Assembly (NCBI GenBank): GCA_009885845.1
Contig: VFJW01000015.1
Location: 1 to 59,496 of the forward strand
Reading direction: 5' to 3'
Source: Geobacter sp.
GTDB lineage: Bacteria > Desulfobacterota > Desulfuromonadia > Geobacterales > Pseudopelobacteraceae
DNA length: 59,496 nt
Program-made: the position numbers and the translations under genes
The notes under the pieces: generated by a model
What the model was told of the DNA's origin: nothing
The model's database searches: none
The model's input: only the letters and a program-made list of their open reading frames with translations
Part shown: positions 1-59,496 of the stretch, piece after piece
Layout: each line of letters starts with the position of its first letter
Numbering within the stretch: position 1 is the stretch's first letter

Positions 1-111
1 CTCGCCATCAACAAGGACAAAGACGCCCCGATCGGTGAAGTGGCCGATGTCCTGGTCGTAGCCGATGTCATGCAGTTCGTACCCGCACTGACTGCGAAAC
101 TGGCGAAATAG
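1..111 (+). CDS. etfA: Electron transfer flavoprotein alpha subunit, C-terminal end (partial)
   Basis: The window opens inside an open frame whose last 36 residues end in a TAG at 109-111. The tail reads AINKDKDAPI, then VADVMQFVPALTAKL. This matches the end of the FAD-binding domain of EtfA, where family members typically read AINKD.APIFEVAD and then VVPALT. The same motif recurs at the end of the complete etfA downstream (AINRDGSAPIFEVATYG), so this is a second, separate EtfA. It probably closes an upstream etfBA pair. Only the C-terminus is visible, so its own redox partner cannot be judged. Confidence 0.85.
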   Translation, partial: LAINKDKDAPIGEVADVLVVADVMQFVPALTAKLAK

Positions 112-447
112 CCCGGTGGTACGCATGAGATTTCCCGGTATCGCCGGGACAGGCAGCCCTGAACAAACGGAGATGTGTTTTGGGCTCAAGGTGACGTAAT
201 TTATGGCATATTGTATACAAAATGCAGCCACGGCAATATTTCATATTACTAAATATTTTTCGTGAAATAATAATAGCTTGCAACTTGTTATAAATGTGAT
301 GTAAGAGACGAAGCACAACATCAGTAGTTGACCTTCGCGGCAAGTTGTGATTTTTACAATGCCGATAGTGTCACTGCCGAACCGTGATATGTACGGATGA
401 CACATCTCAAGTAGTCTGCAGTTATCAACCTCGCAGGAGTGGGATTC
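112..447. other. 336-bp intergenic region upstream of etfB
   Basis: This AT-rich stretch separates the first etfA from the second etf operon. It holds a 20-bp operator-like palindrome at 207-226. Farther down is a TATAAA at 289-294 that could serve as a -10 box, although no convincing -35 lies 17 bp upstream of it. No credible gene is present. The region most likely carries the promoter of the etfB-etfA-FeS oxidoreductase operon. Confidence 0.6.
207..226. promoter_or_regulatory. Palindromic operator GCATNTTGTATACAANATGC (GntR/FCD-like)
   Basis: Positions 207-226 form a near-perfect 20-bp palindrome centred on TTGTATACAA at 211-220, with one mismatched pair. The GT-N-N-AC core in an AT-rich palindrome resembles operators of GntR-family (FadR/FCD) repressors. 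The identical 10-mer occurs upstream of the PEP carboxykinase gene at 4996-5005. The regulator is not encoded in this window, so the family assignment is inference. Confidence 0.55.
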
Positions 448-1263
448 ATGCTGATAGTAGTCTGCATCAAACAGGTCCCGGACACGACCCAGGTTCAGAT
501 TGATCCGGTCACCAACACGTTGGTTCGTGACGGTATTCCATTTATCGTCAATCCGTACGACACTCATGCTCTGGAAGAGGCGCTGCGACTGAAAGACCGT
601 TTCGGCTGTACGGTTGCCGCCATTTCGATGGGGCCACCCAATGCGGAAGGTACGTTGAAGAAGGCTCTCGCACTGGGCGTTGATCATGCGATACTTCTTT
701 CGGACCGGGTTTTCGGCGGTGCCGACACTCTGGCGACCAGCAATGTTCTGGCAGCCGCAATCAGCAAACTGCATGCGGAAGTCGATGAAGTCGCTCTGGT
801 ACTCTGCGGCAAACAGACTATTGACGGAGATACCGCGCAGGTGGGCCCCGGCATAGCCAGTCGCCTTGATTATCGTCAATTGACGCTGGTGGATAAAATA
901 ATCGACCTGGATTTTTCAGCGAAACGAATCCGGGTCAGCCGCAAGCTGGAAGGCCGCCATGAGATTGTCGAGGCTCCGTTGCCGGCGATGCTGACGGTTG
1001 TCCGCGAACTGAACCGTCCGCGCTATCCCAAAGTGCAGATGCGTCTTGCTGCCTCCGACGCTGTTGTCGAAGTCTGGAATAACAAAACCCTGCAGCTTGA
1101 TGAACAGAAAATCGGCCTGAAAGGCTCCCCTACCTGGGTATCCAAAATATTCTCTCCGGAGCGCGATAAGGGTGAAATTATCGGTGACGGTTACGCAGAC
1201 CCGGCGGGAACCGCAGCGCTGCTGATAGAAAAACTGATGGCGAAGGACATGCTACCCATTTGA
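448..1263 (+). CDS. etfB: Electron transfer flavoprotein beta subunit
   Basis: This 271-residue protein is of usual EtfB length. It opens with MLIVVCIKQVPDTT, the classic N-terminus of the family, and carries the nucleotide-binding stretch VLCGKQTIDGDTAQVGPGIA in the middle. EtfB pairs with EtfA to form the FAD/AMP heterodimer that accepts electrons from acyl-CoA dehydrogenases. The ATG at 448 is preferred over the in-frame GTG at 439 because CAGGAG lies 8 bases upstream of it. The next gene is a ferredoxin-fused etfA, then a membrane FeS oxidoreductase, so the three form one electron-transfer operon. I cannot tell from the sequence alone whether this pair bifurcates. Confidence 0.93.
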   Translation: MLIVVCIKQVPDTTQVQIDPVTNTLVRDGIPFIVNPYDTHALEEALRLKDRFGCTVAAISMGPPNAEGTLKKALALGVDHAILLSDRVFGGADTLATSNVLAAAISKLHAEVDEVALVLCGKQTIDGDTAQVGPGIASRLDYRQLTLVDKIIDLDFSAKRIRVSRKLEGRHEIVEAPLPAMLTVVRELNRPRYPKVQMRLAASDAVVEVWNNKTLQLDEQKIGLKGSPTWVSKIFSPERDKGEIIGDGYADPAGTAALLIEKLMAKDMLPI

Positions 1264-1298
1264 AAAACCAGGTTAAGGTTTTCGTGAGCTACGCTCAC

Positions 1299-1349
1299 AG
1301 GTTGAGGTTAAGGCCAGCCCTTTCTCAACCTCAACCTTAACCTCAACCT
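1299..1349. repeat. 15-bp perfect inverted repeat between etfB and etfA
   Basis: AGGTTGAGGTTAAGG at 1299-1313 is exactly complementary to CCTTAACCTCAACCT at 1335-1349, with a 21-bp loop. The surrounding 96-bp gap is made almost entirely of degenerate AACCTCAACC/GGTTAAGG units, including GGTTAAGGTT at 1271-1280. The hairpin ends 10 bases before the etfA start. It could act as an intra-operonic attenuator or RNA-stability element, or be a dispersed genomic repeat. Confidence 0.8.
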
Positions 1350-1359
1350 GAGGATTTAT

Positions 1360-2682
1360 ATGTCTGAACAAAAACCGAAACCCAAAAAACCCCGCGGTGT
1401 CGCCCGTCTGCTTGACGGAAAGTGCATCGCCTGCGGCGCCCGCTGCCAGAGCTCCTGCCCGGTAAACTGCATTGAGATGACCGACTCGGGCGAACCGATC
1501 GTCGAGGTGGCCAAATGTATCGGCTGTCAAAAATGTATCAAGATCTGTCCGTCGGACGCGCTCGAAATGTACTTTACCGCCGAGGAACAGCAGGTCCTTG
1601 CAGAACTGGCCGCCCTGGCCGCGCCGGTTGAAGAGGAAATCGACCCGGAAGCGGCCGCACTTGCTCAAAAACTGGCGGAATATCGCGGCGTGTGGGTGTT
1701 TGTCGAACAGACCGAAGGGGAACCGGCCAAGGTCTCCTGGGAACTGCTCGGCGTCGGTGCTGAGCTGGCTGCGAAGCTGGGCGTCGAACTCTCTGCACTC
1801 GTAATCGGCGAGAATGTCGAACATCTCTGCCATGAAGCGTTTGCCCATGGTGCCGCCAAAGCCTACCTGATGGATGCCCCGGTATTTTATCATTATCGTA
1901 CTGAAGCCTACGTTGAAGCCTGCTGCCATCTGATCGAGACCTACAAGCCGGAAGTCATCCTGATGGGAGCTACCGGAATGGGGCGCGACCTGGCCGGAGC
2001 GATTGCCACCAGAGTCGGCACCGGCCTGACTGCCGACTGCACCGGCCTCAGTATCGATGACAAACGCAATCTGATGCAGACCCGCCCGGCATTCGGCGGC
2101 AATATCATGGCAACCATCATGTGTGATAAATTTCGTCCGCAGATGTCCACGGTCCGTCCCAACGTGATGCCGATGCCGGAGCGGAGAGAGGGTGCCGCGG
2201 GAACGATTATCCGTGATCCCTTTACGGTTCCCGAAGAGAGCGTCCTCACCAAGGTAATTGAGATCATCAGGGATTCGCACAGCAAGAACAAGGTTGACAT
2301 AACCGGAGCCGAATTCATCATTTCCGGCGGCCGGGGTATGATGGGTCCGGAAAACTTTGCCATGCTGCAGGAGCTGGCCGATGAACTGGGCGGGGTTGTC
2401 GGTGCATCCCGCAGTGCCGTTGATGCCGGCTGGATGCCGGGTGATCGTCAGGTCGGCCAGACCGGCAAAACGGTACGACCCAAAATCTACATCGCCTGCG
2501 GAATATCCGGTGCTATCCAGCATCTGGTCGGCATGCAGGATTCCGATATGGTGATCGCCATCAACCGCGACGGCAGTGCCCCGATCTTTGAAGTGGCCAC
2601 CTATGGTATTGTGGGCGACCTGTTCCAGATCGTTCCGGCGATTACGGCCAAGATACGGGAATTAAAAAATAAAAAATTATAA
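1360..2682 (+). CDS. etfA: EtfA with N-terminal 2x[4Fe-4S] ferredoxin domain
   Basis: This 440-residue protein is about 100 residues longer than plain EtfA. Residues 20-70 form a bacterial ferredoxin domain with cysteines at 22, 25, 29 and 33 and again at 53, 56, 59 and 63. The first cluster motif has one extra residue between its second and third Cys. From about residue 100 the ETF alpha domain follows, with the FAD-binding C-terminus (GGRGMMGPENFAML, QVGQTGKTVRPKIYIACGISGAIQH, AINRDGSAPIF). Fused ferredoxins occur in EtfA proteins that feed membrane FeS oxidoreductases or low-potential carriers. It sits between etfB and such an oxidoreductase. AGG lies just upstream of the ATG. Confidence 0.93.
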   Translation: MSEQKPKPKKPRGVARLLDGKCIACGARCQSSCPVNCIEMTDSGEPIVEVAKCIGCQKCIKICPSDALEMYFTAEEQQVLAELAALAAPVEEEIDPEAAALAQKLAEYRGVWVFVEQTEGEPAKVSWELLGVGAELAAKLGVELSALVIGENVEHLCHEAFAHGAAKAYLMDAPVFYHYRTEAYVEACCHLIETYKPEVILMGATGMGRDLAGAIATRVGTGLTADCTGLSIDDKRNLMQTRPAFGGNIMATIMCDKFRPQMSTVRPNVMPMPERREGAAGTIIRDPFTVPEESVLTKVIEIIRDSHSKNKVDITGAEFIISGGRGMMGPENFAMLQELADELGGVVGASRSAVDAGWMPGDRQVGQTGKTVRPKIYIACGISGAIQHLVGMQDSDMVIAINRDGSAPIFEVATYGIVGDLFQIVPAITAKIRELKNKKL

Positions 2683-2684
2683 CC

Positions 2685-2809
2685 CACCACGGAGGCACGG
2701 AGAAAGCCTTAAAAACATTGGGATAAGCCAGTCAATATAGCTTCGTTTTTTCAGCCGGCTCTATGTGCTGTGTATCTCTTTTACTCTTTGTCTCCGTGTC
2801 TCCGTGGTG
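2685..2809. repeat. 19-bp inverted repeat (CACCACGGAGGCACGGAGA) flanking a 87-bp loop
   Basis: CACCACGGAGGCACGGAGA at 2685-2703 pairs with TCTCCGTGTCTCCGTGGTG at 2791-2809, matching 18 of 19 positions with the odd pair a G-T. The repeat fills the gap between etfA and the FeS oxidoreductase. I recall the CCACGGAG/CTCCGTGG theme as a dispersed intergenic repeat in environmental deltaproteobacterial genomes. In one frame the right arm fuses to the downstream gene and mimics an N-terminal extension, which I reject as coding. Confidence 0.75.
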
Positions 2810-2827
2810 AAAATTGAGGTTTTATAT

Positions 2828-4825
2828 ATGACACCAAATCAGTTCATTTTTATCCCGCTCCTGATCGCTTCCCTATCCGTCTTTGCCTGGGGATGCTGGA
2901 AACGCTTCAGTCTGATTTCTCTCGGTCGCCCGGAAGATCGATTCGACAATATCGGGACGCGTCTTGGTGAGATGCTGCTCTATGCCTTCGGGCAGAAGCG
3001 GGTGGTTGCCCAGCCGTTCGGCATTAACCATTTCATCATTTTCTGGTCGTTTCTTATTCTGCTGGTGGCAAACACCGAGTTCATTCTGAACGGACTGTTC
3101 CCCCATACAATCAAACTCATCAAACTTCCTTTCGAGCTGTACGTGCCGCTCGCCTTCATGATTGACATCGCATCATTACTCGCGCTGGCTGCGGTAACGG
3201 TTGCAGCGGTGAGACGACTGTTTGCTCCTCCTTATCCGGAGGCCCGCACACCGGAAGCTTTTTTCATCCTGGGGCTGATAGCTACGCTGATGCTTGCCTC
3301 TTTTGCGCTCAATGCCTCGGAGCTGGCGGAATTCGTTGTTAAATCGCGGGTTGATCCGGCTTCGTTTTTTGCTTCGGCGAGAAAAGTCATGCCCGTATCA
3401 GGGTGGCTGGCAGGGCTGCTGCTGCCACTGCCGCTCGGAACAATCCATGTGGTTGCCTGGTGGGCCCACGCTCTGGCCCTTTTTGCGTTCATGTGCTACC
3501 TGCCGAACAGCAAGCATATGCATATCCTGACTGCGATCCCGAACTGTTTTTTCAAGCGTCTGGAAAAACCGAACACCCAGCCGCGTGAAGAATTCACAGC
3601 GGGCAATACATTCGGTGTTGCCCGGGCAGATCACTACAGCTGGAAAGATCTCCTCGACTCATTTTCCTGTACGGAATGCGGCCGCTGTCAGAACGTCTGT
3701 CCGGCCAGTATAACCGGCAAACCGCTTAATCCGCGCGCAGTTATTCATGATATCAAAGTAAATCTGCTGGAGAACGGCACGGAACTGAAAAAGGGGAATG
3801 CTCCTCAGACGCCGTTGATCGGTGAAGGGGGTGAAGGGAGCATATCCGAGGAGTCGATCTGGGGCTGTACCACCTGCGGAGCCTGTATGGAAGCCTGTCC
3901 GGTCTTTATCGAACAGATGCCTAAAATCATCCAGATGCGGCGACACCTTGTTGAAAGCGAAGCAAAATTCCCCGAAGAGCTGCTGAACCTGTTTGAGAAT
4001 ATGGAAGGGCGCAGCAATCCCTGGGGAATTGCACCTTCAGAGCGGACCAAATGGTGCAGTCAGTTGGAAGTAAAACCGTTCGACCGTGATACGACCGAAT
4101 ATCTGTTCTATGTGGGTTGCGCCGGTTCGTTTGATTCACGCAACAAACATGTCAGCGTAGCGATGGCTCAACTTCTTGACCGGGCCGGCGTTTCGTGGGG
4201 GATCCTTGGCAAGGATGAAAAATGTTGCGGCGACAGTGTGCGCAGACTGGGGAATGAATTTGTCTTCGACAAGATGGCGCGGGAAAATGTTGCGACGTTC
4301 ATAGAGCGTGGAGTAACAAAAGTCATTACGCAATGTCCGCACTGTTTTACCACTCTGAAAAACGATTATCGGCAGTTCGGTCTTGAACTGGAAGTCATCC
4401 ACCATAGCGAACTGCTGCGCAACCTGGTACAGGATGGGCGGCTCGTTCTTGATAAAACTACGGCAGAAACGGGATCGACCGTTTTTCATGACTCCTGCTA
4501 TCTTGGCCGCCATAACGACGTGTACGATGCCCCCCGGGAAGTAATAACGGCTGCTACCGGCAGTGCCCCGGCTGAGATCGCTCGCAACCGGAACAATGCG
4601 TTCTGCTGCGGCGCCGGCGGCGGCAGGATGTGGATGGAGGAACATGTCGGAGAGCGGATCAATCTGACGCGCGTCAAGGAAGCTCTTGAACAGAAGCCCG
4701 ATACGATCTGCGTTGCCTGCCCCTACTGCATGACAATGTTTGAAGATGGTCTTAAGGATGTCAAGGCCGATAACGTCAAGGTGCGTGATGTTGCAGAGGT
4801 GATGGCTGAGGCGCTGCTGCGCTGA
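2828..4825 (+). CDS. Membrane FeS oxidoreductase, EtfAB:menaquinone oxidoreductase type (CCG domains)
   Basis: This 665-residue protein has several hydrophobic segments in residues 1-235, matching a NarI-like membrane domain. Two [4Fe-4S] motifs follow (Cys 281/284/287/291 and 347/350/353/357). Two cysteine-rich CCG domains come next (CAGSFDS...EKCCGD and DSCYLGRHND...FCCGAGGGRMW), the HdrD/GlpC-type domains that bind clusters. The architecture matches the ETF:menaquinone oxidoreductase of syntrophs and Geobacter, which takes electrons from EtfAB into the quinone pool. The ATG at 2828 has GAGGT 7 bases upstream. An in-frame extension to 2765 would translate a repeat arm and is rejected. The gene ends the etf operon. 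Confidence 0.9.
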   Translation: MTPNQFIFIPLLIASLSVFAWGCWKRFSLISLGRPEDRFDNIGTRLGEMLLYAFGQKRVVAQPFGINHFIIFWSFLILLVANTEFILNGLFPHTIKLIKLPFELYVPLAFMIDIASLLALAAVTVAAVRRLFAPPYPEARTPEAFFILGLIATLMLASFALNASELAEFVVKSRVDPASFFASARKVMPVSGWLAGLLLPLPLGTIHVVAWWAHALALFAFMCYLPNSKHMHILTAIPNCFFKRLEKPNTQPREEFTAGNTFGVARADHYSWKDLLDSFSCTECGRCQNVCPASITGKPLNPRAVIHDIKVNLLENGTELKKGNAPQTPLIGEGGEGSISEESIWGCTTCGACMEACPVFIEQMPKIIQMRRHLVESEAKFPEELLNLFENMEGRSNPWGIAPSERTKWCSQLEVKPFDRDTTEYLFYVGCAGSFDSRNKHVSVAMAQLLDRAGVSWGILGKDEKCCGDSVRRLGNEFVFDKMARENVATFIERGVTKVITQCPHCFTTLKNDYRQFGLELEVIHHSELLRNLVQDGRLVLDKTTAETGSTVFHDSCYLGRHNDVYDAPREVITAATGSAPAEIARNRNNAFCCGAGGGRMWMEEHVGERINLTRVKEALEQKPDTICVACPYCMTMFEDGLKDVKADNVKVRDVAEVMAEALLR

Positions 4826-4866
4826 GCCGACTGCAACGGCACATCGAGCTGTTACGCTGTTCACAG

Positions 4867-4909
4867 CAATGAAGCCGGACATGCGTTCCCCGTGTGTCCG
4901 GTTTCATTG
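4867..4909 (+). terminator. Hairpin after the etf operon (probable terminator)
   Basis: CAATGAAGCCGGACA at 4867-4881 pairs with TGTCCGGTTTCATTG at 4895-4909, giving a 15-bp stem with one G-T pair and a 13-base loop. It sits 40 bases after the operon stop. No long T-run follows, so intrinsic termination is likely but not certain. Confidence 0.6.
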
Positions 4910-4995
4910 TCCCTAAAAATATCCCGGCCGGTTTCCCGTTACCTCCTCCCCGTCTCTACCCTTATTCCCTTGACCATCGGGTATGCAAAGTATTT

Positions 4996-5005
4996 TTGTA
5001 TACAA
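4996..5005. promoter_or_regulatory. TTGTATACAA operator upstream of pckG
   Basis: This exact copy of the 10-bp core palindrome seen before etfB lies 82 bases before the pckG start. The surrounding sequence is AT-rich promoter-like DNA, with a TATGCT near 5036 as a possible -10. The flanking half-site bases are less symmetrical here than at 207-226. Shared use suggests one regulator controls both acyl-CoA-linked electron transfer and PEP carboxykinase. Confidence 0.5.
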
Positions 5006-5086
5006 CTCATTTAAGTTCTTTTTATTTAGCTATCGGTATGCTATTTAATTGAAACTAAATTTTAATACCTCAATCGGGGAGGCGGC

Positions 5087-6934
5087 ATGAGTAACCAGGG
5101 CAAAAATGAGCAACTGACCAAGTGGGTAAAAGAAGTCGCGGCATTGTGTGAACCTGAAACTATCCATTGGTGCGACGGTTCGCAGGAGGAATATGATTCG
5201 CTCTGTAATCAGCTGGTAGAGAGCGGCACCTTTAAAAAGCTGAACCAGGAGAAGCGTCCGAACAGCTATCTGGCCTGTTCAGACCCGGGGGATGTTGCGC
5301 GGGTTGAAGACCGCACGTTTATCTGCAGTATTTCCAAGCAGGATGCCGGCCCGACGAATAACTGGATGCACCCGAAAGAGATGAAGGAAACTCTGCATAA
5401 GCTCTTCAAAGGGTGTATGAAGGGTCGCACCATGTATGTCATCCCGTTCAGTATGGGTCCACTCGGCTCGCCGATCGCCAAAATAGGCGTTGAAATCTCA
5501 GACTCCCCCTACGTTGTTGTCAATATGCGTATCATGACCCGTATGGGCAAGGCTGTTCTTGACGTGCTGGGCAATGGTGAATTTGTCCCCTGCCTGCATT
5601 CGATCGGTGCCCCGCTTGCGGCCGGCCAGAAAGATGTCCCCTGGCCCTGTAACAAAGAGAAGTATATCGTCCACTTCCCCGAAGAGCGTTCGATCTGGTC
5701 GTACGGCAGCGGCTACGGCGGCAATGCCCTGCTCGGCAAGAAATGTCTGGCGCTGCGGATCGCCTCCAAGATTGCCAAGGACGAGGGCTGGCTCGCTGAG
5801 CATATGTTGATCCTCGGCATCGAATCGCCAGATGGAGCAAAGACATACCTCGGCGCCGCTTTTCCGAGTGCCTGTGGCAAGACCAACCTGGCAATGCTGG
5901 TGCCACCGGACACCTTTGAGAAGACCGGATGGAAAGTTTCGACCGTCGGTGATGATATCGCCTGGATCAAGCCCGGTCCTGACGGGCGACTGTATGCAAT
6001 CAATCCTGAATACGGTTTCTTTGGCGTCGCACCCGGCACGTCCGTGAAGACGAATCCGAACGCCATGGCTTCCTGCGCTGCCAATTCGATTTTTACCAAC
6101 GTTGCACTCACTCCGGACGGAGATGTCTGGTGGGAAGGGATGACCGACGCCAAACCAGCTCTTCTGACCGACTGGCAGGGGAACAAATGGACGCCGGATT
6201 GCGGCAGAAATGCGGCTCACCCCAACTCCCGCTTCACTTCGCCGGCCGGTCAGTGTCCATCGATTGATCCTGAATGGGAAAATCCGAAGGGTGTTCCGAT
6301 GGCGGCCTTCATCTTCGGGGGGCGTCGCAACAACGTTGTTCCGCTTGTATACCAATCGTTCAACTGGAGTTTCGGTGTTTATATGGCGGCCACAATGGGT
6401 TCGGAAACAACTGCCGCCGCCGTCGGCGCCACTGGTGCGGTCCGTCGTGACCCGTTTGCCATGCTGCCGTTCTGCGGCTATCATGTTGCCGATTATTTTG
6501 CCCACTGGTTACAGGTAGGTCGGACAACACCTATTCCGCCACGCATTTTCAGCGTCAACTGGTTCCGTAAGGATGTCAACGGCAACTTCCTCTGGCCCGG
6601 ATACGGCGAGAATATGCGCATCCTGAAGTGGATTATCGAAAGGGTGAATGGTAATGGAGCTGCGGTTGAAAGTCCGCTGGGATGGATGCCGAAGTATGAA
6701 GATCTCGACTGGACCGGACTGGACAGTGTCAGTCGTGAGCAGTTCTATGAACTGATGTCGGTGGATCGCGATGTCTGGAAAGAGGAGATTGTTTCCCACG
6801 AAGAGCTGTTCGTCAAAATGTACGATCGACTGCCGAAAGAGTTCCTGCATATCCGTCAACTGATTCTGTCCGGGTTGTGGCGTTCACCGGAGCATTGGGA
6901 ACAGTTCCATCCTGCAGCGGAACCGGTCAAGTAA
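5087..6934 (+). CDS. pckG: Phosphoenolpyruvate carboxykinase (GTP)
   Basis: This 615-residue protein matches the usual length of GTP-dependent PEPCK. It interconverts oxaloacetate + GTP and PEP + CO2 + GDP, an anaplerotic or gluconeogenic step in the cytoplasm. The phosphate-binding kinase loop is [10 protein letters not shown] at residues 259-268, with the hyper-reactive Cys263 typical of the GTP class. Other family blocks are [22 protein letters not shown] and [26 protein letters not shown] precedes the ATG. The gene is monocistronic, with an operator-like palindrome upstream and a strong terminator 24 bases downstream. Confidence 0.97.
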
Positions 6935-6957
6935 GCAAATAGAACTGAGATACATAC

Positions 6958-6991
6958 AAAAAAGGGCACTGCTTCGGCAGTGCCCTTTTTT
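6958..6991. terminator. Bidirectional rho-independent terminator (pckG / hypA)
   Basis: Six A's, a 9-bp GC-rich stem (GGGCACTGC/GCAGTGCCC) with a UUCG tetraloop, and six T's make a textbook terminator in both directions. It serves pckG on the plus strand and hypA on the minus strand, whose stop codon overlaps its T-run. Confidence 0.95.
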
Positions 6992-7325
6992 AGTCGTCCA
7001 CTTCAATTTCCCGCACGCGCAGTTCCTCACCCGCCACGATTACCACCCGGTTACCGCCGCAGTGCCGGCATGCCCCATACAGCTCCGTGAGCGGCGTTTC
7101 CTGCCCGCACTCCTGGCATTGGCCCCTGCCGGGAATCCGGATGATGGTCAGTCGGGCGCCTTCCAGTAAAGTTTCACAGCTGCAGGCCTCAAAACAGAAT
7201 TCGATCGCATCCGGTACGACACTGCTTAATTCTCCGATTTCTACTTCAAGCGAGCGGACCTGACGACCTCCGGCATGTTCCAGACAGAGATCAATGATCC
7301 CCTGCGTTATGGCCATTTCATGCAT
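6990..7325 (-). CDS. hypA: Hydrogenase/urease nickel incorporation protein HypA
   Basis: This 111-residue protein begins MHEMAI. His2 and the amino terminus form the nickel site in HypA. Two zinc-binding CxxC motifs (CQEC and CRHC) are in the C-terminal half, as in HypA/HybF. HypA works with HypB to deliver Ni to [NiFe]-hydrogenase. GGAGG lies just upstream of the ATG. No other hyp or hydrogenase gene is in the window, so the gene stands alone here, convergent with pckG. Confidence 0.95.
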   Translation of the reverse strand: MHEMAITQGIIDLCLEHAGGRQVRSLEVEIGELSSVVPDAIEFCFEACSCETLLEGARLTIIRIPGRGQCQECGQETPLTELYGACRHCGGNRVVIVAGEELRVREIEVDD

Positions 7326-7343
7326 GAATCCTCCGATTGCGCA

Positions 7344-7380
7344 TAAAAAAAGCCTGCGAGGTTGTTACCCCGCAGGCTTT
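7344..7380 (-). terminator. Terminator for the small lipoprotein gene
   Basis: Read on the minus strand, AAAGCCTGCGGGG...CTCGCAGGCTTTTTTT forms a stem of about 9 bp followed by a T-run. It lies 27 bases past the lipoprotein stop and shields hypA from read-through. Confidence 0.88.
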
Positions 7381-7406
7381 CGAGCGCTCCCCTGAGGGAA
7401 AGCGAA

Positions 7407-7610
7407 TTACTTCTTAGCAGGAGCAGCAGGAGCTGCAGGAGCTGCAGGAGCAGCAGCAGGTGCAGCAGCTGCAGGCTTAGCAGACATCTGAGCCTGAACT
7501 GGAGCTTTAACTTCAGGAGCAGGAGCAGGAGCAACTTCTTTTTTCTTGCAGCCAGCTGCGAATACAGTAGCCAGTGCCAGTACCAGGGTCAAGGAGATCA
7601 GCTTTTTCAT
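7407..7610 (-). CDS. Small Ala/Pro-rich lipoprotein
   Basis: This 67-residue protein has a signal peptide of about 20 residues ending in the lipobox FAAGC, so Cys21 should be lipidated. The mature part is a KKKE cluster, then Pro/Ala-rich sequence with repeated APAA units encoded by a GCAGGAGCT-type repeat. The ATG at 7610 is preferred because AAGAGGT precedes it; an upstream in-frame start would precede the signal peptide with a charged tail. The gene has its own terminator. Function is unknown; such proteins may act as envelope spacers. Confidence 0.8.
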   Translation of the reverse strand: MKKLISLTLVLALATVFAAGCKKKEVAPAPAPEVKAPVQAQMSAKPAAAAPAAAPAAPAAPAAPAKK

Positions 7611-7739
7611 GTGTGTTACCTCTTTCTTTGGAGTATTTACCATTTAACGCTAAGCGCATGGTTTTGAAATCGATAAGGAAATATACGCGTTTTTTTTTTT
7701 GAGTCAAGACATATTTTAAATCAACATCATTTTAGATAT

Positions 7740-8171
7740 TTATCGAACTTTTTGCATGCGGAGTTCTGTTTCCAGTATGAGCGTCTCAAGGTCAAGCAGG
7801 GTCGCTTCACCTTCCGGCAGTCGTAATGTGGTGACGGCAAAGCAGTTATTTGCAAGCTCATGGAAGGTGACTTCATCTTCGGCAACGATTCTGACGACTG
7901 AATCAACCAGAAAGGCAAGAGCCGCGATTTCCTGATGGAGGACAACGACCTTTCCGGGCGGTATGTTCCCGGACAGGCCAAGAAAAAGGGCAAGATTCAT
8001 AACTGCGACGATATCACCATGAAAATTCAGGGCACCGCGATAGCAATCCGGGGCCAGAGGGATTGGCGACAGGCGCGGGGGGTCGATGACTTCGGCGATC
8101 TGCTTCAGATACAGCGCATAGAGCGAACCCTGCAATGAAAAAATCAGTAATTTTTTATTCTGCTCAGCCAT
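7740..8171 (-). CDS. cheW: CheW-like chemotaxis coupling protein
   Basis: This 143-residue protein has the CheW fold signature: LLIFSLQGSLYALYLKQIAEVI, LNFHGDIVAVMNL and a C-terminal LLDLETLI. CheW bridges methyl-accepting chemotaxis proteins and CheA. The chosen ATG lies one base after the MCP stop, which implies coupling; a TTG at 8186 is the alternative. It closes a CheR-MCP-CheW cluster with no CheA in the window, so the kinase must come from elsewhere. Confidence 0.88.
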   Translation of the reverse strand: MAEQNKKLLIFSLQGSLYALYLKQIAEVIDPPRLSPIPLAPDCYRGALNFHGDIVAVMNLALFLGLSGNIPPGKVVVLHQEIAALAFLVDSVVRIVAEDEVTFHELANNCFAVTTLRLPEGEATLLDLETLILETELRMQKVR

Positions 8172-8172
8172 A

Positions 8173-9438
8173 CTACTCGTGATCAACCTGGAAACGCTCC
8201 ACGACTGTCATCAGCTCTTCAGCAAGCTGGGTGAGCTCTCTAGTTGCAAGGGCCATATCCTGCATTGCAGCCAGCTGCTCTTCTGTAGCCGCTGAAACCT
8301 GCTCTGTCGAAGCGGCATTGTCATCAGCGACTCGTGCAATCTCATCAACCGCCGATACCATCCTGGCTGAGCCTTCCTTCTGCATCTGTGATAGATCGGC
8401 GATACTGGAAGCTTTTCGTTCCGTCTCAAGAACCGTCTTGAGAATTTCCTGGAAGGCACTTGCAGTAACATCGATATTTTTCTTCCCCTCTTTGATGCTG
8501 CGAGAGCTTTCAACTATTACCTCATGAACTTTGCGGCTCTCCTCACGCAGAGTCTGTATCATGTCGCTGATGTCGGCTGCCGATTGCGAGGAGCTGTCAG
8601 CCAGTTTACGAACCTCTTCAGCAACCACCGCAAAACCTTTGCCATACTCACCGGCTCTGGCCGCTTCAATCGAAGCATTAAGCGCAAGCAGATTTGTCTG
8701 CCTGGAGATGTCTCCAATGCAATCGGCAACTTTGCCTACCTTCTGCAATTTGCTGTTAAATGCATCGAACTGCTGGCCGATCTGCTCCTGCATTTCAAAA
8801 AAGTCTTTCATTCTTTCAAGGGAATCATTTGCCAATGATCCTCCATGCTGAGCCGTCAGGCTGGTTTCACGGGCCGCTTTGGCAGTTTCCCGGGCACGTG
8901 CTGCAACCAGTTCAATTGAAACAGCCATTTCCCGAATTGTCTTGGAGCCCTTTTCAACGAGTTCTGCCTGGGTTTCCGCACCACGTGAAATCTGTTCGAT
9001 TGCCTGGGCAACCTCTTCGTTCGAAGCGTTGATTTCCAAGGCTGTTGAATTTATCTCGCGTGCTGATTCGGTGAGCTGCCCGGAGGTTTTTTTAATGTGT
9101 CGGACCAACTCTCGCAAGTTTTGCAGCATTAGATTGATCAGCTGTGCCAGATCATGACTTTCATCAGGTATCCGCGACGGGCGAATGATCACATCTCTGG
9201 TCAGGTCACCACGGCTGATCGATTCTGCCGAGTCGGTCAGTATTTCTATATTGGCGGTAAACCCTTTTGAAAACAGCCAACCCAGAATCAGGCCGATTGT
9301 CATGGCAACGACATACCCGAGCACTCCGCTGATCTCGGCAGAATAGCCGAGCAGACCAACGAGTCCCGGACTGAAAGCCACGGCCGCAACAACAACGATA
9401 AAACCGAGTATGAATTTATAACCTATGGGAATGCACAT
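8173..9438 (-). CDS. Methyl-accepting chemotaxis protein without a periplasmic sensor domain
   Basis: This 421-residue protein has two closely spaced transmembrane segments in residues 5-57 with only a short link between them. A HAMP region follows ([15 protein letters not shown]), then a long coiled-coil signalling domain with the hairpin tip [20 protein letters not shown] and [18 protein letters not shown]. Because no extracellular domain exists, it probably senses a membrane or cytoplasmic signal. A good GGAGGG ribosome site precedes the ATG. It lies between cheR and cheW. Confidence 0.93.
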
Positions 9439-9472
9439 GTCCTACCCTCCGCTGTGGATTGATTACCGTTCG

Positions 9473-10324
9473 TTATAACCGGCGGTAGATCCGTTCTACC
9501 GGGCAGACAGAAGTAAAAAGTCCGCGGATGTCGCCGACCAGAGTTTCTGATTTACCGAGCACAAGTATACCACCGGTCGGTAATATATGTGCAATGCCGC
9601 GCAATATTTTTTCCTGACCGGCTCGATTAAAATAGATAAGTGTGTTTCTGCACAGGACCAGCTGGCACGGCTCGAATGATTCAACTTCGATGATGTTCCG
9701 CTGATGAAACGTGACCATCTTGCGAATATTCGTTGACAATTGCAGCCGGGAACCATTTTTAACAAAATATCGATCCCTGATAGCATCGGTAAGGTCATGC
9801 TGACGATCCTCATTGTATTGCGCGAATGCGGCTGCCTTTAAAATATCCGCGTCTATATCAAAGGCGCATATCTCTGTCGAGGTATGCAGAAGTTCGCCGG
9901 CAAAAAACTCCCGCAGGATGATGCCAAGACTATACGCCTCTTCGCCGCCGGCGCAACCGAGACTGTAGAGCCGGAGCAGTCCCTGTGAAGTAACGGCGCG
10001 TTGAAAGAGATCCGGGAGTATCTCCGAGCGCAGTTTTTCAAACATTGAAGGATTGCGAAAAAATTGACTGACATGAATAGTAAGGGTCTTTTTAAGAAGC
10101 TCCCGTTCCTGTTCGCTTTGTCGCAACAGATTGCAATATGAAGACGCATCGGGGCAGCGGCATGAACGCATCCGGATAGCGACCCGCCGCTTCATGCATT
10201 TGTCTTTGTAGATCGACATGCTGAAGTTGTAGCGCATTTCGAGGATCAGGCTGATCTCTGCCAGATATTCATCCTCTATATCCAACGAATCGAATAAAGT
10301 ATGTCCCGGCAAAATATCTGTCAC
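9473..10324 (-). CDS. cheR: CheR-type MCP methyltransferase
   Basis: This 283-residue protein is of usual CheR length. It has an N-terminal helical domain and the SAM-binding Rossmann domain: LYSLGCAGGEEAYSLGIIL contains the SAM loop, FDIDADIL the ribose-binding acid, and LVLCRNTLIYFN the conserved RN.LIYF block. CheR methylates glutamates on MCPs for adaptation. The start is a GTG at 10324, chosen because GGAGAG lies just upstream; a longer frame begins at 10384 without a ribosome site. It leads the minus-strand CheR-MCP-CheW unit. Confidence 0.9.
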   Translation of the reverse strand: MTDILPGHTLFDSLDIEDEYLAEISLILEMRYNFSMSIYKDKCMKRRVAIRMRSCRCPDASSYCNLLRQSEQERELLKKTLTIHVSQFFRNPSMFEKLRSEILPDLFQRAVTSQGLLRLYSLGCAGGEEAYSLGIILREFFAGELLHTSTEICAFDIDADILKAAAFAQYNEDRQHDLTDAIRDRYFVKNGSRLQLSTNIRKMVTFHQRNIIEVESFEPCQLVLCRNTLIYFNRAGQEKILRGIAHILPTGGILVLGKSETLVGDIRGLFTSVCPVERIYRRL

Positions 10325-10517
10325 GGTAATCTCTCCATTACATATCCGTAATATCTTAGTAGCACGAAGTGTACGACGACGCAACTGCTAGAAAACAGGG
10401 CTAAAAAACCGGGCAGCAGCACGCATCTGTTTTGAGGGAAAAATATTGCGGTTGCATACGGCGCAGTGCTACATTACTCCCCGGTGTGACTCATTTTCAG
10501 AGCAGCAATGAGCGCGT

Positions 10518-11339
10518 ATGTCTCAGGAATCGTCAATCAAACCGCAATCAGCCGCAGGCCATGAACAGGCACCTGAAGCCCTGCCTCGTTTGGATGGGTT
10601 GCAGGAAGCCCTCACGGCAGATAAAGACCGGCTCTTTTCCGTTGTACAGGATCACCGGGAGGAGGTGCTGATCGCCGCCCTGCGTAACCCTGCCCTCGAT
10701 CATCAGCATCTGCTGACGCTCCTCAAGCGACGGGGAGTCGGGCCGGTAATTACCGCAATCTACAGCGGAAAGCGCCACATGGAATCGGCCGCGGTCAAAT
10801 TTGCCCTGGTTGTTCATCCGGATACTCCCGCGCATATTGCCCAGACCCTGATCCCGCTTTTGTATCTGTTTGATCTGCTGAGAGTGTGCCACATCCCCGG
10901 GTTGTCTGCCGATATACACCTCGCCGCCGAACGGAAAATCGTGCAGCTGATACCGACTCAGCCTCTCGGCAACAAACTGACGCTGGCGCGGCGCGGCACC
11001 TCGGCAATTGTGGAGGCATTGCTGCGCGAAGGGGTGCAGAATGTTCTGGAAATCTGCCTCGACAATCCCCACCTGAAAGAGGGCTCCCTGCACCAGTTTC
11101 TGACGTCGTCACATGCCACCGCAGAGGCGGTTTCGGCCGTCGCCCGAAGCAGCCGCTGGAAAAGCCGCCCCAATATCCGTCTGGCAATTCTCAAAAATCC
11201 CCGCACGCCGCTGATCTGGTTTACGCTCTTTCTGCCGGGGCTCCCGACCGCCACTGTGCGCGATCTGCTGGCGTCGCCCCGGCTCACCTTCGCGCAAAAA
11301 GAGCTGGTGCGGAAAGCCGGCTCCCATCCCCCGCGATGA
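10518..11339 (+). CDS. Conserved helical-repeat protein of unknown function
   Basis: This 273-residue protein has no signal peptide. It is rich in short helical units such as LLTLLKRRGVGPVITAIYSGK, NPHLKEGSLHQFLTSS and LAILKNPRTPLIW, with 'NP' turns repeating every 30-50 residues. That pattern suggests a HEAT- or DUF2336-like helical scaffold. I do not recognise the family. Its TGA overlaps the ATG of the exported NlpC/P60 protein (ATGA), so the two are translationally coupled and may function together. The ATG at 10518 has only a weak upstream GAGC. Confidence 0.7.
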   Translation: MSQESSIKPQSAAGHEQAPEALPRLDGLQEALTADKDRLFSVVQDHREEVLIAALRNPALDHQHLLTLLKRRGVGPVITAIYSGKRHMESAAVKFALVVHPDTPAHIAQTLIPLLYLFDLLRVCHIPGLSADIHLAAERKIVQLIPTQPLGNKLTLARRGTSAIVEALLREGVQNVLEICLDNPHLKEGSLHQFLTSSHATAEAVSAVARSSRWKSRPNIRLAILKNPRTPLIWFTLFLPGLPTATVRDLLASPRLTFAQKELVRKAGSHPPR

Positions 11340-12214
11340 AGTACCTGCCGGTTCTCGTTATGTTGTCCCTGTCCATTGGCACCATTCAGGTCGATGCTGC
11401 TGAGTACGCCACGGCGCGCAGTGCCGCTCCGGTCCTGAACAGTCCAGATATGAAGGCGGTCTTTGGCGGTGCCACCGGACGGGATTTGAAGGTTGATCGC
11501 TGCGGGCAGGTGCGGGAGCTTGAATTCATCGCCCTGCCGGGAACGCAATTTACTCTTCTGAAAAAGCACTCCTCCGGCACGTCCGATGTCTATCAGGTTG
11601 CAACCAATGACTATCCGGCCGCGCCAAACGTTCGGCTCTATGTTGACGGCCGTTTTCTGACGCCGGTTACCTACGCCGCGTCACAGCGGGTACGTACACT
11701 CCCGCCGCCGGATGAGATAGTCGCGTCTCTCCGGGCAACGGCCGGTAAACCCTACGTCTGGGGGGGCAATGTCCCCGGCGGGGTGCCGGAGCTGACAGAC
11801 TTTTTCTATGCCGGCGTCAGGCCTGCCGGCAGGGGGAGGCGCGAACTGGCCGGACTCGATTGCTCCGGGTTGCTCTATCATGCAACCGGCGGTTGGACTC
11901 CCCGGAACAGTTCACAGCTGATTACGTACGGCAGTGCTGTTGCGATTGCCGGTAAAAAGAGCGCAGAAATAGCAGCTCTGCTTCAGCCGCTTGATCTGAT
12001 TGTCTGGAACGGACATGTCATCATAGTACTCGACCGGCAGACCGCCATCGAAAGCCGGCTTGTCTGCGGCACGCCCGGCAATGGCGGGGTGGTGTTGACG
12101 CCGTTGTCGCAGCGGATCGCCGAAATTACCCGCACGCGCAGTCCGGCAGATGTCTGGCCGGGGGGGAAGAAAAGCCGGGAGATCTTTGTCGTCAGGCGCT
12201 GGTATGCACCGTAG
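11336..12214 (+). CDS. Exported NlpC/P60-family cysteine peptidase
   Basis: This 292-residue protein has an N-terminal signal peptide (MKYLPVLVMLSLSIGTIQVDAAE), an SH3-like middle region and a C-terminal NlpC/P60 domain. The catalytic Cys sits in LDCSGLLYHATGG and the His in WNGHVIIVLD. The insert PYVWGGNVPGGVPELTDFFY is typical of the domain entry. These enzymes cut peptide stems of peptidoglycan in the periplasm. The start overlaps the stop of the upstream gene by ATGA. Longer in-frame extensions lie inside that gene and are rejected. Confidence 0.85.
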   Translation: MKYLPVLVMLSLSIGTIQVDAAEYATARSAAPVLNSPDMKAVFGGATGRDLKVDRCGQVRELEFIALPGTQFTLLKKHSSGTSDVYQVATNDYPAAPNVRLYVDGRFLTPVTYAASQRVRTLPPPDEIVASLRATAGKPYVWGGNVPGGVPELTDFFYAGVRPAGRGRRELAGLDCSGLLYHATGGWTPRNSSQLITYGSAVAIAGKKSAEIAALLQPLDLIVWNGHVIIVLDRQTAIESRLVCGTPGNGGVVLTPLSQRIAEITRTRSPADVWPGGKKSREIFVVRRWYAP

Positions 12215-12258
12215 ATGTGTGTATCGGGTGAAAAATTAGAATTACGGCAAAAAAATAA

Positions 12259-12287
12259 TTGACTTACCGGCAATAGTTGGGTATAAA
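12259..12287 (+). promoter_or_regulatory. Sigma-70 promoter of tRNA-Glu
   Basis: TTGACT at 12259-12264 and TATAAA at 12282-12287 are separated by exactly 17 bases. The pair lies about 65 bases upstream of the tRNA, a normal distance for a tRNA leader. Confidence 0.82.
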
Positions 12288-12350
12288 ACTCATCCTTCCG
12301 CGCTTCATGGGCCTGATTCCTTCAATGGAACAGCGCGGCAGTTTTCAAAC

Positions 12351-12425
<75 letters not shown>

Positions 12426-12461
12426 CCACCACATAGTCCGGCACAGTCCGGCTTGATATAT

Positions 12462-12489
12462 AAACCCTTGAGAAATCAAGGGTTTTTTG
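12462..12489 (+). terminator. Rho-independent terminator downstream of tRNA-Glu
   Basis: AACCCTTGA and TCAAGGGTT form a 9-bp stem with a GAAA loop, followed by TTTTTT. It terminates the tRNA transcript. If the tRNA 3' end is the integration site, this terminator lies on the element side. Confidence 0.92.
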
Positions 12490-12542
12490 TTTTCTGTTGT
12501 CCGGTTTCGTCCACTCTGGTATGGTGGAATCCAGATGTTTTG

Positions 12543-12593
12543 ACGGTGTTTATTACGGTGCCTTGAAACACCGTAAAAGAAAACACCGTAAAA
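12543..12593. promoter_or_regulatory. Iterated ACGGTGTTT operator in front of the integrase
   Basis: Within 51 bp there are four copies of a CGGTG/CACCG core. AAACACCGTAAAA occurs twice in direct order (12566-12578 and 12581-12593), inverted copies lie at 12543-12552 and 12553-12560, and TTACGGTG/CACCGTAA forms a palindrome. The block ends at the integrase ribosome site (AAAGGAGGAG). It may bind the AlpA-like protein as repressor/excisionase, or serve as integrase arm-type sites. Confidence 0.6.
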
Positions 12594-12605
12594 AAGGAGG
12601 AGCCA

Positions 12606-13853
12606 ATGCCAAAACGTATTATGCCGCTCACAGATCTCCAGGTAAAAAATGCTAAACCGAAAGAAAAAGATTTCAAGCTTTCAGATGGTGGCGGTTTATA
12701 TTTGCTGATAACTCCCAGCGGTGGCAAGCTCTGGCGATTAGATTACAGTTACGATGGAAAACGAAAAACTCTCTTCTTAAAATCCTACCCTGAAAAATCA
12801 CTCGCTGATGTTCGTAAAGATCGAGATGATGCTCGAACTCTTCTTGCTAATGGCGTTGACCCCGGTGCAATCCTGAAAGAGCTGAAATCTCAAGTACGCC
12901 TACAATCAGACCAAGACGCGAATACATTTGAAAAAGTGGCCCGTGAATGGTTTTCTAAGAATGAGGCGGTCTGGAGTGATTCCCACAAAAAAACAATTAT
13001 TAGCAGGCTTGTGCGCGAGGTATATCCGATTATTGGTAATAGACCAATAGCCGAGATAACACGCGGAGAGATTATCGCCTTGATCCGCCGAGTAGAGTCG
13101 AGGGGTGTGATTGAGACAGCCGACAGGATCAAAATTTATTGTGGCCAGATTTTCCGATATGCTCTCAATCTTGAACTGATACCACTTAATCCGATTACTG
13201 ATATGCGGGACGTTTTATCAAAACGAGTGGCCGGCCATCATGCCGCTATTACTGATCCCAAGAAACTTGCCGGACTGATGAGAGCGATTGATGAATTTGA
13301 TGGTTCTTTTGTTGTGACATGTGCCTTGAAAATTGCCCCGCTTATATTTGTTCGACCTGGTGAGCTTCGACAAATGGAATGGTCAGAAATAGATTTTGAT
13401 TCTGAACAATGGAACATACCGGCCGAGAAAATGAAAATGAAAGTAAATCATCTTGTCCCGATGAGCAAACAGGTGATTGCTATTCTGAAAGAATTGCATC
13501 CGCTGACAGGTTCAGGAAAATATGCTTTTCCGAACGGTCGGACTACTGACAGGCCAATGAGTGAAGTTGCATTACTTGCGGCGCTTCGGCGGATGGGATA
13601 CAGCAAAGAAGAAATGACCCCTCATGGTTTCAGGGCAACCGCCAGGACGATCCTTGATGAAGTATTACAAGTACGACCTGACTTCATAGAGCATCAGCTT
13701 GCACATGCGGTTAAAGACCCTAACGGCAGGGCATACAATAGGACGGCACACCTTGACGAGCGCAAGAAGATGATGCAATTGTGGGCTGATTATCTCGACG
13801 GCTTGAAGTCAGTGGCTAAGGTAATACCATTAAGAAAAGGCGGTCTAACGTAA
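12606..13853 (+). CDS. P4-type tyrosine recombinase/integrase
   Basis: This 415-residue protein has the N-terminal DUF4102-type arm-binding domain (LTDLQVKNAKP, KLSDGGGLYLLITPSG), a core-binding SAM-like region and a catalytic domain. The catalytic residues are Arg in RPGELRQMEW, HGFRATART, HQLAH and the Tyr nucleophile in AYNRTAHL. All catalytic residues are present, so it should be active. It begins 181 bases after tRNA-Glu in the same direction, typical of islands inserted at tRNA 3' ends. A strong AAAGGAGGAG site precedes the ATG. It converges directly on the AlpA-like gene with no gap. Confidence 0.95.
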   Translation: MPKRIMPLTDLQVKNAKPKEKDFKLSDGGGLYLLITPSGGKLWRLDYSYDGKRKTLFLKSYPEKSLADVRKDRDDARTLLANGVDPGAILKELKSQVRLQSDQDANTFEKVAREWFSKNEAVWSDSHKKTIISRLVREVYPIIGNRPIAEITRGEIIALIRRVESRGVIETADRIKIYCGQIFRYALNLELIPLNPITDMRDVLSKRVAGHHAAITDPKKLAGLMRAIDEFDGSFVVTCALKIAPLIFVRPGELRQMEWSEIDFDSEQWNIPAEKMKMKVNHLVPMSKQVIAILKELHPLTGSGKYAFPNGRTTDRPMSEVALLAALRRMGYSKEEMTPHGFRATARTILDEVLQVRPDFIEHQLAHAVKDPNGRAYNRTAHLDERKKMMQLWADYLDGLKSVAKVIPLRKGGLT

Positions 13854-14108
13854 TCATACTTCCGATTTGTTAATGAGCTGACGGATGTCGAGAACATTCC
13901 AGCAGGTCGTCCGTCCTCCTAATTTTATCGGTTTTGGAAAACGTCCCGATTTCACTCCTTCCCACCATGTCGATTTGCTCACTGGGATTATCGGCGGTAT
14001 GCCCTTTTTCTTGTCACCCAGGATTCGTGACAGTCTCACAAGACCTGTTTCTGGAAGTGTGTTGTACTGTGTTTCATGTGAAATTTTTGTTTCAGAATGG
14101 AAAGTCAT
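13854..14108 (-). CDS. AlpA-family (MerR-like HTH) regulator / excisionase
   Basis: This 84-residue protein ends with the AlpA/prophage regulator pattern: RLSRIL, PVSKSTWWEGVKSGRFPKPIKL, then GGRTTCWNVLDIRQLI. That is a winged HTH selecting a target and recruiting the integrase. AlpA proteins activate or direct excision in P4-like and PICI-like satellites. ATG at 14108 is chosen because GGAGGG precedes it. The start overlaps the end of the upstream helicase gene by 17 bases, so it is in the same minus-strand operon. Confidence 0.85.
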   Translation of the reverse strand: MTFHSETKISHETQYNTLPETGLVRLSRILGDKKKGIPPIIPVSKSTWWEGVKSGRFPKPIKLGGRTTCWNVLDIRQLINKSEV

Positions 14109-15600
14109 GGTCAACCCTCCATTGTTCAAGATGTTCCTGGGCCAGCAGATCCATCTTTTCTAGCGGTATGCCGCCAATTCCCTTCAATTCGTTCAATCGG
14201 GCCAGGTAGACTTCTTTTTCTTCCGGAGTGGTGAAGGTAAAACGATCCCCCCGCACCGATGCAGACTCTCTACCACTCTCTACCTCTTTCAAAACATGCT
14301 GATGTTGCTCTGTTTTGTCAGGTAGAGAGTGGGAAGGGAGTGCTGACTCTCGTGGCGTTTGTCCGTACTGTTTGAGGATCAAGGCATATTCTTCAGCGGT
14401 GATCTTGATTTCCGAATAACCGTGAACAATGCGGTTATGGAAACTCATGCTTTTTAATCGCTTGCCGATCCATTGCGGTGACACATGTTTGTCTTCCGGT
14501 CTTCCCTGGTTGAACTTGTTGCGGATATCACCGGTTTTGATACTCCATTCAACGAAGCGATCGAGGCCACCTTCATCGGTGATTTCCTTGATGATTGCTA
14601 CCAGACGCCCCTCTAAGGAATCTTTGCGGGATTCATCTTTTTCTCCGGCGATTGAGAGGATCGAATCTTCCAGAACTGAAGCATCAACCGGCAGCAGATC
14701 ATTCATAAAGAACATCGGCTTTGTTATGTCCCACAGTCTACCGGATATGCCGTCGATTGGTTCCAGATCGGGGAAGGTGGCGGTGAGATGCTTTGCTCTC
14801 CAGGCGGTCAGGCGTTCCTTCAGTTCAAGGCCGAGTTCAGGACGCGGGTTCTCATAGTTGCCGGGACGGTACGGCATGATGATCGGCAGGCAACGGGTTT
14901 CGAGTATCTTGTGCAACTCTTCATTGGTTGCAAAGATCGTCGGGCCGTAAATATCATAATAATCCGTATCATTGAACGCTCCCTGATCCGGATTCGTGAC
15001 ACGGGGTATTTTTACGCCTTTCTCGAACCGTAAGAGCAGCAAATCACTACAATCGCTCCGTTCGGCTTTCTTTGAAACATCTTGAAGATCAAAAAACAGA
15101 GTGCCGTGAAAATTTTTGCAATAACGGAAGATAAACGGCGGCCGCAGTTCAATGAGATGAATTCCCCTGAAGGCTACATAGGAGACTGATTTGCCTGTTC
15201 TGCTCTTGCCCCGTTCCGGTACGGCGTAAAAGAGAAGGTATCCGCAATAATCAATGCCGGAGTGATCGTGCAGATAGGTCAGGAAGACGTAGTGAGCAAC
15301 GATGGCCATTTGCCCGTCGTCCAGACTTGAGAAGCGCTTCAGATAGGCCAGAAGATCGTCATAGAGGGTGTCATCATCCTGGTTGAAGTAGCGCATGACT
15401 TCAACAGTGCGGGGAATGGTGAACTGGAAATGTTTTCTTTCCGGTATGGCGAAGCTTTCTGATTCAGTGCTGTATTCCGTGGAGAAGAAAAGTTCGTCTT
15501 CTTTACGGATTGCATAGACGAGTTGACCGTCTTCATTCTGACAGATATCCACCAGGCCGGGGAAATAGGCCGAAAGTGCGGAGTCGTTGAAAGAGTCCAT
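14092..15600 (-). CDS. AAA+/SF3-like replicative helicase of the island (DUF3631-like C-terminus)
   Basis: This 502-residue protein has a P-loop GKSRTGKS at residues 131-138, a Walker B-like FFDLQDV around 169-175, and a sensor-like stretch with an arginine (FATNEELHKILETRCLPII). The following ISGRLWDITKPMFFMNDLL resembles the helical DUF3631 region of phage and satellite primase-helicases. No clear primase zinc or palm domain is visible N-terminally. It probably unwinds the element's DNA, with the neighbouring initiation factor. Its ATG overlaps the Rep stop as TAATG, implying coupling. Identification rests on motifs, so moderate confidence. Confidence 0.7.
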   Translation of the reverse strand: MDSFNDSALSAYFPGLVDICQNEDGQLVYAIRKEDELFFSTEYSTESESFAIPERKHFQFTIPRTVEVMRYFNQDDDTLYDDLLAYLKRFSSLDDGQMAIVAHYVFLTYLHDHSGIDYCGYLLFYAVPERGKSRTGKSVSYVAFRGIHLIELRPPFIFRYCKNFHGTLFFDLQDVSKKAERSDCSDLLLLRFEKGVKIPRVTNPDQGAFNDTDYYDIYGPTIFATNEELHKILETRCLPIIMPYRPGNYENPRPELGLELKERLTAWRAKHLTATFPDLEPIDGISGRLWDITKPMFFMNDLLPVDASVLEDSILSIAGEKDESRKDSLEGRLVAIIKEITDEGGLDRFVEWSIKTGDIRNKFNQGRPEDKHVSPQWIGKRLKSMSFHNRIVHGYSEIKITAEEYALILKQYGQTPRESALPSHSLPDKTEQHQHVLKEVESGRESASVRGDRFTFTTPEEKEVYLARLNELKGIGGIPLEKMDLLAQEHLEQWRVDHDFPF

Positions 15601-16856
15601 TAGCGGTCACCTCCAACTGACGAAGTGCCGCGTTGAATTGCTTTCTTGATGCAGGTGGTTTTGAAGTCACTGGCGTTGTTACGTCTGGTCAGGCGACGTT
15701 GCAGCTCTTGCAGTGCATCATCACGGTTGGTTATCCCCAGGAAGGCGGCAAATGAGGAAAGACAGCCATCGATATGGGATAGGTGCCATTCAGGGGAAGC
15801 GTTGCCCGTTGAACCGTAGACTCGTTGAATCTCGCTGTCAGTGCCAGGAACATGATTCTTGAAACAGTCCTGGACGGCAGACCAGAAGGGATGAATGGTT
15901 TTCCGTTCGGCTTTGTCGTTATCAGGGCGGCGCAGAGAAAACCATTTTGTTGTGAGGTAGCTCCAGAGTCCGGCCTGTTTCTCGTTCAGATCGTCAAGAG
16001 AGTCAATGCCGAACTCTTTGAGGGCCGGGCGGCGTATCTGAAATTCTATTCGCCAGATGTCGTCGGTTGATTCACGTTTCCAGAGATCGAGGAACCAGAG
16101 CTTAGTTCCCTTCAGTTTAACTTCCAGACCTTTGTTGTAGATACGGAGCTGAATAGGTGACTTGGCATCGCCGACGTAAAAGGTTTCAAGCTCATTCTTG
16201 TCGAGGTAGAGGTTGCCCTTATCGTTGCGGGTGACTTTGTGGGACAGGAGGAATTCGTAAGAGAGGCCACCGGGAATATAAAAGTCGGCGCAGAGGTCAA
16301 GGCGGCTGACCTGGACACGCTGGATTGTGCCGCCACCTATTGCTTTAAGGTCTTGGGCGATCCATGACAAAACGGTTTCAATGCCGTTCTGCCAGAGAGC
16401 CTTGGCACTGATGGAGAGATAGACGTTGGGGGATGTTCCCGGTTTGGCAGATTTACCGATAAAAAGATTGTAGGCGTCGAACTGGAGATGAAAGCGGTAG
16501 TTCTCACCTTTGCCACCTGGCTTGAAGATGCAGTTTCTGCCGGAAGGTAAACCGATCAGCAGACCGCCATTTTTTCGGGCTTGTTGTTTCTTTTTGTCGA
16601 GGGAGTGAAGGCGGCGTTTCCAGTCAGATCCCCAGGCAACATATAATCCAAGATCGAGGGAATCAATGCCACAGAGAAGAAACTGGTAATCTTCAACTGG
16701 TGGGGGTGAAGCAGGATGTGTAACAGGTAACATCCTGCTGGGGGAAGGTTCCGCCGTCCCGGCAGGGCTCCCGGCAGAGCCAGTAAGCTCTGCCGGGGCG
16801 GCGGGTAGAAGTGGGATGATGTTGATTTTCTGTAAATCGGACTCTTGTGTTTTCAT
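15600..16856 (-). CDS. Replication initiation factor (Rep_trans/RstA-like)
   Basis: This 418-residue protein has a Pro/Ala-rich first 50 residues and then the replication-initiation-factor pattern: VQVSRLDLCADFYIPGG, ETFYVGDAKSPIQLRIYNKG with the likely nicking Tyr, and IWRIEFQIRRPALKEF. These blocks occur in rolling-circle initiators of CTX-type phages, plasmids and Tn916-like elements. With the helicase it forms a replication module, suggesting the island replicates after excision. AGGAGG lies upstream of the ATG, and the stop overlaps the helicase start. Confidence 0.75.
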   Translation of the reverse strand: MKTQESDLQKINIIPLLPAAPAELTGSAGSPAGTAEPSPSRMLPVTHPASPPPVEDYQFLLCGIDSLDLGLYVAWGSDWKRRLHSLDKKKQQARKNGGLLIGLPSGRNCIFKPGGKGENYRFHLQFDAYNLFIGKSAKPGTSPNVYLSISAKALWQNGIETVLSWIAQDLKAIGGGTIQRVQVSRLDLCADFYIPGGLSYEFLLSHKVTRNDKGNLYLDKNELETFYVGDAKSPIQLRIYNKGLEVKLKGTKLWFLDLWKRESTDDIWRIEFQIRRPALKEFGIDSLDDLNEKQAGLWSYLTTKWFSLRRPDNDKAERKTIHPFWSAVQDCFKNHVPGTDSEIQRVYGSTGNASPEWHLSHIDGCLSSFAAFLGITNRDDALQELQRRLTRRNNASDFKTTCIKKAIQRGTSSVGGDR

Positions 16857-16922
16857 GGTGCCTCCTGAGATTTAAGTTGCCCCAGGATTCCATGAAGTCG
16901 TTAAAAAAACGTGGACAGGAAA

Positions 16923-17900
16923 TTATTTTTTTATGTCCGTATTTTGAAAGAGATCGTGCCACGGTTGAATATGTCGCGAAATGCCCTTATAAAACGAGTT
17001 CCCGGCAGGGAGGTCTAGATCATCTTCCAATCCTTGTTTGCCCTTGTCCTTGTCCTTGGCATAGGCGCCAAACAGTTTGAGTATCTGTTCTGAGGAGTAA
17101 CGCTTTCCGGTACGTTTACTGAATGCTGATATGATGGCCGCCAACTCGTATTTCCAATGTTTTCGTGCATCTTCAATATTGCTGTGGTCAGTAACTGCCA
17201 GATTATCAGCAGCATTTTTGATTCGTTCATACTGATTTGTTTTGTTGGTAAGTTTCAGTTTTTCGGTTTGCAGACCTATTGCCGGTTCATACTGCAAAAG
17301 GCGGTCAAGTTTGAGTAGTTTTTCAATTGCATCGATGTCACCAGATACGGCCTTGCTATACAGAGCGTTGGGGCTTGTCTGGTAAATCAACAGACAGGGG
17401 ACAAAGATGAAAAAGAAGAACCCCAGTTCCTGTTCATGCTCTTCAAGAAATATATTGAACCTGGCCTTTTCCTCAGGATCAACAGGTTTTGGATCAAGGT
17501 CGTCTTTGAGTCCCGAGAAGAAGTTGTCGTAAATCTCGTTTAAGATTCTGTTCCCTTCTTGTACTTCTTCCGGTGATGGCGGGTTTTCCCGGAAATGGTT
17601 GGGATTGCGTTTAAGCAGTTTCTGAATTTTTCTGAATATTAGAATGAGTAAAAGCAGTGACTCCGCTTCTTTGCAAAATGTCGTGAGCATTTCAACAAAG
17701 ACAATTATTGGTTTGAGAGGGGTCTTATACAGGCGGTACCATAAAGTTAGTTCGGGCAGGGGAAATTGACGGCCAAACAAGCGGCGATCTTTGGCCTGCG
17801 GAAGCACTTCATAAAGGAAATCCGAGAAGGTGACCAGTTGAATTGCTGTAATGGCAAGCATTTTTGGCTTGTTTTTCGCCCATATTTCTACATAGAGCAT
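16923..17900 (-). CDS. Island protein of unknown function with a hydrophobic segment
   Basis: I do not recognise this roughly 325-residue protein. It has a Lys/Glu-rich helical middle, a strongly hydrophobic run (LGFFFFIFVPCLLIY) that could be a membrane segment, and a charged C-terminus. The first ATG with any ribosome site (AAGG) is at 17900; the frame continues upstream to a TTG at 17972. It lies upstream of the Rep-helicase-AlpA genes on the same strand, so it may be an accessory to replication or a membrane-linked defence cargo. Confidence 0.55.
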   Translation of the reverse strand: MLYVEIWAKNKPKMLAITAIQLVTFSDFLYEVLPQAKDRRLFGRQFPLPELTLWYRLYKTPLKPIIVFVEMLTTFCKEAESLLLLILIFRKIQKLLKRNPNHFRENPPSPEEVQEGNRILNEIYDNFFSGLKDDLDPKPVDPEEKARFNIFLEEHEQELGFFFFIFVPCLLIYQTSPNALYSKAVSGDIDAIEKLLKLDRLLQYEPAIGLQTEKLKLTNKTNQYERIKNAADNLAVTDHSNIEDARKHWKYELAAIISAFSKRTGKRYSSEQILKLFGAYAKDKDKGKQGLEDDLDLPAGNSFYKGISRHIQPWHDLFQNTDIKK

Positions 17901-18661
17901 GAATGCAACCTTAAAGCTGAGGAGTCTTTTGATCTGAGCGGGGACAATATATGAAAAAGTATTTAATTCCAAGTGTTGTATAAAAGTGTGGGAAGACCGC
18001 TACAGCCAGCCTGCGCACAAGGACGCGCCGTCTCACTTTCGCCAGGATAGATTCAAGGGAGAAGGGCAACTCATATCACACCGCACTACACTCCACTCCG
18101 TTACGTTACGGCCGTGTCATAATCGCTCAAGATTAGAGGCCGTCAGACAAACCGGTGTAAAGATTCCGGATTGCCAGACGAAGACCGGCCAGGCAAGAAT
18201 CAAAACGCATGATGGTGATGGTCTGATCTTTACGAAGAGGCCGGGACGGTTGTTGGTTCCGGTGTTGGTGGTGTTGGCGTATTGATTCCCAGGAGCGAAA
18301 GGCGTCACACATCACGCAATACGGCCGCGTCATGAATGACAGAGGAAAAGGCGCCATGTTTTATACGTTCAGAAACGCATAAGAAGGCCGGTCAGTGGGA
18401 TAGGATTAAATTACGTATATTGTTATATGAAACTATGTTATGAAATTATAATTACCGGTAAAAAACCGGAGAAATATATGAAAACACGATTGATTGAACA
18501 GTAAGAGAAAGACTCCTTATTACTGTTTGACGGTGTGTCTTGGAGTCACCTACACATTATACAAAGTGAAAAGTGTAGACGCGACCCCTATGGTGAATTC
18601 CCGACCGCCCGATAAAGCTGGGCGGGCGGGTCATGGCCCAAGCCGTTATCGCGAGAAAAAA
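17901..18661. other. Long non-coding divergent region of the island
   Basis: About 760 bp separates the leftward replication genes from the rightward defence genes. No convincing ORF is present. ACGGCCGTGTCATAATC at 18108-18124 and ACGGCCGCGTCATGAAT at 18321-18337 are near-identical direct repeats about 210 bp apart. A GC-rich hairpin (GACCGCCCG/CGGGCGGGTC) lies at 18603-18632 just before the HEPN-like gene. The region could hold the origin used by the Rep protein and both divergent promoters, or an unrecognised RNA. Confidence 0.45.
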
Positions 18662-19996
18662 ATGATTACAGACGAGAAGAAAAAACGCATTGAGTCTCTT
18701 TCTGATGAAGAAATGAGCTACGAGATTAATCTTGGCCGCCGATCTCGATTTCAAAGGGAATCATTTGCTTATTTGCAGACATGCTATCAGAAAAGAAAAA
18801 ATGAAAAGGAAGAGCATGAAGCAATGATGAGGGCATTTCACAAAGTGCCATTAGCACACGAGCTAGAAATGATGCCCGACATCGAACTTGCAGAGCTGCA
18901 ATCCCAACTCCCCCCTGATTCCCCCGGAAATATAATCGTCGAAAGCGAATGGCGACGGAGGAAATCAAGCAAAATACCAAATACAACAACCACACCTGAC
19001 TTTGAATGGTATGGTAGTATCAGCAAAGAAAAACGGATGACGTCACGATGTCCTTTCGCAACAGTAGAAGTCTGCCCGCGATACTATCAAAGCCTATCAC
19101 TTTTGCCTGAAGCCGGATTTACTGGAATTCCAGACAAAGAAAACGCAAAGCTTCTAAAAAAATGGAAGTCAAGTGACCTTTGGCCCAAAATAGACGAACA
19201 AGCTACTTCAGTCAGTAAATCAGATTCAAGGCTGTCAACGCTTTCAAATTTTTGCCCAGAAGTTTTGTATGATAGCTTTGGGTATTTCTGCACTTTTCTT
19301 TCTAGTTATGCTGATGAAATTGACTCTGATATGGCGCACCGAATGTTGCACAAACAGGGAGCGGCAAGCAATGATCCACGCTGGCACTGGTCATACGCCA
19401 TCTCACAGCACTATTCTGAATGCCCACTTTTCTCAGTATTAGAACATAGAAACAAAAATCAAGCCCGTAATCTAGCTCCTGTCGAGAATAATCTCCACAT
19501 ATTCGCACCTTCAAAATTAAAGCCAGTAAAGGAGAGTGGAATGAGGGCAATCGCTAATTTAGAAGCTACTACTTGGAAGGAAATTGAAAATGATTACGGC
19601 GTAAGCAAGAAATTGCTCGGAAAGAAAATTAATTTTGTAACTGATGCCTTCAAACGTAAGGTGATTTTCAGAGATATTGAGCATGCTTATTGTTTGGCGA
19701 ACGCAGGATATAGTAAGCCTGCTGTAATTCTTGCTGGTGGAGTAACCGAGGAATTGCTAAGACTGTATTTAATCCACAATAAAGTCACTCCTTCTGACAA
19801 AACATTTGATTCATATATAAAAGCCTGTGAAACTAACGGATTGCTCAAGAAAGCAGTTCATCGCCTATCAGATTCGTTTAGACATTTTCGAAACTTCGTT
19901 CACTTATCAAATGAAATCACATCGAAGCATACGATATCAAAAGCAACAGCAAAGGGTGCGGTTGCTTCAATCTTTACATTAGCAAATGATTTCTAA
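18662..19996 (+). CDS. Protein with HEPN-like C-terminal domain, putative defence partner
   Basis: This 444-residue protein has a charged coiled-coil N-terminus, an undefined middle with DFEWYGSI and RCPFATVEVCPRYYQS, and a C-terminal helical domain of about 110 residues. That domain (HAYCLANAGYSKPAVILAGG... RHFRNFVHLSNE) resembles HEPN/DUF4145 modules, with an R-x6-H motif at 407-414 that could be the RNase active site. HEPN proteins are common toxin or effector RNases in antiphage systems. It lies 161 bases upstream of the NACHT gene on the same strand, so a two-gene system is likely. The start at 18662 is preferred; the frame stays open to 18494. Confidence 0.6.
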   Translation: MITDEKKKRIESLSDEEMSYEINLGRRSRFQRESFAYLQTCYQKRKNEKEEHEAMMRAFHKVPLAHELEMMPDIELAELQSQLPPDSPGNIIVESEWRRRKSSKIPNTTTTPDFEWYGSISKEKRMTSRCPFATVEVCPRYYQSLSLLPEAGFTGIPDKENAKLLKKWKSSDLWPKIDEQATSVSKSDSRLSTLSNFCPEVLYDSFGYFCTFLSSYADEIDSDMAHRMLHKQGAASNDPRWHWSYAISQHYSECPLFSVLEHRNKNQARNLAPVENNLHIFAPSKLKPVKESGMRAIANLEATTWKEIENDYGVSKKLLGKKINFVTDAFKRKVIFRDIEHAYCLANAGYSKPAVILAGGVTEELLRLYLIHNKVTPSDKTFDSYIKACETNGLLKKAVHRLSDSFRHFRNFVHLSNEITSKHTISKATAKGAVASIFTLANDF

Positions 19997-20055
19997 GTCA
20001 GATAATCAGGTAGTAGAGTCTTTAAGAAAATTGCCAATGACATAACCATCGGTAC

Positions 20056-20081
20056 GACCCCTCTCCCTACGGTCGGGGGTC
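20056..20081 (+). repeat. GACCCC/GGGGTC hairpin between the HEPN-like and NACHT genes
   Basis: GACCCC at 20056-20061 and GGGGTC at 20076-20081 enclose a 14-base loop in the 161-bp gap. No T-run follows, so it is not a clear terminator. It may attenuate or set the ratio of the two cargo genes. Confidence 0.45.
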
Positions 20082-20157
20082 AGTCTCAGTCCCGTTGAAC
20101 AAATAAATAGAACATCAACCCCACTGTCTTTTTAGAATATTTCCACATGAGGCACAT

Positions 20158-23100
20158 ATGGCTAATCAATTTTTTGGTTTTTCCCCTGAAGCATTCGAGC
20201 AATTTGTGCGTGCACTTGCCTTATCTGTTTTTGGACCAGGAGTAACCACTTTTGGCAATGGGCCGGATGGAGGGCGAGAGGCTACTTTCCGCGGGGAAGT
20301 TCCATTCCCTTACCCGCCAGCCACACAGTGGTCGGGGTATGGTGTAATTCAAGCGAAGTGCAAAGAAAAACCTGATTCTAGTGAAAAAGAAACAAAGTGG
20401 GCGTTGCAACAGCTTGACAATGAATTGAAGACTTTTGTGAAAAGCAAAAAACGTGATCCGAAACCTGAGTTTTATGTTTATGCCACCAATGTAGAACTTT
20501 CCTCGGCTGCAGGTGGGGGAAAGGATCAATGCAACAAACTTATTGAATCATATAACGTAAAACTGCCGATTAAAGGGCATGCAATTTGGGACGCAAACCA
20601 ACTTAACGGATTCTTAGCTGCAAATGAATCGTTACGTAAGCGATTTATCTCATATCTAACTCCAGATGATATTCTTGCAGCTATGCTAGCAGACATCGAA
20701 CGAAGGCGACCTAACATAAACCTAATTTTAACATCCTTCTTGGAACGTGAGTTACGTGCAGATGAAGTATCCCGGTTAGAGCAGGCTGGCAATCGAACCG
20801 AGGAGCAACTAAGACTAGCCCGTTTATTTTTTGATCTTCCAGTATCGACAGAACCTCAATTAGTACCTCCTGATGACGAACCTACCGCTGATGGAAATTT
20901 GCCTCCTGGTGTACTCTGGGAACTTCTTCAAGCAGGATCACGAAAACTCGATCCAAAAACACTTTATGAGCAAGAAACAGCTTCATTTGAAGGAACTCAA
21001 GAACAATTTCCAACGCGGTTCGTACTTCTCGGCGGCCCTGGCTCAGGTAAATCAACAGTTTGCCAATTCCTAGCACAGATACATCGTTCTGCCCTTCTCG
21101 GAAGGCGTGAAGCACATTTACTTGAACCGCAGACTCGCAAGATCATTGAGGAAACGCGTCAACTATGTAATCGTGAAGGTCTAAGTTGGCCTGCAACGCC
21201 ACGTTACCCACTCAGAGTAGAGCTAAATAGATTTGCTAGAGCGTTAGCTTCAAAGGATGAAGATCATGTCCAGAGTTTAGAACGTTATCTGTTAAACGGC
21301 ATAAAACGTGATCACAAGATGAATAACGAAGATCTTATTGAGTGGCTTGCTACCTACCCGTCACTATTAATTTTGGATGGATTGGACGAGGTGCCCGCCA
21401 CTAGCAACCGAGATGAATTAGTAAAATCGGTAAATGATTTTCTAGCCCAAGCACGCCAAGTTGGCGCAGACCTTTTTGTTGTTGCAACCTCACGGCAGCA
21501 GGGTTACGCGGGTGAATTTGCCAGTGGATTTGTAGCATTCCGACACGTCTTGCCACTCTCAACAATAAGAGCACTCAAATATGTTGAGCGATATGCTGAT
21601 GCAAGATTTGGGACATCTGATCCAAACAGGTCTAAGGATATTGTTGATAAGCTCCGTCAGAGTTCCAAAAGAGATCTTACTGCGCAGCTTATGAGTTCTC
21701 CTTTACAGGTGACCTTTATGGTTACAGTTGTCGCCGCAAAGGGCGATCCTGGAGAAGATCGTTGGCAGTTATTTGATAGCTACTATCGTACTATTTACGA
21801 TCGAGAACGTCAGAAAGCAGTCCCACCTTATGATGCTGTGCTGAGCAAACAACAACCTACAATTGATCGGTTGCATCACGACATCGGATTCTGGCTTCAG
21901 TACCGAGGTGAGACAGAAGGCGGCACAGCAGTCAGTCTGCCAATAGTTCAGTTTGAGAGACTTGTAGACACATATTTAAGTGAAATTGGTCGAGAGGGCT
22001 CTGAAAAAGAGCAAAAGGTCAAACTCATAACAGATGCCGCTCGTCATCGTCTTGTCTTTCTCACAAGTAGAGTAGAAGGTGAACTTTGCTTTGATGTTAG
22101 GTCACTTCAGGAATATATGGCTGCAGAGTGCTTAATGACAGGTAACCCTGATGTGGTGATATCAAGGTTGCGAGCAATTGCTTCAGTGCCGTATTGGAGA
22201 AATGTCTTTTTATTTTCCGCGAGTAAGTGTTTTGCAGACGCTCGTTCTCGTCATTTGCATGATGCAATCCGACTATTATGCGAGGATCTCAATAGTCCCA
22301 GTGATGGATTGCTAGAAGCAACTAAGGCGGGATCTGAGCTTGCAATTGATGTTCTACAGAGCGGTGCCGTAGCCGAAAACCCAAACTACGCCAGACACTT
22401 GGCTCGTATTGGTTTGGCACTGATCAGCGAACCCTACATGGTAGGAAAGTCGAAAGAGGGTGCATCAGCTGACCAGCGACTGGCTATTGTTTACAATCAT
22501 GATTTAGAAAGCATCTACCGCAACGAATTAGAACTTCGCATCGGTCAAACAGAGGTAAATAGGACTTTCGGAGCTTGGCTGCTGCTATTCCGGTTAATTA
22601 ACAGAGACATTGACTGGGCAATTCCGTTAGCAGAAAAATACTGGCACTGTGACATGGATCAATTGATTAAATTCCAATTAAATTTTCCTGAAATGTTTAA
22701 AACAGTGTGGCTACGAGGAAAACTCACTGAAACTCTATCAAAAAAGTCCCCATCAAAATGTGGCGTTTTTCTATACCGTTGCAGAGATATCTATGATGTT
22801 TCCGATCCCCTAAGTGCACTTTGTAGACTAATAGATGGGCAAGAGAAGATGTACTCATCTCTGAACATTTTTAGTCAAGACAGCAAAGACAACTTGTCTT
22901 TAACATTCACGACGACCAGAGGTGGAAATACCTATTATGGCCTGTTGGAAATGTTCCCTCGTAACCATCCGGGCTGGTTACCATTTATTTTGGTAAACAA
23001 GTTCTACAAATTACCCGGCAATACAACCCTTGCGACAATACTCAAAGAATGTGCAGATGGCGGTTGGGAATCATCAGATAAGGCTTTATTGGGAATTCTA

Positions 23101-24162
23101 CCTTGGCCGTTATCCAGTTGTTTGCAAATTGTGCAATCTACAGAAGATCTGCTAGATTTAGCACAATTAATTGAGAACGGTGCATTAGGCAGCATTGAGG
23201 ATTGGATTGCTGCAGAAGAAAGGTGGCAGTCAGAAGGGATTAATATTGATGATATTCTTCAACAATCAGATAGCTCGTTGCCATTTGGTTCCGCAATAAG
23301 CAAAATCGGTTTGCCAGCAAGTTATAGTCAAAGCATTACTCAAAAAGTATATCCTGACTCGACCATCAAGACTTTGATAACTACATCCCAAAAAGTCATG
23401 TCTGACAGAGAACAACAGATGCTTTTTTGGTTTCTTTGTTTAGCCAGCAAGAACAGTGCTGGCAGCATAGTTAAACATATTAGCCCGTCGAATTTTCGCA
23501 TTCTGTGCGAAAAAATTCCTTCCTCAATTTGGTGGTCACACAGTTGCATTGCATGCCCTAAAGATCCGAAGTTGCAAGACAAATGGGTTAGTTTTTTTGA
23601 TTGGCTGGGTCGGTCGGAAAAATTAGGTCAATATTATCCGCCTCACGAAAGTGATTTTGCCGACAATGATCCTGGTTGGTGCGAAATATTTCAACAGGCA
23701 TTTATACGCTCAAGAGAGCAAAACGGACTAATTCGACATTTAGCTCGACTTGCTGCTGACGGCCGAGTGATCACTTTAATTCCACTTGAGTTTCTTTACT
23801 TACAGTCATTTTCAGATTCACGTGACCAATTAGCAGCAGCCCTCATTCGGTTAACACAGCCAGATCTGACGTCAACCGAAGCAATATCTCTTGCTGATGC
23901 TGTGTCTATTCTCTTGGAAATACCTCCGGAGCCTTGTTCAGGCAAGCTCGTATTTCGAACTTGTGAAATGCATCTCGACCGTGTTCCAACTATAGGTCAA
24001 TTCCTTCTGCGACTACATGGAAGAATTCCTGCGAATGTAGATTTGGGGGTTGCAAATTGTGAACGACTGCTCAGAAATGTTCTCAGAAGACGAGCAAGCG
24101 ATTTACATCTAATTGGCCGAATTGAAGAAATGCAGCTTCCGTCCCTGCCTCATACCAATTGA
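20158..24162 (+). CDS. Mrr-like nuclease fused to NACHT ATPase (Avs/bNACHT-like antiphage protein)
   Basis: This 1,334-residue protein has three parts. Residues 1-150 carry a PD-(D/E)xK-type core with GPDGGREA (Asp37) and VIQAKCK (Gln65/Lys67), the D...QxK pattern of Mrr-like restriction nucleases. Residues 285-700 form a NACHT STAND ATPase: Walker A GGPGSGKST at 292-300, Walker B LLILDGLDEVP around Asp407, and the downstream FDVRSLQEYMAAE block. Residues 700-1334 are an unrecognised, probably helical sensor region. This effector-STAND-sensor layout matches bacterial Avs and bNACHT proteins, which recognise phage components and activate a DNA nuclease. AT-rich codon use fits horizontal transfer. 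The phage trigger is unknown. Confidence 0.85.
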   Translation: MANQFFGFSPEAFEQFVRALALSVFGPGVTTFGNGPDGGREATFRGEVPFPYPPATQWSGYGVIQAKCKEKPDSSEKETKWALQQLDNELKTFVKSKKRDPKPEFYVYATNVELSSAAGGGKDQCNKLIESYNVKLPIKGHAIWDANQLNGFLAANESLRKRFISYLTPDDILAAMLADIERRRPNINLILTSFLERELRADEVSRLEQAGNRTEEQLRLARLFFDLPVSTEPQLVPPDDEPTADGNLPPGVLWELLQAGSRKLDPKTLYEQETASFEGTQEQFPTRFVLLGGPGSGKSTVCQFLAQIHRSALLGRREAHLLEPQTRKIIEETRQLCNREGLSWPATPRYPLRVELNRFARALASKDEDHVQSLERYLLNGIKRDHKMNNEDLIEWLATYPSLLILDGLDEVPATSNRDELVKSVNDFLAQARQVGADLFVVATSRQQGYAGEFASGFVAFRHVLPLSTIRALKYVERYADARFGTSDPNRSKDIVDKLRQSSKRDLTAQLMSSPLQVTFMVTVVAAKGDPGEDRWQLFDSYYRTIYDRERQKAVPPYDAVLSKQQPTIDRLHHDIGFWLQYRGETEGGTAVSLPIVQFERLVDTYLSEIGREGSEKEQKVKLITDAARHRLVFLTSRVEGELCFDVRSLQEYMAAECLMTGNPDVVISRLRAIASVPYWRNVFLFSASKCFADARSRHLHDAIRLLCEDLNSPSDGLLEATKAGSELAIDVLQSGAVAENPNYARHLARIGLALISEPYMVGKSKEGASADQRLAIVYNHDLESIYRNELELRIGQTEVNRTFGAWLLLFRLINRDIDWAIPLAEKYWHCDMDQLIKFQLNFPEMFKTVWLRGKLTETLSKKSPSKCGVFLYRCRDIYDVSDPLSALCRLIDGQEKMYSSLNIFSQDSKDNLSLTFTTTRGGNTYYGLLEMFPRNHPGWLPFILVNKFYKLPGNTTLATILKECADGGWESSDKALLGILPWPLSSCLQIVQSTEDLLDLAQLIENGALGSIEDWIAAEERWQSEGINIDDILQQSDSSLPFGSAISKIGLPASYSQSITQKVYPDSTIKTLITTSQKVMSDREQQMLFWFLCLASKNSAGSIVKHISPSNFRILCEKIPSSIWWSHSCIACPKDPKLQDKWVSFFDWLGRSEKLGQYYPPHESDFADNDPGWCEIFQQAFIRSREQNGLIRHLARLAADGRVITLIPLEFLYLQSFSDSRDQLAAALIRLTQPDLTSTEAISLADAVSILLEIPPEPCSGKLVFRTCEMHLDRVPTIGQFLLRLHGRIPANVDLGVANCERLLRNVLRRRASDLHLIGRIEEMQLPSLPHTN

Positions 24163-24204
24163 CGCCGGCAGAAAGAGATAAATGCAATGTCCAACTTGCG
24201 CCAA

Positions 24205-24230
24205 GACCGGCCCTAATAAACCGGCCGGTC
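24205..24230. terminator. Hairpin downstream of the NACHT gene
   Basis: GACCGGCC at 24205-24212 pairs perfectly with GGCCGGTC at 24223-24230 around a 10-base loop, 43 bases after the NACHT stop. No T-run follows, so it is a possible terminator or an edge feature of the island. Confidence 0.5.
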
Positions 24231-24301
24231 AGGCTTATGCCGTTACTGCTGTCCCCACACTGACCCTGAATAGGTTGAAACTAGTTGATATAGGCTGGAA
24301 A

Positions 24302-25051
24302 GAATATCTGGGGACATAATACAGATTAAATATTGACTTTACGAAGTCGCGTAAATACTATCCTGCCATGGCACGCATCTCTCGCATAGTTGTTCCTGAC
24401 TACCCGCACCACGTCACCCAACGCGGCGTTCGCTCAATGGATGTCTTCGATTCTGATGAAGACCGCAGGATATACCTCAGTTTTCTGTCTGAAGAAGCAA
24501 ACCGCTCCGGACTGGTTATTCCCGCCTGGTGTCTCATGACCAATCATGTCCATTTTATCGCTGTGCCACATACGGAAACATCGCTTGCCCGAGGGTTTGG
24601 CGAGGCCCATCGTCGCTATACCCGCATGAAGAACTTTGCTCAGAAGGTGCGAGGTTATTTGTTCCAGGGAAGATTCAGTTCAAGTGTACTTGACGAAAAT
24701 CACCTGTTGGCAGCTTTACGCTATGTGGAATTGAATCCCGTGCAGGCCGGCATGGTTGCCCATGCCTGGGAATATCCCTGGTCGAGCGCCAGCTACCATA
24801 CGGGCCGGGCTGAAACCGATCCGCTGGTTAAAGACAGGACGTTGTCAGGCATGATATCTGATTGGGAAGGGTTTCTGGCCGGGGATATGGCCGGTGAGGC
24901 TGACCAGCTTCGGAAGGCTACACAAACTGGTCGTCCGGTCGGAGATGGCATCTTCATTGCCAAAGTTGAAAATATGACCGGTCGAAATTTAAGCAAAGGC
25001 TCTCCTGGTCGACCGAGGAAGCAATAATCGGTATTATGTCCCCCGATATTC
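24302..25051 (+). mobile_element. RAYT (REP-associated transposase) element with terminal inverted repeats
   Basis: The 21-bp ends at 24302-24322 and 25031-25051 are inverted copies matching at 20 of 21 positions, with core GGGGACATAAT/ATTATGTCCCC. They enclose one transposase gene. An internally deleted relative lies at 28868-29067 and an isolated end at 30013-30028, so the family has been active in this genome. The element sits just beyond the island's last gene, perhaps marking its edge. Confidence 0.8.
24368..25027 (+). CDS. REP-associated tyrosine transposase (Y1_Tnp/IS200-like)
   Basis: This 219-residue protein starts MARISRIVVPDYPHHVTQRGVR, the standard RAYT opening. The HUH motif is HVH in TNHVHFIAVP and the likely nucleophile is the Tyr in HRRYTRMKNF. 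Further blocks are YLFQGRFSSSVLDENHLLAALRYVELNPVQAGMV and a basic tail GSPGRPRKQ. RAYTs nick and join single-stranded DNA at REP-like hairpins. It is full length and appears intact. Its 3' end, including GRPRKQ, is retained almost unchanged in the MITE-like copy at 28868-29067. Confidence 0.93.
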   Translation: MARISRIVVPDYPHHVTQRGVRSMDVFDSDEDRRIYLSFLSEEANRSGLVIPAWCLMTNHVHFIAVPHTETSLARGFGEAHRRYTRMKNFAQKVRGYLFQGRFSSSVLDENHLLAALRYVELNPVQAGMVAHAWEYPWSSASYHTGRAETDPLVKDRTLSGMISDWEGFLAGDMAGEADQLRKATQTGRPVGDGIFIAKVENMTGRNLSKGSPGRPRKQ

Positions 25052-25102
25052 AGTATTCTTTGTTAATCCATAATCGGAATTAATACTTGGAGAAAAGATA
25101 AT

Positions 25103-25327
25103 ATGAAAAAATACGTCCTGATTCTCCTAGCCGTTTGCTGCACCGCCCTGACCGCCTGTTCCAGTGACCAGGGGAAGCAGCAGCTTGAAACCGCCCAGTT
25201 CGAAGAGAAACAGAACAACCGGGAGCATGCGGTGAAACTATACGAAGAAGTGGTTTCCAAATATCCAAGTTCGCCAAACGCAAAGATTGCCCAGGAGCGG
25301 CTGAATGTGCTGAAGGTGAGCAAGTGA
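25103..25327 (+). CDS. Small lipoprotein with TPR-like C-terminus
   Basis: This 74-residue protein has a signal peptide of 18 residues and a lipobox LTAC, so Cys19 should be lipidated. The mature part, AQFEEKQNNREHAVKLYEEVV followed by KYPSSPNAKIAQERL, is one TPR-like helix pair similar to YfgC/BamD-type repeats. It probably sits in the outer membrane or periplasm as a small scaffold. GGAGA lies 11 bases upstream of the ATG. It begins 52 bases after the RAYT terminus. Confidence 0.8.
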   Translation: MKKYVLILLAVCCTALTACSSDQGKQQLETAQFEEKQNNREHAVKLYEEVVSKYPSSPNAKIAQERLNVLKVSK

Positions 25328-25396
25328 AGATGGTCGTTCATAGAAAGGAATTAGTTTGATATACCAAAGTCACTAGCATCCTAAAGGGGGCTTTAT

Positions 25397-25741
25397 ATGG
25401 TAAATCGTGGCCTGGTGATAGCTTTGGCAAAAGAGCCGATGCGGGCGTGGCTGAAAAGCCTGCCTGATCCATGCGATGTGACCCTTGAAGAACTCAACCA
25501 CGATTGCACTGCCTATCTTGTTCCGGAGTTTGAGGATGACAGGGAGCGGGAGAGGGTTCTAAAAAGGTTTTTCGGGATGATCTTTGAGGACCGATTGGCC
25601 GGATGGTGGATCGATGAGCAAGACTGGCCGCAAAAAAGAGACCTGCGGACCTTCAGGAAATGGTTCGATCTTCAGTATTTCAGTGTTGTCGAAGACCTGG
25701 TGGACGACTTAACCACCTGCCAGATTGACCAGACCTTCTAA
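25397..25741 (+). CDS. Conserved acidic hypothetical protein
   Basis: This 114-residue soluble protein is Asp/Glu- and Trp-rich (RAWLKSLPDPCDVTLEELN, LAGWWIDEQDWPQKRDLRTF). It has no signal peptide, membrane segment or recognised motif. I believe similar short proteins occur in Geobacter genomes, but I cannot name a family. GGGGG stands a few bases upstream of the ATG. Neighbours give no clear role. Confidence 0.6.
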   Translation: MVNRGLVIALAKEPMRAWLKSLPDPCDVTLEELNHDCTAYLVPEFEDDRERERVLKRFFGMIFEDRLAGWWIDEQDWPQKRDLRTFRKWFDLQYFSVVEDLVDDLTTCQIDQTF

Positions 25742-25793
25742 CTCAACTCCTTTGCAACCTGATTAGCTGGTGACATCTATAAAGAATTATATA

Positions 25794-25817
25794 TTGACCT
25801 GGTGAATTCACCGTCAA
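25794..25817. promoter_or_regulatory. GGTGAATTCACC palindrome upstream of mntA
   Basis: The 12-bp perfect palindrome at 25801-25812 is flanked by TTGAC (25794-25798) and GTCAA (25813-25817), giving an extended dyad with a 2-base offset. It lies about 85 bases before the MntA gene and may be the operator of that toxin-antitoxin locus. No regulator is identified. Confidence 0.4.
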
Positions 25818-25898
25818 CTTCATAATCAGCTTTTACCGTTGTTCCTATCGTGATATATAAAGATTTCTCAAATTGTTAATGCGTAAAGAGGAATACCC

Positions 25899-26204
25899 AT
25901 GAAAAAAGTAAAGTCCAAAGACGAATTGCTTACCGTTCTCAAGGCCTGCAGAAAAGGTGTTTCCGACCGGTTCGGCGTCCTGGATCTTGCTGTATTCGGC
26001 TCCTACGCTAAAGGAGAACAGACAAGGCACAGTGATATAGACATTCTTGTCGAACTCGACAAACCCCACAAAACCTTCGACAACTACATGGAACTGAAAT
26101 TCTTCCTGACCCGCGTCATTGGCGGGAAGGTGGATCTTGTCCTAAAGGATTCATTGCGTGAGGAACTTAAGACAAGGGTGTTCAACGAGGCAATACATGT
26201 CTGA
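25899..26204 (+). CDS. mntA: MntA-type minimal nucleotidyltransferase (antitoxin)
   Basis: This 101-residue protein has the nucleotidyltransferase signature GSYAKGEQTRHSDIDILVEL, with the two metal-binding Asp residues in DID. MntA antitoxins transfer AMP onto the HEPN toxin HepT. Its stop overlaps the start of a HepT-like frame by 8 bases, exactly as in intact MntA-HepT pairs. Here the toxin is truncated, so MntA is probably an orphan or acts in trans. AGAGG lies a few bases upstream of the ATG. Confidence 0.88.
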   Translation: MKKVKSKDELLTVLKACRKGVSDRFGVLDLAVFGSYAKGEQTRHSDIDILVELDKPHKTFDNYMELKFFLTRVIGGKVDLVLKDSLREELKTRVFNEAIHV

Positions 26205-26322
26205 TCGTGATTGGCGACTGTTTTTGCATGATATCCGGGAAAGTTCTGCCGGGTGCTTGAATATACTGAAACAACATCTGGACTTAATCGGTGACACACA
26301 ATCACCGCCACCATGCTCCTGA
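26197..26322 (+). pseudogene. hepT: Truncated HepT (HEPN toxin) remnant
   Basis: Translation from 26197 gives 41 residues. The first 30 (DWRLFLHDIRESSAGCLNIL...) match the HepT N-terminus, which normally runs about 110 residues. The frame then departs and stops at 26320-26322, before any RX4HXY catalytic motif. The toxin is therefore inactive, presumably after a deletion. Sequence up to the next gene at 26414 shows no HepT remainder. Confidence 0.75.
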
Positions 26323-26413
26323 TTTTACTTACTCCTCTACAGGCGTTTTCCACGGCAGATAGGAAACACGCGTGAATCACTTAACAATCATATACATAAT
26401 GGACTAAGGTACC

Positions 26414-27184
26414 GTGTCCATTTTAGATCCTCCATCTCTGCTGCGCATCCTGCTGTTACTGGTTATCGGTTACGTACTGCTGATAATCGCGAGCGCACTG
26501 TTCCAACGAAAACTGCTCTACCACCCTTCCCACGGCAAACAAGTTAACGGTCTGAGCGAATGGAATCATAACGGGCAACTGATAGGCTATGCCCGGCAGG
26601 TAGTTTCTCCCAAAACTGTTTGGCTATATATGCACGGTAATGCAGGCCAGGCAGCTGACCGCATCTATGCTCTGCCCTCGTTTCCGGCCACAGATGCCGT
26701 GTACTTTCTTGAATATCCCGGCTATGGTACCCGACCAGGATCACCTACGTTGACTTCAATAAATAGTGCAGCTCGGGAGGCGTACGAGCTTCTGAAACAT
26801 CACTATCCCCATACACCAGTATGCATAGTTGGCGAATCAATCGGCTCCGGCCCTGCTTGCTACCTGAGTACATTGCCGGATCCGCCTGCGAAGATCGTTC
26901 TGATTACCCCGTTTGCCCGTCTTGTTGATGTTGCTGCAGGTCATTTCCCAATCCTGCCGGTTAAGTTGCTGTTACGGGACAACTGGGATAACATCTCGGC
27001 ACTGCAGCACTATCAAGGGCGTATAGAAATATTTGGTGCACGCTCAGACAGTATCACTCCGGTCTCCCATGCCAGAGCGATTGCCGCCAGTAAACCATCT
27101 GCACTGCTGCATCTTATTGAAGGAGACCACAACGACTGGTCTGACGGCAACAAAGTGAAGATCCGCTATGAACAGGGCAAATGA
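26414..27184 (+). CDS. Membrane-anchored alpha/beta hydrolase
   Basis: This 256-residue protein starts with an N-terminal membrane anchor (LLRILLLLVIGYVLLIIASAL), then the BEM46/YfhR-type alpha/beta hydrolase fold. The oxyanion turn is MHGNAGQAADR, the nucleophile elbow GESIGSG with the catalytic Ser, an acid lies near ARSDSITP, and the His is in EGDHNDW. The substrate is unknown. The start is a GTG, preceded by AAGGT. It is a single gene in its neighbourhood. Confidence 0.85.
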   Translation: MSILDPPSLLRILLLLVIGYVLLIIASALFQRKLLYHPSHGKQVNGLSEWNHNGQLIGYARQVVSPKTVWLYMHGNAGQAADRIYALPSFPATDAVYFLEYPGYGTRPGSPTLTSINSAAREAYELLKHHYPHTPVCIVGESIGSGPACYLSTLPDPPAKIVLITPFARLVDVAAGHFPILPVKLLLRDNWDNISALQHYQGRIEIFGARSDSITPVSHARAIAASKPSALLHLIEGDHNDWSDGNKVKIRYEQGK

Positions 27185-27383
27185 AATGGATGAGCCTGTT
27201 ATTGACCTTATGGATGAAGGTCATAATAATGGGCCTTTGACGAGGTGTGTCCCTATCTGTTTCCTTTGAAAATCAAGCCTGATTTTTGAAGTTTGTGGGT
27301 AAAATCCGATTGTCGGAGTACTCCTCTTGTCACCCGACATGGTCTCAGCCATCACATCACACCCCGGCCAAGGGAAGACCGCC

Positions 27384-28391
27384 ATGCGTATTGCGCTCAT
27401 TTTTCCTTATTCCATCGGACCCATGCGGGGCAACATTATTACCGTACGGCGCATTGCGCGCTTTCTCCGTCAATCGGGAGTTGAAATACTTGACCTTGCC
27501 GTAGACGTCCTTTCTGTTAGCGAGATGGGGCGGCGGATTGAAGAATTTCAGCCCGACCTGATTCACTGTTTTCATGCGCTTTACTGCGGTTCGATCGCAC
27601 GAAGCCTGGCGGAGCGTTTTAACCTGCCATATGTGATCACCATTACCGGAAGCGATATTTATGATCCGCTGTTGCGGACACACCCGGAGACTACTCATGC
27701 GATCACGGCCGCGCAGGCCGTTGTCTGTTTTCATACCCGTGATGCCGAAATGCTGACACGATATTTTCCGCGCCTCTGCGGAACGGTAGCGGTCGTGCCT
27801 CAGGGAGTCGAACCATTGCCGGTACATCCGGGAGATACCTTTGGATTGTCGGATAATGCCTTTGTAGTACTGCTGCCCGCGGCGTTACGGCCGGTCAAAC
27901 GGGTGGAATTTCCTCTTCACGCGTTACCCCGACTGATACAGAGCATCCCTGAGATACAACTGATTATTGCAGGGGGAATACTCGATCAGGATTATGCCGC
28001 AAAGATTCGCACGATTCTCTGCGACGCACCGTTTGCCGTATGGCTCGGAGAGATACCCCATGAAAAGATGGGGAGTCTTTACCGGAGAGCCGATTTGGTG
28101 CTTAACTGCTCATATTCGGAGTCCATGCCCAACTCCCTCATGGAAGCGATGGCTCTCGGCCGCCCGGTTGTAGCGGCCGATATTCCCGGCAACCGATCGC
28201 TGATAAGGAATGGAGAAACCGGCTGGCTGTATGACGGCGAGGAAGATTTCAGGAATCTTGTAATTCAACTCCAGGGTGATGTAGCATTGCGAGAGAGAAC
28301 AGGCTGCCATGCCCGCAGGTTTATTTCGGAGAATTTTTCTCCGCAAGCCGAAGCGGAGCGTTATCTGGTCCTGTACGAAGGGGTTGTGTGA
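27384..28391 (+). CDS. GT4-family glycosyltransferase
   Basis: This 335-residue protein has the GT-B pattern of group 1 glycosyltransferases. The N-terminal part is MRIALIFPYSIGPMRGNI with an HCFHALYCG acceptor-side strand. The C-terminal part includes RPVKRVEFPLHAL and the EX7E motif ESMPNSLMEAMALGRPVVA. It transfers an activated sugar, probably to a surface polysaccharide or lipid. The ATG at 27384 has AAGGGA 8 bases upstream; an earlier in-frame ATG at 27327 lacks one. No other glycan genes are adjacent. Confidence 0.88.
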   Translation: MRIALIFPYSIGPMRGNIITVRRIARFLRQSGVEILDLAVDVLSVSEMGRRIEEFQPDLIHCFHALYCGSIARSLAERFNLPYVITITGSDIYDPLLRTHPETTHAITAAQAVVCFHTRDAEMLTRYFPRLCGTVAVVPQGVEPLPVHPGDTFGLSDNAFVVLLPAALRPVKRVEFPLHALPRLIQSIPEIQLIIAGGILDQDYAAKIRTILCDAPFAVWLGEIPHEKMGSLYRRADLVLNCSYSESMPNSLMEAMALGRPVVAADIPGNRSLIRNGETGWLYDGEEDFRNLVIQLQGDVALRERTGCHARRFISENFSPQAEAERYLVLYEGVV

Positions 28392-28450
28392 TGGTCGGAC
28401 TTTTTGAAACCGGGTGCCGGTAGCGCCACCCCGGAAAGGATGAATAACAT

Positions 28451-28861
28451 ATGAAGAGTATCAGAGCAGTGTTGGTCGCGATTTTTTTCGCAGCAGTATC
28501 ATTACCGGCCTTCGGCGGCGATTACGTCACCATATCGAGTCCCGAACTGAAGGCGATGATCGACCGGAGCGAGCCGGCACCGGTGATCATTGATTCCCGC
28601 TCGCAGAGCCAGTTTGACCAGACCCGTATCAAGGGGGCGATCAATATCCCGCTGGCTGAGATGGAGCAGAACCCGGCGCTACCCAAAGCCCCAAAAGATG
28701 CACAGCTGGTATTCTACTGCAGCGGCAGCACCTGAAGGGGAAGTGCCGATGCGGCGCGTGTCGCCGTGCAACGCGGATTCACTCAGGTATTTCTCCTGAA
28801 TGGCGGACTGCCGGGATGGCAGGCAGCCGGGTTTCCGGTAGAAAACGGTGTCATAAAATAG
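28451..28861 (+). CDS. Exported rhodanese with in-frame TGA: probable selenoprotein
   Basis: The frame runs 94 codons, meets TGA at 28733-28735, and continues unbroken in the same frame for 41 more codons to TAG, giving 136 residues if TGA is read as selenocysteine (U95). There is a signal peptide (residues 1-22) and a rhodanese domain: VIIDSRSQSQFDQTRIKGA, IPLAEME, LVFYC, then after the TGA RGSADAARVAV, FLLNGGLPGWQAAGFPV. In this family the active-site loop reads YCxGxTCxxS; here it reads YCSGST-TGA-RGS, so the TGA occupies the catalytic Cys position. A SECIS-like hairpin follows at 28750-28770. The alternative is a Cys-to-stop nonsense mutation. Confidence 0.72.
28750..28770 (+). promoter_or_regulatory. 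Putative bacterial SECIS element
   Basis: GGCG and CGCC at 28753-28756 and 28762-28765 enclose a CGTGT loop, extended by TGC/GCA with a 2-base bulge. The loop starts 22 bases after the TGA and has G as its second base. Both features fit the published bacterial SECIS consensus (loop 16-37 bases downstream, G in the first two loop bases). SelB would bind this loop. Confidence 0.6.
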
Positions 28862-28867
28862 AAAAGC

Positions 28868-29067
28868 GAATACCAACTATCAAGGGACATAGTACAGATT
28901 ACATATTAACCGTGCTCCACTAATACAAGAGTGCCACACAATCAGATAGCCCTGCAGGAGATGATGAATTCATTGCCACAGTTGAACATATGACCGGTCG
29001 AAATCCAAGCAAAGGCTCTCCTGGTCGACCGTGGAGGCAATAATCAGTATTGTGTCCCCCGATATTC
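28868..29067 (+). mobile_element. MITE-like internally deleted copy of the RAYT element
   Basis: The left end (28868-28910) resembles the RAYT element's left end in its GGGACATA.TACAGATTA.ATATT block. The last 100 bases (about 28968-29067) closely match the end of the RAYT gene and its right terminus, including the codons for the GSPGRP tail and TAATCAGTATTGTGTCCCC. The transposase middle is gone, leaving about 200 bp that could be moved in trans. It fills the gap between the selenoprotein gene and the YdcZ-like gene. Confidence 0.8.
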
Positions 29068-29086
29068 AATACATGGAGGTACCCGG

Positions 29087-29524
29087 ATGAACCAGATCAT
29101 GCTGCTTTTCCTGATGTTCATGGGCGGTATTGCCATTGCGATTCAACCCTCCATAAACGGGCGTCTGGCCCAGAAGATCGGTGCGCTTGAAAGCTCCCTG
29201 ATCTCCTTCGCCGTAGGCACCCTGTTTCTTGCGGCGGTGGTGCTGTTTGCCGGCAAGGGGTCAATCAGGGGTGTTACTAACAGCTCCTGGTGGGAACTCA
29301 CCGGCGGCTGCCTCGGCGCCTTTTTCGTCTCGATGACTATTGTTGCCATACCACGCATCGGCACGACGGCGGCATTGACTACAGCCATCTTCGCCCAGCT
29401 GACCACAAGCGTCATCCTGGACCATTTCGGACTCTTCGGATTCCGCACGATCCCCCTGGACAGCAAGCGGGCAATCGGAGTCGCGTTACTCATGGCCGGC
29501 GCCGCTTTGATCTTGAAGAAATGA
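29087..29524 (+). CDS. DMT-superfamily transporter, YdcZ/DUF606 type
   Basis: This 145-residue protein has about five hydrophobic helices and the DUF606 signatures AIQPSINGRLAQKIG, FAVGTLFLA, WWELTGGCLGAFFV and PRIGTTAALTTAIFAQLTTSVILDHFG. These small membrane proteins are EamA-like half transporters, usually acting as dimers. Substrate unknown. GGAGGT precedes the ATG, just past the MITE edge, so the element may affect its promoter. Confidence 0.88.
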   Translation: MNQIMLLFLMFMGGIAIAIQPSINGRLAQKIGALESSLISFAVGTLFLAAVVLFAGKGSIRGVTNSSWWELTGGCLGAFFVSMTIVAIPRIGTTAALTTAIFAQLTTSVILDHFGLFGFRTIPLDSKRAIGVALLMAGAALILKK

Positions 29525-29564
29525 AGCATACTCTAGCGCGGGTGTGATTTTGGAGGAACGGGCA

Positions 29565-29957
29565 ATGTTGAAGTGTGAAGAATCACCACCGGGACAGCTG
29601 CTCCTGGCAATCCAGCAATTTAACCGCCGTGAATGGTATGAATGCCATGAGACTATTGAAGAATTGTGGCTTGGCGAACAGGGCGAGATGAAGGATTTCC
29701 TTCAGGGGAGCCTCCAGATCGCTGTTGCCCTGCTCCATTTGCGTAACGGTAACTATGGCGGTGCTGTCAGTCTTCTTGTAAGCGGGGTCAATTATCTGAA
29801 ACGGGTGTCTGACATCTGTCTTTGGGTCGATGTTGCCGCCCTTATTGCTGATGCAGAAAAGGTACGATCTGCTCTGGAAGAACTCGGCCGGGAGAACATG
29901 GAATCTCTTGATCAATCACTCATCCCTCTGATAAAGATTGTTTCCCTGGTGCGATGA
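29565..29957 (+). CDS. DUF309 family protein
   Basis: This 130-residue protein carries the DUF309 core: FNRREWYECHETIEELWLG, then FLQGSLQIAVALLHLRNGNYGGA. The conserved H-E-x-x-E-x-x-W pattern may bind a metal. The function of the family is not established. The ATG at 29565 follows GGAGG by 8 bases; an upstream in-frame start at 29544 is rejected. Confidence 0.88.
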   Translation: MLKCEESPPGQLLLAIQQFNRREWYECHETIEELWLGEQGEMKDFLQGSLQIAVALLHLRNGNYGGAVSLLVSGVNYLKRVSDICLWVDVAALIADAEKVRSALEELGRENMESLDQSLIPLIKIVSLVR

Positions 29958-29991
29958 TGATGCAGAGTACTATACCGAAAGGAGCTACACA

Positions 29992-30057
29992 ATGAAGATA
30001 CTTGCCATATTCATGTCCCCCGATATTCTGCCCAAAGCTCTCACGACAGGCCGGTGA
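29992..30057 (+). pseudogene. Gene start cut by a RAYT terminus
   Basis: AAAGGAG and ATGAAGATACTTGCCATATTC form a good ribosome site and an N-terminus MKILAIF. The sequence then enters ATGTCCCCCGATATTC (30013-30028), the exact end sequence of the RAYT element, and stops after 21 codons. A real gene's 5' end seems to have been left behind after an insertion/deletion; its identity cannot be told. Confidence 0.5.
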
Positions 30058-30068
30058 AAACAAACAAT

Positions 30069-30100
30069 AACGCCCCTACGGGAGAACTGTCAGGGGCGTT
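30069..30100. terminator. Hairpin AACGCCCCT/AGGGGCGTT (terminator)
   Basis: A 9-bp perfect stem at 30069-30077 and 30092-30100 lies just past the stop of the minus-strand envelope operon. It probably terminates that operon. Confidence 0.72.
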
Positions 30101-30130
30101 ACTGTACCAATGCTTCATTTCAAAAATGCC

Positions 30131-30622
30131 TCAGCGAACGCTGCTCCCCCGCACCGGCCAGAGATAATACGGCTTGCTTTCCAACTTTGGAGCGACAACG
30201 CCGCTGGTCATATCCGCAGTCCAGATTTCGGTCGGCGATTTTCGGGTTGCGGTCCAGTATTCATAATCGCGCACGTCCATAAAACCGAGCTGGCGCAACT
30301 TCTGGTAGGGCCAGGTATCCATCTTGGTCTTGTCATACCCCATATCTTTGGCATATTCGATCAATCTGGCCATCTCTTCTTTGGACGGCACCCGCCAATC
30401 TGCATACCCGGCATAATTGGTCTCATTCAGACGTTTCATGTACTCATACACATTATCGTCACCGCGCCAGATCAACTGACGCCCCGGCATATTGGCGTTT
30501 TTCGCCCAGGTAAGACCGGTATTCTGATCAACCGCAGTTTTTTCCAGAAAAACAAAATTCGGCTTTGTTGCGCACGCCATCAACAAAAGTATAACAGGTA
30601 GTAACAAAAGCATTTTTTTCAT
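30131..30622 (-). CDS. DUF1566 (Lcl C-terminal) lipoprotein
   Basis: This 163-residue protein has a signal peptide with lipobox LMAC (Cys17). The mature domain shows the DUF1566 pattern: NTGLTWAKNANMPG, Y.GYADWRVPSKEEM, YEYWTATRKS and YYLWPVRG. In Legionella Lcl this domain is surface-exposed and binds glycosaminoglycan; elsewhere its role is unclear. It is the last gene of a six-gene minus-strand operon, 4 bases after the LpoB-like gene. Confidence 0.85.
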   Translation of the reverse strand: MKKMLLLLPVILLLMACATKPNFVFLEKTAVDQNTGLTWAKNANMPGRQLIWRGDDNVYEYMKRLNETNYAGYADWRVPSKEEMARLIEYAKDMGYDKTKMDTWPYQKLRQLGFMDVRDYEYWTATRKSPTEIWTADMTSGVVAPKLESKPYYLWPVRGSSVR

Positions 30623-30626
30623 AGCA

Positions 30627-31229
30627 TTACCTCCCGAAAGTACCGCGATTAAACACTTTGCGGATCTCTTTTTCGTCTGACCATTCCAGAATGCCGGTTT
30701 TCATATTTTTGAGCGACATCGTGAACTTGTAGTATACATCCGTCGTGCTGCCGGCCTTCTGTTTAATCTCGGAGAAGTTGGATGTCAGCAGAAACTCTGC
30801 GCCGATCTGCTGGCCGAAATTGACCGCCGTCTTTTTATCCACCAGCCCGCTGTCCCGCTGGGTTTTAAGCTCTTCAACAGTCTGGGCATCCGTCGTGCGA
30901 TCGATAAAGCGGAATTTTCCGGAACGGAGCAATTTTGTCCGGATGGAATCGGTAACAGATTCCGTATCGATATGCTGCATTGTCTTGTTCTTGACTTTGT
31001 CAACGCTCACTACCGGTCGGCGCGCAGAAGTCAGCTCAACCATCGGCGGGAAAGTAATCATTGAATCGACCATCGCTTCGGCTATCTGCTGAAGGTCGGA
31101 TGAGCCGAACTCTGTCGAAATCGGCTTGGCCGACCCGGCATCACCGTATTGCATGGTTGATGCACAACCGGAAAGAGATAACGCGCCAATTGCCGCCATT
31201 GCCAAAAGTGTTTTGATGCCATTTTTCAT
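30627..31229 (-). CDS. lpoB: LpoB-like penicillin-binding protein activator lipoprotein
   Basis: This 200-residue protein has a lipobox LSGC (Cys22) and the LpoB core: RRPVVSVDKVKNKTMQHIDTE, SVTDSIRTKLLRSGKFRFID, QQIGAEFLLTSNFSEIK and a C-terminal YYKFTMSLKNMKTG. In enterobacteria LpoB activates the synthase PBP1b from the outer membrane. The YcfL-like gene lies immediately upstream, the same pairing as ycfL-lpoB in E. coli. Activation of a PBP in this organism is inference. Confidence 0.85.
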   Translation of the reverse strand: MKNGIKTLLAMAAIGALSLSGCASTMQYGDAGSAKPISTEFGSSDLQQIAEAMVDSMITFPPMVELTSARRPVVSVDKVKNKTMQHIDTESVTDSIRTKLLRSGKFRFIDRTTDAQTVEELKTQRDSGLVDKKTAVNFGQQIGAEFLLTSNFSEIKQKAGSTTDVYYKFTMSLKNMKTGILEWSDEKEIRKVFNRGTFGR

Positions 31230-31298
31230 AGGTTGTATCCTCGCTTGAATTTAGATTTTTTCCCTTGTTTTTTGTCCGAATCCAGGGCACCAATCAAC

Positions 31299-31739
31299 CT
31301 AATCCGGCTCACGTATTTTGAGTTTGAACTCTTTTGCTCTCGGATCAGGCGCTACTCCCTGAACCACTTTTGTCTCGCGACCATAAAGAATCAGCGGTTT
31401 CCATGAACCGGCCCCGGCATTGATTTCAACGCCGCCGGCATCATACCAGTCGAATCGATACTGTAACGGCAGAGTATCCTTGTCTTTGGAACGCATTGTA
31501 GCCTGCGCTCTCATAATATCTCCCGCCATGGAGCTTCGTACATCGACAATCTGGATATCCCCCTTGAGTCCGTTGAACACCACATTCTTTTCAAGCGAAC
31601 GGGCACCCTGCTCGTCCCATGAAGCCCTGCCGGAAGTTTCCACTCCGGCGGTCGAACTGCAACCACCCAGACAAAGAGATGCACTCACAGCAGCCGCTGT
31701 TAACCCGCCAACAATAAAGCTTCTCACCTGTTTCATCAT
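31299..31739 (-). CDS. YcfL/DUF1425-like lipoprotein
   Basis: This 146-residue protein has a lipobox LGGC (Cys27) and a beta-rich DUF1425 domain: IQIVDVRSSMAGDIMRAQATMRSKD, LQYRFDWYDAGGVEI and W.PLILYGRETKVVQGVAPDPRAKEFKLKI. YcfL partners lpoB in enterobacterial genomes, and that order is preserved here. Exact role unknown. Confidence 0.85.
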   Translation of the reverse strand: MMKQVRSFIVGGLTAAAVSASLCLGGCSSTAGVETSGRASWDEQGARSLEKNVVFNGLKGDIQIVDVRSSMAGDIMRAQATMRSKDKDTLPLQYRFDWYDAGGVEINAGAGSWKPLILYGRETKVVQGVAPDPRAKEFKLKIREPD

Positions 31740-31748
31740 GTCACCTCC

Positions 31749-32774
31749 CTATTTCCACTTGAGTGGTTTGTCACTTGACCCCGGAGTACTCCCCGCGTCG
31801 CCTTTTGTCCCGGAATCGGGTTGAGTCACATCCGGCGACGGTGCCGATTCGGCAGCAGGAGCGGCAGCGGTTTTTATAGCGCGTACTACGCACCCTTTGG
31901 TAATGCCCATATCGTCACCGGTGATGGCAGCATAACTGGTATTCCTGTCAATCCGGCTGATGGTTGCCTGTCCCACCGGCACCTCATTGTTGAAAAACTC
32001 ACCGGTGTCATCATCCTTTACGCTCTGAACTGCATATATTTCAACAGTATCGCCCTTTACAAATCCCGCTTCGCTGCCACGGTTGATCATCACCTGTCTC
32101 CCGGTTACCGCCAGAACCTTTGCCGGACGAAGAAGAGCAACAATCTCCTGCGAAAGTTTCTTTGCCATCTCTTTGGCCAGAGCAACGATTGCTTCATCAC
32201 TCCCTGAAAGCTGCCCTAATTTGGCATTCTCAATCTCTTCACTTCTAGTGAGCTGTATGCTGGGAGAGTCAGGGAGCAATTTACCGGTTGTCGTATCAAC
32301 AATCTGCACAACCGCCGACAAAAACAGCTTGCGGCTCAATGATCCCCGACCGATTGCACGATATTCCGTAGTATCGGATCTGTCCTCAAAACCGTCAATC
32401 TGTGGCAGGAACGCAAATTTGGCACCGGCCATTTTGCCGGTCTGGGCTGCATTTTTATCATTCGGATCAACCGCTACCGCTGCAAATCCTTGTTCCAGTT
32501 CAATATCGCCCTTACGGTTCCGCTCTACCAACTGAAACACACGGGTAGCGTTCAGTGCCGAAATAAACTGAGTTTCCAGAGAATTTATCGTCCGTTTCAG
32601 TTCGGATTGGCGATTCTTTTTCACCGCCGTTTCAATAACTGACGGCTGAACCTTGAGCGAGCCGATAAAAATTGTGTCCTTCTCCCCCTTACTCAGTTCT
32701 GCCGCTGAAGCACACAGCGGCAACAGTAGAATCGAGATAATTACTGCCGTACATACTCTTGACAGGATCCTCAT
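31749..32774 (-). CDS. Exported CsgG/TolB-like protein
   Basis: This 341-residue protein has a signal peptide cut after ASA. The mature part has a CsgG-like domain (FIGSLKVQPS, INSLETQFISALNATRVFQLVERNRK, AGAKFAFLPQIDGF, QIVDTTTGKLL). A small beta domain follows (VLAVTGRQVMINRGSEAGFVKGDTVEIYAV) like those in FlgT and curli-related proteins. The tail is Pro/Ser-rich. CsgG-type proteins can be outer-membrane channels, but without a lipobox this one is probably a periplasmic scaffold. Confidence 0.75.
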   Translation of the reverse strand: MRILSRVCTAVIISILLLPLCASAAELSKGEKDTIFIGSLKVQPSVIETAVKKNRQSELKRTINSLETQFISALNATRVFQLVERNRKGDIELEQGFAAVAVDPNDKNAAQTGKMAGAKFAFLPQIDGFEDRSDTTEYRAIGRGSLSRKLFLSAVVQIVDTTTGKLLPDSPSIQLTRSEEIENAKLGQLSGSDEAIVALAKEMAKKLSQEIVALLRPAKVLAVTGRQVMINRGSEAGFVKGDTVEIYAVQSVKDDDTGEFFNNEVPVGQATISRIDRNTSYAAITGDDMGITKGCVVRAIKTAAAPAAESAPSPDVTQPDSGTKGDAGSTPGSSDKPLKWK

Positions 32775-32786
32775 ACATACTCCCTT

Positions 32787-33923
32787 CTATTTGTTGATTT
32801 CAGTAGACGGAACAATTTCGGTTCGATCATTACTCTCTTCCTGCTTCTTCTTTTCACCGTCGGCGATCGCCTTTTTTGAGTAGGCATCGGCATCACCACG
32901 CATTTTGTTAATCTCGATGTTTCCTTCCCGCTCCTTTACGTCCATTTCCGATTGCATCTTTGTCTTGGCGAGGTCAAGCTTCAGCTGTTCAAGAGTTGAA
33001 TAACGCGCAAGTCCTTCTGCCGAGAGCTCAAGCGTCACATTCAACAATTGATTGGCAAAAATATTGACTGTTTTGTCCCACGTAGTAAGCCACTGTTTGG
33101 AAATCCTCAGCTGATGCAGACCGGGCGCTGCGGCAAAGCGGCCCGGTGTGGATCCGATGACTGCGCCGTCCAGTTCAACCGTGGCGCCATCAACACTACT
33201 GCTCACTGAAAACTCAACCACAGCTGCCGTTTGTACCTTTACGTCACGAATTTTCTGAATCTTGGCACTGACATTATCAGCCGCTTTAAGCGCACCGGCA
33301 TCCAGCAGCTTATTGACTACTTCGGTTGACGTTATCTTCAGACGTTCCACAACGGCAACCCGTTCCGCGACTGAAACCAGATCACCATACACGGTGCCGC
33401 CAGAATTGCCTTCCAGTACCTTAAGAGCTATTCGCAACGTATAGACGTAGCTTTTGTTGCTGGTTCCGTAGCTCGTTCCCTCTCCCTGGAAGGAGCGGGT
33501 TTCCTCGCCGAACGATGTCAACGATGCCATTACCAGATAATCCGCCCCGATCATCTGGGATATTCGCAGAGCCGAAGCAGCTGAAAGTGAGTTTTCAATG
33601 CCCCCGTTCACGTGTGACCCTTCAGCTGCTTTTTCAAGAACAGTGACGTCACGCTGCAGCGCCGGATCAAGATCGCGCGCCTCGCGAAATTTTGCGACAA
33701 CCACGCTGCGATCGATCACTGAAAAGCCCTTATCGGTCAAACGGGTTGTCAACAGATCATTCAGCACATCCAGTTTATCGGTGAATTCAGCTCCCGCACG
33801 ATTCTGAATAAAAACAGCCGCACGTAACGACGGTGCATCGGGAGAACTTTCTGCAGAAAAGCATGGCAATGAAACACCGAGAGAGACAAAAATCATACTC
33901 AGGGATACCAGAAGTTTTCTCAT
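32787..33923 (-). CDS. Exported CsgG-like protein with PEGA domain and coiled-coil tail
   Basis: This 378-residue protein has a signal peptide ending near CFSAE. A CsgG/TolB-like N-terminal domain follows (DLLTTRLTDKGFSVIDRSVVVAKF, SQMIGADYLVMASLTSF), then a PEGA-type beta domain (VSSSVDGATVELDGAVIGSTPG, GLHQLRISK) and a long charged coiled coil. PEGA domains often mediate cell-envelope contacts. It lies second in the operon. AAGGAG precedes the ATG. Confidence 0.75.
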   Translation of the reverse strand: MRKLLVSLSMIFVSLGVSLPCFSAESSPDAPSLRAAVFIQNRAGAEFTDKLDVLNDLLTTRLTDKGFSVIDRSVVVAKFREARDLDPALQRDVTVLEKAAEGSHVNGGIENSLSAASALRISQMIGADYLVMASLTSFGEETRSFQGEGTSYGTSNKSYVYTLRIALKVLEGNSGGTVYGDLVSVAERVAVVERLKITSTEVVNKLLDAGALKAADNVSAKIQKIRDVKVQTAAVVEFSVSSSVDGATVELDGAVIGSTPGRFAAAPGLHQLRISKQWLTTWDKTVNIFANQLLNVTLELSAEGLARYSTLEQLKLDLAKTKMQSEMDVKEREGNIEINKMRGDADAYSKKAIADGEKKKQEESNDRTEIVPSTEINK

Positions 33924-33943
33924 ACGCGACTCCTTGTTATTTT

Positions 33944-35368
33944 CTATCGCGGAATAGAAGTGACCGAGAAATACAGCTGCCGGCCGGTTCGGGTTGCCAG
34001 TACAACCGCTTTCCCGTCCGTCGGAATGTCTACGTTCACAGAGGTCATACCGGCAACCATCGGGTGCTGCAGCTCCAGTTTCTGACGGCCGGATGGCAGT
34101 GTCGCCCGAAAAATCTGGGCATTAGCCGGCAACGTCAGCCAGCTGCGCAGATCAGCACTCTCACTGACAATATTCCAGATATTTGCGGCAAGTCCCCCGA
34201 GTTCACCCAGATTGTTTTTCGCAGTGGTAACGGTGACCCCCTTGGCGACGGCCCGGACAATCTGGCGCATTGCAATGACTGTTGCTTTTTCCTTCAGAGC
34301 CTTGACGGCCAATGCCCGCACATCACAAATAGGCTCTGTACTGCCGATACGTTCATTATCAGTGCGAATCTGCAGGGGAACCGGTGCCGACCATTTCTCC
34401 GTATAGATGGGAAATGCTATGGTAACAAGCCCGCTCCTGCTGATGGGGATGGGGATTTTTATTTCATGCTTTTGAGGTACAAAACCCTCTTCAAAAAGCA
34501 CCAGGAGCTCTCCCGAACCACCACTGTTTTCATCGATAAACAGCTTATCTACGTTCGGAAAACGACCCTTGAGTTCGTCAAACTCCTCACGCATATCCAG
34601 TCTGGCAGCAAGTCGCAGCACATCTTTCTGCAGATACCTGTTGTCCGGGTATATCTCCAGTGCCTTTTTATAGTCGATATAGGCATCATTAGGCTGCTGG
34701 AGCAGTTCATAAATAAAGCCGGAAACGTAGAATGTGTATGCATTCTGGAACGAGTTTTTAACTTTGCCGGCAATCTCATCCATTTGCGCATACTGGGTAT
34801 CGACCCGGGATACGCCTTTAGTATCTACCTGCTCCCGGCTTTTCTCCAGCTCCTTTTCAAAACGTTTCAATGAATCGTTCTGCTCGGCATTGGCACGACG
34901 GATCTCGACACCCGCACCTTCTATATCCTTCTTCTTCAGATAATTGAGCGCCTGATAATGATGCAGCAACACCCGTTCATACCCCTCACCTTCGTAAGGG
35001 ATTGCGTTATCATTGACCATTGTTGCCGCCACATTTGCGCCAATATTTGACGCACTGATCGTAGCCTTTTCGTCATTTTTCCTGATTTTTTCCATCGATG
35101 CCCTGAAGTCAGACATGCTGACATCAATGTTGCCGATGACATGGGCGAATCTGCCACGCTCCATGTTGTAGAGTATCAGATCGCTGCCGGCACACTCACT
35201 CAGCAGACACTTCGTCAAGTCTGTTGGAGTGCGGTTTGACAGGGAGGATATAAGCGGTTGGATTTTTTTGGGGTACGACGTGAAGGTCGATGAGCCGGCG
35301 CAGCCAACCATCAACAACAGAGCCGCCACAGTTCCGATCAATCTGCAGGTTTTCAGCAATCCACTCAT
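33944..35368 (-). CDS. COG3014-like TPR lipoprotein
   Basis: This 474-residue protein has a lipobox LLMVGC (Cys23). It contains helical TPR-like segments (YERVLLHHYQALNYLKKKDIEGAGVEIRRAN; YIDYKKALEIYPDNRYLQKD) and a beta-rich C-terminus. COG3014 lipoproteins sit next to YcfL and LpoB in Vibrio and Shewanella, as I recall, which matches this operon. The start at 35368 has AAGGGG upstream; a longer frame to 35410 is rejected. It is the first gene of the unit. Confidence 0.82.
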   Translation of the reverse strand: MSGLLKTCRLIGTVAALLLMVGCAGSSTFTSYPKKIQPLISSLSNRTPTDLTKCLLSECAGSDLILYNMERGRFAHVIGNIDVSMSDFRASMEKIRKNDEKATISASNIGANVAATMVNDNAIPYEGEGYERVLLHHYQALNYLKKKDIEGAGVEIRRANAEQNDSLKRFEKELEKSREQVDTKGVSRVDTQYAQMDEIAGKVKNSFQNAYTFYVSGFIYELLQQPNDAYIDYKKALEIYPDNRYLQKDVLRLAARLDMREEFDELKGRFPNVDKLFIDENSGGSGELLVLFEEGFVPQKHEIKIPIPISRSGLVTIAFPIYTEKWSAPVPLQIRTDNERIGSTEPICDVRALAVKALKEKATVIAMRQIVRAVAKGVTVTTAKNNLGELGGLAANIWNIVSESADLRSWLTLPANAQIFRATLPSGRQKLELQHPMVAGMTSVNVDIPTDGKAVVLATRTGRQLYFSVTSIPR

Positions 35369-35556
35369 GAGTGCCCCTTGAGAGAATACATCCGCATGTA
35401 ACTCCCGCATCTACAGGATTCAGGCGGCCGCGCTCAGTCTCTCTGATAAAACAATCTCGTAAAAAATACCGGATGTCAATAGAGTACTTTAATTCTAGGA
35501 TTCCGCAAGCAGGGCTTCAAACTTCAGGTAGTAATTCCATTACCGACGCCTTACGT

Positions 35557-36720
35557 CTAGTCGTTATCTCCCTGCTCCCCATCATAACTCAGCTCCTCTC
35601 CCGGCAGTTTCTCCCATTCGCCTTTATCGGTCCAGCGCATGATGCTGTGCAGCTTGAGCGGAACCCGTGAAGTACGGGGATCAAGTTCGTGATGGGGCGG
35701 CAGGTTGAAAAAAAAGAGCCGGGTATCGGCGCCGAAGCGGAGCCGGCAGACCGGGGCGCCACCGAAATCGTCGGTTTTGAATTCCTTCTGGGTGAGCTTC
35801 TGTATCCGGTGGTGCCGGTTTGTTATCACGCTGGAGTGGCCGTAACTGAATGTCGGAGGGACCCCTTCAATCGTCGTTTCGTTGGAACTGTTGCCGAAAA
35901 CGGTCACTGTTTCCCGTACCCCCGGCGTGTCCTCCAGATATTCGCCATAGAAACCGCTGATCACATCCCGGTATGAGTGATGCTCCGGTTTCGGGTTGCA
36001 CTGAATAATGAACATGGCGTCGAGTCCCTGACGGGTGGTGAAAAAGAGCTGATTGGCATGGTCGATAATCCGCTTGATGTTGGATGAGTAGAGGTCGCGG
36101 TACAGATAATCCAGGCAGATGAGCGTCATGAAGTTGAAACAGCCGGGGCGACTGTGAAAGAAGTAGAAGTGGCGTCCCCGGTAGAGGTCGTGGTACTTGT
36201 CCATCAGCTCCTCAGCATGAAACGGGTGACTTTTAGCCTCCAGAAACACCCGCAACCTTCCGGTTGCCTCCTTAATGGCGATACAGCACCAATTGACCGG
36301 CATTTCCCGAACATTTCCCCCGGAGATATCGAGATCAACCGCCTCGATAGCTTCATCGTTATCCTCGCGGAAGCGTTCCAGCAATTCCCGATAGACATGA
36401 AGCCGAATCGGCTCTACGCCAAAAATAGTCACCGTATTAGGCTGGAATTTCTGCTGCAGGATCTCCAGCATTTCATCGAAACGGCTGAAGGGGAGCGCGG
36501 CTTCCGGCAGCATCAGGAAGTGAAGCTTCTGCAGGTACCCTGCCCCTTCGATGATTTTGTCAAGGAGGCCATGAATCTGAATCCACTTTTCCTCGGGATC
36601 GCTCAGGACAAAGCTGTGCTCCACCTTGTGCAGCCGATTAGGAATCTGGGCCACCATGCAATGCAGATGCTCGCCGATGGAAAATTCAAGGTTTACTTCT
36701 TTATCGATGATCCTGACCAT
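35557..36720 (-). CDS. Divergent nitrilase-superfamily (carbon-nitrogen hydrolase) protein
   Basis: This 387-residue protein has no close named family that I recognise. Three spaced motifs fit the nitrilase Glu-Lys-Cys triad: Glu73 in FLMLPEAALPF, Lys163 in VFLEAKSHPF and Cys202 in LICLDYLYRD. The strand-rich pattern around them also fits the alpha-beta-beta-alpha fold. The extra C-terminal 150 residues are unassigned. Nitrilase-like proteins act on amides or nitriles and also occur as partners in reverse-transcriptase and other antiphage systems. No such partner is adjacent; the neighbours are Nudix and MazEF. Confidence 0.6.
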   Translation of the reverse strand: MVRIIDKEVNLEFSIGEHLHCMVAQIPNRLHKVEHSFVLSDPEEKWIQIHGLLDKIIEGAGYLQKLHFLMLPEAALPFSRFDEMLEILQQKFQPNTVTIFGVEPIRLHVYRELLERFREDNDEAIEAVDLDISGGNVREMPVNWCCIAIKEATGRLRVFLEAKSHPFHAEELMDKYHDLYRGRHFYFFHSRPGCFNFMTLICLDYLYRDLYSSNIKRIIDHANQLFFTTRQGLDAMFIIQCNPKPEHHSYRDVISGFYGEYLEDTPGVRETVTVFGNSSNETTIEGVPPTFSYGHSSVITNRHHRIQKLTQKEFKTDDFGGAPVCRLRFGADTRLFFFNLPPHHELDPRTSRVPLKLHSIMRWTDKGEWEKLPGEELSYDGEQGDND

Positions 36721-36742
36721 ATCTGACCTTACTCCTGTTTCA

Positions 36743-36844
36743 AATCAAAGATGAAATCAAGGCGGCGAAGACTGAGGCGACGAAAGCATACCATCAGTAT
36801 GTTGAGGAGCCGAAGACAAGCCAACGAAGATAGCGCTTTGATCT
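36743..36844. repeat. About 100-bp intergenic element with ATCAAAG/CTTTGAT ends
   Basis: The gap between the nitrilase-like and Nudix genes is a purine-rich unit with short inverted ends (ATCAAAG near 36744 and CTTTGAT near 36837) and a central CATAC-CATCA-GTATG hairpin at 36787-36801. I recall similar GGCGACGA/GAGGAGCCGAAG units repeated in Geobacter genomes, but only one copy is in this window, so the family claim needs a genome search. Confidence 0.45.
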
Positions 36845-36854
36845 GGAATTGGTA

Positions 36855-37301
36855 TTACTCTATCTCGCAGTAGTGCGGTTCAGGGAACAGTTTATCCAGT
36901 ATAAATTTTGTTCCATCAGGCATGTTGTATTTCCACAGTTCATCCGACGGAACCCAGAGTGCCTCGGCGACCTCGGAGTCATTGTGGCTGAACTCGTTAC
37001 TGAGTGGAAGACAACGGTAGTAGAGGATGACAAAATGATAGTGGTCTTCGCCCGGCGTCACATGCTCAAAGACATCAAGCAGATTTTGAACTTCCACTTT
37101 AAGACCGACCTCCTCAAGCACCTCTCGCTGAAGTGCCCGGATAATCGACTCACCCAGATCAATCTTTCCACCGGGCATAACCCACTGACCCAGAAAAGGG
37201 GGGATATTCCGTCTGGTAAGCAGGATTTCGCCGGCGTAGTTGATGATCACCGCCACCACCGAGGTGACCACGTGATCTTTTTTGAATTTTGGTTTTGTCA
37301 T
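36855..37301 (-). CDS. Nudix hydrolase
   Basis: This 148-residue protein has a complete Nudix box (GGKIDLGESIIRAL...REVLEEVGL) with the metal-binding REVxEE. It hydrolyses nucleoside-diphosphate-linked compounds; the substrate cannot be told. Its start is two bases after the MazF stop, so it is co-transcribed with the toxin-antitoxin pair. No strong ribosome site is visible. Confidence 0.9.
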   Translation of the reverse strand: MTKPKFKKDHVVTSVVAVIINYAGEILLTRRNIPPFLGQWVMPGGKIDLGESIIRALQREVLEEVGLKVEVQNLLDVFEHVTPGEDHYHFVILYYRCLPLSNEFSHNDSEVAEALWVPSDELWKYNMPDGTKFILDKLFPEPHYCEIE

Positions 37302-37303
37302 AA

Positions 37304-37663
37304 CTAATCAGGTTCACATGGTTCTAAAACTAACTTGATACCGGAGAGGATTTCAGCTACCCGCTTGGGTGAAAGCGTCCCGACATATTCGTCTAATTGT
37401 GTTTTGTCTACTGTGAACAGTTGCGAAACATTCACGACACTCTGCTTGGGCAGGTTAGTTTCTTTTTTATCGAGAAGGAGATTACCTGGTGCAATTGCAC
37501 GCTTTAGGTTCGAGGTGAGAGGACATACAAGTACAGTTTTGATCTTGCTGCGGTTAAATAAATTATTCTGCACAACTACGTGCGGGTGTCGGTAGCCTGG
37601 TTCCGACCCCGCTGGCTCATCAAGCTCGATCCAGTAAATATCTCCCTGGCTGATTATCACCAT
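37304..37663 (-). CDS. mazF: MazF/PemK-type mRNA interferase toxin
   Basis: This 119-residue protein has the MazF fold signature: GDIYWIELDEPAGSEPGYRHPHVVVQNN, VLVCPLTSNLKRA, NLLLDKKETNLPKQSVVNVSQLFTVDK. The catalytic Arg and Thr positions (RHP and PLTSN) are present. It cleaves mRNA when freed from its antitoxin. It overlaps the antitoxin by 7 bases. Confidence 0.92.
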   Translation of the reverse strand: MVIISQGDIYWIELDEPAGSEPGYRHPHVVVQNNLFNRSKIKTVLVCPLTSNLKRAIAPGNLLLDKKETNLPKQSVVNVSQLFTVDKTQLDEYVGTLSPKRVAEILSGIKLVLEPCEPD

Positions 37664-37911
37664 TCCCCCTCTACTATACGCCGGTGCTGACGGCCTGATG
37701 TGCTGCGCAACACCTGCTCAGTCGTATCAGGTTCGTCTGAATAAGCGGCATTTATCTGAGCAAGTAAATCCTTGTTTTTTGTATGTGCAATGAAGTCCTC
37801 AACAGCAATTACAAACAATTTACTGCGAGAAACATTCATAGTCCGAGCAATAGCATCTACTTGCACAAAGAGATTCTTATTCATTGATATAGCGGTTTTG
37901 ACTGCCTGCAT
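37657..37911 (-). CDS. mazE: Ribbon-helix-helix antitoxin of the MazF toxin
   Basis: This 84-residue protein opens with an RHH DNA-binding segment (MQAVKTAISMNKNLFVQVDAIARTMNVSRSKLFVIAVEDFI) and an acidic C-terminal tail that should bind MazF. GGGAGGAG precedes the ATG. It probably autoregulates the operon. It lies just upstream of mazF with a short overlap. Confidence 0.85.
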   Translation of the reverse strand: MQAVKTAISMNKNLFVQVDAIARTMNVSRSKLFVIAVEDFIAHTKNKDLLAQINAAYSDEPDTTEQVLRSTSGRQHRRIVEGEW

Positions 37912-37969
37912 AGTTATACTCCTCCCTGAAATAAGTATAAATATTTATCATACCAATGTCAATACCTGA

Positions 37970-39862
37970 CTATCCCTTCAAACTCTCGAGTTCATCCCAA
38001 CGGAGAAACGCCGCTTCCAGTTCCTGCTCCAACGCAGTCAGGCGGGCATTGACGACTACCACCTCTCCTCCGGCACTTTTGTAGAAGTCAGGATCAGCAA
38101 GGCGGGCATGCAAATCTTTTTGCTCCTTCTCGATTACCGAGATCTTCTCCGGCAGCGCATCCAGCTCCCGTTGTTCATTGAAGCTGAGTTTGCGGGGTTT
38201 TTCCTTCTGCTGTTTTCCCTTTTCCGGGGCATTTTTCTGCGCGAGCTGAAATGCGGCAGCCGCCTCAAAGGCAGCCTGGCTCAGCCAGTCGTCATAACCT
38301 CCGACAAACTCCTTAACTGAGCCGTCGCCAGGGAGTACAAGAGTGCTTGACACAACATTATTGAGGAACTCACGGTCATGGCTCACCAGCATCAGTGTGC
38401 CAGGGTATTCCATCAGCAGATCCTCCAGCAGTTCAAGAGTTTCGGAGTCAAGATCGTTGGTCGGTTCGTCCATCACCAGAATATTTGACGGCTTGGTGAA
38501 AAGCTTGGCCAGCAGCAGCCGGTTCCGCTCACCGCCGGACAGGATACTGACCGGAGAGCGCGCCCGCTCCGGTGAGAAGAGAAAATCCTGCAGATAGCCT
38601 ATAATATGGCGCGACTGACCGTTGATGATGAGCGTATCGTTCCCTTCTCCTACGTTCTCCTGGACACTTTTGTCCATATCCAGCTGTTCGCGCAACTGAT
38701 CAAAATAGATCACCTCGCGACGGGTTCCAAGCTTGATCGCCCCATTTTGCGGTTCCAGTTCACCCAACAGCAGACGGAGCAGGGTCGTCTTTCCAGATCC
38801 ATTCCGGCCGATGATTCCGATCCGGTCGCCGCGCATGATGGTTGTTGAAAGATTTGTGACAATCGACCTGCCATCGTAGGCAAAGGTAACACCGGTAGCC
38901 TCGGCAACAAGCGCACCGGAGCGCTCCGCCACATGAAGTTGTATTTTGGCTGTTCCCTGCCGCTCTCTCCGTTGGCGCGATTCTTCCCGCAACTTCTTCA
39001 ACGCCCTGACTCTCCCTTCATTCCGGGTACGACGGGCCTTGATTCCCTGTCTGACCCAGACCTCTTCCTGTGCCAGCTTCTTGTCAAAAAGCGCCTGGCG
39101 TGAAATCTCGGCTTCCAGAAGAGCTTCTCGCCGTTCCACAAATTCATCGTAACCGCAGGAAAAAGCGTAGATTCTGCCCCGGTCGAGTTCAGCAACCCGG
39201 TTGGCCAATCGCCGGGCAAAGGAGCGGTCATGCGTCACAAACAGTACCGTCCGGACATTTTTCGCGAGAAACTCCTCCAGCCAAAGGATGGTGTCAATGT
39301 CGAGGTGATTGGTCGGTTCGTCCAGAATGAGAATATCCGGGTTGGAAACAAGGGCTCGCGCCAGTAGTACCCGCCGTTTGGTTCCCCCGGATAGTTCGGT
39401 AAATTCCGCCTCGGAGTCCAGATCCAGCCGGTTCAGCACCCGCTCCACCTCCTGATGCAGGTTCCAGCCGTCATTCTCCTCGAGCTCTTTTTGTAGCGCT
39501 TCCAACCGCATCAGCAGTTTCTCGCTGCTGTCATGCGACAGTTCATGGCTGACATGGTGGTATTCCGCCAGCACCGCTGCAGCGGTACCCATGCCGGAAG
39601 CAACAACATCAAAAACCGAACCGCTCACATCCGGCGGCACATCCTGAGTCAGCTGGGCCACCTTGAGTCCCTGCTGACGCTGGATCTCACCCCCTTCAGG
39701 CGTCAACTCTCCGCCGATCAGCTTGAGCAGAGTCGATTTGCCGCTGCCGTTGCGCCCCATCAGACAGAGCCGGTCACCCTGTTCGATCTGCAGGTTGATG
39801 CCGTTAAACAGAGGAGGGCCGCCGAAGGCCAGGGTTATGTCGCGCAGGGATATTAGTGCCAC
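37970..39862 (-). CDS. uup: ABC-F ATPase, Uup type
   Basis: This 630-residue protein has two ABC cassettes with GRNGSGKST in each and LSGGT / LSGGE signatures, DEPTNHLDIDT / DEPTNDLDSET Walker B blocks, a charged linker (EEVWVRQGIKARRTRNEGRVRA) and a C-terminal coiled coil (LPEKISVIEKEQKDLHARLADP). That matches Uup, an ATPase linked to ribosomes and to transposon excision. It starts with GTG, preceded by AAAGAGGT. It has no membrane segment. Confidence 0.93.
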   Translation of the reverse strand: MALISLRDITLAFGGPPLFNGINLQIEQGDRLCLMGRNGSGKSTLLKLIGGELTPEGGEIQRQQGLKVAQLTQDVPPDVSGSVFDVVASGMGTAAAVLAEYHHVSHELSHDSSEKLLMRLEALQKELEENDGWNLHQEVERVLNRLDLDSEAEFTELSGGTKRRVLLARALVSNPDILILDEPTNHLDIDTILWLEEFLAKNVRTVLFVTHDRSFARRLANRVAELDRGRIYAFSCGYDEFVERREALLEAEISRQALFDKKLAQEEVWVRQGIKARRTRNEGRVRALKKLREESRQRRERQGTAKIQLHVAERSGALVAEATGVTFAYDGRSIVTNLSTTIMRGDRIGIIGRNGSGKTTLLRLLLGELEPQNGAIKLGTRREVIYFDQLREQLDMDKSVQENVGEGNDTLIINGQSRHIIGYLQDFLFSPERARSPVSILSGGERNRLLLAKLFTKPSNILVMDEPTNDLDSETLELLEDLLMEYPGTLMLVSHDREFLNNVVSSTLVLPGDGSVKEFVGGYDDWLSQAAFEAAAAFQLAQKNAPEKGKQQKEKPRKLSFNEQRELDALPEKISVIEKEQKDLHARLADPDFYKSAGGEVVVVNARLTALEQELEAAFLRWDELESLKG

Positions 39863-40000
39863 GGGTACCTCTTTGGATAGATTAACCGGATTTTGTCTTT
39901 TTCTATGGTTTGAACGTGGTAAAGCACACCGGCTCGGCAGGGGCTTTTTCCCGCTGACCTGTGCTGCCGTTGGTTGAACGGTTGTTATGTATCTTAGATT

Positions 40001-43000
40001 TCAAACCTTACCCCCCACACCTTTAAACTTCTCAACAAAGGCTACAATTTTTTGAAAAACGCTTTGTTTTTTGGTGAGGTACTGCGGATTAAGCGGGCTC
40101 ATTTTGGGGAGAATCGCGTTTAACTCAGTGCCGTTTTCACTGGCGAATTCTCGTTTTAGTGAAGCCGTGATATATCGTTTCGCAGCCTCTTCATTCAGGT
40201 TTTCATCAATAATCAATTCGACAGCTTCACGCTGTTGTTCTGCTTGGGCAAAGGAGAAGAAGGCATCTATGATGCTGGCTTTATCATGGATGGTGTCGAG
40301 GTCGGTTTGGTTGATGAAATCAACCAGCAGACTCTCTTTTGCACGGTTGCCGATACTGGAACGGATGATACGGCGCACATCCTCAATTAACGTCGCTTTA
40401 TCCTTACGTTTTTTATTGCTTTCAAAAATCAGTTCCAGAATGTAATCAAGATTGATTTCCTGCGATTTCAGAAGATCAACTTCAAAAACAACATCATCCC
40501 AATCAATGGTTGAGGCGGCTTGATCGTTACCGGCTTTTTCACGGTGCAGCCAGTCGCGAATATCGTTATAGGTTGAACGGTAATCTTGAATCGTGCGCAC
40601 GGGGAGAACAGGGATTTTCTGCATAGCGGCGAACTGTTCATCGTTCAGATAATGTTTCGCCTTGAACTCTTCAACGGCTTTAGGGTCGGTCGTATCCAAG
40701 TTCTGCACAGCTTGCAACCCTGCAAATTCATCGTAGTTTTGCAGAATGTTTTCAACACGAAGATATTCACCGAACAGTTTGGCGAAATCCTTTTTATCTT
40801 TCTCTTTTTCAATATCTTCGGGCTTGGGGAACCGCTGTTGCAGCTCTGCCACAATATCCAGATAACCCCGACGGGCTTCACCTGTGGCTATATCGGCAAA
40901 ACCTTCCATGTACTCTTTATAACTCTTTTCAAGCACAACATTTTTGGTGTTGCTGTTACCAAACAGAGTGATCGCATCAATGGTAGCTTGTTCCAAATTA
41001 CGGAAGGTGATGATATTGCCAAAGGTTTTGGTGGCATCATAAATACGATTGGTGCGGGAATAGGCCTGTATCAAACCGTGATAGCGGAGGTTTTTATCGA
41101 CAAAGATCGTATTCAGCGTGGGAGCGTCAAAGCCGGTTAAGAACATACCGACAACAATAATCAAATCGATTTCCTGTTTTTTAACCCGAGAAGAGAGGTC
41201 ACGGTAATAGTTCTGGAACGCATTGCTCTCGACACTGAAATTAGTCTTGAACATCCCGTTGTAGTCGTTAATTGCGGAACTCAAAAACTCTTTTGCACTG
41301 CTCTCCATGGCAGAGGTTTCAAAACTTTCATCAAGAATATCCCCTACTGCATCTTGTTCTTCATTGGCGGCAAAAGAGAAGATGGTGGCAATTTTGAGCG
41401 GTTTGCCGCCCTCTTTCTGCAGGTTGTTTAGAGTTTCATAGTACATCTTTGCCGCATCAACGCTACTCACGGCAAACATGGCATTAAAACCTTTGCCAGT
41501 GGCTCCCAGCCGGTGTGTTTTCTGCCTGAAGTTATTTAAGAGGTACTGCGAAATTTCCTGAATACGGACGGGGTGCAGTAAGGCTTGTCTGTTTTCGGAT
41601 GCGGTGAGTTTTTTCTCGTCCTGTTCTGCTTCAATGGTTTTAAACTGCGGGCGGACATCGTTATAGTCAACTTTAAATTTCAGCACTTTTTCATCGCGGA
41701 TAGCATCGGTGATGACATAGGAGTGCAGCTCACGACCAAAAACAGTGGCGGTGGTTTCAGCACCGAGGGCGTTTTGTGGAAAAATAGGGGTGCCGGTAAA
41801 CCCGAACTGACAGTATTTTTTGAATTTCTTTTTGAGATTCTTTTGAGCTTCACCGAATTGGGAGCGGTGCGCTTCATCAAAGATAAACACAACCTGCTTT
41901 TGGTAGATAGGCAGGTTGTCTTCGCTCTTCATCAGGTTGTTGAGTTTCTGAATGGTGGTGACAATGATTTTATTGTCATCGGTTTCGATGTTTCGTTTCA
42001 GCCCTGCGGTACTGTCTGAACCATTGACGCTATCAGGGGAAAAACGCTGATACTCTTTCATAGTCTGGAAATCGAGATCTTTACGGTCAACCACAAAAAA
42101 GACTTTATCCACAAAATCGAGTTCTGTTGCCAGTCGTGCCGCTTTGAAGCTGGTGAGGGTTTTGCCTGAACCGGTGGTATGCCAGATAAAGCCGCCGCTT
42201 TCGGTGCTGCTCCATTTTTTAGACTGGTGTGTGCAGTTGATCTTCCACAAAATCCGTTCGGTGGCGGCGATCTGGTAGGGACGCATCACGAGAAGCGTGT
42301 TGCTGGTATCAAACACGGAATAGCGAAGCAGAACTTCAAGTAGCGTTTTTTTCTGAAAGAAGGTGGCGGTAAAATCTTTGAGGTCTTTTATGAGGGAGTT
42401 GTCTGATTTTGCCCAGTTCATGGTGAAATCGAAACTGTTCTTGTCCCGCTTGGTGGTGTTGGCAAAATAGCGGCTATCGGTGCCGTTTGAGATTATGAAA
42501 ATTTGCAGATATTTAAACAGAGAGTAGTCGGTATTAAAACTCTCTTTGCTGTAACGGTGTACCTGATTGAAGGCTTCACGGATTGCGACACCCCGTTTTT
42601 TCAGTTCGACCTGCACCAGCGGTAAACCGTTTACCAGAATGGTCACATCGTAGCGATTGGCGTGTGATCCGGTCTGTTCAACCTGTGAAATTACTTGCAC
42701 TTTATTGCGGGTGATGTTTTTTTTGTCGAAGAGGTAGATGTTTTGGATATGGCCGTCATCAAAGACAAAATCGTGGATATAGTTGTCGTGGATTTTGCGG
42801 GTTTTATCGATTATAGAATCGCTGGGCTTATCTAAAAACTCCTCCACAAACCGGAGCCATTCACCTTCTGCAAACTGTACGCTGTTAAGGGTTTGGAGTT
42901 GCACACGAACATTTTTCAGCAATGTATCCGGGTTTTTTACATCGGGCAGAAATTCGTAGCCCTGATTGCCCAAGTCCTGAATAAACTCCTGCTCTAAACT

Positions 43001-43099
43001 GTATTCACTTTGATAGGTTTCACATACCTGCCAAGCCCGGGTGTATTTATCTAAAACGATAAAGTTGTTCGACTCTGCAATGGTGGTGTATTCGATCAT
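40001..43099 (-). CDS. hsdR: Type IC restriction endonuclease subunit R
   Basis: This 1,032-residue protein is about the size of EcoR124I HsdR. Asp151, Glu165 and Lys167 form the nuclease triad ([20 protein letters not shown]), at the same numbers I recall for EcoR124I, followed by Q179...Y183. The translocase has [16 protein letters not shown] and [14 protein letters not shown] with AYSRTNRI. It cuts DNA after translocation by the HsdM2S complex. Its ATG overlaps the prrC stop by 4 bases (ATGA), so it is last in the hsdM-fic-hsdS-prrC-hsdR operon. Confidence 0.96.
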
Positions 43100-44313
43100 G
43101 TAGTTTTCCCCCGCCAAAATTGATGGCGCTCGACAATGTGTTTGACCAAGTTTTCCAGAACCTTTTTTTCCTCTGGCTTCAGGGGGGACACTTCTTCGGC
43201 AGCGTGCTTCGAATGACTTGAGAAGTTCACAATTCGCTTTGCATACGGATTAGGCAAACCATCGTCTGTTTCAGGCAGAAGATGTTCCCACCTTTTATAC
43301 CCGAGAAATGTTGCCGTCTTTTCGAGAATATTCCGGAGCAGGTTGAAGTGATACTTTTCGATCTGCCCGCTTTTTATGGCCTCTTCAAGCTGCGATATCA
43401 GGTGCAGGTGATATGCAAAAGGAGAATCATTTGGTTGTTCTATTAAATGAAAACTGCCGTCCTCATTTTTTTCCAGTCGAGACTTGCTGAACCATTTTGA
43501 CTTCCAGCTGTAGCGCTCGGTTTTTTCATCGCTACCAAACTCGTTGCAAAGCACATTGAAGAAAAGTGGGTTGTGCGTCGTGATGATGAACTTGATACTA
43601 GAGGCATTTGATTTAATCAGCTGTGCCAAATCCACGGCCAACTGAATCAAATGGTTATCATCCAGAGAGCTGACTGGATCATCAACAAACACATATTCCA
43701 GCTGGTTGAATTGGTCGGTTTCTCGATCACCAGGCTCGGCGACATTAAGAACGCCAATCACTTGTTCAAGCAGCGCGTAGAAAATACTCCATATAAAGTT
43801 GCTTTCTTCGCCCTTGGATATTTTCAGGTTTCCCGAATGCGTCGCATCGCCACGTTCCATTGTGAAGGTGACTTCCGAGAAGGCTTTGATAGTGATCTGT
43901 TTGTCGCCTCCTCCTTTTTCTGTGCGCTCTTCATTGAAGTGTGGCGTCAGCTTGTCGTTGGTATAACGCTGAAAAGTCGTGATGACGTTCATGTCTTGAC
44001 CTTGATCCTTCAGCACCCAATCTGTGAAGGTATTCGGCTGAATCCTCAGCTTAGGCTCAGCGTCTTCTTTCAGATCGTTATCCCAATAAAACAGGTCTTC
44101 GGTAAAAGCGTTGTAATAGAGGATCTTGTTACGCGCCAATTCAGGCTGCTCTAACTCATCACCTTCCTCGCCGCTATTGTTTTCGGGCGCAAAATGCTGT
44201 TTAAATTCCCGCGAAAGGCGCGTTTTGCCAACTCCATTGAAGGCATAAATCAGCTGTACTTTTTTATTGGCATCCCTCAGCTGCTGCGCAATTTCCGTTA
44301 ACGTTTTGCTCAT
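43096..44313 (-). CDS. prrC: PrrC-like anticodon nuclease (AAA_13 ATPase domain)
   Basis: This 405-residue protein begins [13 protein letters not shown] and [17 protein letters not shown] (Walker A), close to my recollection of E. coli PrrC. The NTPase domain also shows [38 protein letters not shown] and [10 protein letters not shown]. The C-terminal anticodon nuclease triad fits: Arg327-x3-Glu331 with His367 or His370 (E. coli PrrC: R320, E324, H356). PrrC is held silent by the type IC restriction enzyme and cuts tRNA-Lys when phage T4 blocks restriction. The gene position between hsdS and hsdR is the EcoprrI order. Confidence 0.88.
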
Positions 44314-44314
44314 G

Positions 44315-45511
44315 TTATGCAGCTACCTCCGGTTTGGGAAAACTCAACAGCAAATCACGGTAATATTCATATTGCTTTTGGCGCAATTCAATTTCGCGCG
44401 GCAAACCTGCGCTGATTGAGTTGGTTAGAGTGTCGAATTTATCGAGGATGGCAACGATGCGGGCTTGTTCTTCGGGTGAAGGGATAGGGATTAGCAATTT
44501 GGCCAAATCATCAGCGTTCACACGACGTACTTTTGTACCCGTAATGTGCTGTCTTTTTTGCTTCTGAAATTGTTCGGTTTGAAAAAAATAAGAAACGTAT
44601 TTGGGATTCAATTTGTGCCTATAAATGCAGGCATCGCTACTTACTGCGATTTCTTCCTTCCCCAGCCAAGCAACAGCCTTGCAGACATCATCATCGTTCT
44701 CACTAGTTGTGGCAATAACCAAATCTCCAGTTTTGGCTTTGCGCGCTTTCTTGAAAAACTCCTCTGAGACGTATGTTTTCGTCTCATCCGCATACGTTCC
44801 ATAGTGTGTGTAAATTTGCCCGTAGTGAATGCAGCCAACACCATTTTCCGTAAAGTCTTTCTTTTGCAAACCTCCGCCACGAATGAATCCACCTACCTCG
44901 GGCTGCCCCATAGGCAACCGATCCACTTCGCCCCCTTCAAAACTCAACAACTGATCGCGATAGTAGGTGTATTGCTTTTTGCGAGCTGTAAGCTCGGCTG
45001 TAAGCTCGGCTGTAAGCTCGGTGAAGGTGTCAAGAATGCGGACAATTTCGGTTTGGATCTCAAGCGATTTTTCTGGGTTTTCAGGGCATGGGATGGGGAT
45101 GGGGAACCCGACCAATTCCTTCCTGTTTAGTGCAGGAACGCCCGTCATATTAGCAAGCCCAATTATTTCTAACGTACGATTTGACATAATATGGAAGAGA
45201 AATCGAGTTAAGACTGTTTCACTTGTACTACGTATACGGTAGCAAAGAGGTCCGCACCAAAACTTTCTGGATTGATATCCTACATATCCAATGCCACCCT
45301 GACCACGTGAAGGCGTCGTAATTGTATCTGAGTCTGTATTATAATCAGACAAATATCCTGACGGTGTTGTACCTGCATTTACAAAGGAATATTCCCCTAT
45401 CTCATTATTTTTGGGAGCTTGCCCAACGCCGACACTGCAAACCTCCCCTAAACTCTTCCACTCCACCTCAACACCATCAAGCAGTTTCTCCATTACATTT
45501 TGATTACTCAT
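44315..45511 (-). CDS. hsdS: Type I restriction specificity subunit S (type IC, TAEL spacer)
   Basis: This 398-residue protein has two target-recognition domains separated by conserved helices ending [15 protein letters not shown] and [15 protein letters not shown]. Right before the first is [14 protein letters not shown], the TAEL repeat known from EcoR124 where its copy number sets the spacer length between the two DNA half-sites. The ATG at 45511 is preceded by GGAGC. It is one base from the fic stop. The recognised sequence cannot be told by eye. Confidence 0.93.
44988..45021 (-). repeat. 12-bp tandem repeat in hsdS encoding TAEL units
   Basis: GTAAGCTCGGCT occurs at 44988-44999 and 45000-45011, followed by a partial copy at 45012-45021. 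Each 12-bp unit encodes TAEL on the minus strand. In EcoR124 slippage between two and three copies changes the methylation site spacer from six to seven bases, so this is a likely specificity switch. Confidence 0.88.
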
Positions 45512-45512
45512 G

Positions 45513-46118
45513 CTACAGCTCCTCAATTCGGAATTCGCTATAGCCTTCGTAAAAATAACTCACATCAATCCCCTTCATAAATAGAGCACGGTCATGGATT
45601 TTATCCGTCAGGGCTTGTTTCAGGAGAACTTTAATTTCAATGTCTTTGACAACACTCCGTTCCATGGCAGAGAGATACTCTTCTTTATCCACCAGATTCC
45701 AATCCACCACCTGTTTGATCTCATTTTTGAGGATGAGATCGAGCCAGATACGGGTGGCTCGGCCGTTGCCTTCACGAAAAGGGTGGGCAATGTTCATCTC
45801 CACATATTTTTCGATAATCTGGTCAAAATTGCCTTGGGGCATGGTGTCGATATGCACAAGAGATTGCTTTAGATACATCAGTGGAGCAAAACGAAAATTG
45901 CCTTTGGCTATATTTACCGTGCGGATTTGTCCTGCAAAATCGTATATATCTTCGAACAGATAGGCATGAATAAACGCAAGCCCGGCGAAGGTGCCGACTT
46001 CCACCTTGGCAATATCACCAGAGTCAAAAAGCTGTTTAGCTTTCTGTTTACTGATTTTTTCTTCAGCCTTTGCCAGCACAACCTGATCGGTGATATTTAA
46101 TTTGTTTTCCAATATCAT
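45513..46118 (-). CDS. Fic-family AMP transferase, class III (C-terminal inhibitory motif)
   Basis: This 201-residue protein has the Fic core [12 protein letters not shown] starting at His112, with the catalytic His and anion-binding loop intact. A C-terminal SYFYEG (residues 187-192) fits the inhibitory (S/T)xxxE(G/N) motif with Glu191, the class III arrangement seen in NmFic, where the protein restrains itself. Fic enzymes transfer AMP to targets such as gyrase or other proteins. It overlaps hsdM by 4 bases and precedes hsdS by 1 base, so it is wholly built into the restriction operon. Confidence 0.9.
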
Positions 46119-47665
46119 TGAGCACCCCCGTCAATCTGGGCAACAATGGCATCAATATCAGCACGAAGATTGTCAATTTTCGCCATTGTGGTTTTAATTT
46201 CTGCATTCAGTTCTGCAATATCCACTACCTCGCGGGTGTCTTTAGCTTCCACATAGGAGCTAACAGAGAGGTTGTAGTCGTTTTTGGCTAAGGCATCGGA
46301 ATCAATTGATTTGGCAAAATGGTCAACATCGGCTTTGGTGTCAAAGACCTCCATAATCCGGGCAATGTGGTCATCGGTGAGGGTGTTGTTATTGGTCTCT
46401 TTTTTAAATAAGCTACTTGCATCAATAAGCTGGGTAAGGTTATCGGTCTTATGCTTGGAGAGAACCAGAATATTCACCGCAATGGTGGTGCCAAAAAAGA
46501 GGTTTGGAGCCAAAGAGATAACCGTTTCAACGAAGTTGTTATCGATCAGATATTGGCGGATTTTCTGTTCCGCACCACCACGGTAGAAGATGCCAGGGAA
46601 GCAGACAATAGCCGCGCGCCCTTTGCCGGAGAGATAGCTGAGGGCGTGGAGCACAAAGGCAAAATCGGCTTTGGATTTTGGGGCAAGTACACCAGCAGGG
46701 GCAAAGCGGTCATCGTTAATGAGGGTGGGATCATCGCTGCCAATCCAGTTCACCGAATAGGGCGGATTAGAAACAATAGCATCAAAAGGTTTTTCATCGC
46801 CAAAATGGGGATCTAACAGAGTATTGCCAAGGGCAATATTGAACTTGTCGTAGTTGATGTTGTGCAAAAACATATTCATACGGGCAAGATTGTAGGTGGT
46901 GTGGTTGATTTCCTGCCCAAAGAAACCGTCTTCGATGATGTGGTTATCAAAGTGCTTTTTTGCTTGCAGAAGCAGGGAACCGGAACCACAGGCAGGGTCA
47001 TAAATCTTATTGACGCTGGTTTGTTTGTGCATGGCAAGCTGGGCAATGAGCTTGGAAACATGTTGGGGGGTGAAAAATTCACCGCCGGATTTGCCCGCAT
47101 TGGCAGCATAGTTGGAGATGAGAAATTCGTAGGCATCACCGAAGAGGTCGATCTGGTTATCCTGAAAATCGCCGAAATTCAGCCCTGCTACACCTTTCAG
47201 AACCGCCGCCAGACGGCTGTTTTTGTCTTTAACGGAGTGGCCGAGTCGGTTACTGGTGGTGTCAAAATCGGCAAAGAGTCCTTTAATATCGTGTTCGGAC
47301 GGGTAGCCGCTCGCGGAGCTTTCGATGGCGGAGAATATAGCAGCCAAATCGGTGTTCAGGTTTTCGTTGTCGTTGGCATTTTTGGCAACATTTGAAAAAA
47401 GCTGGCTTGGGTAGATGAAATACCCTTTGGTTTTGACCGCATCGTCTTTGATTTCTGGGGTGATGACACTGTCTTTGAGGGCAGCATAGTTGACGCTATC
47501 ATCACCGGCTTCGATGTAGATGGAGAAGTTTTCGCTGATAAAGCGGTAGAAGAGCGAGCCTAAAACAAATTGTTTGAAATCCCATCCATCGACGGATCCG
47601 CGGACATCATTGGCTATTTTCCAGATTTGGGATTGCAGCTCGGCTCGTTGTTGGATACTCGACAT
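46115..47665 (-). CDS. hsdM: Type I restriction-modification methyltransferase subunit M
   Basis: This 516-residue protein is close in size to EcoR124I HsdM. It has an N-terminal helical domain ([17 protein letters not shown]), SAM motif [11 protein letters not shown], and catalytic NPPY ([11 protein letters not shown]) of N6-adenine methyltransferases. It methylates the host's recognition site as HsdM2S. It opens the operon; ATG is preceded by AGGAGT. The fic ATG overlaps its stop. Confidence 0.96.
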
Positions 47666-47777
47666 TTATGATACTCCTGTATGATTTCAATTTAAATTGC
47701 TATTGGCCTGACAGCAAGCTGGTACAAATTAAAGTACTTGTTGCAATCGGAATAGCCCATTAATCCCGAGATCTCAC

Positions 47778-48950
47778 TTACCCGCTAACCGTCCCCATCA
47801 TCTCGGCAACATCACCCACCCGCCAGACGCTGACATCACTTCGCTGCTGCTGCTCCGTACCGCCGTAGACCAGAGCACAACTGCTCGGCGGAGTTGGAAG
47901 TCTGGACGAAAACGTGCGCAACCCCTTGAAAAAATCTTCGCTGATGGTCGCCCCAGACTTGATTTCGACCGGCACTACATCCGGTCCCGCTTCGATCACC
48001 AGGTCAACTTCATTTCCCTTGGCGTCGCGCCAGAAGTGCAGGTTACAGCGTTTCCCGCGGTTGTAGCGGTATTTGAGGGCCTCGATCACAACCAGGTTTT
48101 CAAAGAGGTTGCCCCTGAGCGGATGACGATTTACGTGCAGTTCGCTCTCAAGACCCAGAAGATAGGCCGCCAGCCCCACATCATAGAAGTAGAGCTTGGG
48201 GGTCTTTACCTGGCGTTTGGAAAGATTGGTGTGCCACGGTTGGAGCAGGAAAACAACATAGCTTGCCTCCAGCAGGGTGAGCCAGCTGCGAGCAGTGGTA
48301 TGGGAGATCCCCACGTCATTGCCGAGGCTGTGCAGATTCAGCAGTTGACCTGTTCGGCCGGCGCAGAGCCGGACAAACTTCTCGAACAGGGCCAGATCCT
48401 TGATGTTGATCAACTGGCGGATGTCGCGCTCTACATACGTCTCAAAATAATCACCGAGGGCCTGGGTCGGATTGAGCCCGGCATCGTAAATGCGGGGGTA
48501 AAAACCATTCAGGAGCAGACTGTCGATGCCGGGCTGTATGCTGGCACCGGCAAGCTCTTCGATGCTGAGCGGCAACAATTTCAGCAATGCTGTGCGGCCT
48601 GCGAGCGATTGGCTGATGGTGGTCAGCACTTCGAACTGCTGGCTGCCGGTAAGAATGAACTGTCCCGGCACGTTGCGCTCATCGATAATCGGTTGCAGGT
48701 ATGAAAGAAGCTGCGGGACTCGCTGAATTTCGTCCAGAATCGCTCCATCCGGATACGATGAAAGAAATCCACGCGGGTCGGAGTGGGCAAACTCGCGAGT
48801 GTCCGGGCTTTCCAGGTTGACATAGGGCTTGTCGGGGAAGGTGCCCCGGCAGAGGGTCGTTTTGCCGCTCTGGCGAGGGCCGGTGACAGTGACAACCGGG
48901 TATTGACCGGCCAACTGTTTTAGTACTGGTATGAGTGTTCGCGGGATCAT
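47778..48950 (-). CDS. DUF4143-family AAA ATPase
   Basis: This 390-residue protein has an AAA_14-type ATPase with Walker A TGPRQSGKTT and Walker B AILDEIQRVP, then a DUF4143 nuclease-like domain. That second domain shows FENLVVIEALKY, HFWRDAKGNEVDLVIEAG and VPVEIKSG, where E..D..E.K resembles a PD-(D/E)xK core. These ATPases are widespread and spread like mobile genes; role unknown. The ATG at 48950 is chosen over 49013, whose extra codons fall in an inverted repeat. Confidence 0.88.
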   Translation of the reverse strand: MIPRTLIPVLKQLAGQYPVVTVTGPRQSGKTTLCRGTFPDKPYVNLESPDTREFAHSDPRGFLSSYPDGAILDEIQRVPQLLSYLQPIIDERNVPGQFILTGSQQFEVLTTISQSLAGRTALLKLLPLSIEELAGASIQPGIDSLLLNGFYPRIYDAGLNPTQALGDYFETYVERDIRQLINIKDLALFEKFVRLCAGRTGQLLNLHSLGNDVGISHTTARSWLTLLEASYVVFLLQPWHTNLSKRQVKTPKLYFYDVGLAAYLLGLESELHVNRHPLRGNLFENLVVIEALKYRYNRGKRCNLHFWRDAKGNEVDLVIEAGPDVVPVEIKSGATISEDFFKGLRTFSSRLPTPPSSCALVYGGTEQQQRSDVSVWRVGDVAEMMGTVSG

Positions 48951-48969
48951 GGGGTGAGTGTAAATGCGA

Positions 48970-49008
48970 TTGGGGAAATTTGCAAGCTCAACTTTCAAAT
49001 TTCCCCAA
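48970..49008. repeat. 13-bp perfect inverted repeat at the DUF4143 gene start
   Basis: TTGGGGAAATTTG at 48970-48982 and CAAATTTCCCCAA at 48996-49008 are exact complements around a 13-base loop, 20 bases upstream of the ATPase start. It could be a protein operator or the boundary of the ATPase cassette. No second copy is visible at the gene's 3' end. Confidence 0.75.
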
Positions 49009-49027
49009 CTCATGTTCTTTCATACAA

Positions 49028-49065
49028 ACAAACGCTCCGCCAGCATTACCCGAAGGAGCGTTTGT
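49028..49065 (-). terminator. Hairpin ACAAACGCTCC/GGAGCGTTTGT
   Basis: An 11-bp perfect stem lies between the Nfu-type scaffold gene and the ATPase gene. It probably ends the aspA-nfu transcript on the minus strand. Confidence 0.7.
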
Positions 49066-49087
49066 ACTCAACATGATTAAAATGCGG

Positions 49088-49309
49088 TCAGACCTGAACG
49101 ACTTCCTTGACACCCGGTATTTGTGCCATCATGGCTCGTTCAATCCCCATCTTTAGGGTCATGGTCGACATCGGACAGCTGCCGCAGGCACCTTTCAGCC
49201 GCACTTTGACGATACCCTCTTCAGTAACTTCAACCAGCTCCACATCGCCGCCATCAGCCTGCAGATTGGGACGAACCTGTTCAAGAACTCTCAGTACTTC
49301 TTCTTTCAT
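49088..49309 (-). CDS. Nfu-type iron-sulfur cluster scaffold
   Basis: This 73-residue protein is a stand-alone NifU C-terminal domain: [17 protein letters not shown], then [18 protein letters not shown] with the cluster-binding CxxC. Nfu delivers [4Fe-4S] clusters to apo-proteins, fitting an organism with many FeS enzymes. GGAGAAGG precedes the ATG. It follows aspA at a 38-base gap. Confidence 0.93.
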
Positions 49310-49347
49310 TTCCTTCTCCTTTGTATGTGGTGTTGCTCTTCGAATTT

Positions 49348-50742
49348 TTATTTCGGCAGCCCAGGCTCGGTCAGATGTTCCGGCTGCATGACTGCGTCAA
49401 GTTCATCCACCGCCATTAATCCCTGCTCCAGTACTATCTCGCGGATGCTTTTCCCGCTGGCAACCGATTCCTTGGCTATCGCCGCCGAAGCATTATACCC
49501 GATGTATGGCGCCAGAACCGTTACGAGACCAAGAGAATCATCCAGATAACGGCGACAGCGAGCCTCATTAGCCGTTATTCCATTTATACAGGATTCGGTA
49601 AATTTCTGCACGCAATTCGTGAGTAGTTCCATTGAAAAGGTCAGGTTCCAGGAGATCAGCGGCATCATGACATTCAGCTCCAACTGCCCCGCCTGGGTCG
49701 CCAGCAGCACAGCCTGATCGCACCCCATCACCTGGAAACAGACCATGTTGGTCATCTCTGCCATGGAGGGATTGATCTTGCCCGGCATGATTGATGAACC
49801 GGGCTGGATTGCAGGAAGACGGATTTCATCGAAACCGGTGCGCGGACCGGAAGCCAGGAGGCGCAGATCGTTAGCTATCCGGCCAAGATTAACAGCAGTG
49901 CGGCGCAGCGCAGAAGAAAGTGCCAGGAAAGGATCCATGTTCTGCATCGCCTCGAACAGATCGGGACTGGCAGTCAGCGGGAACCCGGTGGCAACGCCCA
50001 ACTCTTCAATAATGGCAGTGATGTAGGCCGGTTCAGCGTTCAGTCCGGTGCCGACGGCGGTGCCGCCGATCCCCACTTCCAGTAGCGCCGGGATGCATGC
50101 TTCCAGACCGTTGCGGTTGGTGCGGATTGCAGCGGCATATGCGCCGAATTCCTGTCCCATCCGGATCGGTACGGCATCCTGCAGGTGAGTGCGCCCCGAC
50201 TTGAGGATGTGATTAAACTCCGACGCTTTGGCAGCCAGTGCCAGTTCCAGAGTTTCCAACTGTTCCAGCAGCGGGTCGAGCATCTCCAGTGAAGCAAGGC
50301 GGATAGCGGTCGGAATGACGTCATTTGTCGATTGGGCCATGTTGACATGATCATTGGGATGCAGGGTGGAGAAATCGCCCCGCTCCCGCCCCAGAATCTC
50401 CAGGGCACGGTTTGCCAGCACCTCGTTAGCGTTCATATTGTGCGAAGTGCCGGCTCCGGCCTGAAAGGGATCAACTACAAACTGATCGGCCAGCTCACCT
50501 GCCAGCACTTCATCGGCAGCTGCCACAATGGCATCGCCGATCTCAACTGGCAGTCTGCCGGTGGACATATTAGCCTGTGCGGCGCATTTTTTAATGACGA
50601 CTGTGCCCCGGACAAAAGCCGGGTGCGGCTTCAAGCCCGAAATAGGGAAATTATGTACGGCGCGGGCGGTCTGTGCGCCGTAATACGCCTCTGCCGGAAC
50701 GTTCATTTCCCCCATGGAATCTTTCTCAATGCGTGTCGCCAT
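49348..50742 (-). CDS. aspA: Aspartate ammonia-lyase / class II fumarase superfamily
   Basis: This 464-residue protein has the superfamily signature [16 protein letters not shown], an [17 protein letters not shown] block and [22 protein letters not shown], all typical of aspartase. Aspartase splits aspartate into fumarate and ammonia. I prefer aspartase over fumarase C because of these blocks, but fumarase cannot be excluded by eye. The ATG at 50742 has AAGGGG upstream; a longer frame to 50808 is rejected. Confidence 0.85.
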
Positions 50743-51057
50743 CTGGCCACCCCTTTTGCACGAATCGGTATCTGGCTCTACTATAGGGAAGTCCCATAAG
50801 GTTTTCAACTTTTTATCTCAAGCGAAGTTCCCGGCGTATGCCAAAATTGTTGCGGCTCTTTGCAATTGTATCATGCGTCTCAACAAGGTCAGTAATGTAT
50901 GCAATAATACCAAATTGATTATCTTGAAAGATTTGCAATAAAAAGGTATTTTAAAATGGACGAGTAAACAGATTATGCGGGAGTTGCAGAATGACCGGGA
51001 GAGAAACTTCCCCGCTCAGCACCACAGACGAAGCGGACATCGAAAGGATTTGATCAT
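50743..51057. other. Divergent promoter region between aspA and the GGDEF gene
   Basis: The 315-bp gap is AT-rich and holds no credible gene. CGAAAGGATTTGATCAT before 51058 supplies the ribosome site of the GGDEF gene. Several AT-rich candidate -10 boxes are present, but none stands out. Confidence 0.5.
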
Positions 51058-52788
51058 ATGTCGCTACCGATTAACAAGACAAGAATCAGACAGATCATCT
51101 CGCGCCAGGTCGTTAGCGTCACTCCGGAAACTCCGCTGTCCGAGGCGATCGCTATCATGGCGGATGCCAAGATAAGCTGTCTGGTGATTGTAGAAAAAAA
51201 ACGCCCTCTGGGTATCTTCACCGAACGGGATCTCGTCAAACTGGCAAACCGGAAAACGGCCATCGCAAACCGGCAGATCGGTGAAGTCATGACCAGTCCG
51301 GTGGTCACCATCCCCGGTGTTCTGACTGTTTTCGAGGCTTACAGCCTCATGCTCACCAACAGGATCCGTCACCATGTCGTGGTAGATCACTTCGGAAGAT
51401 TACTGGGTCTGATGACCCAGACCGATTTGATCAATCACCTCGGCCACGAATACTTTCTGGAAATGCGCAAGATCGAGCAGGTCATGACTACCGGCGTAAT
51501 GACCGTTACACCGGATCTTCCAATCAGCGATGCTCTGGCCGCAATGGCCGGACCGGGCATCAGCTGCGTGGTTGTGGAAGATGCGTTTCGCCCCTTGGGA
51601 ATCCTCACCGAGCGCGATGCGGTCCGGCTGATGTCGGAAGGAATTGATTTAGAGAATGGCCCGGTCAGCAGTGTCATGAGCACCCCGGTACTGACAGTCA
51701 AGGTCGGCACCACGGTCCACAAGGCCACCATGCTGATGAAAAAAGAACATATACGCCGCGTGGTCGTGGTCGGCGAAAATGGCACTATTGCCGGGATTAT
51801 CACCCAGTCCGATATCATCAAGGGCCTGGAAGGGAAATACATCGAGTTGCTGAAGGAGATCATCCGGGAGAAAGAGGATGTCTTCCAGCAAACTGCCAGA
51901 GAACTTCTCGACAAGACCATTTATCTGGATAACATCCTCAGCTCCACCATAAATATGGCGATCATTGCCATGGATAGCAGTTTCGTAATCAAATACTTTA
52001 ACCCGATGGCGGAGAAGGTGTTTGACTGCCGGTCGGCAGTCGCCATCGGCCACTCTGCTCTGGGACTACTGACCCTTGAAGAAATTTCAACTCTATCCCT
52101 TCCCCTTGCAAAAGAGATTGTAGAAAAGGAAGGGAAGTGCCTATTCCCGGCCGAAATAAAGAGAAACGGCAACTTTCTCTACTATGATGGCAGCCTGTCC
52201 GGCATCCTAGACAAACAGGGAAGATTGGTGGGTTTTGTGTTGATGCTTAACGACATCACCGAGCGACGGCACCATGAAGACACTATTCATAACCTGGCCT
52301 ACCATGACTCCCTGACCGGCCTGCCCAACCGGACTCTGCTCTACGACCGGCTCGGTCAGGCTCTGACCGCCACCAAACGGACCGGCATCGGGGGGGCACT
52401 GATGATCCTGGATCTGGACCGTTTCAAGGACGTCAACGACACCCTTGGCCACAGCATGGGCGATCTGTTGATCAAGGCCGTGGGGGAGCGACTGGAAGGG
52501 TTGCTGCGCAAAAGTGATACGGTTTCCCGCATGGGTGGGGATGAGTTCGTACTGCTGTTGCCGACTATAGGTTCATTGGAGAGTGCAGTCGTATCGGCCT
52601 CCAAAATTATTGCTGCGTTCCGCAAACCTTTCTTCTGCGGAGAGCACACTCTGAACGTGACCGCCAGTATCGGTATCGTCGACTTTCCTGACGATGGCGA
52701 TGACGCTGAAACCTTGTTGAAAAAAGCAGACATTGCTCTCTACCGGGTAAAAGGGCAGGGGCGGGACAACTACCAGCGTTATACCTGA
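51058..52788 (+). CDS. CBS-CBS-PAS-GGDEF diguanylate cyclase
   Basis: This 576-residue protein has four CBS repeats in residues 1-265 (two Bateman pairs), a PAS-like domain around 300-420 and a GGDEF domain from about 430. The active site MGGDEF is at 492-497 and is intact. The upstream RKSD gives the RxxD inhibitory site at the usual distance. Bateman domains bind adenosine nucleotides, so this protein may make c-di-GMP in response to energy state. The next two genes follow in the same direction at short spacing. Confidence 0.94.
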   Translation: MSLPINKTRIRQIISRQVVSVTPETPLSEAIAIMADAKISCLVIVEKKRPLGIFTERDLVKLANRKTAIANRQIGEVMTSPVVTIPGVLTVFEAYSLMLTNRIRHHVVVDHFGRLLGLMTQTDLINHLGHEYFLEMRKIEQVMTTGVMTVTPDLPISDALAAMAGPGISCVVVEDAFRPLGILTERDAVRLMSEGIDLENGPVSSVMSTPVLTVKVGTTVHKATMLMKKEHIRRVVVVGENGTIAGIITQSDIIKGLEGKYIELLKEIIREKEDVFQQTARELLDKTIYLDNILSSTINMAIIAMDSSFVIKYFNPMAEKVFDCRSAVAIGHSALGLLTLEEISTLSLPLAKEIVEKEGKCLFPAEIKRNGNFLYYDGSLSGILDKQGRLVGFVLMLNDITERRHHEDTIHNLAYHDSLTGLPNRTLLYDRLGQALTATKRTGIGGALMILDLDRFKDVNDTLGHSMGDLLIKAVGERLEGLLRKSDTVSRMGGDEFVLLLPTIGSLESAVVSASKIIAAFRKPFFCGEHTLNVTASIGIVDFPDDGDDAETLLKKADIALYRVKGQGRDNYQRYT

Positions 52789-52802
52789 ACCGGAGAAATA
52801 CT

Positions 52803-53900
52803 ATGGCTCATAACCTGTTCATCGCCGCTATCGACAAGGATAGCGGCAAGACAACCACAAGTATCTGTCTGATGCATCTTGCACGTAAAAAATACCGGCG
52901 GGTCGGCTTTTTCAAACCGTTCGGCGGACAGTCGCTCCGCTTCCGGAGAACGGTAGTTGATAAGGACGTCGCCCTGATGACTCAGGTTTTCGACCTTAAA
53001 ATCGCTCCTGGAGTCATGTCGCCGGTGGTGCTCTCATCCGACACCACCCACAAAGTTGTAGACGGAATAATTGCCCCGGAAGATCTTCAGGAAAAAATCC
53101 TCCGCGCCTATGCCGAACTGGAAAAAGAGTCCGACTTCATCATTGTTGAGGGTTCCGGGCATCCGGGAGTGGGGGCGGTCATGCAGCTTTCCAACGCCCG
53201 CATCGCCCGGCTCCTGAACGCCCCGGTACTTCTCGTTACCGGCGGGGGTCTGGGAAATGTGGTGGACCGGCTTGCGCTTATCATGCCGCTGTTTGAAAAA
53301 GAGGGTGTCGATGTGCGGGCGATTCTTGTCAACCGGCTCATCGCAGAGAAGCGCGAAAGAAGTCTCGACTACCTCCGGAGGGCCCTGAAGAACGAACCGT
53401 TCAAGGTCATCGGTGGATTTGACTACCAGCCCATACTGGCCAACCCCACCCTGCGGCGTATTTCAGGACTGTTGGGACTTCCGTTGCAGGGAAACCGGAG
53501 AGAGCAGCATAAAATCATCTTTAGTGTCCTCGTCGGCGCCGCCTCTACCCATCGTTTTACCGAGCTGTTGCATGAACCGTCCCTTATTCTGGTTACCAGC
53601 AGCAGGGATGAGCTTCTGGTAACGCTGGCCCATATGTACGGGATGACTCAATATCGTTCTCATATCGTCGGACTGGTAATTTCGGGCGCGGCCCCCATCG
53701 CACCGATAACCCTGCAAATTCTGGACAAGAGCAGAATCCCCTATCTGCGCGATGAGATACGGACCTCGGCAGAGCTGTACCAGAAAATCGACCGGGACGT
53801 TTCCAAGATCGTTGCCGATGACACTGAAAAACTCGATCTTATCCGGTCTCTGGCTGAAATGAGTTTTGATTTTGATGCCATTGATGACCTGTTTTCCTGA
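52803..53900 (+). CDS. P-loop ATPase with DRTGG domain (Pta N-terminal-like)
   Basis: This 365-residue protein has an N-terminal BioD-like P-loop (FIAAIDKDSGKTTTSICLM) and a C-terminal domain resembling DRTGG modules (LVTSSRDELLVTLAHMYG...HIVGLVISGA). Such proteins resemble the regulatory half of phosphotransacetylase without the catalytic part. No enzyme activity can be assigned. It lies 14 bases after the GGDEF gene and before a Nudix gene. GGAG precedes the ATG. Confidence 0.75.
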   Translation: MAHNLFIAAIDKDSGKTTTSICLMHLARKKYRRVGFFKPFGGQSLRFRRTVVDKDVALMTQVFDLKIAPGVMSPVVLSSDTTHKVVDGIIAPEDLQEKILRAYAELEKESDFIIVEGSGHPGVGAVMQLSNARIARLLNAPVLLVTGGGLGNVVDRLALIMPLFEKEGVDVRAILVNRLIAEKRERSLDYLRRALKNEPFKVIGGFDYQPILANPTLRRISGLLGLPLQGNRREQHKIIFSVLVGAASTHRFTELLHEPSLILVTSSRDELLVTLAHMYGMTQYRSHIVGLVISGAAPIAPITLQILDKSRIPYLRDEIRTSAELYQKIDRDVSKIVADDTEKLDLIRSLAEMSFDFDAIDDLFS

Positions 53901-53934
53901 CACGCCACAATACAGGCCACAAGAAAGGAGCACC

Positions 53935-54417
53935 ATGACTACCGAAAAAGAGCCTCAGCATACTCTGGTCGTGGGCTGCTTGGTACGCAATGCGAACGAC
54001 GAGATCCTGCTTATCAGGCATCAGAAGCGGGGGTGGGAGATCCCCCAGGGGCGCGTGGAGGAGGGGGAAAACCTCATTGAAGCACTGCACCGTGAAGTTC
54101 GCGAAGAGGCTGGCATTGAGATCGAAACGGGGCCGCTGGCCGCCGTATGGTCGAAGGTGACGGCGCCCCCGGCTGTGATATTCACGTTTCTGGGCCGCTA
54201 TCTGAGCGGCGATCTGGCACCTACCGGCGACAGTGTCGAGGCACGCTGGATCGCTCCTGCCGAAGCATTGGAAGAGGTTTCCAACAAGGTCATGAAAGAT
54301 CGGCTCCAGGTGCTTCTCAACTTCAAAGGCACGATCAATTACCGCTCCTATACACTGAAACCGTATCAACTGCTACTGGAGCGCAATTTGGGAGGAAGTT
54401 CTTCAACCGCCGGGTAG
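53935..54417 (+). CDS. Nudix hydrolase
   Basis: This 160-residue protein has a full Nudix box (GRVEEGENLIEAL...REVREEAGI) with QGRVEEGE resembling RppH-type or ADP-ribose pyrophosphatases. It starts at ATG 53935 after AAAGGAG. It ends an apparent three-gene unit with the GGDEF and DRTGG proteins. Substrate unknown. Confidence 0.9.
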   Translation: MTTEKEPQHTLVVGCLVRNANDEILLIRHQKRGWEIPQGRVEEGENLIEALHREVREEAGIEIETGPLAAVWSKVTAPPAVIFTFLGRYLSGDLAPTGDSVEARWIAPAEALEEVSNKVMKDRLQVLLNFKGTINYRSYTLKPYQLLLERNLGGSSSTAG

Positions 54418-54440
54418 AAACCGGCATTTCAACTCGTTCG

Positions 54441-55691
54441 TCAGGGATTGGTGTCAAGACAGGCGATGTACAACGCCAGAGCAGTAGCCAAAAGGGCTGC
54501 TGAAACGCCGAAGCCCCACTGATAGGCGATAAGCGGAATGACTCCCGCTGCTGATGGGTTCCAGTAACCGATGATGAACCCGGTCATCTGCTGAAACATG
54601 GCGGCACCCAGAATCACAAAGAAATTGAGAGCCGTCAGAGCAGTACCGGCAATGGCAATCGGGAAAGACTCTTTTACCTGAGTGTACAGAATATACAGGG
54701 CCGCGCTGAAAAATCCGATCAGCCAGCATTGCAGCATCAGCCCCCAGCGGGGAAGCGGCAGATGCAGCACGAGGCTGGAAAAAAGCAGCAGCATGACAGT
54801 GAGTCCCGTCAGTACCAGCGGCTTACGCCGACCAAGCTTATCAGACCAGCGTCCCCAGAACGGCGCACCAACGACAACCCCGACCGGAATAGCCAACAGA
54901 ACACCACTTGCGGATCCCTTGCTCATACCATAAGTATGTACCAGAAACGGGGCACCCCACAACCCCTGAACGGCTATCAGAGCGCCATACGAGGCAAACC
55001 CCAACGGAGCCAGACACCAGAATGCGCCACTACTGAAAACGGTGCGCAAACCTGCCAGGATGTCAGCCAAAGAAGGTGGGGTGAGCGGCGGGACTCCCGC
55101 CTGTTGCGGCGGACGATCCCGCGCAATCAGATACACACCGGCAGCCAGCAGCAGGGTAACAGCTGCCATGACGCCGCAGGCGCCGCGCCAGCCGAGCCGG
55201 TCACTGAGCCACGCCAGAGGAGTCGTGGCACCGATACCGCCCAGATTACCGATAGCAATCAGGATGCCGGACAGCGTGGCAAATTCGCGCGGTGAAAACC
55301 AGGTTGTGAGGATTTTGAACGAGCCCATGAGAACCGCTGCCATGCCCAGACCGATGCCGGCCCGTGCCAGTACCGCGAGCGCACCGCTGCCCGCCAGGGA
55401 AAAGACCACGGCACTCGCAGCGGCAAAACAGGAAAGCAGACTGATGACAAGGCGCGGGCCGAAACGGTCCAGCAGCGGTCCCATTGGTAATTGCGCCAGA
55501 CCGAACGAGTAGAAAAACACCCCGCCGAGCAGCCCGAGCACCTCGGGAGAAAGGAGCAGGTCACGGACAAGATCACCGGCTATGACTGCGGTAGAAACTC
55601 GCCAGAAGCCGGAAATAACATAGGTACAGCAGCACATCGCAAAAATGTACCAGCGGTAGTGCGGTGAAGCGGTGCGATTTTTGAAGGTCAC
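54441..55691 (-). CDS. Major facilitator superfamily transporter
   Basis: This roughly 416-residue protein has about 12 hydrophobic helices and MFS loop motifs (GPLLDRFGPRLVISLLS, TWFSPREFATLSGILIAIG, GRWSDKLGRRKPLVL). It is related to the sugar-phosphate/nitrate permease group; substrate unknown. The start is ambiguous: a GTG at 55691 with GGAAGC upstream avoids overlap with the next gene, while an ATG at 55721 would overlap by 26 bases. It lies immediately downstream of the hydrolase gene. Confidence 0.88.
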   Translation of the reverse strand: MTFKNRTASPHYRWYIFAMCCCTYVISGFWRVSTAVIAGDLVRDLLLSPEVLGLLGGVFFYSFGLAQLPMGPLLDRFGPRLVISLLSCFAAASAVVFSLAGSGALAVLARAGIGLGMAAVLMGSFKILTTWFSPREFATLSGILIAIGNLGGIGATTPLAWLSDRLGWRGACGVMAAVTLLLAAGVYLIARDRPPQQAGVPPLTPPSLADILAGLRTVFSSGAFWCLAPLGFASYGALIAVQGLWGAPFLVHTYGMSKGSASGVLLAIPVGVVVGAPFWGRWSDKLGRRKPLVLTGLTVMLLLFSSLVLHLPLPRWGLMLQCWLIGFFSAALYILYTQVKESFPIAIAGTALTALNFFVILGAAMFQQMTGFIIGYWNPSAAGVIPLIAYQWGFGVSAALLATALALYIACLDTNP

Positions 55692-55695
55692 GAAA

Positions 55696-56529
55696 CTACG
55701 GCTTCCAGCTGAAGGTTTCATTCACCTGCATCCGTTTGAAGGTTGTTTTCAGATTCCGCTTCTTCAGCGCCTGCTCAAACGCCTCAGGAGTGCCCGTCAG
55801 CGCGGCGAACGTGCCGAAGTGCATCGGGATGACCATTTTCGGATTTACCAGTTCCACAGCCGCAGCCGCACGATCCGGCCCCATGGTGAACTTGTCGCCG
55901 ATACAGGCCATCATCACATCCACCGGAGAAAGATCGCCGATAAACTTCATCTCGCCGAACAGATCCGTGTCGCCGGTGTGATAGATGGTGGGGCCATTGG
56001 TGATCGCAATAACGAAACCACCCGGATTACCGGCGTATGCCAGGCTCTTCGGCAAACCGCTACTGTCATCGTACTCCAGGCCGGAGCTGTGCAGGGCATG
56101 GGTAAACGTAATCTTCACCTCGCCGCCCAGTAACGTTACGGTGCCGCCGGTGTTGCCGGTGCCGCTGAAATCCGCTTGTTTAGCCGGAAAATCGGCGTAT
56201 TTTATCATCGCCTTCATCAAGTCATTGCTGGCAACCAGTTTGGCTCCGGTCTTTTTGGCAATCTCAACAGTATTACCGATATGGTCGCCATGTGCATGGG
56301 TCAGTAGAATCTGGTCGGCCTTGTCGAGACCGGCCAACAGCTCTTTCCCCTTCGGATTGGCCGGATTTGCCAACCAGGGGTCAATCAGCAGCACTTTGCC
56401 ATTGGGCGTTGTGATCTTGAAAGCGGAATGGCCGTACCAGGTAATATCGGTCGTGCCTGCTGCCGAAGCGGTCAGCGCGGAAAGGGCCAGAACCGCCAGT
56501 GTCATAAGTGCAACAGTAAGCTTTTTCAT
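55696..56529 (-). CDS. Exported metallo-beta-lactamase-fold hydrolase (UPF0173-like)
   Basis: This 277-residue protein has a signal peptide ending ASAAG. The metal-binding block is THAHGDH, with later ligands in TGDTDLFGEM and MHFGTFAAL. It resembles UPF0173 metal-dependent hydrolases, whose substrate is unknown. The signal peptide is unusual, since most family members are cytoplasmic. AGGAGG precedes the ATG. The MFS gene follows at once. Confidence 0.88.
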   Translation of the reverse strand: MKKLTVALMTLAVLALSALTASAAGTTDITWYGHSAFKITTPNGKVLLIDPWLANPANPKGKELLAGLDKADQILLTHAHGDHIGNTVEIAKKTGAKLVASNDLMKAMIKYADFPAKQADFSGTGNTGGTVTLLGGEVKITFTHALHSSGLEYDDSSGLPKSLAYAGNPGGFVIAITNGPTIYHTGDTDLFGEMKFIGDLSPVDVMMACIGDKFTMGPDRAAAAVELVNPKMVIPMHFGTFAALTGTPEAFEQALKKRNLKTTFKRMQVNETFSWKP

Positions 56530-56629
56530 GGTGTATCCTCCTCTGGAATTAAGTTCTACAGATAATTTGAGTCAGCAGCAAATGTATCAAATTACATGTT
56601 ACAACAGGTACACAAAACTTTTTATGAGG

Positions 56630-58576
56630 TCACCCCGTCAGCTCTTCCCACTCCCCGTACAACCCTTCCAACCGGATATTCAGCGAAGCGTGACGTTCGC
56701 CCCCCGCCAACCCCCGCTCCGGGTCGTCGAAGTATCCGGGCGCATTCATCTCCACCTCCAGCCTCTCAAGCTCTTTTTCGACGCCGGCAATCAGCCCTTC
56801 TATCTCTCCCATTCGCTTCTGACGAGATTGATCCTCGCGCTTGCGCCGTTTTTCCTCTTCGCGGTCTTTAAGCCGTAGATCCTTGTTCAGTGGCGGCAAC
56901 GGCGCCGGAGATGCGTCACCTGAAAAGGCAGGTGCCGCTGTTCCTGAGGCAGGTATCGCCACGACCGAAACCGGCGTACCGGCTTTCTTCGCCAGATAAT
57001 ATTCATAATCGCCGAAATAATTTTCGACGCCACCGCTGTCAACTTCAACTACCCGCATTGCCAGTGAGTTGACAAAATAGCGGTCATGCGAAACAAATAC
57101 CACCGTGCCGTCAAAACCTTTCAGGGCATCCAGCAGCACTTCCTTGCTGTTCAGATCGAGATGATTGGTCGGTTCATCCATCAGCAGCAGGTTGGACGGA
57201 CGCAACAGCATCTTGGCCAGTGCCAGGCGATTCCTCTCGCCGCCGGAGAGGACGCTGACCGGCTTATGGATATCATCCCCCGAGAAGAGAAACGCCCCCA
57301 GAATGTCGCGCAACTTCGGCACCATGTCGTACGGAGCATCGGAGTAGAGTTCATCATAGGCCGAACGGCTCTGTTCGAGGACATTTGCCTGATCCTGGGC
57401 AAAGTAATCCATACTGACATTGTGCCCGACAACCCGCTCACCACCCTGAAATTCTCCCCCGGCCAGCACCGCCATAAGGGTCGATTTCCCGGCGCCGTTA
57501 TGCCCCACCAGAGCGACCCGCTCCCCTTTTTCGATGTTCAGATCAATCCGGTTGAGGACTACATTATCTCCGAACGAACGGGTTAACCCCTTCAGCTCGA
57601 CAACGCTCTTGCCGCTCTTCGGCGCATCCGGGAACTGGAAACGGATTTTTTTCCGCTCGGGTGGCAGGACGATCCGTTCCACCTTTTCGAGCTGCTTGAC
57701 GCGAGACTGCACCTGCGAGGCCTTGTTGGCCTGATAGCGGAAACGACGGATAAAATCCTCCGTCTTTTCGATCTCCTCATCCTGAATCCGCTTGGCGTTA
57801 CGCAGGGCGGTGACCCGCTCCTCTCGCTGATTGAGGTAAGTCGAGTAGCGACAGTGATAATCGGCAATCGTGTGGTTCCAGACTTCGGCAATGCGGCTGC
57901 AGACACTGTCCATGAAGAAGCGATCGTGGGAAACGAGAATGACCGAACCGGGATAGGCACAGAGATACTCCTCCAGCCAGTTGCGTGCTTCAATATCCAG
58001 ATGGTTGGTCGGCTCATCCAGCAGCAGGACATCCGGTTTCTGCAGCAGCAGACAGGCCAGAGCGATGCGCATCTGCCAGCCTCCGGAAAATTCACCACAG
58101 TCGCGGTGCCAATCGGACTGTGCAAATCCGAGTCCTTTGAGGACAGTGCCGATCTCAGCCTCCATCGTATAGCCGCCGCCATGGCGGAACTGTTCCTGCA
58201 GTTCGCCGTAGCGTGTCAGGATCTGATCATGTTCCGGTGAATCATGGGGGAGTTGTTCCAGTTCCAGCCCGATCCGGTGCAGTTCTTCTTCCATGGCCAG
58301 CAGTTCAGAGAGCGCGGCACGTGCCTCATGAAACAGGGACTGGCCGGTGGTGACTATACCGTCCTGCGGCAGATAGGACGCCTTTGCACCCCGGGCAAAC
58401 TGGATCTCGCCTGATGACGATTCGGTCAGACCGGCGATAATCTTCATCAGTGTTGATTTACCGGCGCCGTTTTCTCCGACCAGAGCCACCCGTTCTCCCT
58501 TTTTCAGGTGCCAGGAGATGTTCGTGAAGAGCGGTTTACCGGCGAAATTTTTGGACAGATTGATGAGTTGGAGCAT
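56630..58576 (-). CDS. ABC-F ATPase (YheS/EttA-like)
   Basis: This 648-residue protein has two ABC cassettes (GENGAGKST, GHNGAGKST; FSGGWQM and LSGGERN; two DEPTNHLD blocks) with the ABC-F linker and a long charged C-terminal coiled coil. ABC-F proteins work on the ribosome. It differs from the Uup-type ABC-F at 37970 in linker and tail. It starts three bases after the stop of the upstream VWA gene, so they are coupled. Confidence 0.92.
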   Translation of the reverse strand: MLQLINLSKNFAGKPLFTNISWHLKKGERVALVGENGAGKSTLMKIIAGLTESSSGEIQFARGAKASYLPQDGIVTTGQSLFHEARAALSELLAMEEELHRIGLELEQLPHDSPEHDQILTRYGELQEQFRHGGGYTMEAEIGTVLKGLGFAQSDWHRDCGEFSGGWQMRIALACLLLQKPDVLLLDEPTNHLDIEARNWLEEYLCAYPGSVILVSHDRFFMDSVCSRIAEVWNHTIADYHCRYSTYLNQREERVTALRNAKRIQDEEIEKTEDFIRRFRYQANKASQVQSRVKQLEKVERIVLPPERKKIRFQFPDAPKSGKSVVELKGLTRSFGDNVVLNRIDLNIEKGERVALVGHNGAGKSTLMAVLAGGEFQGGERVVGHNVSMDYFAQDQANVLEQSRSAYDELYSDAPYDMVPKLRDILGAFLFSGDDIHKPVSVLSGGERNRLALAKMLLRPSNLLLMDEPTNHLDLNSKEVLLDALKGFDGTVVFVSHDRYFVNSLAMRVVEVDSGGVENYFGDYEYYLAKKAGTPVSVVAIPASGTAAPAFSGDASPAPLPPLNKDLRLKDREEEKRRKREDQSRQKRMGEIEGLIAGVEKELERLEVEMNAPGYFDDPERGLAGGERHASLNIRLEGLYGEWEELTG

Positions 58577-58579
58577 GTT

Positions 58580-59496
58580 TTACGTTCCCAGATACTTGAT
58601 CGCACGATCAATGCCGTCCATGTTCAGCGGAAACATCTGTCCGGCCATGAGCTGCTCAGTGATCTGTATAGAATGTGTGTATTTCCACTGCTGCTGCGGT
58701 TCAGGATTGAGCCAGACAGCGCGGCGGTAGTGATCTGTCAGGCGTTTGAGCCAGGCCGCGCCCGGCTCGGTGTTGTGGTGTTCGACACTGCCGCCCGGCA
58801 TATGAATCTCGTACGGACTCATGCTGGCATCGCCGACGAAAATCAGCTTGTAATCAGGACCGAACTGATTGATCAGCGAACCGGTATCGAGATGCGCATC
58901 CCAGCGGCGCTGATTTTCCCGCCATACCCGTTCATAAACAAAATTATGAAAGTAGAAATACTCAAGATGCTTGAACTCGCTTCTGGCCGCAGAAAAGAGC
59001 TGCTCGCATATCTCGACATGCGGGTCCATTGATCCGCCGACGTCAAGAAACAGCAGCACCTTCACCTTGTTGTGCCGCTCCGGCACCATTTTGATGTCGA
59101 GAAAACCGGCATTGCCTGCCGTCGCCCGGATCGTACCGGGAAGGTCCAGTTCGAGAGCTTCTCCCTCACGGGCAAAAGTGCGCAATTTGCGCAGGGCCAC
59201 CTTCATGTTGCGTGTTCCCAGTTCGACGGAGTCATCAAAATCCCTGAACTCACGCTTCTCCCATACCTTGACGGCACGCCGGTGGCGTGACTCGCTCTGG
59301 CCGATGCGGATTCCTTCCGGGTTGTAGCCGCCGTGGCCGAACGGCGAGGTGCCGCCGGTGCCGATCCATTTACTCCCCCCCTGATGCCGCTCCTTCTGCT
59401 CTTCAAGACGTTTTTTCAGAGTTTCCATCAGTTTATCCAGGCCCCCCATGGCCTGAATCTGCTGTTTTTCTTCTTCGGTGAGAAAACGCTCCGCCA
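58580..59496 (-). CDS. VWA-domain CoxE-like protein (5' end outside window)
   Basis: The frame stays open through the right edge, so its start lies outside. At least 304 residues are seen, with LTEEEKQQIQAMGGLDKLMETL and QGGSKWIGTGGTSPFGHGGYNPEGIRIG, standard for COG3825/CoxE proteins. The VWA MIDAS is VLLFLDVGGSMDPHVE (DxGxS). CoxE proteins pair with MoxR-type AAA ATPases in metal-cofactor insertion. The partner is presumably upstream, outside the window. Confidence 0.9.
   Translation of the reverse strand, partial: AERFLTEEEKQQIQAMGGLDKLMETLKKRLEEQKERHQGGSKWIGTGGTSPFGHGGYNPEGIRIGQSESRHRRAVKVWEKREFRDFDDSVELGTRNMKVALRKLRTFAREGEALELDLPGTIRATAGNAGFLDIKMVPERHNKVKVLLFLDVGGSMDPHVEICEQLFSAARSEFKHLEYFYFHNFVYERVWRENQRRWDAHLDTGSLINQFGPDYKLIFVGDASMSPYEIHMPGGSVEHHNTEPGAAWLKRLTDHYRRAVWLNPEPQQQWKYTHSIQITEQLMAGQMFPLNMDGIDRAIKYLGT

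Follow-up and report, generated by a model that had tools for sequence, protein, structure and literature searches.

An in-frame TGA in a Geobacter rhodanese gene, probably read as selenocysteine at the end of the active-site loop

Results

The window analysed here, a stretch of 59,496 nucleotides from Geobacter sp. (assembly GCA_009885845.1, contig VFJW01000015.1), contains a small rhodanese gene crossed by an in-frame TGA. We propose, at a probability of about 0.8, that this codon is decoded as selenocysteine and that the selenocysteine occupies the final position of the active-site loop and not that of the nucleophile. Selenocysteine is supported because the genome carries the genes for its decoding, relatives share a TGA in the same column, 48 of the 59 matches have a cysteine there, a covarying hairpin follows the codon, and selection continues past it. 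The features discussed below are collected in Table 1.

Table 1. Features of the rhodanese gene, with positions in the window
Feature	Position	Strand	Basis
Putative selenoprotein gene	28451..28861	+	136-residue single-domain rhodanese ending at stop TAG; translated with TGA=U, PF00581 match
Probable signal peptide, MKSIRAVLVAIFFAAVSLPAFGG	28451..28519	+	Recognised by eye in the translation; N-terminus of the structure model has low confidence
Cys90 codon, likely rhodanese nucleophile, loop residue 1	28718..28720	+	Cys in 59/59 matches; alignment with YgaP Cys63; directly after model strand 85-89
TGA, predicted selenocysteine 95, loop residue 6	28733..28735	+	U in nine matches, C in 48, other in two (n=59)
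SECIS-type hairpin	28751..28767	+	Stem 28751-28756/28762-28767, loop CGUGU 28757-28761; nine-gene comparison, RNAalifold, pair counts

The TGA is the sole stop within the translated frame. The initial annotation had described a rhodanese frame that crosses this codon and runs on for 41 codons, and both the translation and the domain search bear this out: Pfam Rhodanese (PF00581) covers residues 31-126 (E 9.2e-19; 68.2 bits against a cut-off of 22.2), so that the domain spans the TGA. Searched separately, the 94-residue piece ahead of the TGA aligns with positions 3-71 of the 102-position profile; the 41 residues behind it match positions 74-102 at an E-value of 0.0016, below the curated cut-off. 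From just before the active-site loop, the 136-residue translation reads LVFYCSGSTURGSADAARVAVQRGFTQVFLLNGGLPGWQAAGFPVENGVIK to its end, U being the proposed selenocysteine. A predicted structure of the 136-residue protein has a mean pLDDT of 85.4. The N-terminus, judged by eye, suggests that the protein is probably exported or secreted. Since six of the 12 nearby open reading frames (ORFs) end in TGA, this codon is not reassigned as a whole.

Most of the apparatus for selenocysteine insertion is present. A tRNA-Sec scores 70.9 bits, above its cut-off, and is also found by ARAGORN; selB scores 376 bits and selA 609 bits. All three lie on one contig (C7) together with a second selenoprotein gene of the genome, encoding a formate dehydrogenase alpha subunit with a TGA in the motif RIUHS (L129; 455-3694, minus strand). 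The frame listed for the latter has a further TGA near its upstream end, ahead of the likely start. The initial annotation had proposed a check for selA, selB, selC and selD; the first three are thus accounted for, and selD gave no match above the curated cut-off in the draft assembly (179 contigs; completeness rating 99.08%) with either the family model or the SelD of a relative. The best match of the selD search was ThiL. Among the nine genomes with a TGA-bearing rhodanese, seven have selD above the cut-off, each copy with one TGA inside it, and the two that lack it are the window genome and G106, the latter 52% complete. A draft is no proof that a gene is absent, and we take the missing selD to be probably a gap in the 179-contig assembly, though the completeness of 99.08% speaks against this. 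All nine of these genomes have selA above the cut-off. Matches to selA occur in 48 of the 53 genomes with a rhodanese match and exceed the cut-off in 46 of them, so that having selA does not distinguish the selenocysteine genomes.

Relatives were sought across 141 genomes of the order at a threshold of 1e-17, which gave 59 matches in 53 genomes, the window protein included. Whether Cys or TGA occupies the column, a check proposed earlier, was read in all 59: position 95 is selenocysteine in 9, cysteine in 48 and another residue in 2, the last two having a shorter, PspE-like loop in which the column is not comparable. The TGA forms come from nine of the 141 genomes, among them that of the window; these nine represent a single family and, within it, five genera. 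A class-wide search (277 genomes including the order; 1e-24) returned 19 matches with the same nine TGA forms, and a search for related loci found three distant relatives only. One selenocysteine form (L112 in G106; 4447-5181, minus strand) appears by eye to extend through a further rhodanese domain, whereas the window protein has one.

Selection acts on both sides of the codon. When the window gene was compared with the eight other TGA-bearing genes, the signal region being dropped, pN/pS was 0.26-0.60 after the TGA and 0.33-0.62 before it, with synonymous sites saturated in two of these eight comparisons; purifying selection downstream of the TGA is like that upstream. This bears on one alternative, namely a broken gene, or one with a 94-residue product, in which the TGA is a true stop or arose by a sequencing error. 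The selD gene missing from the draft assembly and the ordinary stability of the free fold around the hairpin would suit such an explanation. It is nevertheless very improbable, given nine genomes with TGA in the same column, purifying selection that continues beyond it, and a 94-residue piece that stops short of the final third of the profile.

A tree was built from 57 of the 59 matches, omitting the two with the PspE-like loop (L103 and L106). It requires two changes between selenocysteine and cysteine, and the forks that decide their direction are weak (87/74 and 82/88). In three among the nearest cysteine forms (L014-L016) a SECIS-like hairpin stands at the offset seen in the selenocysteine genes, perhaps left over from an ancestor that encoded selenocysteine; as regards such a fossil, the protein sequence AARLAA alone yields 6/6 pairs in about 13% of recodings.

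The hairpin itself was found where the initial annotation had placed it, 15 bases past the TGA and with G second in its loop; the spacing from TGA to loop is 21 nt. In isolation it has a 5-nt loop, a 7-bp stem, G at loop position 2 and the same 21-nt spacing at -8.0 kcal/mol, and so falls within the bacterial SECIS model as set out in the available text of a 2026 review: a loop of 3-9 nt with G among its first two positions, a stem of 4-16 bp, a distance of 16-37 nt from the UGA and an energy of -7.5 kcal/mol or lower (PMC13188914). A 5-nt-loop hairpin with this 21-nt spacing also follows the TGA in eight further rhodanese genes of the order outside the set of nine (L053-L057 and L059-L061, described below). 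For the formate dehydrogenase gene fdhA, the hairpin scan ranked first a 3-nt loop at 23 nt and second a 5-nt loop at 22 nt.

How much weight this structure can bear depends on the background. Loose bacterial SECIS rules applied with no energy limit are satisfied downstream of 1254 of the 3897 codons in 12 nearby ORFs. At the exact offset and geometry, at least five of six pairs with G at loop position 2 follow 24 of the 3897 background codons, and all six pairs follow 4; at offsets 17, 18 and 19, where 18 is the true hairpin position, at least five pairs with G2 follow 51, 24 and 37 codons, respectively. Four stretches of 40-65 nt after the TGA folded freely with z-scores of -0.05, -0.11, -0.51 and -1.81 against shuffles, no more stable than these or mildly so, and the hairpin was the minimum-energy structure in none of the four. 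Two further searches were uninformative: Rfam SECIS_1 (RF00031) matched neither the window genome nor any of 14 controls, and a degenerate-codon search of the window returned no match, the gene itself included.

The comparison between genes says more. With the offset fixed, G at loop position 2 and at least five of six pairs, the hairpin is present in 9/9 selenocysteine genes versus 3/48 cysteine genes, and six of the nine have the full 6/6 pairs. Given the nine selenocysteine gene sequences and no structure, RNAalifold returned the same hairpin with seven pairs, three of them with a compensatory change. In the six-pair stem 94.4% of cells are paired across the nine sequences, against 27.8-83.3% when the stem is slid by 1-3 columns. 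None of 500 shuffles matched its percentage paired, its cells changed on two sides or its covariation score; shuffles reached the observed values in 148/500 cases for pairs with a two-sided change and in 163/500 for pair types. Random recodings that kept the amino acids and the local codon use gave the window gene 6/6 pairs in 12% of cases, and across the nine selenocysteine genes the observed number of pairs or more arose in 8-58%. The protein sequence itself thus favours pairing, so that the covariation of the hairpin depends in part on the amino acids. To some degree the hairpin simply follows from the encoded protein, and taken alone it proves little; it counts as more than chance because it is conserved across genomes.

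Within the protein, the loop reads YC-SGST-U, a CxxxxU motif in which Cys90 is followed five residues later by the proposed Sec95. Position 90 is cysteine in every one of the 59 matches, the window protein among them, and Ser98 is equally invariant (59/59). In the model of the window protein a strand at 85-89 leads into the loop, and a helix starts at 96. In a phmmer alignment Cys90 lies opposite Cys63 of YgaP (numbering counted along the alignment), which we take to be the catalytic residue of that protein. The PDB title of entry 5HBQ mentions a C63D mutant of the YgaP rhodanese domain. On the strength of the YgaP alignment and of the strand, loop and helix order in the model, the nucleophile would be Cys90, and the loop would end with Sec95. 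In bovine rhodanese, the sixth loop residue adjoins the nucleophile. These observations support Sec95 as a second residue of the loop, partner to the catalytic cysteine and not its replacement.

The initial annotation had reached a different placement. It put the TGA at the nucleophile of the active-site loop; the codon does correspond to the last cysteine of YCxGxTC, and the nucleophile is the first. Likewise, its selenocysteine is retained here, with the catalytic cysteine still in place at position 90, and its suggestion of a selenolate nucleophile that alters the sulfur and selenium chemistry gives way to a Cys-Sec pair. A version of that earlier idea, which concerns the role of the selenocysteine and not its presence, would make Sec95 the nucleophile that accepts sulfur or selenium and Cys90 its helper. 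Selenocysteine is a stronger nucleophile than cysteine, and residues 90 and 95 share one loop. The published table of the 2026 review also lists TsoB with selenocysteine at both positions. We regard this role as quite unlikely, because position 90 is cysteine throughout the 59 matches and aligned with YgaP Cys63, and because the two matches with a PspE-like loop retain the first cysteine without the second.

Discussion

We propose the following course for the window protein. A ribosome with SelB and tRNA-Sec would insert selenocysteine at the TGA, aided by the downstream hairpin. Cys90, as an ordinary rhodanese nucleophile, would accept sulfane sulfur (or selenium) and become a persulfide. Sec95, presumably close to Cys90, would act as its redox partner by attack on a mixed disulfide or on the persulfide of Cys90, with release of sulfide or product, and the Cys90-Sec95 selenenylsulfide left behind might then be reduced by a periplasmic thiol system. 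Cys90 and Sec95 are probably a pair that forms a selenenylsulfide or resolves persulfides. For the resolving role of Sec95 taken alone, we lean slightly in favour.

The main rival concerns what the protein is for and is compatible with the reading preferred here: the rhodanese might carry selenium, either passing on a Cys90 perselenide or storing or detoxifying selenite. The best clue comes from G019, where L015 (contig C109, 44-3318) together with L116 shows a consecutive row of selD, yedF, a two-domain Cys-type rhodanese akin to the window protein, and mnmH, the rhodanese being among the three nearest cysteine forms. A paper on Geobacter ExtI, in its available text, moreover refers to earlier work in which a rhodanese perselenide may serve to donate selenium. 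Against this, the row occurs in one genome, in which selA was not found, and L118 and L119, from two other genomes, have selD, yedF and mnmH with no rhodanese between yedF and mnmH. Six neighbouring ORFs were compared with Pfam; a selenium family was matched by none, and three had no match at all. An export-like protein would also be kept apart from cytoplasmic SelD. We therefore consider a selenium-carrying role unlikely.

The gene neighbourhoods were compared by eye from ORF lists, and no gene row is common to the eight other selenocysteine genes. Some pairs of them have something in common: in G119 and G120 one flank holds the same large gene, G005 and G106 have a similar HAD-like ORF after the selenocysteine gene, and G106 and G139 have a similar short ORF before it. 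Within the window, positions 28963-29043 read DEFIATVEHMTGRNPSKGSPGRPWRQ up to a stop and resemble, by eye, the C-terminal end of the ORF spanning 24368-25027; they are perhaps the remnant of a second copy. The ORF at 20158-24162 (1334 residues) has a P-loop, GGPGSGKST, as in NACHT-type NTPases, again judged by eye, and no Pfam match at 1e-5.

To return to the Cys-Sec pair, a broader and more speculative history could be drawn from it. Rhodaneses of this order might have converted a loop for sulfur transfer into a Cys-Sec redox pair (CxxxxU) that acts outside the cytoplasm to reduce persulfides or perselenides and no longer serves for sulfur transfer alone, and the hairpin of the nearest cysteine clade might be a fossil of a change from selenocysteine to cysteine. 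We offer this tentatively and think it less likely than not.

The placement of selenium matters for how such proteins are recognised and understood. A gene caller that ends at the TGA delivers a 94-residue fragment, and the protein is missed. With selenium at the last loop residue and not at the nucleophile, the relevant chemistry would be the reduction and resolution of persulfides or perselenides, not faster sulfur transfer. The coexistence of selenocysteine (9) and cysteine (48) forms among 59 matches from one order offers ready material for a comparison of what a rhodanese gains from selenium.

Selenoproteins of the rhodanese type have been described before. Rhodanese-related selenoproteins were reported from the Sargasso Sea in 2005 (PMC1088965) and from the GOS data in 2008 (PMC2398784), as far as the available text of these papers goes, and several appear in the accessible portion of a 2022 review (PMC9312934). 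The available part of a 2006 paper names no rhodanese in its rows for three Geobacter species (PMC1794560). Five rhodanese selenoprotein forms are distinguished in the table of the 2026 review, with the motifs UxxS, UxxG, CxU (NF041203), UxxG and, in TsoB, UxxxxU (PMC13188914). A literature search for a rhodanese with a second loop cysteine or a CxxxxC motif found nothing, and such a report may still exist in print.

The first of these forms, a rhodanese-like selenoprotein with PF00581 and UxxS, is represented in the same table by WP_010941598.1 (PMC13188914), an accession that also appears in the accessible portion of the 2022 review (PMC9312934). The window protein shares with it the rhodanese domain and a single selenocysteine followed by xxS (U-R-G-S), and could be a member of this form, the likeness being one of motif. 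Its best NCBIfam E-value, 1.3e-19, is to the rhodanese part of TsoB (rhodanese/DsbD fusion-like, NF045694), with which it also shares a selenocysteine five residues after the first loop residue. TsoB differs in being longer and in having two selenocysteines (UxxxxU) where the window protein has one TGA, and at 69.7 bits against a cut-off of 805 the latter is not a member. The rhodanese-related (seleno)protein family NF041203 (CxU) resembles it as a small rhodanese with selenocysteine in the loop; there, however, selenocysteine stands two residues past the cysteine instead of five, and 69.7 bits against a cut-off of 115 likewise leaves the window protein outside. The rhodanese domain of E. coli YgaP (2MOI, 5HBO) has the same fold and the same position of the first cysteine, but in the alignment has neither selenocysteine nor cysteine at the second place.

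Other rhodaneses of the order also carry selenocysteine in the loop. Five long rhodanese-type proteins (L053-L057; open frames of about 470-495 codons) have CxxxxU with selenocysteine in the equivalent position and a hairpin with the 21-nt spacing, yet are far longer than the window protein; the copy of this type in the window genome (L064) has cysteine at the selenocysteine position. Judging by size, we would guess that they resemble Geobacter ExtH, which the available text of the literature describes as a rhodanese-like protein of 49 kDa. Small CxU rhodaneses (L059-L061, with YCAU and YCNU) likewise have a hairpin at 21 nt. The hairpin scan of this set of ten TGA-bearing matches (L053-L062) left out L058 and L062, whose TGA codons lie near the match ends, outside the loop. 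Set beside these systems, the window gene is a good extra case of a protein type already catalogued, and its special point is the CxxxxU placement of the proposed selenocysteine.
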